A stretch of DNA of 64,000 nt from Actinomycetota bacterium. Its GTDB lineage: Bacteria; Actinomycetota; Acidimicrobiia; Actinomarinales; Actinomarinaceae. The stretch lies in NCBI GenBank assembly GCA_014384285.1, contig JACNGE010000007.1, forward strand, positions 1 to 64,000, read 5' to 3'. Shown here one piece after another: positions 1-64,000 of the stretch. Both the position numbers and the translations under genes were made by a program. The notes below the pieces were generated by a model. It made no database searches, was not told the DNA's origin, and was given only the letters and a program-made list of their open reading frames with translations. How positions within the stretch are numbered: the stretch's first letter is position 1; every line of letters begins with the position of its first letter.

Positions 1-344
1 ACTTCACCAAGTTCAGATAAAACTTCATCAACAAGGCTTGAGACATCCTCTTCACTTAACTGCTCAGGTAGCCAGCCACTCAGAAAATCCACTTCTAGTT
101 GAATCTGCTTCGCCATATCTTCGCCTCTTTCACCAAGGGACTGATACTCCTCTACTGCTTTAGTCATTTTCTTTACATATGAAGAAATCACACCTAGTGC
201 AAGCTCATCAGTGGCATCCTCACCCTTTTCAGCTTTTTTCTTTGCTATCTCGGTCTGAATTTGACGGATAGCATTTAATTTAGTTTTATCTTTTGCTTTC
301 ATTGCCTCTTTAAGTGAAGCGCTCAAATCATCTGTAATTGCCAT
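1..344 (-). CDS. GatB/YqeY domain protein (3' end outside window)
   Basis: The visible 114 codons, read leftwards from an ATG at 342-344, give a charged helical protein that begins MAITDDLSASLKEAMKAKDK and later contains TKLNAIRQIQTEIAKKKAE and WLPEQLSEEDV. This is the usual opening of the YqeY family, a helical domain related to the C-terminal tail of the amidotransferase subunit GatB, with a suspected tRNA-linked role that is not firmly established. The family is normally about 150 residues, so only the last quarter should be missing. The start lies 6 nt after the stop of the upstream phosphodiesterase gene, so the two are probably co-transcribed. Identification is from sequence pattern only. 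Confidence 0.8.
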   Translation of the reverse strand, partial: MAITDDLSASLKEAMKAKDKTKLNAIRQIQTEIAKKKAEKGEDATDELALGVISSYVKKMTKAVEEYQSLGERGEDMAKQIQLEVDFLSGWLPEQLSEEDVSSLVDEVLSELGE

Positions 345-350
345 TCTTTC

Positions 351-1007
351 CTACTTTTTATATAACTGCATTGTATCAGGAATATCAGTGATAATTCCAT
401 ATAAGCCTATTTGCATTAATCTCTCAAACTCTTTTTCATCGTTTACTGTCCAAACTACAGTTCTATTAAGAGGCAAATTAAAGTTTCTACTATTTATCAC
501 ATTATTACTGACCATAAACATAATTTGATTATCGTGATTTGAAAGAGCTGTGGCTTCAAATAAATTGTCTTCATTATCTAAAATTATTCCATACTTGCAA
601 TTGAAACTATCTTTGTAATTATGAATTACCTCCCAATTAAATGAAGAGATAATATCGTCGTAAGTAGCCATATTTATTATTTTTTTTATCAGAACTTCTA
701 GGTTTTCTTTCTTGGTGTCATCAGATTTAATCTCAAAATTAACATTTCCGGTAATTTGTGTCCTTGAGGTAAAAATCATATCTGACATATCAATATCTGG
801 AAGGAGTAGTTCTATTTCATTTAACGTCAAATCCTCAATAAAAAAGTCTTTTATAAAAGAATCATGATAGAAAATAATATTGTTATCTTTAGTTATCCGT
901 AAGTCAGTTTCGACAAAATCACAATGATCAAAGGCTTTATTTAGTCCTGTTATTGAATTTTCTCGGTATATTCGAGGCAAGCCCCTATGTCCAAAAATAT
1001 ATGTCAA
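351..1007 (-). CDS. Glycerophosphodiester phosphodiesterase family protein
   Basis: A 218-residue protein opening with the GDPD signature: GHRG at residues 6-9, the E-x-D metal pair at about 34-36 (VETDLR) and a catalytic HD at about 48-49 (FYHDSF). The C-terminal VWTVND and GIITDIP motifs also fit the family. GDPD enzymes hydrolyse glycerophosphodiesters to glycerol-3-phosphate and an alcohol, recycling phospholipid headgroups. There is no signal peptide, so the enzyme is probably cytoplasmic (UgpQ-like). It is slightly shorter than the usual 240-260 residues. It is divergent from whiB and precedes the YqeY-like gene. Confidence 0.85.
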   Translation of the reverse strand: MTYIFGHRGLPRIYRENSITGLNKAFDHCDFVETDLRITKDNNIIFYHDSFIKDFFIEDLTLNEIELLLPDIDMSDMIFTSRTQITGNVNFEIKSDDTKKENLEVLIKKIINMATYDDIISSFNWEVIHNYKDSFNCKYGIILDNEDNLFEATALSNHDNQIMFMVSNNVINSRNFNLPLNRTVVWTVNDEKEFERLMQIGLYGIITDIPDTMQLYKK

Positions 1008-1043
1008 AATACTTCCCTAACTTCCATACATTACTACAATAGA

Positions 1044-1061
1044 TTGTGAAAGTTTTCACAA
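1044..1061. promoter_or_regulatory. 18-bp palindrome in the whiB promoter region
   Basis: TTGTGAAAGTTTTCACAA is an 8+8 bp perfect inverted repeat around a GT centre. It lies 13 bp upstream of the whiB start and between two divergent genes. Position and symmetry suggest a dimeric repressor or activator site. No regulator can be named from the sequence. It also partly resembles a DnaA box (one mismatch to TTWTNCACA), but one symmetric site does not support a replication role. Confidence 0.45.
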
Positions 1062-1074
1062 AGTAAGGAAGATC

Positions 1075-1359
1075 GTGCAAATACTAAATTTTGACATAGA
1101 GCAGGAGGCCTGGATGGAAGAAGGTTCATGTGTTTATGCTAACACTGAATTGTTCTTTCCTGTCGGCTCTTCCATGAAAGCTATAAAGCAGTCCAATGAA
1201 GCAAAAGCCATTTGTAATGAATGTGTAGTAAAAATTGACTGTCTTGAGTACGCCATACGAACAAACCAAGATTCTGGAGTTTGGGGTGGTGCTACTGAAG
1301 AAGAAAGAAAGTCAATCCGCAGAGAGTATCGTAAAAACGGGTCTCTTCTAAACTTTTAA
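1075..1359 (+). CDS. WhiB-family iron-sulfur transcriptional regulator
   Basis: A 94-residue protein with the WhiB hallmarks: four cysteines that ligate a 4Fe-4S cluster (one near residue 19, CNEC-type pair near 47-50, and C near 56), followed by the GVWGG turn near 69 and a basic tail (RREYRK) for DNA contacts. WhiB proteins are found essentially only in Actinobacteria and their phages, and partner with the primary sigma factor to control redox, division or developmental genes. The start is a GTG preceded by AAGGAAG at good spacing. The 18-bp palindrome just upstream may be its operator. Its stop overlaps that of the convergent DUF3107-like gene by 4 nt. Which WhiB subclass this is cannot be settled by eye. 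Confidence 0.95.
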   Translation: MQILNFDIEQEAWMEEGSCVYANTELFFPVGSSMKAIKQSNEAKAICNECVVKIDCLEYAIRTNQDSGVWGGATEEERKSIRREYRKNGSLLNF

Positions 1360-1583
1360 ACTAATCCAGCTTCTCTTTTATCTTGGTCTTTTGAAAATTC
1401 TATTGAGTTAATATTGCCTGCATTAATACCAATTTCTCCATCTTCATCGGTAAACCAGTAAATACCTTTATCCTTAATTAGAACTTCAATTTCAGCAGTA
1501 AATTTCTTAATATCCTCAACTTCGAATTCATATTCTTTTAAAGATGCCTGTAATGAAATTTTAACTTTTTGTGCTTTAGCCAT
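1356..1583 (-). CDS. DUF3107-like small protein
   Basis: A 75-residue acidic protein, MAKAQKVKISLQ..., with alternating strand/helix pattern, a central helix (DIKKFTAEIEVLIKD), and a C-terminal GEIGINAGNINSIEF strand. The layout matches the actinobacterial DUF3107 family, whose members end in a strand that introduces a residue pattern such as 'IPADKLAYVEI'. Function is unknown. It sits 9 nt downstream of prs and is likely to be the last gene of the tatD-rsmA-ispE-glmU-prs run. The family assignment is moderate; that it is a real gene is well supported by operon position and exact tail-to-tail packing against whiB. Confidence 0.65.
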   Translation of the reverse strand: MAKAQKVKISLQASLKEYEFEVEDIKKFTAEIEVLIKDKGIYWFTDEDGEIGINAGNINSIEFSKDQDKREAGLV

Positions 1584-1592
1584 TTGTTCTCC

Positions 1593-2570
1593 TTATAAAA
1601 CGTTTTCACCCATGAAAAGTGCTGACACTGAATCATCTGCAAATATAGATGTTAACGCATTTGCAATTATTGTCGAAACTGAGAGTACTGTTACATTTCC
1701 TAACGCTTCAATATTTCCATTCTGAGACAAAGTATCTGTAGTAATTATTTCATCAATAGGTGCATTTTTTAAGTTTTCGATAGAGTGGTCTGAAAATATA
1801 CCATGTGTTGCAACCACATTCACTGTTTTTGCACCTTTTTCCTTCAGGATGTTTGCTGCTGCAGCAATAGTTCCTCCAGTGTCAATAATGTCATCAACAA
1901 GTATGGCGTGTCTACCCTCGACTTCTCCAATAACAGTGAAGGCTTCAACTACATTATGTATTTTGGGATCTCTCTTTTTATGTACAAATCCAACATATGC
2001 TTCTAGATGTTTTGCAAAGGTTGTTGCTCTCTTAACACCTCCGGCATCAGGAGATATAACAGAAACTGGCTCTTGAAATTTGTTATGAAAATAGTCGACA
2101 AATAAAGGGAGGGCCGTCAAGTGATCAAATGGTTCATCAATAAAACCCTGGATTTGTTGAGTGTGAAGATCAATTGATACTAATCTATCCGCACCAGCAG
2201 TAACAAATAAGTCGCCAATCAACCTTGCTGATATTGGTTCTCTTGGTAGCGCTTTTTTATCTTGTCTTGAGTATGGATAAAAAGGAAGAACTGCAGTGAT
2301 TCTTTTTGCCGAAGCTCTTTTTAGTGCGTCAACAAGAAGTAGTTGTTCCATGATTGTAAAATTTACTTCTCCTGAATGGCTCTGCATCACAAAACAGTCT
2401 GCTCCTCTAGCGCTTTCTTCGAGTCTTATGTAGATTTCACCACTAGCAAATTGCTTCTTGTCGACTAATGCTAAAGTTGTACCAAGTTCTCCTGCGACTT
2501 TCTCTGCTAGTTTAGGGTTTGATGAACCTGTAAATAAGAGCATCTTTTTCTTACTTGGTTGCTCTATCAC
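1593..2570 (-). CDS. prs: Ribose-phosphate pyrophosphokinase
   Basis: A 325-residue cytoplasmic enzyme making PRPP from ribose-5-phosphate and ATP, the entry point to purine, pyrimidine, histidine and tryptophan synthesis. Visible signatures are FTGSSNPKLAEKVA at the N-terminus, the catalytic flexible-loop region YSRQDKK near residue 100, the pyrophosphate-binding segment near 130 (SIDLHTQQIQGF), and the PRPP loop VDDIIDTGGTI near 225. The length is typical. The start overlaps the glmU stop as ATGA, so the two genes are translationally coupled; glmU-prs is a conserved actinobacterial pair. Confidence 0.97.
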   Translation of the reverse strand: MIEQPSKKKMLLFTGSSNPKLAEKVAGELGTTLALVDKKQFASGEIYIRLEESARGADCFVMQSHSGEVNFTIMEQLLLVDALKRASAKRITAVLPFYPYSRQDKKALPREPISARLIGDLFVTAGADRLVSIDLHTQQIQGFIDEPFDHLTALPLFVDYFHNKFQEPVSVISPDAGGVKRATTFAKHLEAYVGFVHKKRDPKIHNVVEAFTVIGEVEGRHAILVDDIIDTGGTIAAAANILKEKGAKTVNVVATHGIFSDHSIENLKNAPIDEIITTDTLSQNGNIEALGNVTVLSVSTIIANALTSIFADDSVSALFMGENVL

Positions 2571-3940
2571 TTTTCATCCTTTGATTGTTTTCTATCCATG
2601 TATCCATCAATATTTTTTTGCTGATTTCTCTCTATACCCAGTGCTTTAGCTGGAACATCTTTGGTAATAACCGATCCCGCACCAATCATAGCTCCCTCTC
2701 CAACTGTTACAGGAGCAACAAGCATGACATCAGATCCAATGAATGCTCCTTTTTTTATCTCTGTTTTATGTTTATTTTTTCCATCATAATTTACTGTTAT
2801 TGAACCAGCTGAAAAATTTACATTTTCCTCAAGATTTGCATCTCCTACATAAGAAAGATGCGGAATCTTGCTTCCACTACCAATATTTGAATTTTTTGTT
2901 TCAGCAAATGCTCCCACCTTTACACCCTCTTCTAAAACAGATCCTTTTCTTAAGTGTGCGTAGGGTCCTATAGTTGCAGTACCCTGGATAGTTACTTCAT
3001 CGAGTACTGAAAATAATACAGTTGAGCCCTTGCCGATATTTGATTCGTTAATCATTGTATTTGGACCAACGGTACAGTTTTCATGAATTTCAGTATTTCC
3101 GGTTAAGTGTGTGTTCGCCATTATTTTTGTCCCTGGTTTAATAATGACCTTTTCATCTACAAAAGTTGTGTTGGGGTCTTGAAAATAGACACCATTGTCC
3201 ATGTGTGATTTTAATAATTCATCTTTTAAGGTTTTTTCAACTTCGTTTAGCTGACTCATAGAGTTAACACCTTTAATAGTCTCTTCACTTACTTGTACTA
3301 TAACTGTATCCAAATTATTTTGAAAAGCTATCTCAATTAAATCCGTTAAATAAATTTCGTTCTGTTCATTATTACTATCTAATTTTTCAATATTTTCCAT
3401 AAGAAATCGTTTATCAAAACAATACATACCAGAGTTAATTTCTTTGATTTCCCTCTCAGCCTCATTAGCATCAGCATGTTCAACTATTTTTGAAATATTT
3501 TTTCCATCTTTGAGAATTCTTCCATAACCGGTTGGATCAGAGACTTCCGCTGTTATGATTCCAACAGCAACTTTTGCCTTTACTGATTGTTGTATCAAGT
3601 CATCGATGTCTTGCCTCCGAAGAAGGGGTGCGTCTCCCGGAATTATGACAACATATTCTGAATCATCATTTTCATATGCGTCACTATTTAAAAGTGTTAC
3701 CACTGCATGACCTGTCCCTAGTTGTTCTTTTTGATCAACAGGAAGAAAGCCCTCTTTGAGTTCTTTGATAACTAGGTCTGATTTGTGTCCCACAACAACA
3801 TACTGATTGTCTAAATGGCTAATGGCCCTCTGTCCGTATTCAATCATTGGTTGGCCTAAAACGGAATGCAGTACTTTTGGTAAGCCAGACTTCATACGAG
3901 TCCCTTTACCTGCAGCTAATATGACTCCTGATATTTTCAT
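2567..3940 (-). CDS. glmU: Bifunctional UDP-N-acetylglucosamine pyrophosphorylase / glucosamine-1-phosphate acetyltransferase
   Basis: A 457-residue two-domain enzyme. The N-terminal uridylyltransferase domain (about 1-230) has LAAGKGTRMKSGLPK and the GTGHAV substrate motif. The C-terminal acetyltransferase domain (about 250-440) is a left-handed beta helix of hexapeptides, with PYAHLRKG, KNSNIG and SAGSITVNYDGKNKHKT as its active-site segments. It makes UDP-GlcNAc for peptidoglycan. The ATG lies 8 nt after the 3' end of tRNA-Gln with no clear Shine-Dalgarno sequence, so translation may depend on tRNA processing. The TGA stop overlaps the prs ATG, which also shows that UGA is used as a normal stop here. 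Confidence 0.97.
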   Translation of the reverse strand: MKISGVILAAGKGTRMKSGLPKVLHSVLGQPMIEYGQRAISHLDNQYVVVGHKSDLVIKELKEGFLPVDQKEQLGTGHAVVTLLNSDAYENDDSEYVVIIPGDAPLLRRQDIDDLIQQSVKAKVAVGIITAEVSDPTGYGRILKDGKNISKIVEHADANEAEREIKEINSGMYCFDKRFLMENIEKLDSNNEQNEIYLTDLIEIAFQNNLDTVIVQVSEETIKGVNSMSQLNEVEKTLKDELLKSHMDNGVYFQDPNTTFVDEKVIIKPGTKIMANTHLTGNTEIHENCTVGPNTMINESNIGKGSTVLFSVLDEVTIQGTATIGPYAHLRKGSVLEEGVKVGAFAETKNSNIGSGSKIPHLSYVGDANLEENVNFSAGSITVNYDGKNKHKTEIKKGAFIGSDVMLVAPVTVGEGAMIGAGSVITKDVPAKALGIERNQQKNIDGYMDRKQSKDEK

Positions 3941-3948
3941 TTACTAAG

Positions 3949-4020
3949 CTGGGAGAGAAGGACTCGAACCCTCAACGTTTGGACCAAAACCAAATGTGTT
4001 GCCAATTACACCATCTCCCA
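3949..4020 (-). tRNA. tRNA-Gln(UUG)
   Basis: The minus strand folds as a complete tRNA of 72 nt. The acceptor stem is TGGGAGA/TCTCCCA with discriminator G, the anticodon stem is TTTGG/CCAAA, and the 7-nt loop TTTTGGT places TTG at positions 34-36. The T-arm contains GGTTCGAGTCC. CCA is not encoded. The gene sits inside an operon, 19 nt after ispE and 8 nt before glmU, so it is probably cut out of a polycistronic transcript. Confidence 0.95.
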
Positions 4021-4039
4021 TTGACCTTTAAGGATTATT

Positions 4040-4870
4040 CTAATCTGCTTCCCGTAACAAGCTACTATCAATTTTTTTTGTTACTGTAACTAGCCGGAAT
4101 AAGCTTAAATCTATTTTTTGAATATTATTTTTCAATTGTTCCTCTTCCCCAAAGCTAAATAATGTCGTTCCGCTTCCTGACATGAAAAACTCGCTTCCAG
4201 TAACTCTCTCAAGATGCTCTTTTCGTTCTTGTAGTTTTGGTTCAACATTTACAGCTGCATGCCAGAGATTATTCTTAATTTCAAGTTCTTTATATAATTT
4301 GGTATCTATTTCTAAATTATTATCTTGTTCGTCGAACGATTCAAAAACCTTCTTAGTAGAGAGTGTTTCGTGTGGTGTTGCAAGAAGAAAGTGTAAGGGA
4401 TTCTCAATATCTACAGCAATAATCTGTTCTCCAAATCCGTTTACTTCGGCTGCTGAGCCTTTTATAAAAAAAGGGACATCACTACCGATAGTTTTAGCAA
4501 CTATGGATAACTTTGGCACTTCTAGGCTGTACCTTTCACTCAAATATTTTATAATCGTTCCTGCATTGGAACTTCCACCACCCAACCCAGCCTCAACTGG
4601 TATATATTTATGAACCTTAATGTGAAATCTCTGATCAAAATTATTGACTTCTCGCAAAGCATGGAGTGCTTTATGTATTGTTGAGTCTCCATGAATTTCA
4701 ATTTGTGGGATGAATTCAATAATATCTGCTGGACTGTCTGTTTCATAAATTTCAATTTTGTCAAAAAGGTCGATGGGTGTCATCAAAGTTGATAAAGTAT
4801 GTAATCCATCGATTGTTTCATTATTGATCGTTAAATTTAAATTAATTTTTGCAGAGCTTAAAATCTTCAT
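4040..4870 (-). CDS. ispE: 4-diphosphocytidyl-2-C-methyl-D-erythritol kinase
   Basis: A 276-residue GHMP-family kinase of the MEP isoprenoid pathway. The glycine-rich ATP motif VEAGLGGGSSNAGTII is near residue 92, SSAKINLNLTI is at the N-terminus, and the third GHMP motif SGSGTTLFSF is near 231. It phosphorylates CDP-methylerythritol in the cytoplasm, supplying isoprenoids such as the polyprenyl-phosphate carriers used by the wall and glycosylation genes in this window. Its start overlaps the rsmA stop by 4 nt (ATGA). Length is normal. Confidence 0.95.
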   Translation of the reverse strand: MKILSSAKINLNLTINNETIDGLHTLSTLMTPIDLFDKIEIYETDSPADIIEFIPQIEIHGDSTIHKALHALREVNNFDQRFHIKVHKYIPVEAGLGGGSSNAGTIIKYLSERYSLEVPKLSIVAKTIGSDVPFFIKGSAAEVNGFGEQIIAVDIENPLHFLLATPHETLSTKKVFESFDEQDNNLEIDTKLYKELEIKNNLWHAAVNVEPKLQERKEHLERVTGSEFFMSGSGTTLFSFGEEEQLKNNIQKIDLSLFRLVTVTKKIDSSLLREAD

Positions 4871-5664
4871 TTCAAACTCTGCGCTAACAACAAATACTGT
4901 TCTGGTGTTATTTTCTGTGGCCTATCATCAGGATTAATGCCTAACTTTTCCAAGTCTTCAGAAGTAAAGAGGTCTTGCAGGGCTGATTTTATTTTTTTTC
5001 TCTTTTGTTGAAAAGCGATTTTAGAGATTTTAAATGCCTCTAAACGGTCTTCTTCATCAATTAATCTTTCTCTTTGAAGGGTTACGACACTTGAAGTAAC
5101 TTTTGGAACAGGACTGAAACAGTTTTTACTAACATCGAATTGAAGTTTTGGGGTTGTAAATAATGAGCAAACTACTGATAAAGCTCCATACTCTTTTGAG
5201 TCTGGTTGTGCTGTAATTCTCTCAGCAACTTCTCTCTGCACCATGACAACATATCTGTGAATAACAGGAACTTCAGTGATTAACTTAACAAGTAACCGGG
5301 TACCAATATAGTAAGGAAGATTGGAGACAAGTATCCACCAAGGACCTGTTAACTGTGAATAATCATACTCCATAGCATCCTGATTAATTACTTCAATATT
5401 TGGTATTTCAGAAAAACGTTCTTCTGTAATCGAAGCAAGATTTTTATCAATTTCAATCACTCTTAATCGATAATTATCTTTTAATAATTCATTTGTAAGA
5501 GATCCTGTACCAGGTCCAATCTCAATGATTGGATCTGCAAGTTGTCCTTGTACAAGTTTGGTTATTTTTCTAGAAATGTTTGTATCAATTAAAAAGTTTT
5601 GGCCTAATTTGAAATTAGGCTTGTCCTCAATTTTCTTAATCCAATATGATTCGCTCATTGTCAT
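4867..5664 (-). CDS. rsmA: 16S rRNA (adenine1518-N6/adenine1519-N6)-dimethyltransferase
   Basis: A 265-residue SAM-dependent methyltransferase (KsgA/RsmA/Dim1 family) that dimethylates two adenines in the 3' hairpin of 16S rRNA late in 30S assembly. Visible motifs are the SAM loop IEIGPGTGSLT near residue 45, IEID acidic loop, and the catalytic NLPYYIGTRLL (N-L-P-Y) near 115. The gene starts directly after the tatD stop with no gap and overlaps ispE by 4 nt. In many Actinobacteria a resuscitation-promoting factor gene (rpf) sits between tatD and ksgA; it is absent here. Confidence 0.96.
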   Translation of the reverse strand: MTMSESYWIKKIEDKPNFKLGQNFLIDTNISRKITKLVQGQLADPIIEIGPGTGSLTNELLKDNYRLRVIEIDKNLASITEERFSEIPNIEVINQDAMEYDYSQLTGPWWILVSNLPYYIGTRLLVKLITEVPVIHRYVVMVQREVAERITAQPDSKEYGALSVVCSLFTTPKLQFDVSKNCFSPVPKVTSSVVTLQRERLIDEEDRLEAFKISKIAFQQKRKKIKSALQDLFTSEDLEKLGINPDDRPQKITPEQYLLLAQSLK

Positions 5665-6432
5665 TTACTTACCCAATATAGTGTTTGTATTTTCAATCGT
5701 AATTGATGACAAATCTTCAAGAGTCATATCTTTAAGCATTGCTAGTTGTTTTGCAGTTTCAACAATAAATTCGGGTTTATTGTTTTGTCCTTTATATTTT
5801 CCTGGTGCAAGGTACGGTGTATCTGTTTCAAGGAGTAGTCGATTAATTGGTATCTTTTTTACAGATAGTTTTAAATCTTTTGCAGTTTCGTAAGTCAGTA
5901 TCCCTGAAAAGGAAAAATATACACCAAGCTCAATAAATTTTTTAGTCCAGTTATTACCACCAGTCCAAGAATGAAGTATGACTGGAAACTCACCTTCATA
6001 ATTTGATAGTAAATCAAAAGTATCTTTGAAACTATCGCGACAATGTACTATTAACGGTTTTTGTAAATCTTTTGCCATCTCTAAGTGAAATATCAAATTT
6101 TCATGTTGTTGTTCTCTTGTTGAGTGGTCTCTATAGTAATCCAAACCTGTTTCACCAATTAAATCAGCTTCACCTATTAATCTTGACAACTCTTCTTTTT
6201 GAGATGATAGGTTTTTTGCATCATGTGGATGTAATCCAGCAGCCCAATATGCGGGAACTGGTAACTGCATAGAGATTTCTTTTGCTTGTTTGGAAGAATT
6301 GGCATCAACTCCTGGAAGTATTAAATATTCTATAGATTCGTAATTTAAATTTGCTAAATCATAATCAGTTAGCTGCAAATGGCAATGCGTATCAACCCAT
6401 TTAGGTTCTTGGTTAATTACTCTTTCTTTCAC
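5665..6432 (-). CDS. tatD: TatD-family metal-dependent hydrolase/DNase
   Basis: A 255-residue TIM-barrel hydrolase. Metal ligands appear in order: DTHCHL (residues 14-19), GETGLDYYRD near 93, HCRDSF near 130, HSWTG near 154 and LLETDTPYLAP near 200. TatD proteins are 3'-5' exonucleases or deoxyribonucleases acting in DNA quality control. The GTG start is divergent from the AbrB-like gene 30 bp away, and it is the first gene of the tatD-rsmA-ispE-tRNA-glmU-prs-DUF3107 run. Confidence 0.93.
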   Translation of the reverse strand: MKERVINQEPKWVDTHCHLQLTDYDLANLNYESIEYLILPGVDANSSKQAKEISMQLPVPAYWAAGLHPHDAKNLSSQKEELSRLIGEADLIGETGLDYYRDHSTREQQHENLIFHLEMAKDLQKPLIVHCRDSFKDTFDLLSNYEGEFPVILHSWTGGNNWTKKFIELGVYFSFSGILTYETAKDLKLSVKKIPINRLLLETDTPYLAPGKYKGQNNKPEFIVETAKQLAMLKDMTLEDLSSITIENTNTILGK

Positions 6433-6462
6433 TACTATATAAGAATAGGAGCATACAAATAT

Positions 6463-6702
6463 ATGGGTAAAGGGAATAAAGGAAAGATTGATAACCTAGG
6501 AAGAGTTGTTATACCCAAAACAATAAGGGAAGCTTTGGATATAAAACACAATGATGAAATATCAATGACTGTACAAAATGGTACTCTTATCATTTCTAAA
6601 GGATATAAGGCCTGTTCGATTTGTAACTCCAAAGAGGTAAGTACTCAACTTGGTGACAAACTCTTGTGTGAAACCTGTATCTCAGAAATTAAAAGTCTTT
6701 AA
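6463..6702 (+). CDS. AbrB/SpoVT-type DNA-binding protein with C-terminal zinc ribbon
   Basis: A 79-residue protein. Residues 1-45 form a swapped-hairpin AbrB domain (KIDNLGRVVIPKTIREAL, then DEISMTVQNGTLIISK). Residues 50-75 carry two CxxC pairs (CSIC and CETC), which look like a small zinc ribbon. An upstream in-frame start exists, but it would run through the divergent tatD 5' end and adds 28 residues unrelated to the family, so the ATG immediately before GKGNKGKID is preferred. It is probably a dimeric or tetrameric transcription regulator, possibly controlling tatD and itself. The 3' end overlaps rsmI by 14 nt. Confidence 0.85.
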   Translation: MGKGNKGKIDNLGRVVIPKTIREALDIKHNDEISMTVQNGTLIISKGYKACSICNSKEVSTQLGDKLLCETCISEIKSL

Positions 6703-7504
6703 TTTTTTTATAAATTTCGTTTGTAGAAACATCTGTAATTAATGATATCGTTTTAGCAATTTCACGTTTTGGAATATCATACTTTAATAGATTTTGAACT
6801 GCACTCTCAACATCTATGTCTAATCTCTTTTGTTTTTCAGTTCCCTCGATTACTAGTGTAATCTCACCCTTAATATCTTTATCTCTGAATTCCTGAAGCA
6901 ACTCTTCTGAGGTACCTCTATAGATAGTCTCAAATTTTTTAGTTAGTTCTCTACATACAACAACTTTGTTCAGAATTTTTTCACTGGCAAATGCTTCAAG
7001 ATCTTTAACTAATCTTTTTGGAGAAGTAAAACAAACTGTTGTTATTTCAGAGGTTCCTAAGTCAGAAAGAAATTTGGACCTTTCTTTTCCTGACTTTGGT
7101 ATAAATCCAATAAAACGAAAACTTGTTAAATCAAATCCTGATAGTGTCAAAGCTACAATGACACTCGAAGGACCGGGTATCGACTCAATTTTTACATTTC
7201 TGTTTGATAGAGATGATACCAACTTTGCACCTGGATCAGCAATTAGTGGTGTGCCTGCGTCAGACAGAAGGGCGACATTTTTTCCTGAATCTAATAAGTT
7301 TTCGATTTCGTCCATTTTTTCATGTTCATTGCCAACAAAATAAGAATGAACGGGTTTTTCTATTTTTAAATGATTTAACAATTTGAGTACTCTTCGAGTG
7401 TCTTCTCCGTAAATGTAGTCAACATGATTTAGGGTCTCTATAAGTCTTGAGGAAATATCAGAGAGATTTCCTATAGGTGTAGCACATATATATAAGGTGC
7501 CCAA
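6689..7504 (-). CDS. rsmI: 16S rRNA (cytidine1402-2'-O)-methyltransferase
   Basis: A 271-residue tetrapyrrole-methylase-fold enzyme. It starts LYICATPIGNLSDISSR, has YGEDTR near 33 and the SAM loop LLSDAGTPLIADPG near 79, and GPSSVIVAL near 110, all diagnostic for RsmI. It 2'-O-methylates C1402 in the ribosomal P site. The start lies 4 nt downstream of the lipoprotein gene stop, so the two are likely co-transcribed. In other Actinobacteria rsmI is often close to tatD/ksgA, and the same neighbourhood is retained here. Confidence 0.96.
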   Translation of the reverse strand: MGTLYICATPIGNLSDISSRLIETLNHVDYIYGEDTRRVLKLLNHLKIEKPVHSYFVGNEHEKMDEIENLLDSGKNVALLSDAGTPLIADPGAKLVSSLSNRNVKIESIPGPSSVIVALTLSGFDLTSFRFIGFIPKSGKERSKFLSDLGTSEITTVCFTSPKRLVKDLEAFASEKILNKVVVCRELTKKFETIYRGTSEELLQEFRDKDIKGEITLVIEGTEKQKRLDIDVESAVQNLLKYDIPKREIAKTISLITDVSTNEIYKKIKDF

Positions 7505-7508
7505 AATG

Positions 7509-8891
7509 TTAGAAGCTGCTTATCTGTGTACTGATTTGATTGAATATCTCTAAATCTTGAGTTAATACCATTCTGACATAGGTTCCATCTGAAGAAATCC
7601 AAACATTTGTCTCCCCTATAAACAAATCTCCACCAGCAAAAGATTCCACACTAGTAAATCTCGTCTGAGCATTTGCCCATGCCAAATACGCATTATAAAT
7701 CTCATCTAAGTCTGTATCAGAATCTCCTGTCATTTTTAGCGACATCATTAATTGATCTGATGAATTTACATAATCTTTCCAAGCTCCTCCACCAAGTCCA
7801 ATTGCAGCTTTAACGGATGCGACTCTCCCAATAGTGTCTTGAAGAATGTAAGGAATATCTAGTGCACCGATTGTCCCCTCTTTTACTAAGGAGTAATCTG
7901 AGACAATTAAATCTTCAAGGCTTACATTTTCATACTGCTCATCAGAGAAATATTTCTCCGGTTCATATATTTGCTCAGCTGTTGGAAGTTGGTATAGAGC
8001 TTCGTTAATTGCTTCCATTCCTCCCTGAGTGTTTATTTGTTTAACTAGTTGTGGACCAAAAGAATAATAGAGTTCATTTGGAATATAAAAATATGAAGGT
8101 AGCTGTACTCTGCAAGAAAAGTTAGGCTGCTGGGAATTCATAGTCGTTCTGTCGTACTGATCAAGGCCAGACTCCCATCTTGCTTGAACTAAATCAGCCT
8201 GTGCTTCCATAATTGATCGTCTTCCGGCATAATCAGAGAAATCATCTTTTTGTTTCATCTCGTCATACCATCCTGCAAGATCTATGACTTGGCCTTGAAG
8301 TGAGTGAGTTAACTCATGAACTAAGACACTTTGCTCCCATAAGTTGAATTTTTGCTGGTTCTTTTTTACAGGAACTCGTAAAACTTTATCTACTAAATTA
8401 TATGACCCTGAAGAAGCGCATCTCTGATATTCCACTAGTAGGTTTTTCATTCCCTCAGGTGAAGCAGTAGTTAATCCCCACATATTTTCTGAAAGAACAG
8501 CCCTCTCCCACTCACCCTCTTCGTAATCTTCTTCGAAATTGTCTAAAAAAGATACCTCATTATATTCCTGATAGCCATTGCTGGTATACAATTCATATTT
8601 TGGATATTCAGTATATGTAAGACCCGTTCTTTTTTCGACAAACGCAATTAACGCATCAAATTGCTCTTTCATTTGTGGTTTCATCTCAATTAATTCAATG
8701 CCATACTCATCTACTGCGAAAACAGTACTTTCAGGGATTGTTGTTGATGTTGTTGAAGTTGTTGAAGTTGTTGATGTTGTTGATGTTGTTGTGGTGTCTA
8801 TTTCCTGGGGTGCAGATGTATCAACAGTATCTTCAGAGGCACAGGAGACAAATATTATGACAAGAATTAAAGATATTAGTTTTTTTCTCAT
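7509..8891 (-). CDS. Secreted lipoprotein with HExxH zinc-metallopeptidase-like motif
   Basis: A 460-residue protein with a type II signal (hydrophobic LISLILVIIFVSC, lipobox cysteine near residue 17), then a low-complexity Ser/Thr linker of repeated STT units (about residues 34-52). The remainder has HELTH near 192 with a downstream EAQAD near 229, an arrangement like gluzincins in which a distal Glu completes zinc binding. So it is likely a lipid-anchored extracytoplasmic metallopeptidase on a flexible stalk. No named family is recognised with confidence. Its substrate is unknown. It is the first gene of a two-gene unit with rsmI. Confidence 0.75.
   Translation of the reverse strand: MRKKLISLILVIIFVSCASEDTVDTSAPQEIDTTTTSTTSTTSTTSTTSTTIPESTVFAVDEYGIELIEMKPQMKEQFDALIAFVEKRTGLTYTEYPKYELYTSNGYQEYNEVSFLDNFEEDYEEGEWERAVLSENMWGLTTASPEGMKNLLVEYQRCASSGSYNLVDKVLRVPVKKNQQKFNLWEQSVLVHELTHSLQGQVIDLAGWYDEMKQKDDFSDYAGRRSIMEAQADLVQARWESGLDQYDRTTMNSQQPNFSCRVQLPSYFYIPNELYYSFGPQLVKQINTQGGMEAINEALYQLPTAEQIYEPEKYFSDEQYENVSLEDLIVSDYSLVKEGTIGALDIPYILQDTIGRVASVKAAIGLGGGAWKDYVNSSDQLMMSLKMTGDSDTDLDEIYNAYLAWANAQTRFTSVESFAGGDLFIGETNVWISSDGTYVRMVLTQDLEIFNQISTQISSF
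8740..8793 (-). repeat. Six tandem 9-bp units coding an STT-rich linker
   Basis: Read on the plus strand, GTTGTTGAT or GTTGTTGAA is repeated six times, the last unit being GTTGTTGTG. Because the unit is 9 bp, expansion or contraction would change stalk length by three residues without a frameshift. It encodes the flexible segment just after the lipobox of the metallopeptidase-like lipoprotein. Confidence 0.9.
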
Positions 8892-8949
8892 AGCTTATAA
8901 GAATACAACTATTCTTAGATATTGAGAGAAAAAAAACTAAGGAGTAATT

Positions 8950-9354
8950 TTGATAAAAGAATTTAGAAACTTTATAAACAGAGGGAATGTTGTTGAATTA
9001 GGAGTTGCATTTGTTATGGGTGCTTCTTTTAAGTCTCTTGTAGATGTTTTTACAAAACGTCTTGTTGAGCCTGTTATAGGATTATTAATTAACTTGCCCA
9101 ACCTTGATAAATTAGGCTTATTTGGTGACGTAGATCCGGCTTCTGGGCTAAGGGCTGGGAGTGTTGGTGCTTTTCTAGGTGAAATGATTAATTACACAAT
9201 AATTGCATTTGTCATGTTTCTTGTCATTAAGGCATATAACCACTTTGAAGATTTGGTTGTAGATGAGGAAAGTGAAGAAGCAGCTTCTGAATCAAAAGAA
9301 GTTCTACTATTAAAAGAAATTAGAGACGGTATTAATAATTTAAGCAAGAAGTAA
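8950..9354 (+). CDS. mscL: Large-conductance mechanosensitive channel
   Basis: A 134-residue MscL. The N-terminal amphipathic helix FRNFINRGNVVELGVAFVMG leads into TM1. A periplasmic loop follows, then TM2 (INYTIIAFVMFLVIKAYN) and a C-terminal charged helical bundle (LLLKEIRDGI). The homopentamer opens under membrane tension to release solutes during osmotic downshock. Start is a TTG with AAGGAG about 6 nt upstream, the only plausible start. The ABC exporter gene begins 9 nt after the stop. Confidence 0.96.
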   Translation: MIKEFRNFINRGNVVELGVAFVMGASFKSLVDVFTKRLVEPVIGLLINLPNLDKLGLFGDVDPASGLRAGSVGAFLGEMINYTIIAFVMFLVIKAYNHFEDLVVDEESEEAASESKEVLLLKEIRDGINNLSKK

Positions 9355-9363
9355 CCTTAGGAA

Positions 9364-11136
9364 GTGAAACAGAATAGTCTAAAAAATCTTTATCTCTATT
9401 CAAAAGAACAGGAAACAAAAGTTCGTAGAGGAATATTTTACTCCATCCTTAACAAACTTTTTGATTTAGCTCCCCCTGTACTTATTGGAATAGCTATAGA
9501 CATTGTTGTAGAGGGTTCCGACTCTTTCCTTGGAGGTTTAGGAATCGTAAATAGAAGACAACAACTTGTAGTTCTTGCTTTCTTAACTTTTGCAATTTGG
9601 GCACTTGAATCAATTTTTGATTACTTAGCTGCTGTTACGTGGAGAAATATCTCTCAGGACGTAGAGCATAGTTTAAGATCAGACACATTTAAAAATGTGC
9701 TGGGATTAGATCTTCAATATTTCGAAAATAAATCATCTGGAAGACTTATGGCAATTTTAAATGATGATGTAAACCAATTAGAGAAATTTTTAGATACAGG
9801 AGCCAATAAGCTGCTGCAGACAATTACTACCGTTGTTGTTATAGGCGGAACATTTCTGTACATATCCCCTCTAATTGCAATATTTGCGTTTATTCCCATA
9901 CCAGTCATAATCTTTGGGTCATTTAGATTTACTAAAACTATAGCTTCAAGATATACAAGAATAAGAAATGCCATTGAAACTTTGAATGCAAATCTATCAA
10001 ACTCAATCTCTGGAATACTTACTGTGAAGAGCTTTAATCGAGAGGAAAAGGAATTTGCGCGTATCATTTCTTCTTCCACTGAAGTCAAGAGTGCTAACTA
10101 CCATGCAATCCGTCTATCTGCTGCATTTATACCAATTATACGGATTGCTATACTTTTTGGATTTACTGCAACTCTCTTAATTGGTGGATTTATGGCTTTA
10201 GATGGGGAAATAAATGTTGCAATGTATTCTGTGCTTCTTTTTATAACGCAACGATTACTTTGGCCGTTAACTGAACTCGGTGATACTTTCGACTTGTACC
10301 AACGGGCAATGGCATCATTTAAACGTATAAATGCATTAAAAAATACAACACCAGAAATTAAGGATGGATCTGTAGAAAGTAATGGGATTGATAAAAGTAT
10401 AAACTTTCAAAATGTGAACTTTTCATATGTTGAAAACTTCCCTGTTCTAAATGATATTTCTTTAAATATTAAAAAAGGTAGTACCACAGCCATTGTTGGA
10501 AGCACTGGTTCTGGAAAATCAACGCTCATAAAATTACTTCTTAGGCTTTATGATGTTGATTCCGGACATATTTTATTCGATGACATTGATATAAAAGATT
10601 TAGAAATCCATACTCTTAGAAAGAATATAGGCCTTGTGAGCCAAGATATATTTTTATTTGAAGGAACAGTCTTTGAAAATATAGCCTATGGAAATCTTGA
10701 AGCTTCAGAAACAGAAATCTGGGAGGCAGCAAAGCTGTCTGAATCAGATGAGTTCATTAACCTCTTGCCGAATAAAAAAGATACAGTTGTTGGAGAACGG
10801 GGTCAAAAGCTTTCGGGAGGTCAAAGACAAAGAATTTCAATAGCGAGAGCCATTCTTAAAAATCCAGAGATATTAATTTTAGATGAAGCTACTTCTGCAG
10901 TTGACAACGAAACAGAAGCGGCAATTCAAAGATCTCTTGATACTTTAAAGGAAGGCCGGACTGTTGTCGCTATCGCACACAGGCTTTCGACCATTAGGAA
11001 CGCAGACATTATTTACGTCTTAGAAAAGGGCAGAATTGTTGAAAGTGGTACTCATGAAGAACTTGTTAATCTAAAAAAAGTTTACGCAAATCTTTGGGAT
11101 GTTCAGACTGGTAAGAAGGTTAATTCAAAACTTTAG
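9364..11136 (+). CDS. ABC exporter, fused permease and ATPase
   Basis: A 590-residue half-transporter. Residues about 20-320 form a six-helix ABC membrane domain, and about 345-575 form the nucleotide-binding domain with Walker A GSTGSGKST, signature LSGGQRQ, Walker B ILILDEATS and switch HRLST. It would act as a dimer exporting a lipid, drug or peptide; substrate cannot be read from the sequence. Start is GTG preceded by TTAGGAAG. It follows mscL closely, so both membrane proteins may be co-expressed. Its 3' end overlaps lhgO on the other strand by 17 nt. Confidence 0.9.
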   Translation: MKQNSLKNLYLYSKEQETKVRRGIFYSILNKLFDLAPPVLIGIAIDIVVEGSDSFLGGLGIVNRRQQLVVLAFLTFAIWALESIFDYLAAVTWRNISQDVEHSLRSDTFKNVLGLDLQYFENKSSGRLMAILNDDVNQLEKFLDTGANKLLQTITTVVVIGGTFLYISPLIAIFAFIPIPVIIFGSFRFTKTIASRYTRIRNAIETLNANLSNSISGILTVKSFNREEKEFARIISSSTEVKSANYHAIRLSAAFIPIIRIAILFGFTATLLIGGFMALDGEINVAMYSVLLFITQRLLWPLTELGDTFDLYQRAMASFKRINALKNTTPEIKDGSVESNGIDKSINFQNVNFSYVENFPVLNDISLNIKKGSTTAIVGSTGSGKSTLIKLLLRLYDVDSGHILFDDIDIKDLEIHTLRKNIGLVSQDIFLFEGTVFENIAYGNLEASETEIWEAAKLSESDEFINLLPNKKDTVVGERGQKLSGGQRQRISIARAILKNPEILILDEATSAVDNETEAAIQRSLDTLKEGRTVVAIAHRLSTIRNADIIYVLEKGRIVESGTHEELVNLKKVYANLWDVQTGKKVNSKL

Positions 11137-12307
11137 ATGCTATATATTCACCAATAGCTAGAGATGCGGTGGCTGCAGGACTTGGAGCATTTAGTACATG
11201 CAGAGACCTATCTCCTTCCTCAAATAAGAAATCATCTAAGAGCTCTCCCGTTTCGGATACGGCTTGAGCCCTAACTCCAGCAGGTCTTGGTAATAAATCT
11301 TCCTTTTGTATTCCTGGTAATAATTTATTAACTTCTTTAACAAATGCTGATTTATTTAAAGACCTATACATTTCATCAATGCCTGTCTTAAAATACTTAC
11401 TGCCTAATCTCAACATCCCCTTGTAGGTAATGGTCTCTATAGTTTGTACCAAGTTGAAGTTGCCCCAAGAGTAACCTTCTCTTGAGAAAGCAAGCACAGC
11501 ATTAGGTCCTACCTCAATTCTTCCATCGATAGTTTTAGTCAAATGGATTCCTAAAAAAGGCAAATTAGGGTCGGCTATTGGATAAATCATATTATTAAGT
11601 AAATGGCTTTTTTCATTAACTATTTCGTAATATTCACCTCTAAAAGGAATGATTTTCACTTTTGGGTTGAGTCCATCAAGTTTCGATATCTTATCGGAAA
11701 AAAGTCCAGCACAATTGATAAGAAAATCTCCTCTAAAAGTTTCTTTTTTACTACTTACTAATTTTGAATCTTGCCCGTCAGCAATATCTACTATTTCTTG
11801 AAAGTAATCAATTTCACCATTATTTTTTTTAAACACTGCTGCCATCTTCTCTGTAACGGCTTTGTAGTCTACAACACCGGCTTGAGGGACAAATAGCCCT
11901 TGTAAAATTTTTGAGTTCGGCTCTTTATCAGTTAATGCACTATTTTTTAAAATCTCTACACCAGTCATCTCCAGAGATTTTGATCGTTCATAAAGAGAGT
12001 CTATTTTTTCCAGATTTTCGTCGACTACAATTTTGCCTTCCAATCTGTAGGGTATCTTTTGTGTATTCAAAAACTCAAGCATTAATTCTCTGCCTCGGAT
12101 ACATAGGTTGGATTTAAACGAATTAGGTTTGTAATAAATTCCAGAGTGTAGAACGCCAGAATTACGACCAGATTGATGAGTCCCAACTGCTTTTTCTTTT
12201 TCAAGGATAAGCACTTTTTTATTTGCTTCTTGGAGCTTTAATGCAGTTGAAAGACCAACAATGCCACCACCAACAATTACATAATCATATTTTTTACTAC
12301 TTCTCAC
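11120..12307 (-). CDS. lhgO: L-2-hydroxyglutarate oxidase/dehydrogenase family FAD protein
   Basis: A 395-residue DAO-fold flavoprotein. The FAD dinucleotide motif VGGGIVGLSTALKL is at 11-24, GTHQSGRNSGVLHSGIYY (typical of LhgO) near 42-59, and NCAGLFSDK near 198. LhgO oxidises L-2-hydroxyglutarate to 2-oxoglutarate, feeding electrons to the membrane quinone pool. The only reasonable start is a GTG located 2 nt after the CCA end of tmRNA, with no room for a ribosome-binding site. That is odd and discussed in the findings. The C-terminus is complete. Confidence 0.9.
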   Translation of the reverse strand: MRSSKKYDYVIVGGGIVGLSTALKLQEANKKVLILEKEKAVGTHQSGRNSGVLHSGIYYKPNSFKSNLCIRGRELMLEFLNTQKIPYRLEGKIVVDENLEKIDSLYERSKSLEMTGVEILKNSALTDKEPNSKILQGLFVPQAGVVDYKAVTEKMAAVFKKNNGEIDYFQEIVDIADGQDSKLVSSKKETFRGDFLINCAGLFSDKISKLDGLNPKVKIIPFRGEYYEIVNEKSHLLNNMIYPIADPNLPFLGIHLTKTIDGRIEVGPNAVLAFSREGYSWGNFNLVQTIETITYKGMLRLGSKYFKTGIDEMYRSLNKSAFVKEVNKLLPGIQKEDLLPRPAGVRAQAVSETGELLDDFLFEEGDRSLHVLNAPSPAATASLAIGEYIASKVLN

Positions 12308-12309
12308 TT

Positions 12310-12649
12310 TGGTGGAGGTGCGGGGAGTCGAACCCCGGTCCTTTTAAGCTACCTAACAGCTTCTCCGAGCGCATCTGGTGTTAATACTTTTGAGAAAGAC
12401 ACCAGAGACATTCTCTCAAAAGTTTTCTACCTTAATCTTAAAAGTTAATCGGTAGCTTAACTTAGCATCCCACATTTCGACGCCGATACTATCCGAGGTG
12501 GGAGCCCCGATAGTCGACGAGTCGCATTAAGCGGCTAAAGCCAATTTAGGTTTGGCAGTTATATTGTTTTCCTACGTTTTTAACGAGGCCCTAGGTCCCT
12601 CGGCTCGCTACTGAGAGACTCACTTCAAAGTCGAAGCCAGTTCACCCCC
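12310..12649 (-). ncRNA. ssrA: Transfer-messenger RNA (tmRNA)
   Basis: The ends form the tRNA-like domain: 5' GGGGGTG pairs with 3' CACCTCC, giving the G3-U70 wobble that alanyl-tRNA synthetase requires, followed by A and an encoded CCA at 12310-12312. The T-arm GGGTTCGACTCCC is near the 3' end and GAACTGGCTTCGAC is near the 5' end. The tag reading frame runs on the minus strand from 12571 to 12527 and encodes ENNITAKPKLALAA then TAA, ending in the canonical ALAA degradation signal. Resume codon is GAA, preceded by GTAG. tmRNA rescues stalled ribosomes together with SmpB, encoded about 7 kb away. Confidence 0.97.
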
Positions 12650-12657
12650 ATACAACT

Positions 12658-12686
12658 ATTATGGTTATAAAATTATACTTAACCAA
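12658..12686 (-). promoter_or_regulatory. Predicted ssrA promoter
   Basis: On the minus strand TTGGTT (12686-12681) and CATAAT (12663-12658) are separated by exactly 17 bp, and the -10 box lies 8 bp before the G that begins tmRNA. This is a near-consensus sigma70-type promoter. A separate TATACT on the plus strand (12674-12679) could serve the divergent orphan gene, so the two promoters interleave. Confidence 0.6.
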
Positions 12687-12694
12687 GGTAATTT

Positions 12695-13342
12695 ATGAAA
12701 ATACATGGAAATGAATTTGCATTAGCATCAAAGCTTAATGTTGAGCTAAATAGTGAAGATAATGAAGGGCTTATCTTCATACCTAAAAATATAACCTTGC
12801 TCTTAGAAATTGAAAATTACTATGGGAAAATCATAATTAATAGCCTAAGGCTAGAAACTCAGGAAGATGAATTTTCACTTACTAAAAAAGGACTAGAAGC
12901 TTCTACTGCATCTTTAGATATTAAACTTATCGACAGATATCTTTTCAAAATTCTAGGTGATAAGTCAGGTATAGGTCATTCCCCCTACAGTTATTTTATA
13001 AGCTACGACTTTACTAGTTTCGAAAAAGGGAGGAGGCTCACCGATATAGATTGGGCTATGTTTGCTTCGTTATATGTATTTGCTTGTAATGTACTCCCTG
13101 AATCAGTAAAAGTAGAGTTATCTCTAGCCAAAGAATTGAGGATTTCAGAAGAAAACTTTAAAAGATTTCTTAAAAAAATGCCTAAAACAATTTTCCGTAA
13201 AAATGAACATATTGAATCACGTGGAGGAAATTTAACTTTTGAAGCTGAGGAACTAATCCTCTCAAAACTCAGTAGTGAAAATAAAGTACTGTTTGAAGAA
13301 AGTCCATATTTAAAGTTTTACTCAGGCTCAGATTTAGCCTGA
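12695..13342 (+). CDS. Protein of unknown function, 215 residues
   Basis: No family is recognised. The protein is soluble, with no signal peptide or membrane segment. The N-terminal half is mixed strand and helix (LIFIPKNITLLLEIEN, KIIINSLRLET), and the C-terminal half is helical and basic (ELRISEENFKRFLKKMPKTIFRK). The last part resembles a small helix-turn-helix in composition, but no motif is firm. The ATG has an AAGG about 7 nt upstream and a TATACT box 15 nt upstream. It is divergent from tmRNA and convergent with the PPOX-type gene, overlapping it by 25 nt. Codon and base use match the neighbours, so transfer is not indicated. Confidence 0.7.
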   Translation: MKIHGNEFALASKLNVELNSEDNEGLIFIPKNITLLLEIENYYGKIIINSLRLETQEDEFSLTKKGLEASTASLDIKLIDRYLFKILGDKSGIGHSPYSYFISYDFTSFEKGRRLTDIDWAMFASLYVFACNVLPESVKVELSLAKELRISEENFKRFLKKMPKTIFRKNEHIESRGGNLTFEAEELILSKLSSENKVLFEESPYLKFYSGSDLA

Positions 13343-13758
13343 GGACGAACCATTGAAATTAGTTTGCTTACTTTTATCTTCCACATCTCCCGGTCTTTAA
13401 TTTGAGCCTCATCCCAGCTCACATTTTCATCCCTATTATAAGGGTGACCAGTATATCGATTTGAAACTTTGTCGATATGATTATTAGCAGATTCATTGTC
13501 AATGACTTCCTCTACAATTCCTCGTATCTCCCAACTGGAATACATGGCATGAGGTTCAAAGATTACAAGAGAAATATTATTATTATCACGGATGTTATAA
13601 GTTTTCTGCCTACCTTTTTCAGTATTGATAATTAAGTTATTATCTAAATAATCTATCCACATAAGATGATTTTGAATTTCATGAGTATTCAAATGAGTTG
13701 CCATTGCACAAAACGCATTTCCATCAATTGCGGCTTTTAATTCTTGGGGTAGTTGCAT
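13318..13758 (-). CDS. Pyridoxamine-5'-phosphate-oxidase-like flavin/deazaflavin protein (PPOX/FDOR)
   Basis: A 146-residue split-barrel protein: AIDGNAFCAMATHLNTHEIQ opens the barrel, then HLMWIDYLDNNLIINTEKGRQKTYNIRDN and ISLVIFEPHAMYSSWEIRGIVEEV, the strand order of the FDOR-B group in Actinobacteria. These enzymes bind F420 (or FMN/heme) and reduce or bind diverse ligands. F420 is plausible because cofD and cofE are encoded 20 kb away. The gene is divergent from the selenoprotein candidate with only 30 bp between the two starts, so a shared control region is possible. Cofactor and substrate are inferred. Confidence 0.75.
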   Translation of the reverse strand: MQLPQELKAAIDGNAFCAMATHLNTHEIQNHLMWIDYLDNNLIINTEKGRQKTYNIRDNNNISLVIFEPHAMYSSWEIRGIVEEVIDNESANNHIDKVSNRYTGHPYNRDENVSWDEAQIKDREMWKIKVSKLISMVRPQAKSEPE

Positions 13759-13788
13759 AATTGTAATTTTAAAGCAAAAATATTAGTT

Positions 13789-14352
13789 ATGGCATTTATT
13801 AATATTTTTAATTTTGAAGAATCAACTGGCTTATTAAAAAAAGAATACGAAAAAGGTATCCGAAGGGCCGGTCGGATATGGAAAGTATTAACAATTCAAT
13901 CTCAAACACCTGAGATTCTACAAGACTCCATGCGACTTTACGGATCAACTATGTATGGTAATTCAAAAATAACTAGATTTGATCGTGAGCTTCTAGCCGT
14001 TGTTACTTCAATAGCAAATGAGTGTGAGTATTGAGTACGTTCGCATTTGTACGATCTCCGGTCGGAGACAGAGAATCAGAAACTTGTAGATGAAATTGCC
14101 CATAATTGGAAAAATAGCTCACTTACTGAGACTCAAATAGCAATCTGTCTGTTCGCTGAAAAACTTACACTTCAACCAAGCACTATCTCTAGATTAGATA
14201 TTGAAAATCTATCTAATTTAGATATGAGTGATAAAGAAATTTCTGAAATTGTACAGATCGTTTCATATTTTAATTATATAAATCGAGTTGCTGATGGATT
14301 AGGTCTTGAACCAGAAGAGTTTATAGACGAAAAGGGCTACAAAATTAATTAG
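13789..14352 (+). CDS. AhpD/carboxymuconolactone-decarboxylase-family peroxidase-like protein with in-frame TGA: candidate selenoprotein
   Basis: Reading through a single TGA at 14032-14034 gives 187 residues, the normal size for the 'peroxidase-related enzyme' branch of AhpD-like proteins. The catalytic signature E-x11-C-x2-C-x3-H appears as E67, C79, TGA82 and H86, so the TGA replaces precisely the second, reactive cysteine. Sequence on both sides stays in the same frame and is family-like: RRAGRIWKVLTIQS before it, VSYFNYINRVADGLGLEPEE after it. The flanking halves need no insertion or deletion to join. A hairpin with a GGTC loop follows 25 nt downstream. TGA is a normal stop elsewhere in this window (glmU and rsmA, in ATGA overlaps). 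The start was set at ATG 13789 because MAFINIF matches family N-termini; an upstream TTG (13753) is possible. A sequencing error remains the alternative. Confidence 0.85.
14055..14068 (+). promoter_or_regulatory. Candidate bacterial SECIS hairpin
   Basis: The arms TCTCC (14055-14059) and GGAGA (14064-14068) pair perfectly around the loop GGTC (14060-14063). The loop begins 25 nt after the last base of the in-frame TGA. In the E. coli fdhF SECIS, SelB recognises a GGUC-containing apical loop at a comparable distance. The short stem, the loop identity and the placement inside the coding region all fit; binding by a SelB has not been shown. Confidence 0.7.
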
Positions 14353-14375
14353 TCTTCTTTTAAAGTAATTTCATC

Positions 14376-14381
14376 TAAAAT
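14376..14381 (+). promoter_or_regulatory. -10 box for a leaderless start (DUF3152 gene)
   Basis: TAAAAT followed by 6 nt and then the ATG. No Shine-Dalgarno sequence is present, so transcription should start at or next to the ATG. Confidence 0.55.
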
Positions 14382-14387
14382 TAGATA

Positions 14388-15560
14388 ATGAATAGCAAAG
14401 CACAACTACTCCTACTCTTTGTGTTACTAGCCACTGTATCCATAACTGCATTCTCATATTTTTCTAATTCTGATGACCAAGTTGTAATTGTCGCAGATGA
14501 AGTACCAGAAGAGACAGAAATTATTGAAGAAAGTACAACTACTATACAATCTGTTGAGCAATTTACCTATCCTCAAGAAAGTCTTAACGATTTTATAAAT
14601 AAGATTTACAAAGAAAATATTACGAACTGCTCTACAACCATTGCACTTGCAGAGTCGAGCGCAAATTGCCTAAAAAGTACGTATGAAGCTAATTTAATTA
14701 TCATTCAAGAACAAGATATTTTTAAAAACGATGCAACAAATGCTAAAGAGTACCTTGTTGATAACAAAGAAATCTTATCTCAAAACGATATCAACAAACT
14801 TTTAGAAATAATTGAATATAAAACAGTAATTGACAATCTCGAGCGTGAGACGTTGCTACTTAGTTCTTTATATGAAGAAAGATTTCAATCAAGTATTCAA
14901 AGAACAGCAATTTTTGCAACTAATGAAGAGATTGCTAAGGCACAGGTAATATCATATAACTTTTTAAAAAGTGGATGTATCAATAGAGACTTAGTGAATA
15001 GCGAAGAGGAATGGATTTATCCATCTGAAGTTTTTGAGGTAGATGAAACCAAAATAAATTTCGCACTAAAAATTGAATCTAAACTGTCTATTGGTTCAGA
15101 CTGTATGGGTAAATTAATTAGCTCCATACTGAATGACTCAAGGGGTTGGACAAATATTACTAATAAGGAGTTTCTGCTTGTTGATGGTGCAGATGCAGAT
15201 TTTACATTTATTTTCGCTTCGCCAGACAAAACTGACGAGCTATGTGCCCCACTGGAAACTAACGGTATATATTCATGTAGAAATGAAGAGCGGGTCGTTA
15301 TCAATTTCTTCAGATGGGAAAATGGAGCAATTGACTTTGGAACAGATATGAAAACTTATAGATTGTATCTGATTAATCACGAAACAGGTCATATTTTAGG
15401 ATGGAACCATACCGGATGTCCTAAAGATAGTGCATTATCTCCTGTTATGATGCAGCAAAGTAAAACAACCGATGGTTGTGTTCCTTATGGTTGGCCACTA
15501 TATGAAATCATAGATATGAAATATGATTTAGATACTTATGTTTCAGTCGAAGAAGATTAA
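14388..15560 (+). CDS. DUF3152-like secreted zinc-metallopeptidase-like protein
   Basis: A 390-residue protein with an N-terminal membrane anchor or signal (LLLLFVLLATVSITAFSYF), then an acidic spacer. The C-terminal 200 residues contain NHETGHILGWNH, a metzincin-type HExxHxxGxxH zinc motif, followed by GCPKDS...VMMQQS and a later GC, the pattern of the actinobacterial DUF3152 family. It probably acts outside the membrane as a protease; substrate is unknown. The middle part (about 60-200) is helical and not recognised. The gene begins 35 nt after the selenoprotein candidate and has its own -10 box, so it may be partly independent. A 78-bp stretch separates it from convergent serA, with no clear terminator. 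Confidence 0.75.
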   Translation: MNSKAQLLLLFVLLATVSITAFSYFSNSDDQVVIVADEVPEETEIIEESTTTIQSVEQFTYPQESLNDFINKIYKENITNCSTTIALAESSANCLKSTYEANLIIIQEQDIFKNDATNAKEYLVDNKEILSQNDINKLLEIIEYKTVIDNLERETLLLSSLYEERFQSSIQRTAIFATNEEIAKAQVISYNFLKSGCINRDLVNSEEEWIYPSEVFEVDETKINFALKIESKLSIGSDCMGKLISSILNDSRGWTNITNKEFLLVDGADADFTFIFASPDKTDELCAPLETNGIYSCRNEERVVINFFRWENGAIDFGTDMKTYRLYLINHETGHILGWNHTGCPKDSALSPVMMQQSKTTDGCVPYGWPLYEIIDMKYDLDTYVSVEED

Positions 15561-15638
15561 GTTAGTTTGGTGCCAGCCTAAAACAACTAAATCGTAATTT
15601 AATTATGCTCTTTAATTTTTTCTATGACAACTAGTTTT

Positions 15639-16577
15639 TTAAAAATCTCTAACGTTGACTGAAGAAGATGTGTCACCATCTAAAATACTTTTCACATTTT
15701 TGACTGTATCACTACCTGCTTTTAACTGTGCTTCACGCGTTGAAGCACCAAGATGGGGTAAAGTAATTGTTTCTGACTCTGTCAGCGCTGCTGTATATTC
15801 TGGGGGTTCATTCTCATACACATCCAAGCCTGCAGAAAAAAGTTTACCTTCTTCAACAAGTTTATATACTTCAGACTCATCGATTACTCCTCCTCTTGAT
15901 GTGTTAATTATTATTGAATCTTGTTTCATTAGTGCAAGTTTCTCCTTTGAAATAAGATTCCGAGTTTCTTCATTTTTAATAACATGTAGAGAAACAACAT
16001 CAGCTTGTTCTAATAGCTCATCTAATTCTTTTTTTAATTCCTTTTCTGTCGATAGCTCAACGTAAGGATCATAGAATATGATATTCATACCAAAACTGTG
16101 CATTCTTTCTGCAACTAATCTAGCAACCCTCCCAAAGCCAACAAATCCTAAAGTTTTACCGTGCAGCTCTATTCCAGTGAGTGCAGCTCTATCCCACCCT
16201 TTGGATTTAAGAGCATTATTTCCCTGAATAATGTTTCTAGCTGCAGCAATAATAAGTCCAACTGTTAATTCTGCTACAGATATTATGTTCGCTTCAGGAG
16301 AATTTGTGACATGAATGCCTTTTTTAGTTGCTTCTGGAATATCAACGTTGTCCAATCCAACACCGCACCTCGCAATAACTTTTAAGTTTTTAGCAGCATT
16401 GATAACTTCTTTATCTATTGTTGAGGCACTTCGAATAAAGACTAAATCTGAATCAACAATTTGAGTTAGTAACTCTTCCCTTTTGTTTTCCACTGTTGAG
16501 ATATCAATACAGGTACCCATAGTTTTTAATTGTTCTAGTGCGGTTGGATCTAGCTTATCGCAGATTAAAATTTTCAT
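15639..16577 (-). CDS. serA: D-3-phosphoglycerate dehydrogenase, short form
   Basis: A 312-residue D-isomer 2-hydroxyacid dehydrogenase. NAD-binding motif GFGRVARLVAERM is near residue 151, the active-site RCGVGLDNVD near 71, NTSRGGVIDE near 227, and the catalytic His in LPHLGAST near 278. It oxidises 3-phosphoglycerate, the first step of serine synthesis. It ends right after the catalytic domain, lacking the ASB and ACT regulatory domains that most actinobacterial SerA proteins carry, so serine feedback control is probably absent. The start overlaps the phosphatase gene by 4 nt. Confidence 0.88.
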   Translation of the reverse strand: MKILICDKLDPTALEQLKTMGTCIDISTVENKREELLTQIVDSDLVFIRSASTIDKEVINAAKNLKVIARCGVGLDNVDIPEATKKGIHVTNSPEANIISVAELTVGLIIAAARNIIQGNNALKSKGWDRAALTGIELHGKTLGFVGFGRVARLVAERMHSFGMNIIFYDPYVELSTEKELKKELDELLEQADVVSLHVIKNEETRNLISKEKLALMKQDSIIINTSRGGVIDESEVYKLVEEGKLFSAGLDVYENEPPEYTAALTESETITLPHLGASTREAQLKAGSDTVKNVKSILDGDTSSSVNVRDF

Positions 16578-17368
16578 GTTGATTCCATTAGCTTATCTAA
16601 TGCTAACTGATGTAGCCTCTTAGAGGCAGCAGCAAGTACATAAACATTTCTATCTCCATCAATAAGTTTATTCCCTTCCCAGTCTGTAATAATTCCTCCA
16701 GCCCCCTCAATTATTTTAACCAAGGGTAAGTAGTCATAAGGAGCAGTTAATCTTTCAGCAATTAAATCTATATAACCACTCGCAAGCAAACCATAGTTGT
16801 AGCAATCACTCCCAGTAGTTGTAACTTTTACTGATTTCTCAAGTGATTGGTAAGCCCTCCATTTTTTCATACCAAATTCATGACTGGAAGTAGTTGCCAT
16901 CAAAGCATCTTCAAGGTTCTCCACTGACCTGCAGACAACTTTTACACCATTTTCAGTAGTTAGATTTTCGCTAAAAGAAATCCATCTTTCATTTAATGCT
17001 GGACAATCTATAACTCCACCTATTAAATCCTCTCCGTGCAAAAGACCTATGAGGGTTCCAAAATCACGCTTTCCTGCAATATAACTTCGAGTGCCGTCGA
17101 TAGGATCTATGAACCATGTAAATTTTGATGAATTATTTAGATCTTCAAATTCTTCACCGACAATTCCGTGTGTGGGAAATTTTTTTTGTATTGTTGATCT
17201 TATAAGTTTTTCTATTTCTTTATCTGCAATAGTTACTGGACTATTATCACCTTTTAACGAAAGGTTTCTTGTTTTTCTGAAGTAATTCAGTGCTACTTCA
17301 CCTGTTTCATCTAACAAATCTTCTATGAATGAAACAAGTTCCTCATAGGATAGGCTCTCAATAGTCAA
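16574..17368 (-). CDS. Inositol-monophosphatase-family phosphatase (HisN-like)
   Basis: A 264-residue Mg-dependent phosphatase. IMPase motifs are GEEFEDL near residue 66, the metal site WFIDPIDGTRSY near 83-94, and the C-terminal APYDYLPLVKIIEGAGG near 215. RDFGTLIGLLH matches histidinol-phosphatase types more than classic inositol phosphatases, so histidine biosynthesis is the first guess. Because it is coupled to serA, other phosphate monoesters cannot be excluded. It follows the mycoredoxin-like gene by 1 nt. Confidence 0.85.
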   Translation of the reverse strand: MTIESLSYEELVSFIEDLLDETGEVALNYFRKTRNLSLKGDNSPVTIADKEIEKLIRSTIQKKFPTHGIVGEEFEDLNNSSKFTWFIDPIDGTRSYIAGKRDFGTLIGLLHGEDLIGGVIDCPALNERWISFSENLTTENGVKVVCRSVENLEDALMATTSSHEFGMKKWRAYQSLEKSVKVTTTGSDCYNYGLLASGYIDLIAERLTAPYDYLPLVKIIEGAGGIITDWEGNKLIDGDRNVYVLAAASKRLHQLALDKLMEST

Positions 17369-17369
17369 A

Positions 17370-17618
17370 TCAAACTATTCCCAGTTCTTTTAATTTACTA
17401 TGAAGCTCTAAATCGTTAGGTTCAACTAAAAACGAATCATCTGAAAAAACTATTGTCGGGATTCTTCTTTGATTTTTTTGTAGTTTTGTAATGTAATCAT
17501 TAGCTTCAGAGTTTATATCTACATTGATTTCTTCAAAATCTACATTCAACTTGTTAAGTAAGGCTTTAGATCGTACACAATCCCCGCACCAGTCAGTTGT
17601 GTAAAATTTAATACTCAC
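17370..17618 (-). CDS. Mycoredoxin/glutaredoxin-like protein
   Basis: An 82-residue thioredoxin-fold protein with the active site WCGDC at residues 10-14, followed by VRSKALLNKLNVDFEEINVD and RIPTIVF (cis-proline loop). Overall shape matches actinobacterial mycoredoxin-1 and NrdH-like glutaredoxins, which reduce mixed disulfides with mycothiol. It lies in a tight cluster trxA - small membrane protein - this gene - phosphatase - serA (gaps of 1-2 nt). Whether mycothiol is made cannot be seen in this window. Confidence 0.8.
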   Translation of the reverse strand: MSIKFYTTDWCGDCVRSKALLNKLNVDFEEINVDINSEANDYITKLQKNQRRIPTIVFSDDSFLVEPNDLELHSKLKELGIV

Positions 17619-17620
17619 AA

Positions 17621-17902
17621 TTATGAATTTGTATCTGCTTGTTGTAGTAATTCAAAAAAACCACCAAGAAACATCGACAAGTCGTTGAGAGTCTGGAATG
17701 CATCATCAAACTGTCCCTGTAAAGAAGATACAACATCAGCCGTAGCATCAAGTTTCGGTAGAAGGGCTTGAATATCTGCAATCACACCCATTGCCTCTTC
17801 TAAAGCTGATGAGATAGCACCTACCTCAAGATAAATAAAGTATCCAGCACCTAAAAAGAGTACAAGGAGTACTACCTGTAAGAAAAGGACAACTTTTAAC
17901 AT
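17621..17902 (-). CDS. Small single-span membrane protein, unknown function
   Basis: A 93-residue protein with one N-terminal transmembrane helix (about residues 3-27, LKVVLFLQVVLLVLFLGAGY) and a heptad-like helical remainder (AISSALEEAMGVIADIQALLPKLDATADVVSSL is the region, about 30-62). No family is recognised. Its placement between trxA and a mycoredoxin-like gene with 2-nt spacers argues that it is real and co-transcribed. A role in anchoring or redox at the membrane would be speculation. Confidence 0.65.
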   Translation of the reverse strand: MLKVVLFLQVVLLVLFLGAGYFIYLEVGAISSALEEAMGVIADIQALLPKLDATADVVSSLQGQFDDAFQTLNDLSMFLGGFFELLQQADTNS

Positions 17903-17904
17903 GA

Positions 17905-18213
17905 TTAACTTAGAGCAGTAATTTTTTCTTTAATAGTTTCTTTTGGTTGAACACCTACAAAACGTTCTTTTACTTCTCCGTCTTTAAGAATAACTACTGT
18001 TGGAACTCCCATGACTTGATTTGCACCTGCGATTTCAGGGAACTGATCTACATCTAGTTTCACAAAATCTACATTTTCAAGTTCTGATTCTAATTCTTCT
18101 AAAATTGGGCTAAGTACCTTGCAAGGACCACACCAGGTTGCATGGAAATCTATCACTACTGGTTTTTCAGAGTTTTGTATTGCAGCATATTCTTCTGCAT
18201 TAATGTCTTTCAT
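17905..18213 (-). CDS. trxA: Thioredoxin
   Basis: A 102-residue thioredoxin with active site WCGPC near residue 27, DFHATWCGPCKVLSPILEE around it, and the cis-proline loop GVPTVVIL near 71. It is the general disulfide reductant of the cytoplasm. The ATG has a good AAAGGAG 6-7 nt upstream, and a TAGAAT box lies further up. It is first in the five-gene serine/redox operon and divergent from the GGT-like gene. Confidence 0.95.
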   Translation of the reverse strand: MKDINAEEYAAIQNSEKPVVIDFHATWCGPCKVLSPILEELESELENVDFVKLDVDQFPEIAGANQVMGVPTVVILKDGEVKERFVGVQPKETIKEKITALS

Positions 18214-18295
18214 ATTTTATCTCCTTTATGATGTGTAAACATTCTATAAACATGAGGTTTATACAAGTAACTTCTTGGTGAGTTATTTTACAAAC

Positions 18296-18301
18296 TATAC
18301 T
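18296..18301 (+). promoter_or_regulatory. -10 box for a leaderless start (GGT-like gene)
   Basis: TATACT, then 6 nt, then the ATG at 18308. This spacing supports the ATG over an in-frame TTG 33 nt upstream. Confidence 0.55.
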
Positions 18302-18307
18302 TATAAA

Positions 18308-19840
18308 ATGAGTTCAATCGTCGTTTCACCACATAACTTATCTTCTGAGGCAGGAAAAAAAGTATTAGAACTTGGTGGTAATGCTGTGGATGCGGCAATA
18401 GCAACAAATATCGTCCAAGGAGTGGTTGCACCTGAAACCTGTGGAATTGGTGGTGATTTGTTTGCTCTAATTTGGAAAGATGGATTTACACAACCAGATT
18501 GTTTAGATGCATCAGGATACGCTGGGAGCAATGTGGACGGAACCGTGATTGCCGGAGATACCATACCTTTAAACCATCCTATGTCTGTAACTGTTCCGGG
18601 TGCTGTAAATGGTTGGTTCACATTACATGAAAAATATGGTTCTATGGATATTTCAAAAATTTTTAATCTTGGTATCGAAATCTGTCATGAAGGTTTTGAA
18701 GTTAATCATGAACTTGCTGCAAGTTTAAAAATACATGGAGATGAACTCAGCGCGCAACCTTCTTCGTTTAGCTTTTATAATAATTCGATACCCCTTGAAA
18801 GTGGATCTTTGGTAAGGCGTGTAAACCTTGGTAAGACATTAGAGCTTCTAGCTAAAGAAGGGCCAGATATTTTCTATAAGGGAGAGATAGCAATTGCAAT
18901 ATCTAAATCAGTAAACAATATTCTTACTCTGGAGGACCTTAATCATTTTTCCGCAAAATGGGTCGAACCCCTTAAGCTTGAAATTTTTGGATATGATGGA
19001 TGGACAACTCCTCCCTCAACTCAAAGTTATCTTACCCTTTGTACATTAAAAGGCTACGAACTTTTATCTCAAAAATATGAAGATTCTCTTCATATGCTTA
19101 TAGAAAGCTATAGAATTTTTGCTGCAGACAGAGACAACATTACATTCGACTATCAAAATAATATTCAAGAGTTCAGAGGTGTAGATATGGACTACATAGA
19201 AGAAAAAATGAGCCTCTACAGTAACGAAAGTACTCAAAAGTTCAACTTTCCAGAGCCTAAAGGAGGCGGTACTGCATACATGACTGTTAAGGACTCAAAT
19301 GGTCTTGGTATCTCCTTAATTCAATCTAATTTTCATGGTATCGGAAGCAGAATAGGTGTAGGGAGATACGGATTTTTTCTGCATAACAGGGGGTGTGGAT
19401 TTAACTTAGATAAAAATCACTCGAATTATCTAACTGCTGGAAGGAAACCATTGCATACCCTCTCACCAACTCTGTGGACAAAAAATAATCAACTTGAGCT
19501 AATACTTGGCACTCGTGGTGGAAGATATCAGCCTCAGCTACTTGCTCAACTTGCACTTCCATATTTACAACAAAAAGTATCTATAAAAGACTCTATGAAG
19601 ATTGGACGTTGGGCGTTAAATAACTTCTCCTCAGATACAACATCTCATGTAACCGTTGAGGGTTCTTTTTTAAGCTCAGAAATAGAAGACTTAAGAGCAA
19701 AAGGCCATGATGTAACCCAGATTAAAGACGACTTCGATAAAGCATACGGTCCAGTTTCAGCAATATATAAAGATAGCAAAAATGAATGGGCAGGTGCTGC
19801 AGATGTCAGAGTTGGGACAGAATCGGTCGAAACTATCTAG
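18308..19840 (+). CDS. Gamma-glutamyltranspeptidase-family N-terminal nucleophile hydrolase
   Basis: A 510-residue protein of the GGT/acylase superfamily. The opening VVSPHNLSSEAGKKVLELGG and GNAVDAAIAT plus GGDLFALIW are typical of the large subunit. KGGGTAYMTV near residue 327 supplies the autocatalytic threonine that would become the small-subunit N-terminus, and GSRIGVGRYGFFLHNRG and GTRGGRYQPQ follow. No signal peptide is present, unlike periplasmic GGT, so this is likely a cytoplasmic GGT-like amidohydrolase or acylase of unknown substrate. Start chosen at the ATG because of the TATACT box 6 nt before. Its TAG overlaps the smpB stop (CTAG). Confidence 0.82.
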   Translation: MSSIVVSPHNLSSEAGKKVLELGGNAVDAAIATNIVQGVVAPETCGIGGDLFALIWKDGFTQPDCLDASGYAGSNVDGTVIAGDTIPLNHPMSVTVPGAVNGWFTLHEKYGSMDISKIFNLGIEICHEGFEVNHELAASLKIHGDELSAQPSSFSFYNNSIPLESGSLVRRVNLGKTLELLAKEGPDIFYKGEIAIAISKSVNNILTLEDLNHFSAKWVEPLKLEIFGYDGWTTPPSTQSYLTLCTLKGYELLSQKYEDSLHMLIESYRIFAADRDNITFDYQNNIQEFRGVDMDYIEEKMSLYSNESTQKFNFPEPKGGGTAYMTVKDSNGLGISLIQSNFHGIGSRIGVGRYGFFLHNRGCGFNLDKNHSNYLTAGRKPLHTLSPTLWTKNNQLELILGTRGGRYQPQLLAQLALPYLQQKVSIKDSMKIGRWALNNFSSDTTSHVTVEGSFLSSEIEDLRAKGHDVTQIKDDFDKAYGPVSAIYKDSKNEWAGAADVRVGTESVETI

Positions 19841-20268
19841 TAGTTTTTCATATCTTTCTTATGTTGTTTTTCAGTAATTTTTTTACGTTTATCATAGTCT
19901 TTTTTACCCTTGCCAAGCGCAAGTTCAATTTTGATAAAACCATTTTTTTCATAAACTTTCATTGCCACTAAGGTATTTCCTTTAATTGAGGTAAGGCCAA
20001 TTAATCGTTTAATTTCTTTTTTATGTAAGAGGAGCTTACGAGGCGCTTTTGCATTGTAATCCAAATCACTTGAGAATTTATATTTCTCAATATTCATTTC
20101 TCGTAAAATTGCTTCTTCATTTTCTATTATTGCAAAAGCGTCAACTATAGAAACTCCTCCATTCCTAATGCTTTTAGTTTCAGAACCTGTGAGTACAATA
20201 CCTGCCTCAATACTCTCGCTAAATTCATATGAATTCCTAGCTTTTCTATTTTCTGCAAATATTTTCAT
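19837..20268 (-). CDS. smpB: SsrA-binding protein
   Basis: A 143-residue SmpB: basic OB-fold protein beginning AENRKARNSYEFSESIEAGI, then GSETKSIRNGGVSI, and ending in the Lys-rich helix KKDYDKRKKITEKQHKKD that enters the empty mRNA channel. It carries tmRNA to stalled ribosomes. The tmRNA gene lies about 7 kb away on the same strand. The smpB gene starts 1 nt after the M23 hydrolase gene, following the widespread ftsE-ftsX-(hydrolase)-smpB order. Confidence 0.97.
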   Translation of the reverse strand: MKIFAENRKARNSYEFSESIEAGIVLTGSETKSIRNGGVSIVDAFAIIENEEAILREMNIEKYKFSSDLDYNAKAPRKLLLHKKEIKRLIGLTSIKGNTLVAMKVYEKNGFIKIELALGKGKKDYDKRKKITEKQHKKDMKNY

Positions 20269-20269
20269 A

Positions 20270-21643
20270 TCAATTCAAGAAACAGTATGGATTCATTCTT
20301 CCCCTACTTGTTGGGTCTAAGTATGGCAAAGAACAAGAAACTGAATTAGGATTTTTAAGCCTTACTTCAAAATGAAGATGTGGCCCAGAAGATCTACCGG
20401 TATTCCCTACTCCTCCAATAGTGTCTCCTGTAATAACTGTCTGTCCTGGTGAAACATTTATCTTGCTCATATGGAAATAAAGAGTAGTCATACCTCCCCC
20501 GTGGTCAATAAACACCGAGTTTCCAGCAAGGCCATAGTATCGAGCAAGAATTACTACACCTCCAGCTGCAGCTTTAATTGGAGTTCCCGTACTAGCAGGT
20601 ATGTCTATAGCTCCATGAAAACTTGTAACTCCTCTAAATCTTCTCCACTTATAACCACTTGAGACATAACTCCCTGTAATTGGCCATGATAATTGGTCTG
20701 GTGCTGGGCCGCCTAAAGTACTAAGCCTTTCAATGTCAGCTTGAATTGCATCTTCAAGTTTTTCAAGATCTGCATGTTCTTTATCTAGAAGTTCTAATTG
20801 CTTATTCGCCTGCGCTAGAAGGTTTTGGGCTTTTTTCCTTTCAGTTAAAACTTGGGATTTTTTATTCTCGACTTTTCTTTTTTCAGACTCAACTAGTTTT
20901 TTACTAGCTTCAACTTGGTCAGCATACTCTTCTGCTTCAATAGAAATCTCCGTTTTCTTTTCTTCTTCAACTTGAAGATTGTTTATGACCTCTTGTCTAT
21001 CTGTTTCCCTATCGGTCAAAAAAGTAGTCTGCGTTTGCGCAAGATTCTCAAGTGCGTTTAAAGTTTCAACAATTTTATATGCAGAATCTACAACACTCGA
21101 TGCATACCCAAGTGCAGCTAAATAATCTGAGATTTCATCAAGATCAATGAAGAGTGCTGTTGAGGGACTCATGACTCCATTTATATAAAGCTTGAGTGCT
21201 TGTTCTTGGAGGCCCTCTCTTGCTGTATTCAAATTAATTTGAGTTTCGAATAATTCATCCTTAACATTTGTGATTTCAGTTTTGATTTTTCCAAGCTTTG
21301 TTTGCTCTTGAACTATATTTTGTTGCACCAGTGCTAAATTGTCCAACGACGTATCGTATCCTGCTAGGGCATTTGCTAATGCTTTTTCAGCAACTTCTAG
21401 CCTACTTTGGACTTCTGAAAGTTCTCTATTAACCTGACGCAAAGCAGAGTCATTAGATATTATGGCTTTTTCTAGATCTGTTTTTTCTCCCTCATACTGA
21501 TTTATTTGATTTGCTATAGCTTGGAGTTGTTTTTCAACTTCTTCTAGTCGTTCTTCTGCGGTAATTGCATTAAGAGAATCTAAAGAAAGAACTTGAAGTA
21601 AAAATGCTACAACAAGAAAGATTGGAATAAATTTTTTATTCAT
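20270..21643 (-). CDS. Coiled-coil M23 (LytM) peptidoglycan hydrolase, FtsEX-linked
   Basis: A 457-residue secreted protein: signal peptide (about 1-26, FIPIFLVVAFLLQVLSL), two long coiled-coil stretches (about 30-130 and 210-310, rich in E/K/Q), then a C-terminal LytM domain (about 330-450). The zinc ligands are present (HGAIDIP giving H-x3-D, and GPHLHFEVR giving H-x-H), so it should be catalytically active. The layout is that of EnvC/PcsB-type proteins which FtsEX gates during division, but with its own active M23 domain. The start overlaps ftsX by 8 nt, supporting a functional link. Confidence 0.9.
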   Translation of the reverse strand: MNKKFIPIFLVVAFLLQVLSLDSLNAITAEERLEEVEKQLQAIANQINQYEGEKTDLEKAIISNDSALRQVNRELSEVQSRLEVAEKALANALAGYDTSLDNLALVQQNIVQEQTKLGKIKTEITNVKDELFETQINLNTAREGLQEQALKLYINGVMSPSTALFIDLDEISDYLAALGYASSVVDSAYKIVETLNALENLAQTQTTFLTDRETDRQEVINNLQVEEEKKTEISIEAEEYADQVEASKKLVESEKRKVENKKSQVLTERKKAQNLLAQANKQLELLDKEHADLEKLEDAIQADIERLSTLGGPAPDQLSWPITGSYVSSGYKWRRFRGVTSFHGAIDIPASTGTPIKAAAGGVVILARYYGLAGNSVFIDHGGGMTTLYFHMSKINVSPGQTVITGDTIGGVGNTGRSSGPHLHFEVRLKNPNSVSCSLPYLDPTSRGRMNPYCFLN

Positions 21644-22511
21644 TAAGTGCTTTCCTTATGCCTACATAACTAGCAAAAAATCCAAAGACTATTGATGTAG
21701 CAATAAGTCCAAGAGTAAGGTTAATTAAATATGCATCTGAAATAGTTATATCAAAAATACTTTCTGCAACAACTGAATCTTTAGAGTATTGAATAAATCC
21801 CCAGCCCAAACCTACAGCAATGCTTGTTCCAAGTAATGATTCAAAAATAGCTTCAAAAATAAAAGGTAGTCTTATATAGGTTGATGAAGCACCAATAAGT
21901 TTCATAACTTTAATTTCTTTTCGTTTTGCGAAAGCAGTAAGTCTAAGGGTGTTGATAATTAAAATGAATGCTGCAAAGGCTATAAGAATAGCAAAAACTG
22001 TTGCGGCTAAAACTAAAGTGTTTGTAAGGCTCAAAAGCCTTTCAATTGCTTCCCCAGATGCTCTAATTTCTTTAACCGCTGGATTTCCCTCCATTCTCTC
22101 AAAGATAAGGGTATAGTCCGAAGGGTCATTTAAATTTACACGTAAAGAAGAGGGTAGGATTTCAAAATCAACTTCTTGAAGAAGTTCTGGCTGATCTTTG
22201 AAGAGAATTTTAAACTCTTCACCTGCTTCAGCTTTTGAAAAATAGTCAACCATCCTTACTTCGGGATAACTCTCTAAAGAATCTTGAAGTTGTTTGTGCG
22301 CAGTTGTTGTCACCCTGTCATCTAAAAAAATAACGACGTGTACACCGTTTTGCCATCTTGATGTATTGTTCTCCACCACTGCTCTACCTGACAGGGTTGT
22401 AAAAACTAGAAAACTAGAGACAAGAACAGCAAGTAAAGTAGCTACAACTAATAAAGGGTTTCTCCTCATATTGATGAAGGTATTTTTAATTACATAGGAT
22501 AACTTATTCAT
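21636..22511 (-). CDS. ftsX: Cell division ABC transporter permease
   Basis: A 291-residue membrane protein. TM1 is near 20-42 (NPLLVVATLLAVLVSSFLVF), followed by a large extracytoplasmic loop (about 45-165) and three more helices near 170, 220 and 265. The FtsX fold, the cytoplasmic FAKRKEIKVMKLIGAS motif and pairing with ftsE are diagnostic. The loop would contact the coiled coil of the downstream M23 protein and transmit ATP-driven conformational change to it. Confidence 0.95.
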   Translation of the reverse strand: MNKLSYVIKNTFINMRRNPLLVVATLLAVLVSSFLVFTTLSGRAVVENNTSRWQNGVHVVIFLDDRVTTTAHKQLQDSLESYPEVRMVDYFSKAEAGEEFKILFKDQPELLQEVDFEILPSSLRVNLNDPSDYTLIFERMEGNPAVKEIRASGEAIERLLSLTNTLVLAATVFAILIAFAAFILIINTLRLTAFAKRKEIKVMKLIGASSTYIRLPFIFEAIFESLLGTSIAVGLGWGFIQYSKDSVVAESIFDITISDAYLINLTLGLIATSIVFGFFASYVGIRKALNE

Positions 22512-22519
22512 AAATTTCC

Positions 22520-23197
22520 TTATACATACGTACCTTCAATTTCGTCTCTAATTAATTTCCCATCAGAAAGTTCTAATACTCTCTTCTTTCTTCTGTTAAC
22601 TATTGACGAGTCATGGGTAGCCATTAAAACAGTGGTTCCCGCTCTATTAATTTTTTCAAGTAAAGATACAATCTGAATGCTTAAGTCTGGATCTAAATTA
22701 CCTGTAGGCTCATCACAGAGAAGAACTAGAGGGTTACTTGCCAATGCTCTAGCAATTGCAACTCTGGTTTGCTCTCCACCAGAAAGTTGATAAGGAAATT
22801 TATAAGCATTATCTTGTAATTCAACTAAATCAATTAATGTACTTGTTTTTGTATCAATCTCGTTTGCATCATAGCCTAGAACTTCTAATGCAAAGCTGAT
22901 ATTTTCAAAGGTTGTTCGATCTTCAAGTAGTTGTGGCTCTTGAGTAACAATCCCTAACTTACGTCTTAATATAGGTATTTTCCATTTAGGAAGCGATGAA
23001 ACTTCCATATCTGCTACCTCTATTATTCCTTTTGTGGGGAAGGTATCTCTATATAGCAATTTAAGAAATGATGATTTTCCACTACCTGAATGGCCAATTA
23101 GGTATACGAAGTCACCTTCTTTTATCTCAGTAGAAATGTTTGATAATGCAACACTGCCACCTTGAAATACTAATGAAACATTTTCTAATTTAATCAT
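22520..23197 (-). CDS. ftsE: Cell division ATP-binding protein
   Basis: A 225-residue ABC ATPase: Walker A GHSGSGKSS near residue 36, signature LSGGEQTRVAIARAL near 141, Walker B LLCDEPTGNLDP near 163, and switch His in MATHDSSIV. FtsE partners with FtsX at the divisome. It overlaps the prfB stop by 8 nt and precedes ftsX by 8 nt. Confidence 0.96.
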   Translation of the reverse strand: MIKLENVSLVFQGGSVALSNISTEIKEGDFVYLIGHSGSGKSSFLKLLYRDTFPTKGIIEVADMEVSSLPKWKIPILRRKLGIVTQEPQLLEDRTTFENISFALEVLGYDANEIDTKTSTLIDLVELQDNAYKFPYQLSGGEQTRVAIARALASNPLVLLCDEPTGNLDPDLSIQIVSLLEKINRAGTTVLMATHDSSIVNRRKKRVLELSDGKLIRDEIEGTYV

Positions 23198-24294
23198 TTA
23201 ATCCCTGTCTACGCCATTTTAGATAATCTTTGATAAAAATGTTAATTTCTCCATCTAATACTGCCTGAATATTTCCAACTTCTGTATTTGTTCTTGAATC
23301 TTTTACCTGCTGATAGGGTTGCATAACATATGATCTTATTTGTCTACCCCATCCTGCCTCGACCTGGTCTCCTCTAATCGAATTAAGTTCTTGCATTTTG
23401 TCTTCTTTTTCCTTGAGGGCAATTTTAGTTTTTAGTAATTCAAGAGCTCTCATTTTATTTTGTAACTGAGAACGTTCAGCTTGGCAGGCAACTACTAAGC
23501 CAGTGGGTAAATGGGTTATCCTGACTGCAGAATCTGTGGTATTTACATGTTGCCCTCCTGCTCCAGATGATCTGTAAACATCAATTCTCAATTCGTCATC
23601 CTTTATTTCAACTTCATCAGAATTCTCAATCAGAGGTATGACGTCTACCCCTGCAAAGCTAGTATGTCTTCTTTTGTTGCTATCAAAGGGGCTGATCCTT
23701 ACAAGTCTGTGAACGCCTCTTTCGCTTTCAAGAGTTGCATATGCACGATATGAATTCACTGTTATAGATACAGATTTAATTCCTGCCTCTTCAGCATTAG
23801 AAAGCTCTTCGATTGTGTACTCCATACTATTTTCATCAAAATATCTTGTGTACATTCGATAGAGAATCTGTGCCCAGTCATTTGCATCAACACCCCCTGC
23901 ACCAGCATTAATAGAAATCATTGCATTTAAATCGTCGTACTCTCCACTATAAAAAGATTCCTCTTCGAGGTCTTCAAGTTTTTTCTCAAAATTCTTAACT
24001 TGTTTATTAATATCCCTTAAAACATCTTCCTCTTGTTTGCTTAAATTGAGGAGTTCTTTTAAATCATTTAATTCTGATTCCAATGTAAATAAAAGATTAA
24101 GAATTTTTTCATACGAAGAGGCTTCTTTTGATATGCTCTGTGCTTTAACGTTGTTAGACCAAAAGTCTGTCTCTGACATTAGTTTGTTTAATTGCTTTAG
24201 TTTTATTTCTTTAGCTTCAAAGTCAAAGGTACTCCTTCGCAGAGGATAACCTCTCAACAAGAGATTCTATGGCTACAACTAATTCTTTAAACAT
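23190..24294 (-). CDS. prfB: Peptide chain release factor 2 with programmed +1 frameshift
   Basis: The true start is the ATG at 24294-24292, which gives 23 codons (MFKELVVAIESLVERLSSAK then EYL) up to CTT-TGA. A +1 slip on CTTTGAC then enters the long frame at 24224 and continues with DFEAKEIKLKQL, giving 367 residues in total. The RF2 stop-recognition tripeptide SPF and the GGQ hydrolysis motif (SGAGGQHVNT) are both present. RF2 terminates at UGA and UAA. The in-frame UGA makes synthesis autoregulatory: low RF2 favours frameshifting. A start at the TTG 24260 would avoid the frameshift, but yields an unrelated N-terminus and is rejected. It follows secA by 3 nt. Confidence 0.95.
24222..24237 (-). 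promoter_or_regulatory. prfB programmed +1 frameshift signal
   Basis: On the minus strand AAGGAGTACCTTTGAC contains an internal Shine-Dalgarno AAGGAG, a 3-nt spacer, the slippery CTT and the in-frame TGA followed by C. This is the classical bacterial RF2 recoding site (typically AGGGGGTATCTTTGAC). Confidence 0.95.
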
Positions 24295-24297
24295 ACT

Positions 24298-26889
24298 TTA
24301 TCCATGACATTTTTTATATTTTTTACCTGATTTACACGGGCAAGGGTCATTCCTTCCAATCTTACCAAAGTCTTGAGTGTTTTTACTCTTCGATGAATTT
24401 GATGATGTACTAGCACTAGAGGTCTCAGTTCTATTTTGATTGAGGCCATCAAAGTTTAGCAATAACCTTACTACTGAAGATTTTACACTAAAAATTAACT
24501 CCTCGAACAAATCATAGCCCTCTTTCTGATATTCGACTAAAGGATCCCTTTGTCCCATTGCTCTTAGACCTATTCCAGATCTTAAATAGTCCATTTCACT
24601 TAAATGATTCTTCCAAGTCTGATCAATAAAAGACAGTGCAGCAGCTCTACCAAGATTCCAAAAGTTTAAACTATCTTTTTTTTCATTGCTAAAAAATAAC
24701 TCATCAAGTTTTTGTTCAATATCCAAAGAGTCATCTATTTTTTCCTCTAAAAGCACTTCTTTTTTCTTTTCTTCACTCAAAAATTCGCTTAACTCATCGT
24801 TAACTAAATTTTCAAATTGTTCCAAAGACTCATATGATTTTTTTAGAGACTCTATATTTTCTGATATATTCTCTTTAATGTCTTCATACCAATCTTTTAG
24901 CAAGTCAGAAATGTCGTCAGATATAAGTAAGTTTCTCCTCCATTTATAAATGACTTCTCGCTGTTGGTTTAAAACCTGATCAAATTTAAGTACATTTTTT
25001 CTTATTTCAAAATTTAATGATTCTACTTGAGCTTGAGCTCTCTCAATACTTTTTGTCACCATATTTTGTTCAATTCTTTCTTCATCAGGTAAATTTAATT
25101 TATCCATGATTGATTGAATTCGTTCTCCTTGGAATCTTCTCATTAGGTCATCTTCTAAGGAAATGTAAAATCTTGATTCACCGGGATCTCCTTGTCTTCC
25201 TGATCGACCTCGTAATTGGTTGTCAATTCGTCGGGATTCGTGTCTTTCAGTTCCTAAAACATACAGTCCCCCAAGTTGTAAAACCTTACTCTTTTCTTCA
25301 GTGGTTTGTTTCTCATACTCCTCTGATTTATCCTTAATGAAATTTTGATCCTCAAGCTTATTTTCATTTTTAGCAGTCAACAATGCCATCTCTTCGGGGT
25401 TACCACCAAGTTTGATATCTACTCCTCGACCTGCCATGTTTGTAGCCACTGTAACTGATCCCAATCTTCCAGCTTGGGCAACTATTGATGCTTCCTCTAT
25501 ATGATTTTTAGCATTTAAGACAGAGTGTTTGATCCCTTTGCTAGTTAAGGCTTTTGACAGCTCCTCTGAAGATTCCACTGATACGGTACCAAGCAAAATT
25601 GGCTGCCCTTTTTGATTTCTCATGTTTATATCTTCTATTACAGCATTTATCTTTGCCTGTCTTGTTTTGTAAACTGCATCTTGTTTATCATCTCTTGCGA
25701 CTGGGACATTTGTAGGTATATCAATTACCTCAAGATTATAGATTTGAATTAGTTCATCCTCTTCAGTTTTTGCAGTACCCGTCATCCCTGAAAGGTTTTC
25801 ATACATTCTAAAATAATTTTGATATGTTATGGAAGCTAGTGTTTGGTTTTCATCCTGAATCTTAAGACCCTCCTTAGCTTCAAGTGCTTGATGAAGCCCA
25901 TCAGAATACCTTCTTCCCTCAAGTACTCTTCCTGTAAATTCATCAACAATTTTTAATTGACCATCGGCGACTATGTAATCTACATCTTTAAGATAAATAG
26001 CTTTAGCACGAAGTGAAGCTGTCAGGTAATGAATAAAGTTTGTTTCTGTGTATTCGTAAAGGTTTGTAATTCCAAGCTGTTTTTCTACTAATTCAATTCC
26101 TGCTTCTGTGGGATGTATTTGTTTTTTACTTTCCTCAATTTCGTAGTGTACATCTTCTTTCATTACTTTGACTAATTTAGAAAACTGTAAATACCATTTA
26201 GTTGACTCTTCTACACGTCCTGAAATAATTAATGGCGTTCGGGCTTCATCAACTAATATTGAATCTACTTCATCTATCACAGAATAGAATAGTTCCCCTT
26301 GAGTGAGCTGATCTTTTGACTGAGCCATATTGTCTCGAAGATAATCGAACCCAAATTCATTATTTGTCCCATAAGTAATATCTTTTCTATATGCCGCTTT
26401 TTTTTCTTCGTATTCTTGGTTTGAATATATTAGACCCACTTCTAAGCCAAGAAAGTTATAAATTGGACTCATCCATTCAGTATCTCTTTTAGCCAAATAG
26501 TCATTAACAGTTACAACATGAACACCTTTTCCATAAAGGGCTCTTAAAGCTATAGGTAATGTTGAAACTAATGTTTTACCCTCACCAGTTTTCATTTCTG
26601 CAATTTTGTTACGTAAAAGAACCATTCCTCCAAAAAGTTGTACGTCATAATGTCTTTGGCCTAAAGTTCTCTTTGCAGCTTCTCTGATTAATGCAAATGC
26701 ATCAACTTCTAACTCGTAAACTTCTTCATCTTTTGTACGGTGCTTAATTTCTTGGAAAAGATTTTTTATTTCTTGGTCAGACAACTGTTCAAGTTCTTTT
26801 TCTTGAGAGTTGATTTCTTCAACTTTTTTATTAAGTTCAGTGGAAAGTTTTCCACTGCCTACAGATAAGACTTTTTTAAAGATACTCAA
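24298..26889 (-). CDS. secA: Protein translocase ATPase SecA
   Basis: An 863-residue DEAD-like motor: MKTGEGKTLV (Walker A) near residue 97, VIDEVDSILVDEARTPLIISG (Walker B, DEVD) near 204, the second RecA domain with GRGVDIKLGG and RSGRQGDPG, and a C-terminal SEC-C zinc motif CPCKSGKKYKKCHG (CxCx8CH). It drives preproteins through SecYEG. Full length for an actinobacterial SecA1. It sits between ahcY (2 nt) and prfB (3 nt), so ahcY-secA-prfB-ftsEX look like one transcript. Confidence 0.98.
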   Translation of the reverse strand: MSIFKKVLSVGSGKLSTELNKKVEEINSQEKELEQLSDQEIKNLFQEIKHRTKDEEVYELEVDAFALIREAAKRTLGQRHYDVQLFGGMVLLRNKIAEMKTGEGKTLVSTLPIALRALYGKGVHVVTVNDYLAKRDTEWMSPIYNFLGLEVGLIYSNQEYEEKKAAYRKDITYGTNNEFGFDYLRDNMAQSKDQLTQGELFYSVIDEVDSILVDEARTPLIISGRVEESTKWYLQFSKLVKVMKEDVHYEIEESKKQIHPTEAGIELVEKQLGITNLYEYTETNFIHYLTASLRAKAIYLKDVDYIVADGQLKIVDEFTGRVLEGRRYSDGLHQALEAKEGLKIQDENQTLASITYQNYFRMYENLSGMTGTAKTEEDELIQIYNLEVIDIPTNVPVARDDKQDAVYKTRQAKINAVIEDINMRNQKGQPILLGTVSVESSEELSKALTSKGIKHSVLNAKNHIEEASIVAQAGRLGSVTVATNMAGRGVDIKLGGNPEEMALLTAKNENKLEDQNFIKDKSEEYEKQTTEEKSKVLQLGGLYVLGTERHESRRIDNQLRGRSGRQGDPGESRFYISLEDDLMRRFQGERIQSIMDKLNLPDEERIEQNMVTKSIERAQAQVESLNFEIRKNVLKFDQVLNQQREVIYKWRRNLLISDDISDLLKDWYEDIKENISENIESLKKSYESLEQFENLVNDELSEFLSEEKKKEVLLEEKIDDSLDIEQKLDELFFSNEKKDSLNFWNLGRAAALSFIDQTWKNHLSEMDYLRSGIGLRAMGQRDPLVEYQKEGYDLFEELIFSVKSSVVRLLLNFDGLNQNRTETSSASTSSNSSKSKNTQDFGKIGRNDPCPCKSGKKYKKCHG

Positions 26890-26891
26890 AT

Positions 26892-28136
26892 CTAGCTAGT
26901 GCCATGCTCCCAGGAGTCAAGATAGTCAATTTGCTCTTTAGTGAGGATTTCCAATTCTCCACCCATGAGTCCCAATTTAGTTGCTGCAATTTTCAAATCA
27001 ACTTCAGTTGGAAGAGTATAAACTTTTGGTTCTAATTCTTTATAATTATCTTTGATCCATTCAGCGGCAAGGGCTTGGTTTGCAAAAGACATATCCATAA
27101 CTGATGCCGGATGGCCGGTTGCAGCAGCTAAGTTAACTAATCTACCTTCTGCTAAAATCAGAATTTCTTTTCCATTGTACTTATAGCTTTCTACATGTTC
27201 CCGAACTCTGTCTACTTGAGAGCTATGTTCTTTTAATGCTGGTAAATTAATTTCTACATCAAAATGTCCTGCATTTGCTAAAGCTACTCCATCTTTCATT
27301 ACATCAAAGTGTTGCTTATCAAGTGCGTGCATATTTCCTGTAACTGAAATTATAACGTCTGCAATCTTTGCAGCATTAATGCTTGATTTAACTTCGTAAC
27401 CATGCATTAATGCTTCTAAAGCTCTTACTGAATTTGGCTCAACAACGGTAACTTTTGCACCCATACCGTAAGCTCTTTCTGCTACACCTTTTCCACAATC
27501 ACCAAAACCAATTACAACAACATTTAAGCCAGCTATTAATAGATCTGTTGCTCTTACTACCCCATCCATAGCACTTTGGCCAGTACCAAACCTGTTGTCA
27601 AAAAGATGTTTCGTATCTGAATCGTTAACAGCAACTACTGGGAATCTTAGTTTGTTGTTTTTTTCCATGGATTTTAACCTTATAACTCCAGTTGTAGTTT
27701 CTTCCATCGATCCCATGACGGGTAGGTCAGCTCTATCAGTATGAAGTAAAGAAACTAAATCAGCACCATCATCCATGGTTATATCAGGTTTAGTATCCAA
27801 GACAGCATTTAAGTGAGTAAAAAATTCATCATTGGAAACACCGTGGACTGCATGTACTTCTAAATCATTCTCTGCAAGATAAGCAGCAACTGAATCTTTA
27901 GTTGAAAGTGGGTTAGAAGCACATAAAGCTACATTTGCGCCTGCAGCTTTAAGAGTAAGCATTAAATTTGCAGTTTCTTTTGTGACATGCATACACGCAC
28001 CTATATTTAGACCTTCTAGAGGTTTATTTTGAGAAAATTCAGTTTTTATATCTTCTAAAACTTTCATTTGTCTTGCAGCCCAGTCAACTTCCTGGTGTCC
28101 AACGTTAGCTAGTTTTGCATCTTTGATTGATGACAT
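26892..28136 (-). CDS. ahcY: Adenosylhomocysteinase
   Basis: A 414-residue enzyme hydrolysing S-adenosylhomocysteine to homocysteine and adenosine, which keeps methyltransferases active. Signatures are LNIGACMHVTKETANL near residue 43, DGADL near 118, the NAD-binding GFGDCGKGVAERAYGMGA near 210, and GRLVNLAAATGHPASVMDMSF near 335. It is the compact bacterial form. The start overlaps the stop of the upstream isomerase gene by 1 nt. Proximity to secA and manB is also seen in other Actinobacteria. Confidence 0.97.
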   Translation of the reverse strand: MSSIKDAKLANVGHQEVDWAARQMKVLEDIKTEFSQNKPLEGLNIGACMHVTKETANLMLTLKAAGANVALCASNPLSTKDSVAAYLAENDLEVHAVHGVSNDEFFTHLNAVLDTKPDITMDDGADLVSLLHTDRADLPVMGSMEETTTGVIRLKSMEKNNKLRFPVVAVNDSDTKHLFDNRFGTGQSAMDGVVRATDLLIAGLNVVVIGFGDCGKGVAERAYGMGAKVTVVEPNSVRALEALMHGYEVKSSINAAKIADVIISVTGNMHALDKQHFDVMKDGVALANAGHFDVEINLPALKEHSSQVDRVREHVESYKYNGKEILILAEGRLVNLAAATGHPASVMDMSFANQALAAEWIKDNYKELEPKVYTLPTEVDLKIAATKLGLMGGELEILTKEQIDYLDSWEHGTS

Positions 28137-29134
28137 TATTTCTCCTCCAATAATTTCTTTAATTCTTCTATAGTGTCAATGTCTTCTGGCACCATTTCTA
28201 AATATTCAGCTAAATGAATACTTAATAAATCTCCAAGTAATACTAGCTCCATTAAGATTTTTAGTTTACCATCAGATTCTTTTGGAAATACATTCAAAAT
28301 CTTAACTTTCTCTCCCAATAATTTCTCAGTTAATTCAAATCGTTTTTTAACCTTGGCATGCTCATGAGGACTTCGTAGAAATATTATAATAAAGTTTTGT
28401 TTACTCCCATTTTCATCTGCCTGCCATGAAAGAATTTCATTATGGTGCACTTCAGGTATGGACCCGATGAAGGCTTTAGCTTTTGCGTTCTCATTGATTT
28501 GTGTTTTCCATCTAGAGCTAACAAGTTCAGTCAATCCGGTACCGCCATAAATAACACAAGTTTTATTCATAATTTCTTTAGCATAGGATTTAGCAATATT
28601 TTCTATATCAGAATCCTCACCTTTATTGAGTAACTCATTTAAATACTTTCCAGATTCATGTAACTGGGAAGAATAATCCGTTTTTTCATTACTGTCTAAG
28701 ACAATACAAACTGCTTGAGCCAGATACCCAAAAGCAGCACGTGGCTGAAGACCCGTAGGTATCCGAATAAACTCTTTACCATGTTCTTTTGCTAATTGAA
28801 TCAGCTTCCCACCACTTGAAATTACCGCAAAATTAAGTTCATTCTTTACAGCACCATTGAGTGCTGATATAGTCTCTTCTGTATTTCCAGAATAAGATAT
28901 AAATAAACAAAAAGGTTTACTTTCAAGCAAATGAGTTGGAATTTCATAATTTTTTACAACATTTATCTCAGTTGAGGTTGATAAGTTAGATAAAAGTTTC
29001 AAAACATCTCCAGAAACCCCAGAACCACCCATACCCATTATCAAAAGAGACTCGTAAGAAATTGAGTTAATTCCGTCTGAGGTCTCGAGTTTTTCCTGAA
29101 CTTGGTTTCCTAATTCATAAGCAATATTTGTCAT
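28136..29134 (-). CDS. Bifunctional phosphoglucose/phosphomannose isomerase-like protein
   Basis: A 332-residue two-SIS-domain protein. SLLIMGMGGSGVSGDVLK near residue 28, SYSGNTEETISAL near 80, YGGTGLTELVSSRWKTQINENAK near 195 and PEVHHNEILSWQ near 228 are typical of the archaeal/actinobacterial Pgi/Pmi group. It probably interconverts fructose-6-P with glucose-6-P and mannose-6-P, supplying ManB. It begins 2 nt downstream of manB. Confidence 0.88.
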   Translation of the reverse strand: MTNIAYELGNQVQEKLETSDGINSISYESLLIMGMGGSGVSGDVLKLLSNLSTSTEINVVKNYEIPTHLLESKPFCLFISYSGNTEETISALNGAVKNELNFAVISSGGKLIQLAKEHGKEFIRIPTGLQPRAAFGYLAQAVCIVLDSNEKTDYSSQLHESGKYLNELLNKGEDSDIENIAKSYAKEIMNKTCVIYGGTGLTELVSSRWKTQINENAKAKAFIGSIPEVHHNEILSWQADENGSKQNFIIIFLRSPHEHAKVKKRFELTEKLLGEKVKILNVFPKESDGKLKILMELVLLGDLLSIHLAEYLEMVPEDIDTIEELKKLLEEK

Positions 29135-29136
29135 TT

Positions 29137-30477
29137 TTACTCTTCTATTATATTTCTTATTTTATTTAGTAAGTTGTCGAGTTCCTCAATTTTTTCAGCT
29201 TCCGCATTTAGTCTTAATTTGGGTTCTGTATTAGATCCTCTGATATTGAACCAGTAATTTTCTTCAAAATATGATATACCGTCAAGAGTATCGAAGGTCT
29301 TTTCAAAACTTTTTTTTACCGAAAATATACTTTGCTCAACATCATTAACTGTAAAGTTAATTTCACCTGAAGATGGGAAAAAGTTGTAGCTAGATATTAG
29401 TTCCGAGGGGGTAAGTTTTTTTTCAGACAATATCTGTAAAAATATTAAAAGAGTGACAATACCTGAATCAGCATAAAAATTTTCTCTGAGATAAAAATGT
29501 GCACTGTGCTCTCCTCCAAAGTCAGCATCTTCCTCTCGCATTATCTGTTTTATATAAGAATGTCCAACCCTAGATCTAATTAAATTAATTCCTTTGTTAG
29601 CTAGATAATTGGTCACAGAAGGTGGAACGTTAACATTATGAACAACCTTGATGTCTCCCCTCTTTTCGAAGAGCCAATCAGCAATTATTGCGGTCATAAT
29701 ACTTCCTGAAATAATGTTTCCCTTGTCATCTGAAAATACTGCTCTATCTGCATCCCCATCAAATGCAACTCCAAATTGATAATTATTTGAAACAACACAC
29801 TCGACAAGTTCTACTAAATTATCTGGATTAGATGGATCTGCGGGATGATTAGGGAAGGTACCATCTACATCCATATACATTCCTTCGTAATCTAAGTTGT
29901 ACTCATTAGCAAGATTCTTGATTACAGATCCAATGGCACCATTTCCACCATCGATTGCAAACTTAATGGAACTATTAATATTTTCAGCTTTAACAATATT
30001 GTTCAAATGATTCATATAGTCGGTAATGACATCTTCTTTTTCTGTATCTGGGAATGAGGAAGGCAAATTATGATTTTCAGAGGCAAAATTTTTTATATCA
30101 AGCAAACCAGATTCTATTCCTATAGGAGATGCCCCAGATTGACAAAATTTAAAACCATTCCATTCTTTGGGATTGTGAGAAGCAGTAATAATTAATCCAG
30201 GTAAATTCATTAATCCAGAGAGTGAATATACAACATCAGTTGGAACTGTTCCAATATAATAAACTTCTTTTTTTTCAGATTTTATTCCTGCAGCAACTGC
30301 ATTAAATATTTCAAGATTCGAAGTTCTTCCATCATGACCTACAATAATCTTTTCATCTTCAACGAATTTACTAAAAGCAATTCCTATATTGTATGCAATA
30401 TCTAGAGTGAGTGTTTCTCCATAAACACCTCTTACATCATATGCTTTAAAAATTAAATCTAGTTTATTTTGACTCAT
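29137..30477 (-). CDS. manB: Phosphomannomutase/phosphoglucomutase
   Basis: A 446-residue alpha-D-phosphohexomutase: phosphoserine loop TASHNPKEWNGFK near residue 97, metal loop DGDADRAVF near 239, substrate loop GGEHSAHFYLRE near 319 and phosphate-binding RGSNTEPKLRLN near 421. It converts mannose-6-P to mannose-1-P for GDP-mannose. It is divergent from the GT2 gene with 21 bp between the starts. First gene of the long manB-isomerase-ahcY-secA-prfB-ftsE-ftsX-M23-smpB run. Confidence 0.95.
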   Translation of the reverse strand: MSQNKLDLIFKAYDVRGVYGETLTLDIAYNIGIAFSKFVEDEKIIVGHDGRTSNLEIFNAVAAGIKSEKKEVYYIGTVPTDVVYSLSGLMNLPGLIITASHNPKEWNGFKFCQSGASPIGIESGLLDIKNFASENHNLPSSFPDTEKEDVITDYMNHLNNIVKAENINSSIKFAIDGGNGAIGSVIKNLANEYNLDYEGMYMDVDGTFPNHPADPSNPDNLVELVECVVSNNYQFGVAFDGDADRAVFSDDKGNIISGSIMTAIIADWLFEKRGDIKVVHNVNVPPSVTNYLANKGINLIRSRVGHSYIKQIMREEDADFGGEHSAHFYLRENFYADSGIVTLLIFLQILSEKKLTPSELISSYNFFPSSGEINFTVNDVEQSIFSVKKSFEKTFDTLDGISYFEENYWFNIRGSNTEPKLRLNAEAEKIEELDNLLNKIRNIIEE

Positions 30478-30498
30478 TATTAAGTTATTGTACAGAGA

Positions 30499-31233
30499 AT
30501 GGGTGGCAATTTTACTGTAAAAAACTTTTCTGTTGTAGTTCCTGTATACAACGAAGAAGATATTGTCTTACAATCTGCCGCACAAATATATGATATTTGC
30601 AAAAGAAAACAATTGGAGTTTGAAATTATCTTTGCCGAAAATGGTTCAGAAGACAACACTTTATCACTAATTGATGAATTCATTAGTGATAAAAAAGAAT
30701 GTCGAGTAATTAGTTTGAAATTAGCCAATTATGGGAATGCTTTAAAGCAAGGATTTATTCAGGCTAACAATGAAATAGTAATTTCTTTTGATATAGATTA
30801 TTTCTCAGAAGATTTTCTAAATCAAGCTCTTCGTCTTGAAAAAGCTTTCTCTGCAATCACAGCTTCAAAAAGGCTTGTAAAGTCTGCTGACGGTAGAAGG
30901 CTCGTGAGGAGAATTGCAACATTTACTTTTGTTGGAATATTAAAAGTACTGTTTAATACCAATTTATCCGATACACACGGCATGAAAGCAGTAAGAAAAA
31001 CATCTATTATAAAAGAGGTTCAAAATGTTGTATCTACTCAAGATCTATTTGATACAGAGCTATTAATTAGAATCGAGAAAAATAATGAAAAGATTCTTGA
31101 AATTCCAGCAGTAATAAATGAAATTAGACCAAGTGTATCCGTAATTTATAAAAGAATCCCCAGAACAATTAAGAGTTTGGTGAAATTAAGAATTCAACTT
31201 TCTAAAGAGTCTTTAAATACAAAAAATTTATAA
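30499..31233 (+). CDS. Family 2 glycosyltransferase (polyprenyl-phosphate sugar synthase-like)
   Basis: A 244-residue GT-A enzyme: VVVPVYNEEDIVLQSA near residue 10, FAENGSEDNT near 48 and SFDIDYFSED near 94 (acidic metal site). Size and lack of membrane helices resemble dolichyl/polyprenyl-phosphate mannose or glucose synthases, which hand a sugar from a nucleotide donor to a lipid carrier. Convergence with a GtrA-like flippase gene and a large GT-C-like membrane protein supports that reading. The 40-nt tail-to-tail overlap with the GtrA gene is the largest in the window. Confidence 0.82.
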   Translation: MGGNFTVKNFSVVVPVYNEEDIVLQSAAQIYDICKRKQLEFEIIFAENGSEDNTLSLIDEFISDKKECRVISLKLANYGNALKQGFIQANNEIVISFDIDYFSEDFLNQALRLEKAFSAITASKRLVKSADGRRLVRRIATFTFVGILKVLFNTNLSDTHGMKAVRKTSIIKEVQNVVSTQDLFDTELLIRIEKNNEKILEIPAVINEIRPSVSVIYKRIPRTIKSLVKLRIQLSKESLNTKNL

Positions 31234-31673
31234 ATTATATATTTTATTGGCAAAATACTGCTGTGGATTAGAACAGTTGCAATTAAAAATTGGAGTTCAT
31301 TTTCTTGTACTGAAGGTCTATAAACATTTATTGTGTACCAAATAAGTAATGGAAAAATCAGATTGATTAGGTTTGTAAGAGTAAAATTTAAGAACTCGAT
31401 AAAATTTCCTTTTGCTGAGGAAAGTTTAAAAATTATCTTTCTAGATAAAAAATAAGAAATAACAACTCCGATTGAAAAAGATCCAATATTTGTCAAGTAT
31501 GTTCTTAGTGGTATCTCAATATTGTAAAAAATAAAAAATTGAAATAAATAGTTTAAAAATAATCCTATTGAAAGGTTTATAGCACCAACTACATACGTTC
31601 TAAACAATTGAGCTAATGAATTATCTCCACTTACAAGAGGATTATTTTTTATGAATTGTATGAGCTTACTCAC
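31194..31673 (-). CDS. GtrA-family membrane protein
   Basis: A 159-residue protein with four predicted transmembrane helices (about 27-47, 58-78, 93-113, 128-148) and few polar loops, the size and topology of GtrA-like proteins that are thought to flip polyprenyl-phosphate-linked sugars. It begins inside the end of the large membrane protein gene (8-nt overlap), so the two are translationally coupled. With the convergent GT2 gene it would make and flip a lipid-linked monosaccharide. Confidence 0.82.
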   Translation of the reverse strand: MSKLIQFIKNNPLVSGDNSLAQLFRTYVVGAINLSIGLFLNYLFQFFIFYNIEIPLRTYLTNIGSFSIGVVISYFLSRKIIFKLSSAKGNFIEFLNFTLTNLINLIFPLLIWYTINVYRPSVQENELQFLIATVLIHSSILPIKYIIYKFFVFKDSLES

Positions 31674-33852
31674 CTGTTTTCCTTTTTTGCGAAAGTCCTA
31701 CAAACAACAATAATGAAAATAAAGCTATATAAAAAGAATTTGATTCTTTTTGAGTTTTAATAAAAGTTAGCTCAACATTTTCTGAATTCGGAACAACAGC
31801 CATGAATGATGGTGAGATTCTATATGGCCCCTCCCCGTTTACAATCTTCCAATTAGGAAAATAGGATACTTTAATTTGATGAAGTTCATTTGGTCTGTCT
31901 GTAGTGAATGATATTGTATTTGAAGTTATTTTTAGATTTGTAATTTCTGCCTTATCAGCAAGACTTTTTTTTAATTTGTAATGAGTATTTGGTAATTCAA
32001 TAACTCTTTCTGAGTCCAAATTACTAAAATTTTCATATGCTGAAGTAAAAAAATTACTGTAGTCGGTATTTCTAAATAAAGAACTCATGGTTCTTTCAAG
32101 GAAAGGTACTTTTTCAAACTCAATTATATTTTGAGTAACCAACTCAATTTTTTCTGATTCAATACTGAAGACCGAAAAGGGCCCTGAAGAAAAAAGGAAA
32201 TTTAATTTATCGCTAGCTTGTGATTTTTCAGTAATTGTATCAGTGTAAGTAATAAAATAATCAACTCCTAAATCTTCTAAATACTGCTGGCCTTGTTCGA
32301 ATTGATTATTGATATACCTTAATCCACCAACAGGATTTGAAGGCCTCTCCGCTAAGCCAGATACCGCAATGAAATGAAATGGTGTAGTGATACTTGAGTC
32401 AAAATACAATCCCTCCATACTGGAGTGATGTGTGTACAAAGGTATAGTCATTAATACCATCGGCGTACCATATTTGTTTAAATCCGCATTTGGTTCCCAT
32501 ATAATCCTCCCAGGAGGCAGTTCATTTAAATTTGAATACAGACTATCTATATCACTCCACTGATCTTTATTTTCATACCCGTTAAAATTCCAACTTACCC
32601 AATAGGGTAGAAATGTTATTGTGAGAATAATTGAAAAAGCGAAACTTAACTTAAAAATATCGGTTGATGAAGAAAAGAAATAAACAATACCTATAAGAGC
32701 CATAAGTATTAACGGATAGATAAAACTTTTATAGCTTGCTATATTCCACTTTTGAAAAAAGTTAAAAAGGTAAACTGATAACAAAATTGCACTCAGGAAT
32801 TTAATAATAATTTTACCCTGCTCGTATTTAAAAATTTCTTCCATACTCGATTCAATTACTTTAAAAAATAGAACAATTACAGCCAGATTAAAAAAGCTTA
32901 CAACTCTTCCATTCCACAAGGCACCTTCGGGTACATAAAAATATAAAAGAATAGAAATAATTAATAGCGACCATTCGAAAATTGATGTATCTTTTCGAGA
33001 GTAAATTTTTTTACTATTTATTAAAAAAATAATAACAAAAGCAACTAAAAATGGTGTCACGTCACTTTTAACTAAATCACTTATTTTTGTATATGGCGTA
33101 TAACTCATATTTGTTGTGTATTCCAAATTTGCAAATAATGATGTAGTGAATCTAACTGTAAGAAAAATAAAAATTAATGCAGACGAGATTTTCTCTATTG
33201 ATGTATTTTTTTCTCGAATCCAAAAATATATATAGATCACACCATAAATAATGAATGGAATTAAATGGCTTAAAAGACTCAGTCCTAGAAATACTGCACT
33301 TAAAACATGTTTATTTTTATTTTCAGTATTAGAAATGAATGCAATAGCCAAGTTAGCAAAAGCTACTGAGTAGGTAAATGAGAACTGACCAGCTAACGTA
33401 GATGCAAGATTACCTCCATAAATAGTGAACGACTCAGTAAGTACATATGTTATTCCAGCAACAAATCCTAAGAATGAGAAATTGGCTTGATTTTTTCTAA
33501 AAATTCTTTCGAATGAATAGATTGTGATGATAATTGAAACAACTACCATCAATTTGAAAGCTATTGGATAGGGAAAAATAAGATTTAAAAAGAAAGTTAA
33601 AACTGCAGGAAATGGGAAATAAAAAAAATACAAAGGGTATCCTGCAAACCAATCATTTGACCATCCATTTAGTTGAAAATTTAATGCAAAATTATCAATA
33701 AAATACTTTATTGGGACAACATGTGCTCCCATATCTCCGCCTGTCGGCATAGTGTTCAAAAAGACCAGGTCAAGTCTAAGGATTAAAATTGCAAGTATAT
33801 AAAGGTAAGTCATTTTAAAACTAGGCATTGTCAAATTGTTAAGAAATTTCAT
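31666..33852 (-). CDS. Large polytopic membrane protein, GT-C glycosyltransferase-like
   Basis: A 728-residue protein with roughly 12 hydrophobic helices in the first 430 residues, then an extracytoplasmic domain (about 440-690) and a final helix. The first loop has TMPTGGDMGAHVVPIKYF, an acidic loop like that of GT-C enzymes, which use polyprenyl-phosphate sugars outside the membrane. It most resembles the '6-pyruvoyl-tetrahydropterin synthase related' membrane family (a misnomer) seen in Actinobacteria. The likely role is adding sugars to wall polymers or proteins using the lipid-linked sugar made and flipped by the neighbours. Specific function is inference. Confidence 0.72.
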   Translation of the reverse strand: MKFLNNLTMPSFKMTYLYILAILILRLDLVFLNTMPTGGDMGAHVVPIKYFIDNFALNFQLNGWSNDWFAGYPLYFFYFPFPAVLTFFLNLIFPYPIAFKLMVVVSIIITIYSFERIFRKNQANFSFLGFVAGITYVLTESFTIYGGNLASTLAGQFSFTYSVAFANLAIAFISNTENKNKHVLSAVFLGLSLLSHLIPFIIYGVIYIYFWIREKNTSIEKISSALIFIFLTVRFTTSLFANLEYTTNMSYTPYTKISDLVKSDVTPFLVAFVIIFLINSKKIYSRKDTSIFEWSLLIISILLYFYVPEGALWNGRVVSFFNLAVIVLFFKVIESSMEEIFKYEQGKIIIKFLSAILLSVYLFNFFQKWNIASYKSFIYPLILMALIGIVYFFSSSTDIFKLSFAFSIILTITFLPYWVSWNFNGYENKDQWSDIDSLYSNLNELPPGRIIWEPNADLNKYGTPMVLMTIPLYTHHSSMEGLYFDSSITTPFHFIAVSGLAERPSNPVGGLRYINNQFEQGQQYLEDLGVDYFITYTDTITEKSQASDKLNFLFSSGPFSVFSIESEKIELVTQNIIEFEKVPFLERTMSSLFRNTDYSNFFTSAYENFSNLDSERVIELPNTHYKLKKSLADKAEITNLKITSNTISFTTDRPNELHQIKVSYFPNWKIVNGEGPYRISPSFMAVVPNSENVELTFIKTQKESNSFYIALFSLLLFVGLSQKRKTGE

Positions 33853-34093
33853 CTAGTATTTTCCCTAAATATTTAGTTTTTCTTTTGCCTTCTTCAGTCC
33901 ATTCCGCATACCAATAAGGTCCATGTGGACAGGAATTGCATGATTCTCTTCCACACTTTATTTTTTTACTTCTATATGAAATCTTTGATTTATTAATTTC
34001 TAAATTTAATTTATTATCAATTAGAAGTTTTAGGCGTTTTAGCTCAGATTCGCTTAATTCAGCAATTGCTTCTAAAATTTCTTTGTCTACCAT
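33839..34093 (-). CDS. Small cysteine-motif protein, DUF6788-like
   Basis: An 84-residue protein with an N-terminal helix (ILEAIAELSESELKRLKLLI) and a cysteine cluster CGRESCNSCPHGPYWYAEW (C-x4-C-x2-C) followed by KTKYLGK. This 'CPHGPYWY' signature occurs in small proteins of unknown function in Bacteria and Archaea, sometimes near mobile or transposase-like genes. It may bind zinc. It overlaps the start of the large membrane protein gene by 14 nt. Nothing mobile is visible here. Confidence 0.65.
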   Translation of the reverse strand: MVDKEILEAIAELSESELKRLKLLIDNKLNLEINKSKISYRSKKIKCGRESCNSCPHGPYWYAEWTEEGKRKTKYLGKILDEIS

Positions 34094-34135
34094 TAATAAA
34101 ATGTTACATGAATATTTAATAGATATCGGAGCAAG

Positions 34136-35029
34136 ATGAAAAAGATAGCATATATTTCTGGTGGAATTGGTGGAGCAAAATTAGCAAAAGGATTTTATGC
34201 TCTAGAAAATATTGACCTAGCAATTGTCATCAACACAGGAGATGATGAAAATATACATGGCGTGAAGCTATCACCTGATATAGATTCTGTAATGTATGCT
34301 CTGGCAGGAATAGAAGGAGAATTTGGCTGGGGACAAAAAGATGATACTTTTAATGTAAGTTCTTTATATAAACAGTATCAAGAACAAGAATTTTCTATTG
34401 GTGATAAAGACCTGGCCCTTAAGTTATATAGAAATCAATTGATTAATGAAGGTAAAACTCTTACAGAAGTCACTAGAAGTTTCACAGAGTTCTACAATTT
34501 AAATTGCACTTTACTACCAATGTCAAACGATAAAATTAAAACAACTCTTACAACAATTGATGATGAAGTTTTAAGCTTTCAAGAGTATTTCGTTGAAAGA
34601 AAGGCTGTCCCAAAATTAAAAAAAGTTGATTACTTAGGTTCTGAAGAAGCAAACATAACTGATGAGGTCTCAATGGCACTTACTAAAGCTGATCAAATAA
34701 TAATTGGTCCATCAAACCCAATTCTCTCAATAGGACCCATATTGAGTATTCAAAAAATAAGGGAAATCATTTCATCTCATGATGATGTTACAGTTGTGAG
34801 CCCCTTTATAAACGAGAAAGCATTAAAGGGTCCTTCCGATAAAAATTTTAACGATTTTGGATTTGAAGCAAATATAAAAGGATTAAAAGATTTTTATAAG
34901 GATATTGCAAACCAATTTTTTGTTCACGAAAATGAAGAATTGGAAGAGAATGTTAGAGCTTGGAATATTTTATTTTCAGATGAAAGTGTTGCAATAAAAT
35001 TAGCTAAAGAAATATTAAAAAATGAATAA
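34136..35029 (+). CDS. cofD: 2-phospho-L-lactate (phosphoenolpyruvyl) transferase of F420 synthesis
   Basis: A 297-residue enzyme that transfers the lactyl or enolpyruvyl phosphate group to the deazaflavin Fo, making (dehydro-)F420-0. The N-terminus AYISGGIGGAKLAKG, NTGDDENIHGVKLSPDID near 32-49 and IGPSNPILSIGPILSI near 200 are the CofD/FbiA signature. GGAG precedes the ATG at good spacing. The gene overlaps cofE by 8 nt. In mycobacteria fbiA-fbiB lie close to manB-type genes, as here. The Fo synthase (fbiC) is not in this window. Confidence 0.95.
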   Translation: MKKIAYISGGIGGAKLAKGFYALENIDLAIVINTGDDENIHGVKLSPDIDSVMYALAGIEGEFGWGQKDDTFNVSSLYKQYQEQEFSIGDKDLALKLYRNQLINEGKTLTEVTRSFTEFYNLNCTLLPMSNDKIKTTLTTIDDEVLSFQEYFVERKAVPKLKKVDYLGSEEANITDEVSMALTKADQIIIGPSNPILSIGPILSIQKIREIISSHDDVTVVSPFINEKALKGPSDKNFNDFGFEANIKGLKDFYKDIANQFFVHENEELEENVRAWNILFSDESVAIKLAKEILKNE

Positions 35030-35726
35030 AAAAATTGTTGAAATTATACCTGTACTAGGACTTCCAGAATTTAAGAAAAATGATGACTTGTTAAAAATTT
35101 TGGAAGATGCACTTAATATAAATAAATTAAACTTAGTTGAAGGTGATGTTCTGATTATAACTCAGAAAATTATTTCAAAAATCGAAGATATGATTGTTGA
35201 TTTAAAAGACATTGATATTAATAAACTTTTAGAAAATGAATCTACTCAGATTCTCAGAAAACGTGGAGAAACAATCATCTCAAGAACAAAACATGGATTT
35301 ATATGTGCAAATGCAGGAATAGATAAATCAAATATTGATGTAGGCTATGCCCTACTTTTGCCCGAAGATCCAGATAAAACAGCCAGTACGATAAGAAGAA
35401 AGTTAAAAGCACAATACGGAATAAATGTAGCAATAATAATTAGTGACACATTTGGTAGAGCATGGAGAAAGGGGCAGACCAACGTTGCCATTGGATGCTC
35501 AGGTATAGAGCCACTAGCAAGTTATATTGGAACAACTGATTCCTATGGGAATGACTTGAAGGCAACTGAAATAGCTATTATTGATGAGCTTGCAGGTGCT
35601 TCGGAACTAGTAATGAATAAAGTTGATAAAGTTCCAATCGCAATTGTAAGAGGGTACTTCTATAAATTTTCGAATAAAGGTGTTAGTGAAATATTAAGAT
35701 CAGATGGAGAAGATTTTTTTCTTTAA
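35022..35726 (+). CDS. cofE: Coenzyme F420-0:L-glutamate ligase
   Basis: A 234-residue GTP-dependent ligase that adds glutamates to F420-0. The family pattern is visible: VLGLPEF at the start, GDVLIITQKIISK near 40, and SDTFGRAWRKGQTNVAIGCSG near 140. It stops after the ligase domain, whereas actinobacterial FbiB usually carries a C-terminal nitroreductase-like FMN domain (about 450 residues in total). The reduction of dehydro-F420-0 must then be done by another protein, or the archaeal-type 2-phospholactate route is used. Its TAA overlaps the epimerase stop by 4 nt. Confidence 0.94.
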   Translation: MNKKIVEIIPVLGLPEFKKNDDLLKILEDALNINKLNLVEGDVLIITQKIISKIEDMIVDLKDIDINKLLENESTQILRKRGETIISRTKHGFICANAGIDKSNIDVGYALLLPEDPDKTASTIRRKLKAQYGINVAIIISDTFGRAWRKGQTNVAIGCSGIEPLASYIGTTDSYGNDLKATEIAIIDELAGASELVMNKVDKVPIAIVRGYFYKFSNKGVSEILRSDGEDFFL

Positions 35727-36655
35727 CTTTTAAGCCACTTAATCAATTCAAATATACCTTTATCCAATGTAAATTTTGGCTCCCATTTTAATAGTTTTCT
35801 TGCCTTTGAATTGTTAAGCACACTTCTTAAGAGCTCACCATCTCGTTTTGGTTCATAAATGATATTACCTTCATAACCAATTGTCTTTTTTAAAGTTGCA
35901 ACTAATTGGTTTACTGATGTCTCAATACCTGTTCCTATATTTAAAAATAAGTCGGTTTCAATTTTTGACGATAAGATCAGTGCATCAACAACATCCTGTA
36001 CGTATATGTAATCTCTTGTTTGCTCACCATCACCAAAAACTGTTGGTTCAGAATTATTAATCATTTTACTTGTAAATATTGAGATTACACCTGCTTCCCC
36101 ATTTGGATCTTGTCTGGGTCCATACACATTAGAAAAATTTAAAATTGAATAAGACATTTCGGTGTCGCTCAACAATAACTCAATAAACTCGTTTAATCTT
36201 TTTTTTGCAACTCCATATGGAGATTCTGGCTCTCCGGCAAAATCAGTTTCCGAAGTGGGGATGACTTCCGGCTCACCGAAAATTGTCCCTCCTGATGAAG
36301 AAAAAACAAACTTTTTACAGCCTGTATCAAGAAGTGTTTTGATAAGCTTGAGAGGTTGTAAGATATTGTGTTCGAAATCTAACATTGGGTCTTCTACAGA
36401 TATAACAACTGATGCCTGTGCAGCTAAGTGAAAGCATACATCTGGATTGAAAGAAACTACTTTGTCTAAGATTTCATCAGAACCAATATCGCCATAGTGA
36501 ATATTTTCAGTGATAATATTCTGAATATTCTCTTTTTTCCCGCTTAAGAGATTATCAATGACCATTAACTCATAACCCTCATTAATTAAATTTTCTACAA
36601 GATGCGAGCCAATAAAACCTGCTCCACCGGTGACTAATGCTTTAGGTGTACCCAT
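35723..36655 (-). CDS. NAD-dependent nucleotide-sugar epimerase/dehydratase
   Basis: A 310-residue extended short-chain dehydrogenase: GGAGFIGSHLVENLI near residue 9, HLAAQASV near 77, the Y-x3-K pair in SPYGVAKKRL near 147 and GDGEQTRDYIYVQDVV near 210. Most similar in shape to UDP-glucose 4-epimerases and related enzymes. The exact sugar cannot be called. It is coupled to the upstream nucleotidyltransferase (5-nt spacer), so the two probably make an activated sugar for wall polymers. Confidence 0.88.
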   Translation of the reverse strand: MGTPKALVTGGAGFIGSHLVENLINEGYELMVIDNLLSGKKENIQNIITENIHYGDIGSDEILDKVVSFNPDVCFHLAAQASVVISVEDPMLDFEHNILQPLKLIKTLLDTGCKKFVFSSSGGTIFGEPEVIPTSETDFAGEPESPYGVAKKRLNEFIELLLSDTEMSYSILNFSNVYGPRQDPNGEAGVISIFTSKMINNSEPTVFGDGEQTRDYIYVQDVVDALILSSKIETDLFLNIGTGIETSVNQLVATLKKTIGYEGNIIYEPKRDGELLRSVLNNSKARKLLKWEPKFTLDKGIFELIKWLKS

Positions 36656-36660
36656 AGTGT

Positions 36661-37518
36661 TTAGTATATTTCTTTATCAACTACTGTGCCATTTGGCACA
36701 ATTTTATCTTTAAGAATTATGGACTCATTAATTTCTACATTTGAACCAATTTTAGAACTTTCAAATACTACGCTGTTTCTGATAATTGTGTTAGTTCCAA
36801 TTACTACATTTTCTTCAATCCAATTAGAATCTCCTTCTGTATGTGCTTGAATGTACGACTCTCTTGTACCAACATCAATCATATTTCCATTGACTTTAAA
36901 ACAATCTAAAAGTAAGTTTTTTGAGAGTATTGGGAAAACATCCTTTTCAAGAGAACATGGAATGATTAAATTTTCTCTAATTGATTGTATGTCTTTTTTC
37001 ATAAGATAATAGAACCCCATACTTATATTGTTGCCATATTTAAGGTCTTCTGGTTTTTCTATAAAATTTATGATCTTATTGTTTTCAAGATGTAAAACGC
37101 CAAATCTTGATGGGTCATCGACTTGGACAGAGCAAATAGTTGAGTTTGCAGCATTCTCAACATGGTCAATAAAGGTTTGAAAATTCATCTCCAAAAGCAA
37201 GTCACCATTCATGCAAAAAAATTCGTCCTCAAAATCTTCAATATTTTTTACAATATAACCTGCGGTATCAAGTTTTTCAGTTTCAAATAATAATTCGATA
37301 AATTTTTCTGTGTTTTTTTGATAATTTTCCCATTGATTTTTGTGTTTAATTGAACATATTAGTTTAAATTTATCGAAACCGGCTTTTTCTAGATTGTCTA
37401 GAATCAAATCAACTATTGAAACACCTCTTACGGTCAATAGGGCTTTTGGTACTCCCTCAGATAGTGGCTTGAGTCTTGTAGCTTCTCCCCCAACGAGTAA
37501 ATAGATAGTTTTATTCAT
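36661..37518 (-). CDS. Sugar-1-phosphate nucleotidyltransferase
   Basis: A 285-residue enzyme with the NTP loop LVGGEATRLKPLSEGVPKALL near 6-26, FFCMNGDLLLEMNF (metal-binding D) near 101 and FIEKPEDLKYGN near 151. The C-terminal 60 residues contain hexapeptide-like repeats (EENVVIGTNTIIRNSVVFE). Group: mannose-1-P guanylyltransferase or glucose-1-P thymidylyltransferase. Note the loop begins GGEATRL instead of the usual GGxGTRL, a small deviation. Its start overlaps the PrpD-like gene by 8 nt. Confidence 0.85.
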   Translation of the reverse strand: MNKTIYLLVGGEATRLKPLSEGVPKALLTVRGVSIVDLILDNLEKAGFDKFKLICSIKHKNQWENYQKNTEKFIELLFETEKLDTAGYIVKNIEDFEDEFFCMNGDLLLEMNFQTFIDHVENAANSTICSVQVDDPSRFGVLHLENNKIINFIEKPEDLKYGNNISMGFYYLMKKDIQSIRENLIIPCSLEKDVFPILSKNLLLDCFKVNGNMIDVGTRESYIQAHTEGDSNWIEENVVIGTNTIIRNSVVFESSKIGSNVEINESIILKDKIVPNGTVVDKEIY

Positions 37519-38908
37519 TTGATAGTAGGTTAGTCAGTTCACTAAAGTCGGTATCTAAATCTAAGTTAAAAACTAAAGCCCATAAATTACTTGCTTCTTC
37601 ATTGTCAAAATACCTTGAGATGTTTCTAGTAAACTTTTCTTTTATCAGTGGAATGGCTTCTTGCCTCCTAGTTGGGTGCCCAATGGGGTACCTGATAGTA
37701 ATTTTCTCTGAAGAAGTGCCATCTTCAAAGTTTAAAAAGACAGTATTAGCAATTTCTCGTTTTTCAAATTCATAATATGTTTTTGTAAATTCTGGATTTT
37801 CTTGTACTGTAATTTTCTTCCGTAATTCTTCAATATCTTCATAACCATGAAACGAATCTTCATAACTATCGCTAGTTACATTTCCAAAGAGTAGAGCTGC
37901 TGATACCATATATTCCAAAGAATGATCTCTATCAGAAGCATTGTTTAAAACATCCTTATTGCTGATAATTCTGATTGCTGGTTCATGTGTTTCAATGATG
38001 ACATCTTTTATTGTCTCTCTTTTTAATAAAAACTCTTTTGATAGCTTCACAGCAGCTTCAACAGCTGACTGACCATGAAACTCTGCTGGATAAAGAACTT
38101 TAAACAAAATATTATTTACTACCCAGTTATCCAAGGTTTTACCAAAAGTCATCGATTCATCTTGAAAAAAAACACTTTCAAACCCCCATGTTTGATCTTT
38201 TAAAATTCCTTCGTATTTCTCATCTTTAAGTGTTGATATTTCCGAAAGTTCAATAGCTCTAGAAACTGCATCTCCTGCTGCCCAGCTTTTTCGTCTACCT
38301 ACATTAGGTGTGTGTCGATAGCTCCTTAATGATGGTCCGTCTAGAAGTACATGGTTGATAGTTCTTGAAACAATATCTTTATCATCCTTAGCCAATAGAT
38401 TAGAGTAAACAGCTGCAGAAGCCAGTTTTACAAAGAATACATGGTCATAGCCTTGTTTGTTTAGGGATGTGTCTAACGAAAGTGCTCCTTGGATTTCATA
38501 TGTTCTAACAATAGATGCTAGAAACTCTCTGAATGAACCACCCTTTGTCATAAAGTATGAAAATAATGAACCTATGTTGTCTGATGGATGAGCCCATTCT
38601 TTAGCTAAAAATGTATCGTTATAATCGTGCCAACGTATTAAAGTTGTAAAAAATCTTCCCAAATCTCTAGAGTTGTTGATACTGCTGGCAAATTTAAAGG
38701 GATTCTCTATTGCGGTGTGTTCACCTCTAGTAGCATAAGAAACAGGTTGGCTTCCAATCGAAGCGTCAAATATACAACCAATTGTGTCTAAAAGGGCTAA
38801 TTTTGTAGAAGTGATAGTTTCTTCATCTAAAAGAACTTCTGATTCTAAATACTCTGTAATTATGTTGTTAAAAGATATTTCATTCAACTTTGAATTATCT
38901 TTCTTCAA
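37511..38908 (-). CDS. prpD: MmgE/PrpD-family dehydratase
   Basis: A 465-residue protein of the MmgE/PrpD fold. DTIGCIFDASIGSQPVSYA near residue 33, RWHDYNDTFLAKEWAHPSDN near 92-111 and RRKSWAAGDAVSRAIELS near 203 are typical of 2-methylcitrate dehydratase. PEFHGQSAVEAA also fits. It would dehydrate 2-methylcitrate made by the co-transcribed citrate-synthase-like enzyme (14-nt overlap), suggesting propionyl-CoA catabolism. No methylisocitrate lyase (prpB) is nearby. Cis-aconitate decarboxylase is another member of this fold and cannot be excluded. Confidence 0.85.
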   Translation of the reverse strand: MKKDNSKLNEISFNNIITEYLESEVLLDEETITSTKLALLDTIGCIFDASIGSQPVSYATRGEHTAIENPFKFASSINNSRDLGRFFTTLIRWHDYNDTFLAKEWAHPSDNIGSLFSYFMTKGGSFREFLASIVRTYEIQGALSLDTSLNKQGYDHVFFVKLASAAVYSNLLAKDDKDIVSRTINHVLLDGPSLRSYRHTPNVGRRKSWAAGDAVSRAIELSEISTLKDEKYEGILKDQTWGFESVFFQDESMTFGKTLDNWVVNNILFKVLYPAEFHGQSAVEAAVKLSKEFLLKRETIKDVIIETHEPAIRIISNKDVLNNASDRDHSLEYMVSAALLFGNVTSDSYEDSFHGYEDIEELRKKITVQENPEFTKTYYEFEKREIANTVFLNFEDGTSSEKITIRYPIGHPTRRQEAIPLIKEKFTRNISRYFDNEEASNLWALVFNLDLDTDFSELTNLLSNE

Positions 38909-39941
38909 TTCCTATATATTTTGCAGCAGGTCTAATTAAAATATCTTGAGTTCTTTGTTCGAAATAGTGAGCTGACCATCCAACAGAACGACCGGCAACA
39001 AAAATCGGAGTGAAGACATCAACAGCAAATCCAAGTTCAGATAACAATAATCCTCCATAAAAATCAACATTAGGAAATAATTTTTTTTCTGAATCCATTA
39101 TTGAGTCTATAGTTTTTGCTATTTCAAATTTATTAATTGATTCCTCTGTGTTTGATAAAACATCAACCCATTTTTTCACAATCGGACTTCTTGGATCTTG
39201 AATTTTATAAACCCCATGCCCAAAACCCATAATTTTTTTCTTATTTTCAAGAAGTTTATGGACTCCTTCTTCTGTCTCACTAGGAGTTTTGAAACTATTT
39301 ATTAACTCCACAGCTGCTTCGTTGGCACCACCGTGCAACTCTCCTTTTAGGGTTCCAACACCAGAAACTATTGCACTTATTAGGTCAGACCTTGTCGAAG
39401 CAGTAACTCTTGCGGCGAAAGTGGAAGCGTTGAAGCCATGTTCCGCATAAAGAATTAGCATGTCATCTAATGCTTCAAGTTGCTGTTTTGTACTGTTATT
39501 TGGTAGCAGCGAGCTTGCAACGACATACTCTTCATCTAATTTGTCTGAAGACTCTTGATTATACGAGGCAATTGTTAAACAAGCTACTGCAGCAACTTTA
39601 CTTGCTGCATCTAATTTATTACTTTCATCAGCTTCACCGATATATGAAATAGCTGTTCTAATGACATCCATAGGATGCTGATTAAGCTTTAATCGATTTA
39701 TAAGGGTCACTAATTCTATATCTTCAAGAAGTTGCTTATAATGAGTAGAAAATGATTGCCTAAATAATTTTCCATCTAAATTGTCATCTATTATTAAAGA
39801 CGCAACATCTTCATAAGTATTTGTTTTAGTAAGCTCTATAGCGTCATAGCCCCTGTACCTAAGAGAAGTTCCTTCCATACCAACTGTAGAAATTTCAGTT
39901 TCTCCAGCTATTACGCCTCTAAGTCCTGGTGAATAATCCAT
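38895..39941 (-). CDS. prpC: Citrate synthase / 2-methylcitrate synthase
   Basis: A 348-residue citrate synthase-fold enzyme. SPGLRGVIAGETEISTV and LRYRGYDAIEL at the N-terminus, ELHGGANEAA near 195 (catalytic His), GFGHGVYKIQDPR near 236 (second His), and SVGWSAHYFEQR near 322 are all present. Size and the missing N-terminal extension fit PrpC-type enzymes, and the prpD partner supports methylcitrate synthase. It could still serve as the main citrate synthase. First gene of a four-gene unit ending with nucleotide-sugar genes. Confidence 0.88.
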   Translation of the reverse strand: MDYSPGLRGVIAGETEISTVGMEGTSLRYRGYDAIELTKTNTYEDVASLIIDDNLDGKLFRQSFSTHYKQLLEDIELVTLINRLKLNQHPMDVIRTAISYIGEADESNKLDAASKVAAVACLTIASYNQESSDKLDEEYVVASSLLPNNSTKQQLEALDDMLILYAEHGFNASTFAARVTASTRSDLISAIVSGVGTLKGELHGGANEAAVELINSFKTPSETEEGVHKLLENKKKIMGFGHGVYKIQDPRSPIVKKWVDVLSNTEESINKFEIAKTIDSIMDSEKKLFPNVDFYGGLLLSELGFAVDVFTPIFVAGRSVGWSAHYFEQRTQDILIRPAAKYIGIEER

Positions 39942-40005
39942 TGATAATCTATATTACATCTAATCCTATAACTACTCCTAATGTTAAATTGATTTTTATA
40001 GACAC

Positions 40006-40011
40006 TAGAAT
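40006..40011 (+). promoter_or_regulatory. -10 box for a leaderless start (PBP gene)
   Basis: TAGAAT, then 6 nt, then the ATG. No Shine-Dalgarno sequence precedes the start. Confidence 0.55.
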
Positions 40012-40017
40012 TAGAAC

Positions 40018-42915
40018 ATGGCACAAATCCATAATTTAGAAAACAAATCAAGATTCGGAATCAGGTATATTGCTGGATTTGGTGTGTTAGTTAGTGCACT
40101 ACTTTTATCGGGTTGGTTTGCATTCTTTACCTTTTTACCAATAAAATCTGCAATGGAAGTTGTAACTAATCTAGAGGAAAGATTCCTACCTCGAGCTGAG
40201 GGAATGGTTTTAGATTTTGTGTCTTTGTCGGAACCTTCAGTTATAATTACCTCTGATAATCAAGTCTTAGATGAATTACACGATGGTCTAAATAGAGATC
40301 CAATCAAATTATCAGATGTTCCTCCATTTGTAATTAACACTCTCTTGGCTGCCGAAGATAGTAACTACTATCTGCATGAGGGAATCGATTTTATTGCAAT
40401 TCTCAGTGCTGTTGTAGATAACCTAAGAGGTGTTACTAGAGGGGGTTCGACTATCACTTCTCAAGTTGCTAAGCAGTCTTTTGTTGGAGATGAAATTTCA
40501 ATTAGAAGAAAAGTTGCTGAAGCAGTAGTTGCTGCTGAGTTGGAGCGGCGATATACAAAAGATCAAATCTTGGAATACTACATTAACTCTATATATTGGG
40601 GAGCAGGTGCTTATGGTTTACAATCAGCATCCTCAGAATATTTTAATAAAGATGTATCTCAATTGACATTAGATGAAGCAGCAACATTAGTAGTGATAAT
40701 CAGAAGTCCGGCATATTACAACCCAAGGAAATATCCTGAAAGGGTTTTAGAAAGAAGGAATGATGTTTTAGATGTCATGCTTAAAGAAGGTTTCATAGTC
40801 GATATTCAGCATAGGTCAGCAAGATTAGCTCCTTTAACTATTGCTGAGCCAAATACTCTTTCTAACAAAGCAGAGCATGTCTCTGCTGAAGTAAAGAGGA
40901 GATTGCTAAATGATCCACAATTTGCAGTATTAGGTTCAACGAATGTGGAGAGGAAAAAAGCTTTATTCGGATGTCCATCAGATGATACTTCCTGTACTGG
41001 CGGAGGTGGATTAACTATTGAAATTACTGTAAATCTTGAATTACAAAATCACGCAAACCAAGTTCTAGATAAATGGGTTCCATCTGAAATAATAGATGTT
41101 GAACTTGAGGAGCCAGAGCCAAAACCAACTGGTGTTATTACGTTGATTAACAATAAAACTGGTGCGATAGAAGTTATGGCTTCTGGGTTACCGTTTGAAG
41201 ATGAGCAATACAACTTAGCTACTCAAGGGAAAAGAAACCCTGGTTCAGCTTTTAAACCAATAACCCTCCTTGCAGCTTTGGAGTCAGGTGCCAAACTTTA
41301 CAGTACAAGAGATTCACGAAGTCCTGTGGAAATTGATTGTGGATATCCATGTGCCCCTGATGGTATAGGCTCCAAATGGGTAGTTAGGAATTATGGAACA
41401 TCAATTACAGCAGATAGATTTATAAATAAAATACCTGCACAGGATAGGGCCATAGAGCTCCAATGTATAGGGTTCCATCCAGAGGAGTTGAAGAACAAAG
41501 ATTTTATTGAACAATTTCCAATTGCATCAAATTTAGATGAAATCGTAGAAGAGTCTGAAAAAATATTAGCTATTGGAGTTGCACTAAAGCAGTACTCAGA
41601 AAATGGTAATCCAATTATTTATACCGAAGATAAAGAGTTCACAGCTGAAGAGGAAAATGGAGAAAGTCTAATAGTAATCACTGATCCATTACTAATTGAA
41701 GAACAAAATAACTTAATTCAAATTGATTTAGAATCTGAAACTCAAATTATCTATAAACCTTGCCAAGATAAATCAGAATATAATAGATCAATTAAGTTGC
41801 TGGATACATCTGGAATGGTGTCTCTTGAAGAGGCTACAAGAAAATCTGTGAATACAGTTTTTGCCCAACTCGCATCCGAACTTGGCGGAGAAAAACTTTC
41901 TAGTACAGCAAATAGAATTGGAATAGATTCATATTTAGATCCAGTTATATCTCTAACTTTAGGTGCAGGTGCTGTAACCCCAGTGGAGCTTGCCTCTGCA
42001 TATTCTTCTTTTGCAAATAATGGCTATCTTGCGCCTACATATTTAATTGAAAAAATTACAGATTCAAATGGGCAAGTATTGTATCAGCACATAACTTCAC
42101 AAAGAGTTACGATTCCAGATCCGGGAGCTGCAGCTGCAGTTAGAAAAACTCTTGAAGTCGCAGCACAATTTGGTACAGGAACTAGAGCTGTCTTGGATGA
42201 TAGGCCAATTGCAGGAAAAACTGGCACTCATCAAGGATTTAGAGAAGCATGGTTTATTGGATTTATTCCTCAATATACATCCTCTGTTTGGATAGGTTTT
42301 GCTGAAGAACAGCTACCACTCACTGATGTAGAAATTAATGGAGAGGTAGTGTCTAATGTTTCAGGTGGTAGGGTTCCAGCACCAATGTGGAAAGAGTTTA
42401 TGGAAAAAGTAGTTGAAAACTTACCAGTTGAAGAGTGGCCAGCTGATCCTAGTGATATTGAAAAATATTATGAAATCCCAACTATAGAAATACCTCAATT
42501 GCTTGGTCTAAATATTATTGATGCTGAAGAAATAGCATTCTCAGGCTATATCTTACCAACAATAAAACTTGTAGATTCAGAAGAAGCACCAGGTTTAGTA
42601 CTTACTCAAAGTATTGAAAGTGGAGAAGAAATGCCAGAAGGAACTGAGGTTGTTCTGGAGGTTTCGGGTAAAAAGTTTACTGCTCCTATTCCTAACATAC
42701 CGCCATGTGTCTATACGAAAGATGAAGCTGAAGTTCTAATTAAAGATTTTATGAGAGAAACAAGTGTAATTCTATTTTTAAAAAATTCTTTTGAAGAGTC
42801 AGAATTACCTGATTGTCAAGGAAAGGTTATAGGAACAAATGTTGCACAAGGTGGAACAGTTTCTACAGGTGATAATCTAATCTTTATTGTTGCTAACTCT
42901 CAGGATGATTCTTAG
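40018..42915 (+). CDS. Class A penicillin-binding protein with C-terminal PASTA domains
   Basis: A 965-residue bifunctional wall synthase. TM near residues 20-45; GT51 glycosyltransferase domain about 85-260 with catalytic E113 (AAEDSNYY) and GGSTITSQ; transpeptidase domain about 370-800 with S410-x-x-K413 (PGSAFK), S610-V-N and K734-T-G; then two PASTA-like units (about 820-960, each starting like IPQLLGLNIIDAEEIA). An insertion of about 130 residues lies between the SxxK and SxN motifs. It polymerises and crosslinks peptidoglycan outside the membrane. PonA-like, as in other Actinobacteria. 3' end overlaps pepA by 23 nt. Confidence 0.95.
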   Translation: MAQIHNLENKSRFGIRYIAGFGVLVSALLLSGWFAFFTFLPIKSAMEVVTNLEERFLPRAEGMVLDFVSLSEPSVIITSDNQVLDELHDGLNRDPIKLSDVPPFVINTLLAAEDSNYYLHEGIDFIAILSAVVDNLRGVTRGGSTITSQVAKQSFVGDEISIRRKVAEAVVAAELERRYTKDQILEYYINSIYWGAGAYGLQSASSEYFNKDVSQLTLDEAATLVVIIRSPAYYNPRKYPERVLERRNDVLDVMLKEGFIVDIQHRSARLAPLTIAEPNTLSNKAEHVSAEVKRRLLNDPQFAVLGSTNVERKKALFGCPSDDTSCTGGGGLTIEITVNLELQNHANQVLDKWVPSEIIDVELEEPEPKPTGVITLINNKTGAIEVMASGLPFEDEQYNLATQGKRNPGSAFKPITLLAALESGAKLYSTRDSRSPVEIDCGYPCAPDGIGSKWVVRNYGTSITADRFINKIPAQDRAIELQCIGFHPEELKNKDFIEQFPIASNLDEIVEESEKILAIGVALKQYSENGNPIIYTEDKEFTAEEENGESLIVITDPLLIEEQNNLIQIDLESETQIIYKPCQDKSEYNRSIKLLDTSGMVSLEEATRKSVNTVFAQLASELGGEKLSSTANRIGIDSYLDPVISLTLGAGAVTPVELASAYSSFANNGYLAPTYLIEKITDSNGQVLYQHITSQRVTIPDPGAAAAVRKTLEVAAQFGTGTRAVLDDRPIAGKTGTHQGFREAWFIGFIPQYTSSVWIGFAEEQLPLTDVEINGEVVSNVSGGRVPAPMWKEFMEKVVENLPVEEWPADPSDIEKYYEIPTIEIPQLLGLNIIDAEEIAFSGYILPTIKLVDSEEAPGLVLTQSIESGEEMPEGTEVVLEVSGKKFTAPIPNIPPCVYTKDEAEVLIKDFMRETSVILFLKNSFEESELPDCQGKVIGTNVAQGGTVSTGDNLIFIVANSQDDS

Positions 42916-44248
42916 AAAAAGATTTAAAAAATTCAAATAAAGTTAATACTGAAAACCCTGTAGCTCCTTTTCGATTACTACTTCTCGCTGGTCCTGCAAT
43001 ATCAAGATGTACCCAATCTAAACCATTTGTGAAATTCTCAAGAAGTAGTGCAGCTGTTATAGCCCCTCCAAATCGTCCACCAGTATTTTTCATGTCAGCT
43101 ATATCTGATTCAATAAGTTTTTTGTAACCGCTATGTAGTGGTAGTGGGTAAAAATTTTCTTTTGAATTTTCAGTTGATTTTATAAATTTATCCTCAATTT
43201 TTTTATTGTTTGAAAAAACTGCACCAATATCCAGACCTAGTGCAACATAGGATGCCCCTGTAAGAGTTGCAACGTCGCAAATTAAATCGGGGTTTCTTTC
43301 CGAAGCATAAGCTAAAGCATCAGCCATTATTAATCTTCCTTCGGCGTCTGTGTTTAGAACTTCAATAGTTTTTCCATTTCGTGCTTTTAAAACATCACCT
43401 GGTCTTATGGCGCTACCACTAGGCATATTTTCTACTATTGGTGTAAATACTGTTAGGCCAATATCTACTTTATGCTTTGAAATTAAACTCATCACTCCCC
43501 ATGCTGTTGCCGCGCCAGCCATATCAGTTTTCATCGTATCCATTCCTTCGGGAGATTTTAAAGAAAGACCACCAGAGTCAAACATCACACCTTTACCTAT
43601 AAGAGCAATCTGAACATCAGCATTTTTATTATATTCTCCAACTAAGAAATACGGCTTTCTTTCAGACCCCTTAGCTACTCCTAACACTGCCCCAAAACTG
43701 TTCTCCTCTAGCCAATCTTCATCATGAACTTCAATACTGACTTCACTATTTAAGCCTTTGATTTCCTCTATGAAAAACTCAGGGGTCTTATCAAGTGACG
43801 GTGTATTAATCATGTCTCTGACCCAAAATACTGCTTCCTTTTTCAATGCACTGCTTTGGACATTAAGAGAATCAGAAAATGTTAACTCAATTTTATTATC
43901 ATCTTTTTGTGACTTATACATATCAAACGTGTACTGAGAAAACATAATTCCTAATACCAACAAATCTTTATTTCCCTCAAAATTGAAAATATCAATTTCT
44001 GCACTATCCCTTAATTGTTCACCTATAGAGCTTCCCAAAGCTAGGAGGTCTGCCTCTTGAGTATCGTCAATTCCTACTAACACTGTTTGGTTTCCTTTTG
44101 ATGAGAGAGAAGGGGGTATAACTAAAATATCATTGCTTTTTGGACTAAATTTATGAATAGTTATATATTCTTCAAAAGACTCTAAATCTTTAATGTACTC
44201 CTCTTTGTTATTGAAGTGTTCGTTGAAAAATAATATATCAATATTCAT
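42893..44248 (-). CDS. pepA: Leucyl aminopeptidase (M17)
   Basis: A 451-residue cytosolic aminopeptidase. The two-metal catalytic domain (about 140-450) has IGKGVMFDSGGLSLKSPEGM near 217, the lysine and aspartate zinc ligands, and NTDAEGRLIMADAL near 296, which is the M17 signature. The N-terminal domain (about 1-130) is weakly conserved as usual. It removes N-terminal residues during peptide turnover. The gene begins at the last base of the cobalamin adenosyltransferase gene (1-nt overlap). Confidence 0.95.
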   Translation of the reverse strand: MNIDILFFNEHFNNKEEYIKDLESFEEYITIHKFSPKSNDILVIPPSLSSKGNQTVLVGIDDTQEADLLALGSSIGEQLRDSAEIDIFNFEGNKDLLVLGIMFSQYTFDMYKSQKDDNKIELTFSDSLNVQSSALKKEAVFWVRDMINTPSLDKTPEFFIEEIKGLNSEVSIEVHDEDWLEENSFGAVLGVAKGSERKPYFLVGEYNKNADVQIALIGKGVMFDSGGLSLKSPEGMDTMKTDMAGAATAWGVMSLISKHKVDIGLTVFTPIVENMPSGSAIRPGDVLKARNGKTIEVLNTDAEGRLIMADALAYASERNPDLICDVATLTGASYVALGLDIGAVFSNNKKIEDKFIKSTENSKENFYPLPLHSGYKKLIESDIADMKNTGGRFGGAITAALLLENFTNGLDWVHLDIAGPARSSNRKGATGFSVLTLFEFFKSFSKNHPES

Positions 44249-44790
44249 TAGTTACTAGGTGTCCATTCTTTTTCAAAGTCTCTCGCAAGCATCCATAAGT
44301 AATCCGAGAGTCTATTTAAATACATAACAACCTTTGAATCTTTTATCTCGAATGCATTTTGCCACGTAACACACTTTCGTTCAGCTCTTCTAGATACTAC
44401 TCTTGACCAATCTATTTTTGCTGAAATTGGATTTTCACCAGGGACGACAAAAAATTCCGGAATTCCATTTTTCTCTTCTAGAGTATCTATTTTTTCTTCT
44501 AGGTTAGTTATCATCGTTTCTTCAACTAATGTCTTTCCAGGCAGTAGTTTCTCTCTATTTTCTTTGGAAGTTGCTAATTCTGCACCAACGATAAATAGTT
44601 CCCTTTGTATTTGTAAAATTACCTTTTTTGTTGCTTCTGGTAAATCTTTAGATGCTCTTATGATTCCAAGTGAAGCAACAAGCTCATCTACTGATCCATA
44701 AGCCTCTGGAGCCAGATTGTCTTTTGATACTGTATCACCATAAAGAAGTTTAGTATTTCCTTTATCGCCTTTTTTTGTGTAAATCTTCAT
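44248..44790 (-). CDS. Cob(I)alamin adenosyltransferase, PduO type
   Basis: A 180-residue helical-bundle ATP:cob(I)alamin adenosyltransferase. The N-terminal ATP-binding TKKGDKGNTKLLYG, EAYGSVDELVASLG near 28-41, LPGKTL near 84 and SRRAERKCV near 130 are family hallmarks. It makes adenosylcobalamin for enzymes such as methylmalonyl-CoA mutase or B12-dependent ribonucleotide reductase, neither of which is visible here. This gives propionyl-CoA two possible routes in this organism, since prpCD is also present. Confidence 0.93.
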   Translation of the reverse strand: MKIYTKKGDKGNTKLLYGDTVSKDNLAPEAYGSVDELVASLGIIRASKDLPEATKKVILQIQRELFIVGAELATSKENREKLLPGKTLVEETMITNLEEKIDTLEEKNGIPEFFVVPGENPISAKIDWSRVVSRRAERKCVTWQNAFEIKDSKVVMYLNRLSDYLWMLARDFEKEWTPSN

Positions 44791-44805
44791 GTAAACAGCA
44801 TAGTC

Positions 44806-45447
44806 CTAAGGTAAAAGTATCAGAGTTCCTGTTCCCCCAAGTGACACTAATAAAGAAAGATAGCTCAGTCCAGTTGCCGCCATAACACCTGTATATGAGG
44901 TCTCGTTAAGAGATTTTAATGAGCCTAATGAAAGAACTGCTGAAGAAATATATAACCCTAATATTATATTTTTATAGAATGATGATATCTCTGGTGAAAT
45001 TAATCCTGCAATCATCAATAAACATAACAAACTAGCAATAAACATCGAAGAACGGGCTATATTTTTCATCCCAATCCTTGTAATGGTAGGATCTACTAAA
45101 AACCAATGGCCAATCATCATGAGTGAAAATATTCCACTAACTAGCATTATTGGGAGAAAACTAGCCACGAGGCTACTCTCTAATAGGCTAAATGAATCAT
45201 AGATTAAAATCAGAAAACTTATAAGGAATGAGAAATCTGATATTAATTTTTTTTCATGTGTCAGCACTGATAAAAGAATCACTAGTGCAATAAAAACAAC
45301 TAAATTAAATCTAATAAATAAAGATATAGAAATTATTCCTGAAAATAATAAGCTAAAACCTTTTTTTGGCCCTGTTGAATGCCTAATGTACCAAAAATAA
45401 GGAATACTTAATATTAAAACCAGATATATAAATGTACTCAAATTCAT
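44806..45447 (-). CDS. Polytopic membrane protein of unknown function
   Basis: A 213-residue, very hydrophobic protein with about seven predicted helices and almost no charged loops. No conserved motif is recognised. It is upstream of the cobalamin adenosyltransferase (15-nt spacer), so co-transcription is likely. It is divergent from another small membrane protein. The composition is Ile/Leu/Ser rich, in line with the AT-rich genome. Function unknown. Confidence 0.6.
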   Translation of the reverse strand: MNLSTFIYLVLILSIPYFWYIRHSTGPKKGFSLLFSGIISISLFIRFNLVVFIALVILLSVLTHEKKLISDFSFLISFLILIYDSFSLLESSLVASFLPIMLVSGIFSLMMIGHWFLVDPTITRIGMKNIARSSMFIASLLCLLMIAGLISPEISSFYKNIILGLYISSAVLSLGSLKSLNETSYTGVMAATGLSYLSLLVSLGGTGTLILLP

Positions 45448-45470
45448 ACTCCTTTTACAATAATGTATAT

Positions 45471-45809
45471 ATGACTAATGAAAAAAATAATTTAAATATA
45501 TTTGGTGCTTTAGTTTTAGGATTAGGGATTCTTCTTTTAACAGGGTGGGCCAAAATAGATACTTTATTTGATATGAATATATTAATTTCTTTTGTAGTAT
45601 TTAGCCTTCTGTCATATATTTCTATCAGAGCGTATCGAGAGTTTAAATATCTAGGAATCATTATGTTTGGGAGTATTTTTCTTTTGTCACCCGAAGTTTT
45701 TGCTACAAGAAAAGGTGAACTCTTTCCAATTACTTATATAACTTTTATGGTTTATTTCTCTATTGTCTTTGGAAAATCTCTTTATAAAAAATGGAAAAGT
45801 TCACTCTAA
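45471..45809 (+). CDS. Small membrane protein of unknown function
   Basis: A 112-residue protein with four probable membrane helices (about 8-24, 30-50, 56-72, 78-100). The start MTNEKNN was preferred, because the longer in-frame form would overlap the 5' end of the divergent gene and add 13 residues with no conserved feature. It has no recognisable domain. The next gene begins 37 nt downstream with its own -10 box. Confidence 0.55.
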   Translation: MTNEKNNLNIFGALVLGLGILLLTGWAKIDTLFDMNILISFVVFSLLSYISIRAYREFKYLGIIMFGSIFLLSPEVFATRKGELFPITYITFMVYFSIVFGKSLYKKWKSSL

Positions 45810-45834
45810 TACATACAATTATTCTTGTATTACC

Positions 45835-45840
45835 TAAAAT
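45835..45840 (+). promoter_or_regulatory. -10 box for a leaderless start (SpoIID-like gene)
   Basis: TAAAAT, then 6 nt, then the ATG at 45847. This supports the first ATG over the internal one 12 nt further on. Confidence 0.55.
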
Positions 45841-45846
45841 AGAACC

Positions 45847-48813
45847 ATGGTTCAGGGCATGATAAAAAAATTAATCCTTATTTCAATTTTTACCTTTTCT
45901 TTTGTTTTAATTAGTCAAAACAATGCATATGGAGAAATTTCTACCCCTGTAAATACTACATTTGGATGTGCGTCCAATGCAGTGGCTCCATTAGATAGTA
46001 TTAAAGATTTACAAACATATTTAAACTGTAATGGATTTAATCCTGGGCCAATAGATGGAGTATCTGGCGGTAGGACAACTTCAGCAATAAAAGCTTTTCA
46101 GTCTGCATCAGGTTTAGTCCCAGATGGAGTAGTTGGTCCTGCAACAAAACAAGCAATGAGATCTTACTCAGAAGAATCTTTTACGTTTACGGGCAGCGGT
46201 TGGGGGCACGGTGTAGGTCTGAGTCAATACGGTGCAAAAGGACTAACTGAGCTTGGGGCATCGTTTTGTTCAAACACCAGCTCATGTACTTCTGATGAGG
46301 TTGTAAATTATTATTTCAAAGATACTGTCGATAAACAACTCTCTGATCTTTCGCTTTCATCACCAGAAATTGCTACCGATAAATCTGCATTATGGGTTGG
46401 ACTTGCAAGGAATGCCAAAAATATATCCTTGACTACACTGCCATCATCTAGTCCTCCAACATTGTTTATCTGCCAAGAAGGCCTCACTCAGACTGCAGGA
46501 GTACAGTCATTTTTAGCCTCAAGAGGCTTTGAGCCTGGACCTGTAGATGGAGCTTATGGTGATAAAACTGCAAATGCTTTAAGAAACTATCAAGCTTCTA
46601 AAGGAATATCTCAAACTGGAGCAATCGATGATGCTACAGTGGGCGCAATCAAAAGTGATGCCTCTAGTGATGGTCCTTGTGAATCTATTTGGGGGCCTGT
46701 AAAAATTAGTGGTGGGGCAACTATTTCGACTATATATTCAAATGGAGGGTGTTATTTTGCTGGTCATCCCCTCGTTTCCAAAAAGTCTGCAAGTTGTAAC
46801 ATAACAATAAAATGGTCTGAAGGTGGTCGGATTCGCGTTGGCCCTAGAGAACATAAGCACGGAGAATTAAAGCTACGTTCTAAGTCTGTGTCTACAGGCT
46901 TTCATGTTGTTCTTGCTGTAAATTTAGAAAAATACCTGTATGGTTTAGCAGAAATGCCATCACATTGGAATGTTAAAGCCTTAGAGTCTCAAGCATTAGT
47001 TGGAAGAAGTTATGCAGTTTTCCACTACTTAGACGAAAACATACCTAGTCAGCAGACGGTCTATGATGCAGGGTTGTCTGAAAAGCAAAAAGCTTACTGC
47101 TGGTGTCATATTGGATCAACTGCATCCAGTCAATATTATTATGGATACCTTAAGGAAATTGCAGGCCCAAATTGGGTACAAGCCGTAAATAATACTTCAG
47201 GAAAAGTTATTACTTACGGTGGTGGTTATACGAGAGACGGAGTTATACAAGCTTTTTATTCTTCTTCAACTGGGGGGGAAACTAACGATAATGCAGTAGG
47301 TTTTGGATCTTCAACTGTATGGCCTTATCTTCAAACTGTGGATGACCCTTGGTCTATAGATAATCGTGTAGGGAACCCTAAAGCAGCATGGTCATATGAC
47401 TTTACAACTTATCAACTATCTAGAAATATTCTTTGTGGTGACATTCCGTGTTTTGATGCAATTACAGACATTTATGTTTCTGCAGCTGCAACCTCCGGTG
47501 CAGCAACTGAGGTTACTATGAAAGGTTATAAAAATGGAGCTGCAAGAACGGTAACTAAATCTGGAAGAAATATTAAATCACAACTTGGTTTTGCATCACA
47601 CTATTTTAAAACTTCAAGCACTTCAGATGTTTCAACGTTAGCCGTAGGTCCTGTAACTGTAGACAATACAACTCCATCGAGTTCTTCATCAGGAGGGAGT
47701 GTTGTTGAGTCATCAGGTGATACAGCCCAATATGCAACATCGACTAGTGGTCTCCTTTACTTGAGTAAAGCAGGCTTACTTGATAAATGTACTCAAAGTT
47801 CGTCCGCATGTCAGAATAAAACAATTTCCAGAGAAGAGGCAGCAGCAGTAGTTGCTGTAACTGGGGGGATTCCATTAGATGCACCAAACGCTTATAGCGA
47901 TGATGATCAAAGCATTTATCAGAAAGCGATAAATGGTATGCCGTATTATGGGATGCAAGTATGTTTTGGAAGCCCGTTTCAATATCTTCCCAAAGAGTCT
48001 GTAACAAGAGATGAATTTGCTTGTATGTTAACTAAAGCTATCAAGGCAGGTACAACAAACGATTTAACAGGTAGCACTGATCCTTATTCTGATGAAGGTG
48101 CGAGCAAATGGACAAGTAGCATCTATACTCTCGCTGCAAATGATATTATTCCTGCATGTAGCTCCTTAGCAGACAAATTTTGTCCAAGTAGAAAAACATC
48201 GATTGGGGAGGTTTCTTTCATGATCAACAAATTAGTAACCAAGTCTCTTGTCAATTCTGATGTTTATACCCAAACACCTTTTCAAAGTGGCTGGGAACCA
48301 GTTGGGGGTGAAGTAGAATCAGCAGCACAAACAGCTGTTTCTAATCCCAATGAAGGCAATGATGATTGTGTAGCTAAAGATAATTCAAATGTAAAACTAG
48401 ATAACACTTTAGACTTGCAAAAGTTTTTAACTAATAATGGCTTTAAACCAGGACCAATTGATGGGCAATCTGGTCCACAGACAGTATCTGCAATAAAAGC
48501 TTTTCAAACAGCCAGCGGACTACTAGCTGATGGAATAGTTGGTAATAAAACTAAAGCCGCTATGAGAAACTATACAGGGTGCACTACGAATTCCTGTTCT
48601 GCGCGAGATAATAGAGCTGCAAATCTAGATTCTGTTGAGGGGATTCAAACATACCTCTCAAACAATGGTTTCAATCCTGGAATAATAGACGGAGAAATGG
48701 GTTCCTATACTAAAGAAGCTATTAAAGCTTTTCAAAGAAAAGTAGGACTTATCCCTGATGGTGTTGCTGGTGCCAGAACTAAGTCTGAAATGAAAAAATA
48801 TACAGGATGTTAA
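45847..48813 (+). CDS. Secreted SpoIID/LytB-domain protein with four peptidoglycan-binding repeats and SLH-like region
   Basis: A 988-residue exported protein with a signal peptide (about 1-29). A PG_binding_1 repeat (about 40-105) is followed by the SpoIID start GSGWGHGVGLSQYGAKG (about 116), a second PG-binding repeat (about 210-275), and the SpoIID body with GLAEMPSHWNVKALESQALVGRSYA (about 365-390). An SLH-like segment covers about 640-800, and two more PG-binding repeats end the protein (about 860-988). The last two and the first share the pattern NGFxPGxIDGxxGxxT..AIKAFQ. It probably cleaves or remodels glycan strands (SpoIID is a lytic transglycosylase) while bound to the wall. Paired cysteines are frequent, so disulfides are likely. 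Confidence 0.85.
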   Translation: MVQGMIKKLILISIFTFSFVLISQNNAYGEISTPVNTTFGCASNAVAPLDSIKDLQTYLNCNGFNPGPIDGVSGGRTTSAIKAFQSASGLVPDGVVGPATKQAMRSYSEESFTFTGSGWGHGVGLSQYGAKGLTELGASFCSNTSSCTSDEVVNYYFKDTVDKQLSDLSLSSPEIATDKSALWVGLARNAKNISLTTLPSSSPPTLFICQEGLTQTAGVQSFLASRGFEPGPVDGAYGDKTANALRNYQASKGISQTGAIDDATVGAIKSDASSDGPCESIWGPVKISGGATISTIYSNGGCYFAGHPLVSKKSASCNITIKWSEGGRIRVGPREHKHGELKLRSKSVSTGFHVVLAVNLEKYLYGLAEMPSHWNVKALESQALVGRSYAVFHYLDENIPSQQTVYDAGLSEKQKAYCWCHIGSTASSQYYYGYLKEIAGPNWVQAVNNTSGKVITYGGGYTRDGVIQAFYSSSTGGETNDNAVGFGSSTVWPYLQTVDDPWSIDNRVGNPKAAWSYDFTTYQLSRNILCGDIPCFDAITDIYVSAAATSGAATEVTMKGYKNGAARTVTKSGRNIKSQLGFASHYFKTSSTSDVSTLAVGPVTVDNTTPSSSSSGGSVVESSGDTAQYATSTSGLLYLSKAGLLDKCTQSSSACQNKTISREEAAAVVAVTGGIPLDAPNAYSDDDQSIYQKAINGMPYYGMQVCFGSPFQYLPKESVTRDEFACMLTKAIKAGTTNDLTGSTDPYSDEGASKWTSSIYTLAANDIIPACSSLADKFCPSRKTSIGEVSFMINKLVTKSLVNSDVYTQTPFQSGWEPVGGEVESAAQTAVSNPNEGNDDCVAKDNSNVKLDNTLDLQKFLTNNGFKPGPIDGQSGPQTVSAIKAFQTASGLLADGIVGNKTKAAMRNYTGCTTNSCSARDNRAANLDSVEGIQTYLSNNGFNPGIIDGEMGSYTKEAIKAFQRKVGLIPDGVAGARTKSEMKKYTGC

Positions 48814-50732
48814 CCTAGAAATTTTTTGATTTCTTCCCCAATTTGTTCAGTAGTAAATTTAAATTGTTCTCTTAAATTATCCATTGGTGCTGAGATTCCA
48901 AATTGATCAATTGAAAAAGATTTTGTTATTCCACCAAGGTAGGTCTCCCAGCCAATTGATCGCCCTAGTTCAATTGTAAAATTTAAGTTACTTGCTTTAA
49001 GATCACTGATTACCTGGGGATCAACATTTTCTAATTTATTTAATATCGGAACAGAAACGATTCTTACTTGTGTTTCTTTAAGGTATTCTTTTATAGAAAA
49101 TGCTAGCTCTAATTCAGATCCTGAAGCAAAAATAGTAACGTCGCCTCCCTCTGACGCAATGTACGCACCGTTAGTAAATTCTTCATACTTAGTATCTAAA
49201 TCTAAATATTCAAGATTTTGTCGAGTAAGTACGATAGCTTTTGGATTTCCAGATTTACTAAATGCATATCTATATGCATACTCAATTTCGCAGCTGTTAG
49301 ATGGTCTTATGACATCTAGATTAGGAATTAGGCGTAATGCCATTAAATGTTCTATAGGTTGATGAGTTGGACCATCCTCACCTAAGTAAATTGAATCATG
49401 AGTAAATATGAATACGGAATCACTTTCCATTAATGCAGCAAGTCTTATGCTTGGTCTCATGTAATCTGAAAATACTAAAAATGTGGAACCATATCCAACT
49501 AAATGACTGTGTAGAGTTATTCCGTTTACAATCGCTCCCATGGCGTGTTCTCTTATGCCGTATTCGAGATTGCGACCACCATAATTTTCATGTGAAAACT
49601 TACTATCACCAACGATTTGTTTGGTTGAAGCTGTTAAATCAGCTGATCCACCAATGATATTGTTTGTAACTGTTCCGATATAATTTAAAACATTTGAACC
49701 AGCAATCCTAGTTGCTAATGAAGTTTTGTCAGAGTGTAGTTCTATAGATATATCATTTGAAATTAATAAATCCCAACTTTTCTTAAACTCATCATTTGTT
49801 TCATATTTATTACTAAAAGTTTCTTTCCATTGAGAAAATAAATTATTGTCTATTCTTCTTTTTTCATCAAAATAATCATATATTTCTTTTTTATGTTCAA
49901 AAAGATCTTCTTGCCAGCCAATATTATTCTTGAATTCTTGCATTTCATCAGCTCCGAGTGGCGAACCATGAACTCCACTCGTATCTTGTTTATTCGGAGC
50001 GAATTTTCCAATTATTGATTTAGCTATGATGATAGATGGTTTATCGTGCACATTTCTGGCATCTATTAATGCTTGAGAAATCTCATTTTCATCATGCGCA
50101 TCAACTTGAAGAACATGCCACCCTATAGATTCAAATTTTTTCTTTTGATCTGTTGATGATACATTAGTGACCCTTCCATCAATAGAAATGTTATTGTCAT
50201 CAAAGATATAGATTAACTTTCCCAACTTCCAAACTGAAGCTAGTTCTGCAGCTTCAAATGAGACACCTTCCATCAGGTCTCCGTCCGAAACTATTCCATA
50301 TGTAAAATGGTTAATTATATCCTCTCCTAATAGTTCAGAAAGATACCTTTCAGCTAGTGCAAATCCTACTCCAGTAGAAAAACCTTGGCCCAAAGGACCT
50401 GTTGTCATATCTATACCTAGGGATGTATCTAGTTCAGGGTGTCCAGGAGTTTTTGATTTTAATTGACGAAAGTTTTTCAAATCTTCTATTGATATGTCGA
50501 ATCCATTTAAATGAAGTAGGGAATACAAAAGCATAGAGCCATGACCAGGGCTGAGAATAAATCTATCTCTATTTATCCAAGAAGGATTTTCATTTGAGAC
50601 TTTAAGAAATTTTTTGTAAAGTACTGTTCCAACATCTGCCATCCCTAATGGCATACCCGGATGTCCAGAACCCGCTTCTTCAACGCCAGCAGCTGAAAGT
50701 ATACGAACAGATTTAGTAACTTTATTGAACAT
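48810..50732 (-). CDS. tkt: Transketolase
   Basis: A 640-residue thiamine-diphosphate enzyme that shuttles two-carbon units in the pentose phosphate pathway. SGHPGMPLGMADVG near residue 22, SPGHGSMLLYSLLHL near 62, the TPP motif VSDGDLMEGVSFEAAELAS near 148, and EHAMGAIVNG near 394 are visible. N-terminus is slightly shorter than in E. coli. A TATACT box 7 nt before the ATG suggests that it has its own promoter even though it follows the lipoate operon. Its TAA overlaps that of the SpoIID-like gene by 4 nt. Confidence 0.96.
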   Translation of the reverse strand: MFNKVTKSVRILSAAGVEEAGSGHPGMPLGMADVGTVLYKKFLKVSNENPSWINRDRFILSPGHGSMLLYSLLHLNGFDISIEDLKNFRQLKSKTPGHPELDTSLGIDMTTGPLGQGFSTGVGFALAERYLSELLGEDIINHFTYGIVSDGDLMEGVSFEAAELASVWKLGKLIYIFDDNNISIDGRVTNVSSTDQKKKFESIGWHVLQVDAHDENEISQALIDARNVHDKPSIIIAKSIIGKFAPNKQDTSGVHGSPLGADEMQEFKNNIGWQEDLFEHKKEIYDYFDEKRRIDNNLFSQWKETFSNKYETNDEFKKSWDLLISNDISIELHSDKTSLATRIAGSNVLNYIGTVTNNIIGGSADLTASTKQIVGDSKFSHENYGGRNLEYGIREHAMGAIVNGITLHSHLVGYGSTFLVFSDYMRPSIRLAALMESDSVFIFTHDSIYLGEDGPTHQPIEHLMALRLIPNLDVIRPSNSCEIEYAYRYAFSKSGNPKAIVLTRQNLEYLDLDTKYEEFTNGAYIASEGGDVTIFASGSELELAFSIKEYLKETQVRIVSVPILNKLENVDPQVISDLKASNLNFTIELGRSIGWETYLGGITKSFSIDQFGISAPMDNLREQFKFTTEQIGEEIKKFLG

Positions 50733-50739
50733 TTATAAC

Positions 50740-50745
50740 AGTATA
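50740..50745 (-). promoter_or_regulatory. -10 box close to the tkt start
   Basis: On the minus strand TATACT is followed by 7 nt and then ATG, so the transcript would be leaderless or nearly so. Confidence 0.45.
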
Positions 50746-50753
50746 GGACTTAC

Positions 50754-52400
50754 TTACACTGAGGCAAAAGAGTCTTTTGCATGATACGAAGACCTTACAA
50801 GGGGACCTGATTCTATATGGGGTATTCCCAAAGATTCACCTATAGATTTATACTTTGAAAATTCTTCTCTTTCTACATACCTATGGATTGGTCTATGTTT
50901 TGCAGTTGGTCTTAAATACTGTCCGATGGTTACAATATCAACATTGATTTGAGATAAATCTTCGAGCACAGCTATTACTTCATCAAATTCTTCTCCCATG
51001 CCAACTATTAAACCAGTTTTAGTTTTACCTAAAAAAGCAGAATCTTTTGCATACTGCAGTAAAGATAACGACCTGCCATAAGATGCTGCTGTTCTTATTT
51101 CTCTTTGGAGTCTTGGGACAGTTTCCAAATTATGGTTTAGCACTTCCGGATTTGCTCTGATAATATTATCAATCGAACTTTTGTCTCCCTTAAAATCAGG
51201 GATTAGAACTTCAACGCTTGTTTCTGGATTAACCCTCTTTATTTCTGTAATTGTCTCTGAAAAAAAATTAGATCCTCCGTCAGAAAGATCGTCTCTATTG
51301 ACTGAAGTGACTACAGCATGAGTAAGCCCCATGGTCTGAACACTTTCAGCTACACGCAAAGGCTCTAAGTCATCTAAGTCACATGGTTTTCCTGTATTCA
51401 CATCACAAAAACCGCAGGCTCTTGTACAAGTATCTCCCATTATCATAAAAGTCGCAGTTCCCATAGACCAGCATTCATATATATTTGGACAAGATGCTTC
51501 TTCACAGACAGTGTTTAATTTTTTTTCAGAAATAAGATTCTTCAAATCTCTGTAGTCTTTTCCTAAGTTAGCTTTTACTTTCATCCATTCAGGCCTTTGA
51601 GGCTCATCTGGAAGCAAGCCCTTTATGGTAATTGGAATAATATTTTTATTTTTTTGGAAAACACCCCTATCAACCATCTCATCTATTTCATGTGTTTTTT
51701 GCTTTTTAAGTTGGGTGGGGGTGAATTGAGACATCTGTACATCAGTATCTTGATACCCATAAACTACAGGGAAAATTTCATTAACTTTTTTTACAACATC
51801 ATCAAAAGAAACCTCTTTATTAAATGTTTGAACTGCTGCTATCTTTTCTTCTTCATTCCCACAAGGATTAATTAAATTAAAGCCATCTAGATTATCAAAT
51901 ATATTTAATGAAAATCCATGATAAGTTGTCCACTTACTTACCTTTATACCTATAGACGCTATCTTCCCTTCTGAAGTCCACACCCCTGTGTCATCTTCTT
52001 TAGAAAAAGAATCTATATTAAAACTTTTTAGTGTTTCAATAATTGTTGTTTCTAAACTTCTAACAAAAGGTATTACTTTTTTTGGATCTTCTAACCTAAT
52101 TATTGGATAGCCAATTAATTGACCCTTGCCATGAAAAGTTACATCTCCACCACGGTCAGTTTCAAAAAATTCTATACCTTTTTTTTCTAACTGGTCACTA
52201 TCTAAAAGAATATTTTTAGGATCTCCTGTTCGTCCAATGGTTATTACATTGTTATGTTCAAGAAGTAGTAAATAGTCATAGAGGTTGTATTCATTTGAAA
52301 CAGACTCTTTGAGACCTTTTTGTAAAATTAAAGCTTCGGAGTAAGGAAGGCTACCAAGCCATCTAATATTTAGTTTTCTCAATTTAGGTCTTCTGACCAA
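50754..52400 (-). CDS. Fused octanoyltransferase-lipoyl synthase (LipB-LipA)
   Basis: A 548-residue fusion. Residues about 10-220 are LipB: RGGDVTFHGKGQLIGYP (83-99), the active-site lysine K146 in GKIASIG, and the catalytic cysteine C180 in NPCG. Residues about 255-548 are LipA, a radical-SAM enzyme: auxiliary cluster C299-x4-C304-x5-C310, SAM cluster C325-x3-C329-x2-C332, and the C-terminal RSSYHA serine ligand. LipB moves octanoate from ACP to lipoyl domains, and LipA inserts two sulfurs. The linker is short (about 30 residues, KKQKTHEIDEMVDRG). The gene overlaps the E2 gene by 22 nt, directly linking lipoylation to its target. Both halves keep their key residues, so both should be active. 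Confidence 0.93.
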   Translation of the reverse strand: MVRRPKLRKLNIRWLGSLPYSEALILQKGLKESVSNEYNLYDYLLLLEHNNVITIGRTGDPKNILLDSDQLEKKGIEFFETDRGGDVTFHGKGQLIGYPIIRLEDPKKVIPFVRSLETTIIETLKSFNIDSFSKEDDTGVWTSEGKIASIGIKVSKWTTYHGFSLNIFDNLDGFNLINPCGNEEEKIAAVQTFNKEVSFDDVVKKVNEIFPVVYGYQDTDVQMSQFTPTQLKKQKTHEIDEMVDRGVFQKNKNIIPITIKGLLPDEPQRPEWMKVKANLGKDYRDLKNLISEKKLNTVCEEASCPNIYECWSMGTATFMIMGDTCTRACGFCDVNTGKPCDLDDLEPLRVAESVQTMGLTHAVVTSVNRDDLSDGGSNFFSETITEIKRVNPETSVEVLIPDFKGDKSSIDNIIRANPEVLNHNLETVPRLQREIRTAASYGRSLSLLQYAKDSAFLGKTKTGLIVGMGEEFDEVIAVLEDLSQINVDIVTIGQYLRPTAKHRPIHRYVEREEFSKYKSIGESLGIPHIESGPLVRSSYHAKDSFASV

Positions 52401-53659
52401 GTATGATTTTCTAACTGGTCTTTAATGCTATTTAGAAACAAAAGTGCCGTTGAGCCATCAAACACTCGATGATCCCACGTAAGACTGAGTAAACCAGTAT
52501 TTCTTATTGCTATTGAATCCGATCCATCTGCAGATTCTATAACAACTGGTTTCTTTTTTATTGACTCAGTAGAAAGTATTGCTACGTTTGGCTGATTAAT
52601 TATTGGAGAAGTGAGAAATGAATTAAATGATCCGTTGTTAGAAATTGTGAATGTACTTCCAGTTACATCTTCTAAACCATATTCCTTACCTCTTAGCTGT
52701 TTAGAAACTTCTGTAATCTTTCTTGCAAGTCCTCGAAGATTAAATGAATCAGAATCCTTTATAGTCCCGACAAGCAATCCCTCTCTATTAAGATCAACAG
52801 CAATCCCTAAATTTATGAAATCATGATATTCATGAACATTGTTTTCTAAGTCAAATGAGCTATTAACTACTGGGTACTCACGCAATGCGTTAGTGGTAGC
52901 AACTGAGATGAATGGTAGAAACGTGAGAGAGAATCCTTCCTTTTGCTTAAACTCTGATTTAACTTTATTTCTTAATGTCGCAATATTTTCAAAATCAACT
53001 TCTACTGAAGTCATGACATGTGCAGAGGTTTGTTTTGAAAGGATCATATTCTCTGCAATTCTCTTTCTTAATCTTGGAATATTTCCACTAGTAGCTTTCT
53101 TTGGCTCTTCAGAATTAATTGGCTCAGATATTTCATTCTTTACCTCTTTCTCTTGTGGCTTCACTACTTCACCAGAATCAAGTATCTTTTCAATATCTTT
53201 GCGAGTAATACGATTATCCTTACCAGTTCCTGAAACCTGTGAAAGGTTAATATTATTTTCTTTTGCAAGTTTTCTTACAATTGGCGAAAGTTTCTGATCT
53301 CTATTATTTGTGACTTGGGTAGATGTTTCTGTAGTCTCAATTTTTACTTCTGGAATTTTTTCACTCATATTTTCTTTTACAACTTCAGCTTCTTCTTTGG
53401 GTTTTTCACTTGTAGAATTGCCATCTCCACCTAATTCCATTAAAGAAACTCCCACTTCGACTGTTTCACCCTCTTCAACAAGTAATGCTGTAACTTCTCC
53501 CGCAAATGGTGAGGGGACTTCCGTGTCTACCTTATCGGTTGAGATTTCAAGGATTGGGTCATCCTCTTTAACTACATCTCCAACTGAGACAAGCCACCTT
53601 AGAATAGTTCCTTCGGTTACTGTTTCGCCTAATTGAGGCATTTTTACAATTTCACCCAT
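52379..53659 (-). CDS. 2-oxoacid dehydrogenase E2 (dihydrolipoyl acyltransferase)
   Basis: A 426-residue E2. A single lipoyl domain (about 1-78, lysine in STDKVDTEVPSP near 43) is followed by an acidic linker, a peripheral-subunit-binding domain (about 125-162, SPIVRKLAKENNINLSQVSG) and the catalytic domain (about 195-426) ending with WDHRVFDG, the acyltransferase H-x3-D-G motif. It carries acyl groups between E1 and CoA. One lipoyl domain resembles branched-chain and succinyl-type E2 rather than multi-lipoyl pyruvate E2, so branched-chain 2-oxoacids are a reasonable first guess. Confidence 0.92.
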   Translation of the reverse strand: MGEIVKMPQLGETVTEGTILRWLVSVGDVVKEDDPILEISTDKVDTEVPSPFAGEVTALLVEEGETVEVGVSLMELGGDGNSTSEKPKEEAEVVKENMSEKIPEVKIETTETSTQVTNNRDQKLSPIVRKLAKENNINLSQVSGTGKDNRITRKDIEKILDSGEVVKPQEKEVKNEISEPINSEEPKKATSGNIPRLRKRIAENMILSKQTSAHVMTSVEVDFENIATLRNKVKSEFKQKEGFSLTFLPFISVATTNALREYPVVNSSFDLENNVHEYHDFINLGIAVDLNREGLLVGTIKDSDSFNLRGLARKITEVSKQLRGKEYGLEDVTGSTFTISNNGSFNSFLTSPIINQPNVAILSTESIKKKPVVIESADGSDSIAIRNTGLLSLTWDHRVFDGSTALLFLNSIKDQLENHTWSEDLN

Positions 53660-53663
53660 TATT

Positions 53664-55670
53664 CTATTGTAATTCTTTGATAGCTTTTACAACATTTTCA
53701 GCACTAGGAATAAAACTGTCTTCTAGTACAGGAGCAAATGGTATATGAGTATTTGGCGCAGTAACTTTAACAATAGGGTTATCCAAAGTCCAAAAACCTT
53801 TATCTGCAACAAAAGACGAGATTTCAGATGCTATTGATGAAAAGGGGACATCTTCTTGAAGAATTACTAAGTTTGAAGTTTTTTCTACAGATTTTAAAAT
53901 TGTTTCTTCATCTATTGGAAAAATACTTCTTAAGTCAATGACCTCAACAGAAACACCTTCATCATTTAAAGTTGCAGCTGCTTCAAGAGCGGTTGGAACC
54001 ATTCCTGACCAAGCAACTAAAGTGACATCAGAACCTTCTTTTACAATATTTGCCTTACCGATTTCAACCTCATACAAGCCGACAGGTACTTCCATTTTTA
54101 AGTCAGGTTTTCTATAAAGTTTTTTATGTTCCAAAAACATAACAGGATTGGGATCGTTGATTGAAGCAATCAATAATCCTTTGGCATCATAAGGGTTTGC
54201 TGGTGCAACTACTTTAATACCCGGATGATGTGCTAAAAGAGACTCCGGACTAATTGAGTGAAAAGGACCAGACCTTGTTCCTGCGCCTGTAGGTCCCCGT
54301 ACGACCATAGGAACAGGTTTTCCAGCTTTCCAGTAATATTTTGCAGCTTCAGTCGTGATCTGATCAAGAGCGGGATAAACAAAATCAAAAAATTGAAGTT
54401 CAACTATTGGTATCTTTCCATATAAAGCAGCACCTACAGCTGCTCCCATAAATGCACCTTCAGAAATAGGTGTGTCTAATACTCTATTTGAACCATATTT
54501 TTCATGAAGTCCTTTAGTTGCTTTGAAAGCTCCTTCAAATGCTCCTATATCTTCACCCATCATGAATACATCTGAGTTATTTTCCATAGCTTCATCCAGC
54601 CCATTCGTGATGGCTTCTATGAAATTCATAGTTTTTGTATTTGAACCATCATTTTTAGAGACAGGGGTCATTCTCTCTTGGAATATCTCTAATATTTCTT
54701 CATCTGGATTTGGGTCTGCTTGGTTTTTTGCCCACTCCAATGTTTCTCTAACTTCTGTGTCAATTTCTTCTGCAAGTGCAGTAAAATCTTTCTCTGTGAA
54801 AAGAGTTTCTCTGATTAAAGAATCTTCAAATCTAGTAATCGGATCTCTATCCATCCAAAACTCTCGGACCTCATCACCAACATATTCAGCAGGATCATGA
54901 CCAGCATGGCCATAGTGTCTAAAAGTTACGAGTTCTATTAGAGTAGGACCATTTCCAGAGTTAGCTTTTTCACGAGCTTTATGCATTGTATTTATAACTT
55001 CATAAATATTATTTCCATCGATAATTACTGACTCTATCCCATAGCCAAGTCCCCTATCGGCTACATTAGGTGTTCCAAACTCTGTTTCATTTGGAGAAGA
55101 ATAAGCAAACTGATTATTTTGTACAGTAAAAATAATTGGTAGATTGTGAACACCTGCCATGTTAATACTTTCATGCCATGTTCCTGTTGCAGTTGCTCCT
55201 TCACCACAATTTGCAACCGCGACTACATTATTTTTTTCAAACTGGGCAGTAAGCGCAACACCGACAGCAACTGGAGCAGAATCTGGTAACGGGGAGACAA
55301 CCATCAATGTTCCCTTGTCAACCACTCCAAAGTGACTATTGCCATCTCTACCTTTTGATGGACCATCCTTTTTACCATAAAAATTTAATGCAATTTCTTT
55401 GAGCGTTACTCCCCGTTTAATCTGCACACCAAGATCTCTGTGTGTTCCTCCAAACACATCTTGACTCTCCATGCCGGCACCGATGCCAGCCATTGAAGCC
55501 TCTTGACCTATACCTGGATAAACTGCTCCTGAAAGTTGGCCTCCTTTATACATTTTTAGAAGCCTGTCTTCTAGAATCCTTTGAGTTTTCATTGACTTGT
55601 ATATATCCCACAATTCGTCTTTAGTCAAAGTTGCTGAATGTCCTACTCGTTCTATTTTCTTTACTTCCAC
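53664..55670 (-). CDS. 2-oxoacid dehydrogenase E1, alpha and beta subunits fused
   Basis: A 668-residue ThDP enzyme. Residues about 15-330 are E1 alpha (PGIGQEASMAGIGAGM, TPP motif NCGEGATATGTWHES then NNQFAYS, and FRHYGHAGHDPAEY). Residues about 345-668 are E1 beta (FIEAITNGLDEAM, GEDIGAFEGAFKATKGL, PISEGAFMGAAVGAAL, GPTGAGTRSGPFHS). Such fusions are known in BCKDH/acetoin-type E1 proteins. It decarboxylates the 2-oxoacid and loads E2. Pyruvate, 2-oxoisovalerate and related acids are all possible. It sits between lpd (1-nt overlap) and the E2 gene (4-nt spacer). Confidence 0.92.
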   Translation of the reverse strand: MEVKKIERVGHSATLTKDELWDIYKSMKTQRILEDRLLKMYKGGQLSGAVYPGIGQEASMAGIGAGMESQDVFGGTHRDLGVQIKRGVTLKEIALNFYGKKDGPSKGRDGNSHFGVVDKGTLMVVSPLPDSAPVAVGVALTAQFEKNNVVAVANCGEGATATGTWHESINMAGVHNLPIIFTVQNNQFAYSSPNETEFGTPNVADRGLGYGIESVIIDGNNIYEVINTMHKAREKANSGNGPTLIELVTFRHYGHAGHDPAEYVGDEVREFWMDRDPITRFEDSLIRETLFTEKDFTALAEEIDTEVRETLEWAKNQADPNPDEEILEIFQERMTPVSKNDGSNTKTMNFIEAITNGLDEAMENNSDVFMMGEDIGAFEGAFKATKGLHEKYGSNRVLDTPISEGAFMGAAVGAALYGKIPIVELQFFDFVYPALDQITTEAAKYYWKAGKPVPMVVRGPTGAGTRSGPFHSISPESLLAHHPGIKVVAPANPYDAKGLLIASINDPNPVMFLEHKKLYRKPDLKMEVPVGLYEVEIGKANIVKEGSDVTLVAWSGMVPTALEAAATLNDEGVSVEVIDLRSIFPIDEETILKSVEKTSNLVILQEDVPFSSIASEISSFVADKGFWTLDNPIVKVTAPNTHIPFAPVLEDSFIPSAENVVKAIKELQ

Positions 55671-57037
55671 TAGTGAAGCCCCTTTCCATTTAATGACAAT
55701 AGTGACTCCCCGACTGCTTCGCTTAGTGTCGGATGAGCATGTATAAATTCTGCAGCTTCAGCAGGCAGAGCTTCCCAACCTACCATGTACATTAGTTCAT
55801 GAATCATTTCTCCAGCACTTGGACCGCAAATGCTTGCACCAACTATAGGTCCGTTTTTCTCTGCATAAACTTTTACTAAACCCTGGTTACTGTTCTGAAT
55901 CATGGCTCTTCCGATTCCAGCAAAGGAGTGTTGTGCTTGATCAACTTCAATTTCCTTTAGCTTTGCTTTATCGGAATTTAAACCTACTTCAGCTAATTCT
56001 GGGTTTGTGTATACAACATAGGGTATTGCAGAATAGTTAATTGGACTTGCAACTCCAGTTGCGATATAAGAAACTGCACACATAGCTTCAGCAAAAGCAA
56101 CATGCGCTAACTGAGGAGCATTACTGATAATATCCCCGGCAGCAAAAATATTTTCTTTGCCATTTACCTGCATAGTTTCAAGATTGACATCTATATAGCC
56201 ATTTGTAGTTGTTACAGAAATATCTTCTAACCCAATGTTTTCAGTCAAAGGACTTCTTCCAATCGCAACTAAAACTGTATCGAATGTTTCTTTTTCACCA
56301 TCAGAAAATATTATTTCTTTATCTTTAACAGAGTCTATTGACGTACCCATTTTGAAGATAACGCCTCTTTTTGTTAATTGTTTTCTTAATTCACCTGATG
56401 TTCTTTTATCAAAACCTGGAAGTATTTCTTTTTCCAATTCTACCACTGTGACAGTGGAGCCAAGGTCAGTTAACAGGCTTGCAAACTCACAACCTATTGC
56501 ACCTGCACCAACTACACATACTTTTGAAGGAGGTTTTTCCCAATTGAGTGCTGAATCAGAATTGATTATAAATTCGTTATCATACTTTAGACTAGCTAAT
56601 TCTCTTGGTTTGGAACCTGTAGCAAGAAGTATGTAATCAGTCTGAATTAATTCTTCTGAACCATCTTCTTTTTTGACGAGAACCGAGTTTTCATTTTTTA
56701 TCTTCCCCCATCCATTAACAACATTTACTTTTTTACTTTTAAGCAACATGCCAATCCCGCCAACTAATTTTGATACAATATCTTGTCTTTTAGTGGAAGC
56801 TTTTTTCCAATCTATTTCTGAGGTTTTAACTTGTATTCCAAAATCAGATGCATTATTTATTTCATGATTTAGTTCAGCAAGGTGTAGCCAGTATTTTGCA
56901 GGTATACATCCCCTGTTTAGACAAGTACCTCCAAGTACGTCAGACTCGATAATTGTTACATCTAGATCAAAGTTGTTTGCATAAAGCGCAGCTGCATATC
57001 CAGCTGGGCCACCGCCAATAATGGTTAATTTTTTCAA
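55670..57037 (-). CDS. lpdA: Dihydrolipoyl dehydrogenase (E3)
   Basis: A 455-residue FAD disulfide reductase. FAD loop IGGGPAGYAAALYA at 6-19, redox pair GGTCLNRGCIPAKYWL near 38-53 (C-x4-C), NAD loop VVGAGAIGCEFASLL near 173, and the catalytic HAHPTLSEAVGE near 435. It reoxidises lipoyl groups. Start is TTG with AGAGGT about 3-8 nt upstream. First gene of lpd-E1-E2-lipBA, preceded by a leader with two hairpins. Confidence 0.95.
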   Translation of the reverse strand: MKKLTIIGGGPAGYAAALYANNFDLDVTIIESDVLGGTCLNRGCIPAKYWLHLAELNHEINNASDFGIQVKTSEIDWKKASTKRQDIVSKLVGGIGMLLKSKKVNVVNGWGKIKNENSVLVKKEDGSEELIQTDYILLATGSKPRELASLKYDNEFIINSDSALNWEKPPSKVCVVGAGAIGCEFASLLTDLGSTVTVVELEKEILPGFDKRTSGELRKQLTKRGVIFKMGTSIDSVKDKEIIFSDGEKETFDTVLVAIGRSPLTENIGLEDISVTTTNGYIDVNLETMQVNGKENIFAAGDIISNAPQLAHVAFAEAMCAVSYIATGVASPINYSAIPYVVYTNPELAEVGLNSDKAKLKEIEVDQAQHSFAGIGRAMIQNSNQGLVKVYAEKNGPIVGASICGPSAGEMIHELMYMVGWEALPAEAAEFIHAHPTLSEAVGESLLSLNGKGLH

Positions 57038-57050
57038 ATTACCTCTTTCT

Positions 57051-57114
57051 GGATAGGGTTGCTATCCAATCGAGATAATAACTGTACTTTTAAAAAGGGG
57101 TCTCCTTTAAAAGT
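57051..57114 (-). promoter_or_regulatory. Two inverted repeats upstream of lpdA
   Basis: ACTTTTAAA/TTTAAAAGT (57086-57094 with 57106-57114; two more G-C pairs can form past a bulge) lies upstream of a TATTAT box on the minus strand (57080-57075). Closer to the gene, GGATAG/CTATCC forms a short stem with a 5-nt loop (57051-57067), ending 4 nt before the Shine-Dalgarno AGAGGT. The first is probably an operator or antiterminator arm, the second could affect ribosome access. Neither matches a named riboswitch that can be recognised by eye. The rest of this 252-bp gap shows only the short ORF and its -10 box. Confidence 0.4.
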
Positions 57115-57189
57115 AGTCAAAGTTATTGTCACTATTAAATCTACTAAAAAAGAAAGTATTTACCAACTCAAGATACTTCATTAATTGTC

Positions 57190-57195
57190 TAAAAT
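57190..57195 (+). promoter_or_regulatory. -10 box for a leaderless start (28-residue ORF)
   Basis: TAAAAT, then 6 nt (GTAGCT), then ATG. Same geometry as four other starts in this window. Confidence 0.5.
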
Positions 57196-57201
57196 GTAGC
57201 T

Positions 57202-57288
57202 ATGCAGACAAGATTTTTAATCCTTTCCTCTTTATTAACTGGATTGTTAATTCTTGTCTCTTTTGGAGTTTGGCTGATAACAAATTAA
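57202..57288 (+). CDS. 28-residue single-span membrane micropeptide
   Basis: The frame begins MQTRFLILSSLLTGLLILVS and closes FGVWLITN-stop, a short basic N-terminus followed by one hydrophobic helix. It starts exactly 6 nt after TAAAAT and its TAA is 1 nt before the GTG of the MBL hydrolase gene. Hydrophobicity, promoter spacing and tight spacing argue for a real gene, but no homologue is known to me and chance cannot be excluded at this length. Confidence 0.55.
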   Translation: MQTRFLILSSLLTGLLILVSFGVWLITN

Positions 57289-57289
57289 T

Positions 57290-58252
57290 GTGAATAGTTT
57301 TAAAATGCCCAATGGGGTTCATCACATCCCACTTGAACTCCCCTGGAGCACACCAGGTAATGTAAATGTTTATCTCTTAGAAGAGAATGATGGCTATGTG
57401 ATGATAGATTGTGGAGTGGATGGTTCTGAATATTTAAAACTTCTCGAAATGCATTTAAATCAACTTGGAATTACTTTTAATGATATCAAATTGCTAGTTG
57501 GAACACACATGCATATTGATCATATAGGTTTATCTCAGCGTCTGCGAGAGTTTGATATTCCATTTGCATTATATAAAAATAGTATTGATTATCTTGACGA
57601 ATATAACGACTGGTCTATAAGATTTAAAGATTTAATTAGAATGGCCAAAAATGAATATACTCCAGTCTCTTTCATAGATGATTTAAAATCAATAAGTACA
57701 CCTCTATATGCTGGAAGATTAGAAAAACCAGATATTCTATTATCAGAAGGGAGGGTCAAGTCAATAAAAAGGAACCTCAATGTAGTTTTTACACCAGGAC
57801 ATGATTACAGTGAGATCTCTCTTTATGATGAAAAGACTAAAATTGTATTCTCGGGTGACCACATTCTTCCAAGAATCACACCTTTTATACCCGTGCAGAA
57901 TGAAAATAGTAACCTCTTGAAAGAATTTTTAGATTCTTTAGATAAAGTAGATCATTTAGATCATGAAATAATTGCACCTGGTCATGGAAACATAATTTCT
58001 AATCCACACAAAAGAATCGAACAGATGAAACTACATCATCAGAGGAGGTCAGAAAGAATCCTAGGTTTTCTAAAGAATGAAGATTTAACAGGTTGGGAGA
58101 TTTCAAATAAACTTTTTCCACGAGATTTAGATTCATTAAATTTAAGACTCGCATTCCAGGAAACACTCGCTCACTTACATTTATTAAAATCGCAGAGAAG
58201 AGTAGAAAAAAATAATAAAAACGGTGTTAATAAATGGACTTTAATTAATTAG
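57290..58252 (+). CDS. Metallo-beta-lactamase-fold hydrolase
   Basis: A 320-residue MBL enzyme. The metal motif THMHIDHIG (H-x-H-x-D-H) is near residue 71, FTPGHDYSEIS near 168, FSGDHILP near 190 and IAPGHGNII near 228. A C-terminal winged-helix-like region (about 240-320) follows, resembling the LACTB2-like group of MBL proteins. Start is GTG immediately after the micropeptide; an ATG five codons later is also possible. Substrate is unknown (thioester or ester hydrolysis is common in this group). Its TAG overlaps the convergent gene stop by 4 nt. Confidence 0.87.
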   Translation: MNSFKMPNGVHHIPLELPWSTPGNVNVYLLEENDGYVMIDCGVDGSEYLKLLEMHLNQLGITFNDIKLLVGTHMHIDHIGLSQRLREFDIPFALYKNSIDYLDEYNDWSIRFKDLIRMAKNEYTPVSFIDDLKSISTPLYAGRLEKPDILLSEGRVKSIKRNLNVVFTPGHDYSEISLYDEKTKIVFSGDHILPRITPFIPVQNENSNLLKEFLDSLDKVDHLDHEIIAPGHGNIISNPHKRIEQMKLHHQRRSERILGFLKNEDLTGWEISNKLFPRDLDSLNLRLAFQETLAHLHLLKSQRRVEKNNKNGVNKWTLIN

Positions 58253-58452
58253 AGTGGCTTGTAGCCCCTATTCATTGCCTCTTGTAAAGAATCAGGTGAA
58301 AAAGCTTGTAGTTTATTGTTCATAATTAAATCTTTTTCTGTCTGGAGAATTTCAATAGCTTTGAATTCTTCTTCATTGTCACAGTCATACACTTTCATGT
58401 TTAATCGATTTCCTAGAAATCTATAACTTTCAAACCTTGTTAAACGTGCCAA
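58249..58452 (-). CDS. Small conserved-looking protein, unknown function
   Basis: A 67-residue protein beginning MARLTRFESYRFLGNRLNMKVYDC is split here as MARLTRFESYRFLGN and VYDCDNEEEFKAIEILQ, and ending LQEAMNRGYKPL. The pattern 'MARLTRFESYRFLG' and the closing 'RGY/F-KP' recall small actinobacterial proteins with no known role. It follows the acyl-CoA dehydrogenase by 1 nt, which supports a functional unit. One cysteine, no membrane segment. Confidence 0.65.
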   Translation of the reverse strand: MARLTRFESYRFLGNRLNMKVYDCDNEEEFKAIEILQTEKDLIMNNKLQAFSPDSLQEAMNRGYKPL

Positions 58453-58453
58453 T

Positions 58454-59575
58454 TTATAAGTTAATTAATTCTGCAATTTTCGATCTTGCTGACTTTGAAG
58501 AACCAAATAATAAAGAGTCTGATTTTGCTTTCTTGAAGTACAGATGAGCTGGATGTTCCCAGGTAAAACCTATGCCCCCATGTACTTGAATATTGTCACC
58601 AGCAACTTTGTTGTAAACTTCTGAACAGTAAGACTTAGCAAGTAGAGCACTCATTTCCAATTCTGTTTGATCCTGCATATCGACTCTAACTGAGTTATAT
58701 GCAAGGGATTTTGCACTTTCAATTTGTAACAACATATTTGCACAAATATGCTGAATAGCCTGAAAAGATCCAATAGGTCTTCCGAATTGAATTCTCTCCT
58801 TAGCGTAACTTGTAGACATATCTAAACATGCTTGTGATCCTCCGACTTGTTCCAAAGAAAGGAATGCTGTTGATATATTCTGAACCCTTTTCCAGACAGT
58901 AAGTTCTTCATCAAGTTCAATCATTATGTTTTCATTTTTAACATTTACATTTGAAAATGAAACTTCCGCTAAAGGCCTGGTTTGATCAAGTGATGGAGTT
59001 TTTGTAACACTAACACCTTCTTCATCTGTTTTAACGAGTACAAATTTAAAAACTGCATCATGCTTAGCTAATACTGCGATAAAGTCGGAGGAATCACCAA
59101 ACATTACATATTTTTTTGTTCCATTAAGTAGCGTTCCAGCATCTGAAGAAGTCAGATTTGTCTGTATACTTTCTGTGTTAATATCATATTTGTCATTTTC
59201 ATAAATACCAAAAGTTCCTATCTTCTCGCCGGAAATTACTCCAGGAAGGAGATTATTTTTTATTTCTGGGGCTGAGTTTAAAAGTAGGTGTTTAAACACA
59301 ACACCCGAACTAAAAAGTGGAACTATAGGAAGATAGTAACCAGAAACTTCAGAAAGTATAGAAGCTTCCACTGAAGAGAATCCTAATCCTCCATCCTCTT
59401 CTGGTACATCTAAAGCAAGCCAACCTTGCTCATTTACTAATTTCCAAAGATCAGAATCAATCCTGATATCTTCATCAACTTTTTTTATAGTCTCTAAAAG
59501 ATCTATTTGTTCTGAAAGTAGTTTTTCAGCATTCTCTTTAATTTCTTTTTGTAAGTCTGTAAGTATAAATTGCAT
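58454..59575 (-). CDS. Acyl-CoA dehydrogenase family protein
   Basis: A 373-residue flavoprotein. The helical N-terminal domain (ELWDIY-like QEIKENAEKLL, then GWLALDVPEEDGGLGFSS near 51), the middle beta domain with LLNGTKKYVMFGDSSDFIAVLA (near 155) and the C-terminal helical bundle with YAKERIQFGRPIGSFQAIQH (near 265) and VHGGIGFTWEHPAHLYFKKA (near 340) are clear. Acts in beta-oxidation or related acyl-CoA chemistry using FAD. The catalytic glutamate position is not certain, so the substrate class is open. Confidence 0.9.
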   Translation of the reverse strand: MQFILTDLQKEIKENAEKLLSEQIDLLETIKKVDEDIRIDSDLWKLVNEQGWLALDVPEEDGGLGFSSVEASILSEVSGYYLPIVPLFSSGVVFKHLLLNSAPEIKNNLLPGVISGEKIGTFGIYENDKYDINTESIQTNLTSSDAGTLLNGTKKYVMFGDSSDFIAVLAKHDAVFKFVLVKTDEEGVSVTKTPSLDQTRPLAEVSFSNVNVKNENIMIELDEELTVWKRVQNISTAFLSLEQVGGSQACLDMSTSYAKERIQFGRPIGSFQAIQHICANMLLQIESAKSLAYNSVRVDMQDQTELEMSALLAKSYCSEVYNKVAGDNIQVHGGIGFTWEHPAHLYFKKAKSDSLLFGSSKSARSKIAELINL

Positions 59576-59651
59576 TTTCTTAGTCTAATTTTATTTTTTA
59601 TTTTACGTATTGAAATCTTGTTTGTTTTTATTAATTATTAACATGGTATAT

Positions 59652-60377
59652 ATGTTAAAAATTACAAACTTACATGCAAACGTCGAAGATACACCTATTT
59701 TAAAAGGAATAAATTTAGAGATAAATCCTGGAGAGGTCCATGCAATAATGGGCCCAAATGGTTCTGGTAAATCTACCCTATCAAATGTTTTAATGGGTAA
59801 CCCGGTTTATGAAGTTACTGATGGAACCATCATGTTCAATGGTAAAGATATCACAGAGGAACCAGTTGATAATAGGGCTAAGGAGGGTATGTTTTTAGCA
59901 TTTCAATATCCCGAATCAATACCCGGCGTAACAATAGTAAACATGCTAAAAACTGCACTTACCAACATAGAAAATACTGAATATTCAACCCTAGAACTTA
60001 GATTAAAAGTAGCTGATGCTATGAAAGATCTCGGATTGTCCCCTGATTTTGTAGACAGATACTTGAATGAGGGTTTTTCAGGGGGAGAAAGAAAGCGAAA
60101 TGAAATTCTTCAACTTGCAGTATTAAATCCTACATTAGCAATTCTAGATGAAACTGATTCAGGGCTTGATGTTGATGGGCTACGAATTGTTGGTGAAGGT
60201 ATCAGCAAACTAAGAACTCCTGAAAGAGGCTATCTTGTAGTCACCCATTATCAAAGATTGCTTGAGTACATAACACCGGACTTTGTACATGTTTTTGTTG
60301 ATGGAAAAATTGTTGAAACTGGTGGTAAAGAATTGTCTGATAAACTAGAAAAAGAAGGATACGAATCTTATTTATGA
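59652..60377 (+). CDS. sufC: Fe-S cluster assembly ATPase
   Basis: A 241-residue ABC-type ATPase. Walker A GPNGSGKSTLSN near residue 34, MFLAFQYPESIPGV near 82 (SufC-specific), FSGGERKRNEILQLA near 138, and Walker B AILDETDSGLDVDGL near 160. It works with SufB and SufD as the scaffold complex; neither is in this window. The ATG before LKITNL was chosen by similarity to SufC starts; another ATG lies 9 nt upstream. sufS starts 4 nt before its stop. Confidence 0.93.
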   Translation: MLKITNLHANVEDTPILKGINLEINPGEVHAIMGPNGSGKSTLSNVLMGNPVYEVTDGTIMFNGKDITEEPVDNRAKEGMFLAFQYPESIPGVTIVNMLKTALTNIENTEYSTLELRLKVADAMKDLGLSPDFVDRYLNEGFSGGERKRNEILQLAVLNPTLAILDETDSGLDVDGLRIVGEGISKLRTPERGYLVVTHYQRLLEYITPDFVHVFVDGKIVETGGKELSDKLEKEGYESYL

Positions 60378-61597
60378 AAAAATTTGAAAATATAAAAAAA
60401 GATTTTCCAATTTTTGCTCGTGAAGTAAATACTAAAAAACTAACTTATCTTGACTCTGGTGCAACTTCACAAAAGCCTCAATCAGTAATTGATTCCATGA
60501 ATAATGTGTACATAAATACAAATGCGAATGTTCATAGAGGTACATATGTATTATCTGCAGAAACTACACAGCTTTACGAGGATGTTAGAAAAAAATGTAA
60601 AAATTTTCTGAATGCTTATCACTCAGATGAGATTATTTTCACAAAAGGTGCCACTGAAGGATTTAATTTTCTTGCAAACTCAATAGTAAAAAAATATCTC
60701 CATCCTGGAGATGAGATTTTGCTCACAGAAATTGAGCATCATGCAAACATAATCCCCTGGCAAATGGTTGCAAAACAATATCAGTTGGAGATAAAATACA
60801 TAACTATTAATGACGACTTTAGTATTGATATGGATGATCTTAAGAGCAAGATTTCTAGCAAAACAAAAATTGTTTCAATTACTGGTGAATCTAATTTATC
60901 TGGATTGCTTCCTGACATAAAAATGATACGTAACTTAGTTAAAGAAAATAGCGATGCAATATTCATACTTGATGGAGCTCAGTTAGTTCCTCATAGAAAA
61001 GTTGACGTGCAAGATCTTGGGATTGATTTTATTGTATTCTCTGGACACAAACTTCTTGGCCCGACTGGAATTGGCGTTGTTTGGGGAAGATTAGAATTAC
61101 TGAACGAACTTGATCCGGTATCAGGTGGTGGGGATATGATCGAAGAAGTCTATTATGATAGAGCCACATGGGCACCCGTTCCGCATAAGTTTGAAGCTGG
61201 AACACCTCCTTATGTAGAAGCTATTGGCCTAGGCGCTGCAATTGACTATTTAGAAAATATTACGATGGAAAAAGTTTCAGATCATTCAGATCACCTCAGA
61301 AAGTATGCTCAGAAAATTTTTTCAGATTTAGATAGAGTTAATGTTATACATACAAATGAAGAATTTGCTGGTTGTACCTTCAGCATGCATGTTGATAACA
61401 TACATGCCACAGATATCTCCCTAATGCTTGATACTTATGGTGTTGCTGTAAGAGCTGGTCATCACTGCGTTCAACCTTTTCATCGCAAATTAGGGATTGA
61501 TGCTACTTTTAGAGCCACTGCCTATATCTATAACGACGAAAATGATCTTGATGTTTTCAAAGATGCGCTTGTTAACAGCATTCAGATGCTGGGTTAA
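60374..61597 (+). CDS. sufS: Cysteine desulfurase
   Basis: A 407-residue PLP enzyme, SufS type. ANVHRGTYVLSAETTQLYE near residue 52, TEIEHHANIIPW near 117, the PLP lysine in FSGHKLLGPTGIGVVWG near 221, and the catalytic cysteine loop RAGHHCVQPFHR near 363. It transfers sulfur from cysteine to SufE. Overlap with sufC and 2-nt spacer to sufE indicate one transcript. Confidence 0.95.
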   Translation: MKKFENIKKDFPIFAREVNTKKLTYLDSGATSQKPQSVIDSMNNVYINTNANVHRGTYVLSAETTQLYEDVRKKCKNFLNAYHSDEIIFTKGATEGFNFLANSIVKKYLHPGDEILLTEIEHHANIIPWQMVAKQYQLEIKYITINDDFSIDMDDLKSKISSKTKIVSITGESNLSGLLPDIKMIRNLVKENSDAIFILDGAQLVPHRKVDVQDLGIDFIVFSGHKLLGPTGIGVVWGRLELLNELDPVSGGGDMIEEVYYDRATWAPVPHKFEAGTPPYVEAIGLGAAIDYLENITMEKVSDHSDHLRKYAQKIFSDLDRVNVIHTNEEFAGCTFSMHVDNIHATDISLMLDTYGVAVRAGHHCVQPFHRKLGIDATFRATAYIYNDENDLDVFKDALVNSIQMLG

Positions 61598-61599
61598 TT

Positions 61600-62016
61600 A
61601 TGCCAATTGATTCAAAAGTACAAGAGTATAAAAAAATCTTAGATTTATTTCCCAATGCTCAAGAAAAATATCAGTACTTGATTGAACAAGCTAAAGATAA
61701 TACTGATTTTCCTGAGGCATTAAGAAACGATAACTTTAAAGTGAGTGGTTGCCAGAGTCAAGTTTGGCTTATTCCTGAAAAAAAAGAAGATAAAGTGTAT
61801 TTCATGAGTGACTCAGATGCCTTAATTGCAAAAGGTCTTGTAACTTTAATTGCTTCGATTTACTCAGATGAAACACCGGAAGATATTTTGAGTTCTGAAA
61901 TTGACTTAATGGAAGAATTCGAATTGGGTGTAATTCTAAGCCCAGCGAGAAGGAATGGTGCTTTCAATATGTTGAAGATGATAAAGGACTATGCATCAAA
62001 GCTTACAAATAGTTAA
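61600..62016 (+). CDS. sufE: SufE-type sulfur acceptor
   Basis: A 138-residue SufE. It contains a single cysteine, C51 in VSGCQSQVWL, the persulfide-carrying position, and ends with SPARRNGAFNMLKMIK. It lacks the three zinc-binding cysteines that define SufU, the acceptor used by most Actinobacteria. It activates SufS and passes sulfur to the scaffold. Its TAA overlaps the phosphoribosyltransferase stop by 4 nt. Confidence 0.93.
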   Translation: MPIDSKVQEYKKILDLFPNAQEKYQYLIEQAKDNTDFPEALRNDNFKVSGCQSQVWLIPEKKEDKVYFMSDSDALIAKGLVTLIASIYSDETPEDILSSEIDLMEEFELGVILSPARRNGAFNMLKMIKDYASKLTNS

Positions 62017-62504
62017 ATTTCCATCCACCAATTTTCGTGAGCAAATTCTATCCAAACGGGATTAGAAAACTTGGCAACTTCGTTAACAAAGTAATGTGGT
62101 TCAAAATCACTTTCATTATTCCACCAAAGTGACATAAACCTTACGTCACATTCATGATTAATATTTTCCTTGATGTAATTAGATAACTTTTCGAAAGTTT
62201 CACCACTGTCACAAATGTCATCAACAATCAAAATACTTTTGTCTTTTGGTTTAGGTAAATAGTTTTCCCAATGTGGAAAGTCTCTTGTTGATGCGTGGAC
62301 AGGTTTGAAGGGAACATTTAACTTGTGAGACATCATTACTCCTGGAATTAAACCACCTCGACTTATACCCACAATGACGTCTGGAATAAAATTATCTTTT
62401 TCAATTTTGCTGCAAACAACCTCTGTATCTTTAAATTGTTGATCCCATGTATAACTTAGTTTTTCCATATGATGAATTATTGTATCAAAATTAAAATTCA
62501 TCAT
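62013..62504 (-). CDS. Purine-type phosphoribosyltransferase (Gpt-like)
   Basis: A 163-residue type I PRTase. ISRGGLIPGVMMSHKL near residue 47 and the PRPP loop ILIVDDICDSGETFEKL near 94 are clear; the C-terminal VWIEFAHENWWMEI resembles the hood of xanthine-guanine PRTases. It probably salvages guanine, xanthine or hypoxanthine. A later ATG (13th codon) is an alternative start. Purine salvage fits the nucleoside-type BMP uptake genes next to it, though the link is inference. Confidence 0.85.
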   Translation of the reverse strand: MMNFNFDTIIHHMEKLSYTWDQQFKDTEVVCSKIEKDNFIPDVIVGISRGGLIPGVMMSHKLNVPFKPVHASTRDFPHWENYLPKPKDKSILIVDDICDSGETFEKLSNYIKENINHECDVRFMSLWWNNESDFEPHYFVNEVAKFSNPVWIEFAHENWWMEI

Positions 62505-62561
62505 GACATTTATTTATATAAATATTTACCTTCAAATTTAATTCGTTAGTTGTGGTTAGTT

Positions 62562-62589
62562 TATAATTAACAACATGAAAAGGAGGTAA
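62562..62589 (+). promoter_or_regulatory. Promoter, mini-ORF and strong Shine-Dalgarno of the BMP gene
   Basis: A consensus TATAAT (62562-62567) is followed after 7 nt by ATG AAA AGG AGG TAA (62575-62589). The Shine-Dalgarno AAAAGGAGGT is thus embedded in a four-codon frame (M-K-R-R). The true gene ATG is 2 nt beyond. Transcription would start near 62574-62575, that is at or next to the mini-ORF ATG. It is the strongest ribosome-binding site seen in the window. Confidence 0.7.
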
Positions 62590-62591
62590 GG

Positions 62592-63599
62592 ATGCGTAGA
62601 AGATGGGCGGTAGGTCTAATCTTAATCAGTATTCTTACTATGGCATGCGGTGGAGCCGCATCCGTAGATGAATATAAAGCTGCATTTGTGTATGTAGGTC
62701 CAGCAGACGATGGTGGATGGTCACAAGCACATGATGTAGGTCGACAATATCTAGTAGAACAAACTGGTATTCAAACAGAGTACACAGCTCTAGTACCAGA
62801 AGATGCTACAGAATTCAGAACAGTTGCAGAAGCATATATTGAACAAGGTTACAATATTATCTTTGGAACAACTTTTGGTTACATTGATGCGATGGCAGAA
62901 ATGGCAGAGGAATATCCAGATGTCATTTTCTTACATTGCTCAGGATATCTAAACAACGATACAAACTTTGCGAATTATTTTGGAAAGATGTATCAGCCAA
63001 GATATCTTTCTGGTTTAGCTGCAGGGGCTATGACTGATTCAAATAAAATTGGTTATGTTGCAGCATTTCCAATACCAGAAGTAATTAGAGGAATTAATGC
63101 TTTTGCCGCAGGAGTAAATGAAGTGAACCCTGATGCTACTGTTGAAGTAGTTTGGACATTCACATGGTTTGGTCCAGAAGCAGAAACACAAGCTGCAAAT
63201 GCACTGCTTGAAACAGGTGCAGATGTACTTGCTCAACACCAGGATTCAGCAGCAACAGGACTAGCTGCAGAAGCTGCTGGTGCAAAATGGATATCATACA
63301 ACACTGCTTATGGTCAAGACTCTGCTCCAGAAGCATTTGTAACGGCTCCAGTCTGGGATTGGGGTCCATATTATGTTGATATTGTTGAATCAATAATTGA
63401 TGGAACTTTCACTACAGAAAGTTACTGGGGAGGTATGGAGACTGGTTTAGTTTCTCTATACGATTTATCTTCAGACGTACCATCTGAAACAGCAACATTA
63501 ATTGCCGAAAAAACTGAAGCAATTATCAATGGAACTCTAGAAGTTGCGATAGTTGAAGAAGAATTTATTAGTAACGTTATTGGAACAGTTAATCCATAA
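62592..63599 (+). CDS. BMP-family (PnrA/Med-like) substrate-binding lipoprotein
   Basis: A 335-residue lipoprotein with a signal peptide ending in lipobox LTMAC (cysteine near residue 19). The periplasmic-binding fold has AAFVYVGPADDGGWSQAHDVG near 30-50, FGKMYQPRYLSGLAAGAMT near 130-147 and VVWTFTWFGPEAETQAANALL near 185-205, the pattern of basic membrane proteins that bind nucleosides or related ligands. An ABC ATPase gene follows after a long stem-loop. Ligand not readable; purine nucleosides are the usual guess for this family. Confidence 0.93.
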   Translation: MRRRWAVGLILISILTMACGGAASVDEYKAAFVYVGPADDGGWSQAHDVGRQYLVEQTGIQTEYTALVPEDATEFRTVAEAYIEQGYNIIFGTTFGYIDAMAEMAEEYPDVIFLHCSGYLNNDTNFANYFGKMYQPRYLSGLAAGAMTDSNKIGYVAAFPIPEVIRGINAFAAGVNEVNPDATVEVVWTFTWFGPEAETQAANALLETGADVLAQHQDSAATGLAAEAAGAKWISYNTAYGQDSAPEAFVTAPVWDWGPYYVDIVESIIDGTFTTESYWGGMETGLVSLYDLSSDVPSETATLIAEKTEAIINGTLEVAIVEEEFISNVIGTVNP

Positions 63600-63610
63600 C
63601 TAGATGTATT

Positions 63611-63642
63611 ACAACGCTCTAGTCGGATGACTAGAGCGTTGT
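63611..63642 (+). terminator. Perfect 14-bp stem-loop between binding-protein and ATPase genes
   Basis: ACAACGCTCTAGTC pairs perfectly with GACTAGAGCGTTGT around a 4-nt GGAT loop. There is no run of T afterwards, so it is not a standard intrinsic terminator. Such hairpins after binding-protein genes often protect the upstream message and lower expression of the downstream transporter genes. Confidence 0.75.
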
Positions 63643-63655
63643 AAACAATCACTTA

Positions 63656-64000
63656 ATGAATCAAATTATCCTAGAAGCAAAAAATATTACAAAATCCTTT
63701 GGAAATACCAATGCCCTTAAGAATGTAGATTTTTACTTATACGAATCAACAATCCATGGTCTGCTTGGCGAAAATGGTGCAGGTAAATCCTCATTAATGA
63801 ATATTTTATCTGGAATTTATCAGCCTGAAAATGGCTCTCTTTATATAGACGGTGAAAAAGTTAAAAAATTAAATCCCGATATTGCATCAAAACTTGGAAT
63901 TGGAATGGTTCACCAAGAATTTAGACTCATCGATAACTTTAGTATTAAAGACAATTTGACACTATCTAAAGCAAATATCTATACAAATAGTTTTCATGAA
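63656..64000 (+). CDS. ABC transporter ATP-binding protein of BMP-type uptake system (3' end outside window)
   Basis: The visible 115 codons begin MNQIILEAKNITKSFG and contain Walker A GENGAGKSS near residue 40 and the Q-loop region GIGMVHQEFRLIDNFS near 87. This is the duplicated-ATPase type (NupO/XylG/RbsA-like) that accompanies BMP lipoproteins. The frame is open to the end of the window; permease genes are expected next. Confidence 0.9.
   Translation, partial: MNQIILEAKNITKSFGNTNALKNVDFYLYESTIHGLLGENGAGKSSLMNILSGIYQPENGSLYIDGEKVKKLNPDIASKLGIGMVHQEFRLIDNFSIKDNLTLSKANIYTNSFHE

Follow-up and report, generated by a model that had tools for sequence, protein, structure and literature searches.

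A predicted AhpD-like selenoprotein in Candidatus Actinomarina and related Acidimicrobiia, and its candidate electron donor

Does a TGA codon that falls at the second active-site cysteine of an AhpD-family gene encode selenocysteine (Sec), and, if so, which chemistry would the protein perform and from where would it draw its electrons? We addressed these questions for a gene at 13789-14352 of a 64,000-nucleotide stretch of DNA (hereafter the window), in which an earlier note had recognized a candidate selenoprotein of a streamlined marine actinobacterium. The organism had been judged correctly, as the named records of the relatives belong to Candidatus Actinomarina, the OCS155 cluster or Acidimicrobiia. 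We conclude that 13789-14352 almost certainly encodes a real selenoprotein, in which UGA is decoded as Sec; the case is built on comparison of sequences.

An AhpD-family gene with one in-frame TGA

The gene and the features that bear on its decoding are as follows.

13789..14352, + strand: AhpD-like selenoprotein gene (predicted), 187 aa, TIGR01926 / PF02627
14023..14025, + strand: codon of C79, presumed resolving cysteine of C-x2-U, invariant in alignments
14032..14034, + strand: in-frame TGA, assigned by comparison with relatives as selenocysteine U82, second Cys of CxxC
14055-14068, + strand: predicted bacterial SECIS hairpin core UCUCC-GGUC-GGAGA, from covariation, slid controls and frozen codons 91-93
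13318..13758, - strand: divergent FDOR/PPOX-type protein, PF01243, 30 bp from the Sec gene

Translated with TGA as U, the frame gives 187 residues with a single recoded codon, U82, and ends at a TAG stop (14350-14352). The AhpD motif reads E67-x11-C79-x-Y81-U82-x3-H86, with the TGA exactly at the second, reactive cysteine. When C replaces U, the matches to TIGR01926 (124.1 bits, cut-off 81.8) and PF02627 (39.7 bits, cut-off 23) both span the TGA; the score against TIGR00777, the model for canonical AhpD, is below its curated cut-off (15.2 versus 191.95 bits). E67, C79, Y81, position 82 and H86 are invariant in the alignments and correspond to the five residues of the AhpD-like proton relay; such a relay (Glu, Cys, Tyr/His, Cys, His) is used by PA0269 and M. 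tuberculosis AhpD (PMC3141380). Elsewhere in the window TGA is a stop, ending seven of the 46 open reading frames (ORFs) of at least 180 aa, and in six of these seven only 0-7 codons separate it from the next stop. The TGA=U translation, the family profiles and the ORF ends thus bear out what the earlier note had claimed of the gene, namely that E67, C79, TGA82 and H86 form the family motif, that TGA replaces the second reactive cysteine in a continuous frame of length 187, and that TGA otherwise still terminates translation. The same note had placed a 30-bp divergent region between this gene and a PPOX/FDOR protein, and the PF01243 match on the opposite strand confirms it; the best NCBIfam model for that neighbour is TIGR03618, at a score below its cut-off. 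The intergenic region itself (13759-13788) carries a TTTTAAG/CAAAAAT-like box near the start codon, kept in 30 genus loci, and the mRNA may be nearly leaderless.

Conservation of the TGA, its SECIS element and the Sec machinery

We found the gene in 32 of the 42 genomes of the genus, and every orthologue has exactly one in-frame TGA, which lies at codon 82 in all 30 that were read out. Many of these orthologues come from independent single-cell or metagenome assemblies, and the frame downstream of the TGA is conserved among them. Gene order is largely kept across 31 named loci (ABC transporter, LhgO, an unknown gene, FDOR, Sec-AhpD, a DUF3152 protein, SerA and usually HisN, Grx and Trx), FDOR adjoining the Sec gene in 31 of 31; selA scores above its cut-off in 34 of the 42 genomes. 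Among the 10 genomes in which the gene is absent, nine have no FDOR orthologue either; as LhgO is also missing from eight of those nine and present only as fragments in the ninth, an assembly gap and a larger deletion are indistinguishable there. The only clean absence is in G013 (locus L142, G013:C32), where the Sec gene is gone with its neighbours in place, FDOR and the DUF3152 gene lying 84 bp apart; this genome still has selA.

Across the class, which we take from the named records to be Acidimicrobiia (395 genomes surveyed), the TGA form was found in 81 genomes outside the genus. Of these, 75 have selA, compared with 150 of 272 others (P = 3e-11, Fisher test), and the six TGA-bearing genomes in which selA was not detected are all less than 90% complete. 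The alternation of Cys and TGA that had been proposed for the codon 82 column is indeed seen: in 40 more distant loci that were read out, the second Cys codon is TGA in 30, TGT/TGC in nine and TTA in one. The tree has two Sec clades, with most Cys homologues falling outside them; it needs three label changes, one of the Cys rows being unsure on its long branch. Clade A comprises Actinomarina and two other families, and clade B is a paralogue found in many genomes (L115-L126), several of which have both. The TTA (Leu) codon occurs in a clade-B relative (L127; G305:C116, reverse strand) that retains the SECIS stem-loop; selA was not found in its genome (79% complete), and the change would be explained if Sec was lost recently or if the assembly is wrong at this codon.

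The earlier note had proposed a search for a bacterial SECIS over 14035-14080, and a hairpin is found at 14055-14068. It begins 20 nt past the TGA and agrees with published rules for loop, stem and spacing (PMC13188914), having a 4-nt GGUC loop (14060-14063) 25 nt past the TGA and a stem of 5 bp. Its folding energy by itself is ordinary (z -0.5 to -1.0), at -10.5 kcal/mol for 14035-14079 with the lower helix included and -6.4 for the hairpin alone, where the published rule is -7.5 or lower; the case for the SECIS therefore rests on comparison. In clade A, columns 24/37 alternate between C-G and U-A with 12 double changes, and 85.8% of stem cells pair, against 32-49% in slid controls. Clade B has a different stem, with an invariant GGUCU loop, 98.3% pairing and exchanges among G-C, C-G, A-U and U-A. 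Within the genus, codons 91-93 are CGG-TCG-GAG in all 30 of these AT-rich genomes, synonyms that end in G (GC3 of 1.0, where invariant positions average 0.20).

The genome containing the window (1.10 Mb, 92% complete) was searched for selA, selB, selD and tRNA-Sec, and all four, which the earlier note had expected, are present. The tRNA-Sec lies at C12:85739-85829 (75.3 bits; SeC(tca) by ARAGORN) and selA at C6:14547-15818 (365.7 bits). The end of selA is overlapped by 4 nt by selB (556 aa), for which the best family is TIGR00475, at 194 bits under the curated cut-off of 242; its winged-helix domain SelB-wing_3 scores 45.9 bits, above cut-off. The selD gene is at C12:57276-58202 (L017 1498-2529; 357.9 bits). 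With tRNA-Sec, SelA, SelB and SelD encoded and a SECIS following the UGA, Sec82 is predicted at the position of the homologues' second CxxC cysteine.

We also looked for further cases. A SECIS covariance model (R1) run on the genome placed only the Sec-AhpD gene above noise and so reveals no further selenoproteins. SelD is itself a selenoprotein by its own in-frame TGA, in HGSGUACK, and its downstream fold differs from the AhpD SECIS. When the window was scanned for further genes interrupted by TGA, only short segments came up, taken as shadow frames. Neither of the genome's two AhpC-TSA proteins contains an in-frame TGA, and no relative was found in the viral contigs scanned. Close to one of these AhpC-TSA family genes is a rhodopsin-like membrane protein, named by eye (L167, 2615-3280, - strand).

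Two other readings of the TGA were weighed against Sec. On the first, an ordinary Cys-type AhpD would have been cut short by a mutation that made it a pseudogene, or would look so through an error of sequencing; all that favours this is that the window genome is a draft in 17 contigs. Such an event is at odds with one in-frame TGA in 32 of 32 genus orthologues, many from independent assemblies, with a frame conserved past the TGA and with frozen SECIS codons; we rejected this explanation as refuted by TGA conservation, and give it practically no chance of being right. On the second, TGA would be read as another amino acid such as Trp (e.g. code 4) or suppressed with no Sec inserted; nothing was found in favour of this, although codes of the kind exist in other bacteria. 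TGA ends seven of the 46 long ORFs of the window, relatives have Cys and not Trp at the column, and tRNA-Sec, SelA, SelB and SelD are present, on which grounds another genetic code was rejected as extremely improbable.

Fold, chemistry and candidate electron donors

An AlphaFold2 model built from 29 window and Actinomarina sequences has the all-helical AhpD fold (pLDDT 87.7, pTM 0.84). In Foldseek its top match is D. radiodurans AhpD DR1765 (6k40, TM 0.76), followed by 3c1l, 2pfx, 2oyo and 2prr, all of them peroxidase-related or antioxidant proteins, with 23-31% identity to the peroxidase-related group. These five are the best matches in both sequence and fold and have the same active-site residues, except that they have Cys where the Actinomarina protein has Sec. 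Deletion of the D. radiodurans homologue makes cells more sensitive to H2O2, and CxxC mutants complement poorly (PMC8945050). Whatever its donor, the protein is very probably a selenoprotein with AhpD-type redox chemistry; judged by its family, redox chemistry on peroxides or disulfides is plausible, and in our view probable. By family analogy, E67, Y81 and H86 would tune Sec82 for attack on a peroxide (or on a disulfide), after which C79 would act as the resolving residue and form a Cys-Sec bond.

The genes of the window that bear on the supply of electrons to this bond are listed below.

50754..52400, - strand: LipB-LipA in one open frame, which makes the lipoyl group; TIGR00214 and TIGR00510 above cut-offs
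52379..53659, - strand: lipoyl-domain E2 of a 2-oxoacid dehydrogenase, candidate donor; PF00198, PF00364, PF02817
53664..55670, - strand: fused E1 alpha-beta of the complex of this E2; PF00676, PF02779, PF02780
55670..57037, - strand: dihydrolipoyl dehydrogenase (Lpd), candidate NADH-side reductase; TIGR01350, 453 bits versus cut-off 408.8
17905..18213, - strand: thioredoxin (Trx), possible alternative donor; PF00085, kept in the vicinity of the Sec gene in almost every Actinomarina locus
17370..17618, - strand: glutaredoxin-like protein (Grx), possible alternative donor; PF00462

In one relative family of clade A (f10), we found the order E1beta-E2-AhpD(Sec) in all seven informative loci (L097, L098, L099, L100, L102, L103 and L104; an eighth, L105, begins at a contig edge). 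The Sec gene lies directly behind the lipoyl E2 in six of them, overlapping it or within 8 nt, and in L103 one SnoaL-like ORF intervenes. This order points to reduction by a lipoyl protein and Lpd, as in M. tuberculosis, where AhpD is fed by an NADH-Lpd-DlaT chain (PMC12028322; also PMC8945050). The E2 of the window is a homologue of the one that adjoins the Sec gene in these relatives, and LipB-LipA, E2, E1 and Lpd stand in a row at 50754-57037, about 36-43 kb from the Sec gene. The continuous LipB-LipA frame (octanoyltransferase and lipoyl synthase) is either a fusion or two in-frame genes. On this route the Cys-Sec bond would be reduced by the lipoyl arm of the 2-oxoacid dehydrogenase E2, as the gene order of the relatives suggests, and the arm would be recharged from NADH via Lpd, as for M. 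tuberculosis AhpD. That protein shares the E-x11-C-x2-C-x3-H relay (1knc, 1gu9) and the lipoyl/Lpd link is drawn by analogy with it; however, it is distant (8% identity, TM 0.45-0.58), and the Actinomarina gene has no AhpC-type neighbour. We favour lipoyl/Lpd as the reductant, at somewhat less than an even chance.

The real rival is that the selenoprotein is fed by Trx or Grx, or that it is an adaptor reducing a one-domain AhpC-TSA peroxiredoxin and not itself a peroxidase. The E2 link is confined to one relative family, whereas in Actinomarina the Sec gene lies about 38 kb from E2 and adjoins FDOR, with Trx and Grx nearer, 3-4 kb off in nearly all loci; an AhpC-TSA protein is present in the genome, and AhpD serves AhpC in M. 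tuberculosis (PMC12028322). On the other hand, the gene has no operon link to Trx, the nearby genes are on the opposite strand with several others between, and the tight link in relatives is with E2; we regard this alternative as possible, if on the doubtful side. A role in reductive dehalogenation, like that of the AhpD-fold debrominase Bmp8, was also weighed. Selenols work in deiodinases, and the structural matches include Bmp8 (6ohj, 6ohi) at a TM of about 0.70. Identity to Bmp8 is 16-17%, against 23-31% for the peroxidase-related group, which also supplies the best sequence matches, and we consider dehalogenation very unlikely. Returning to the lipoyl route, the Sec-AhpD proteins of the class might be selenol-based peroxidases that receive their electrons from a 2-oxoacid dehydrogenase through its lipoyl arm, a reading that we put forward tentatively.

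Relation to known selenoproteins and significance

The family is already known. AhpD-like CxxU selenoproteins (COG2128) were described from the Global Ocean Sampling (GOS) in 2008 (299 sequences; PMC2398784), so the earlier note was right that such proteins had been reported from marine metagenomes. They are listed in reviews (PMC9312934, which assigns TIGR01926, and PMC13188914) and, at 9.5% of marine selenoprotein genes, are among the commonest (PMC9402790). The Actinomarina protein agrees with the description of GOS 'AhpD-like 1' (TIGR01926 / COG2128) in family model, CxxU motif and marine origin; what differs is that the host lineage (Candidatus Actinomarina and its class), the SECIS and the gene context are given here. 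NF041238, the AhpD-related (seleno)protein (CFYUT), is likewise AhpD-like with CxxU, but its model is longer (357 positions) and our protein reaches 51 bits against a cut-off of 175.

In the literature searched, which covered few subscription papers, we found no text that mentions Actinomarina, OCS155 or Actinomarinales in connection with selenoproteins or selenocysteine, and the searchable text of the surveys does not name Actinomarina as a host of AhpD-like selenoproteins. Within that literature, the wide presence of the protein and its two Sec clades across the class are apparently new, as is, apparently, the E1beta-E2-AhpD(Sec) gene order of one relative family.

Standard gene callers break such genes at the TGA. 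The present results give a host lineage, marine actinobacteria with very small genomes, for a type of selenoprotein that is common in the sea, and the E2-coupled order in relatives moves beyond the label 'peroxidase-related enzyme' to a claim about the electron donor that can be tested. If that claim is true, an antioxidant branch would be tied to central metabolism via a selenium enzyme, and would have been kept even in the Actinomarina genome of about 1.1 Mb.
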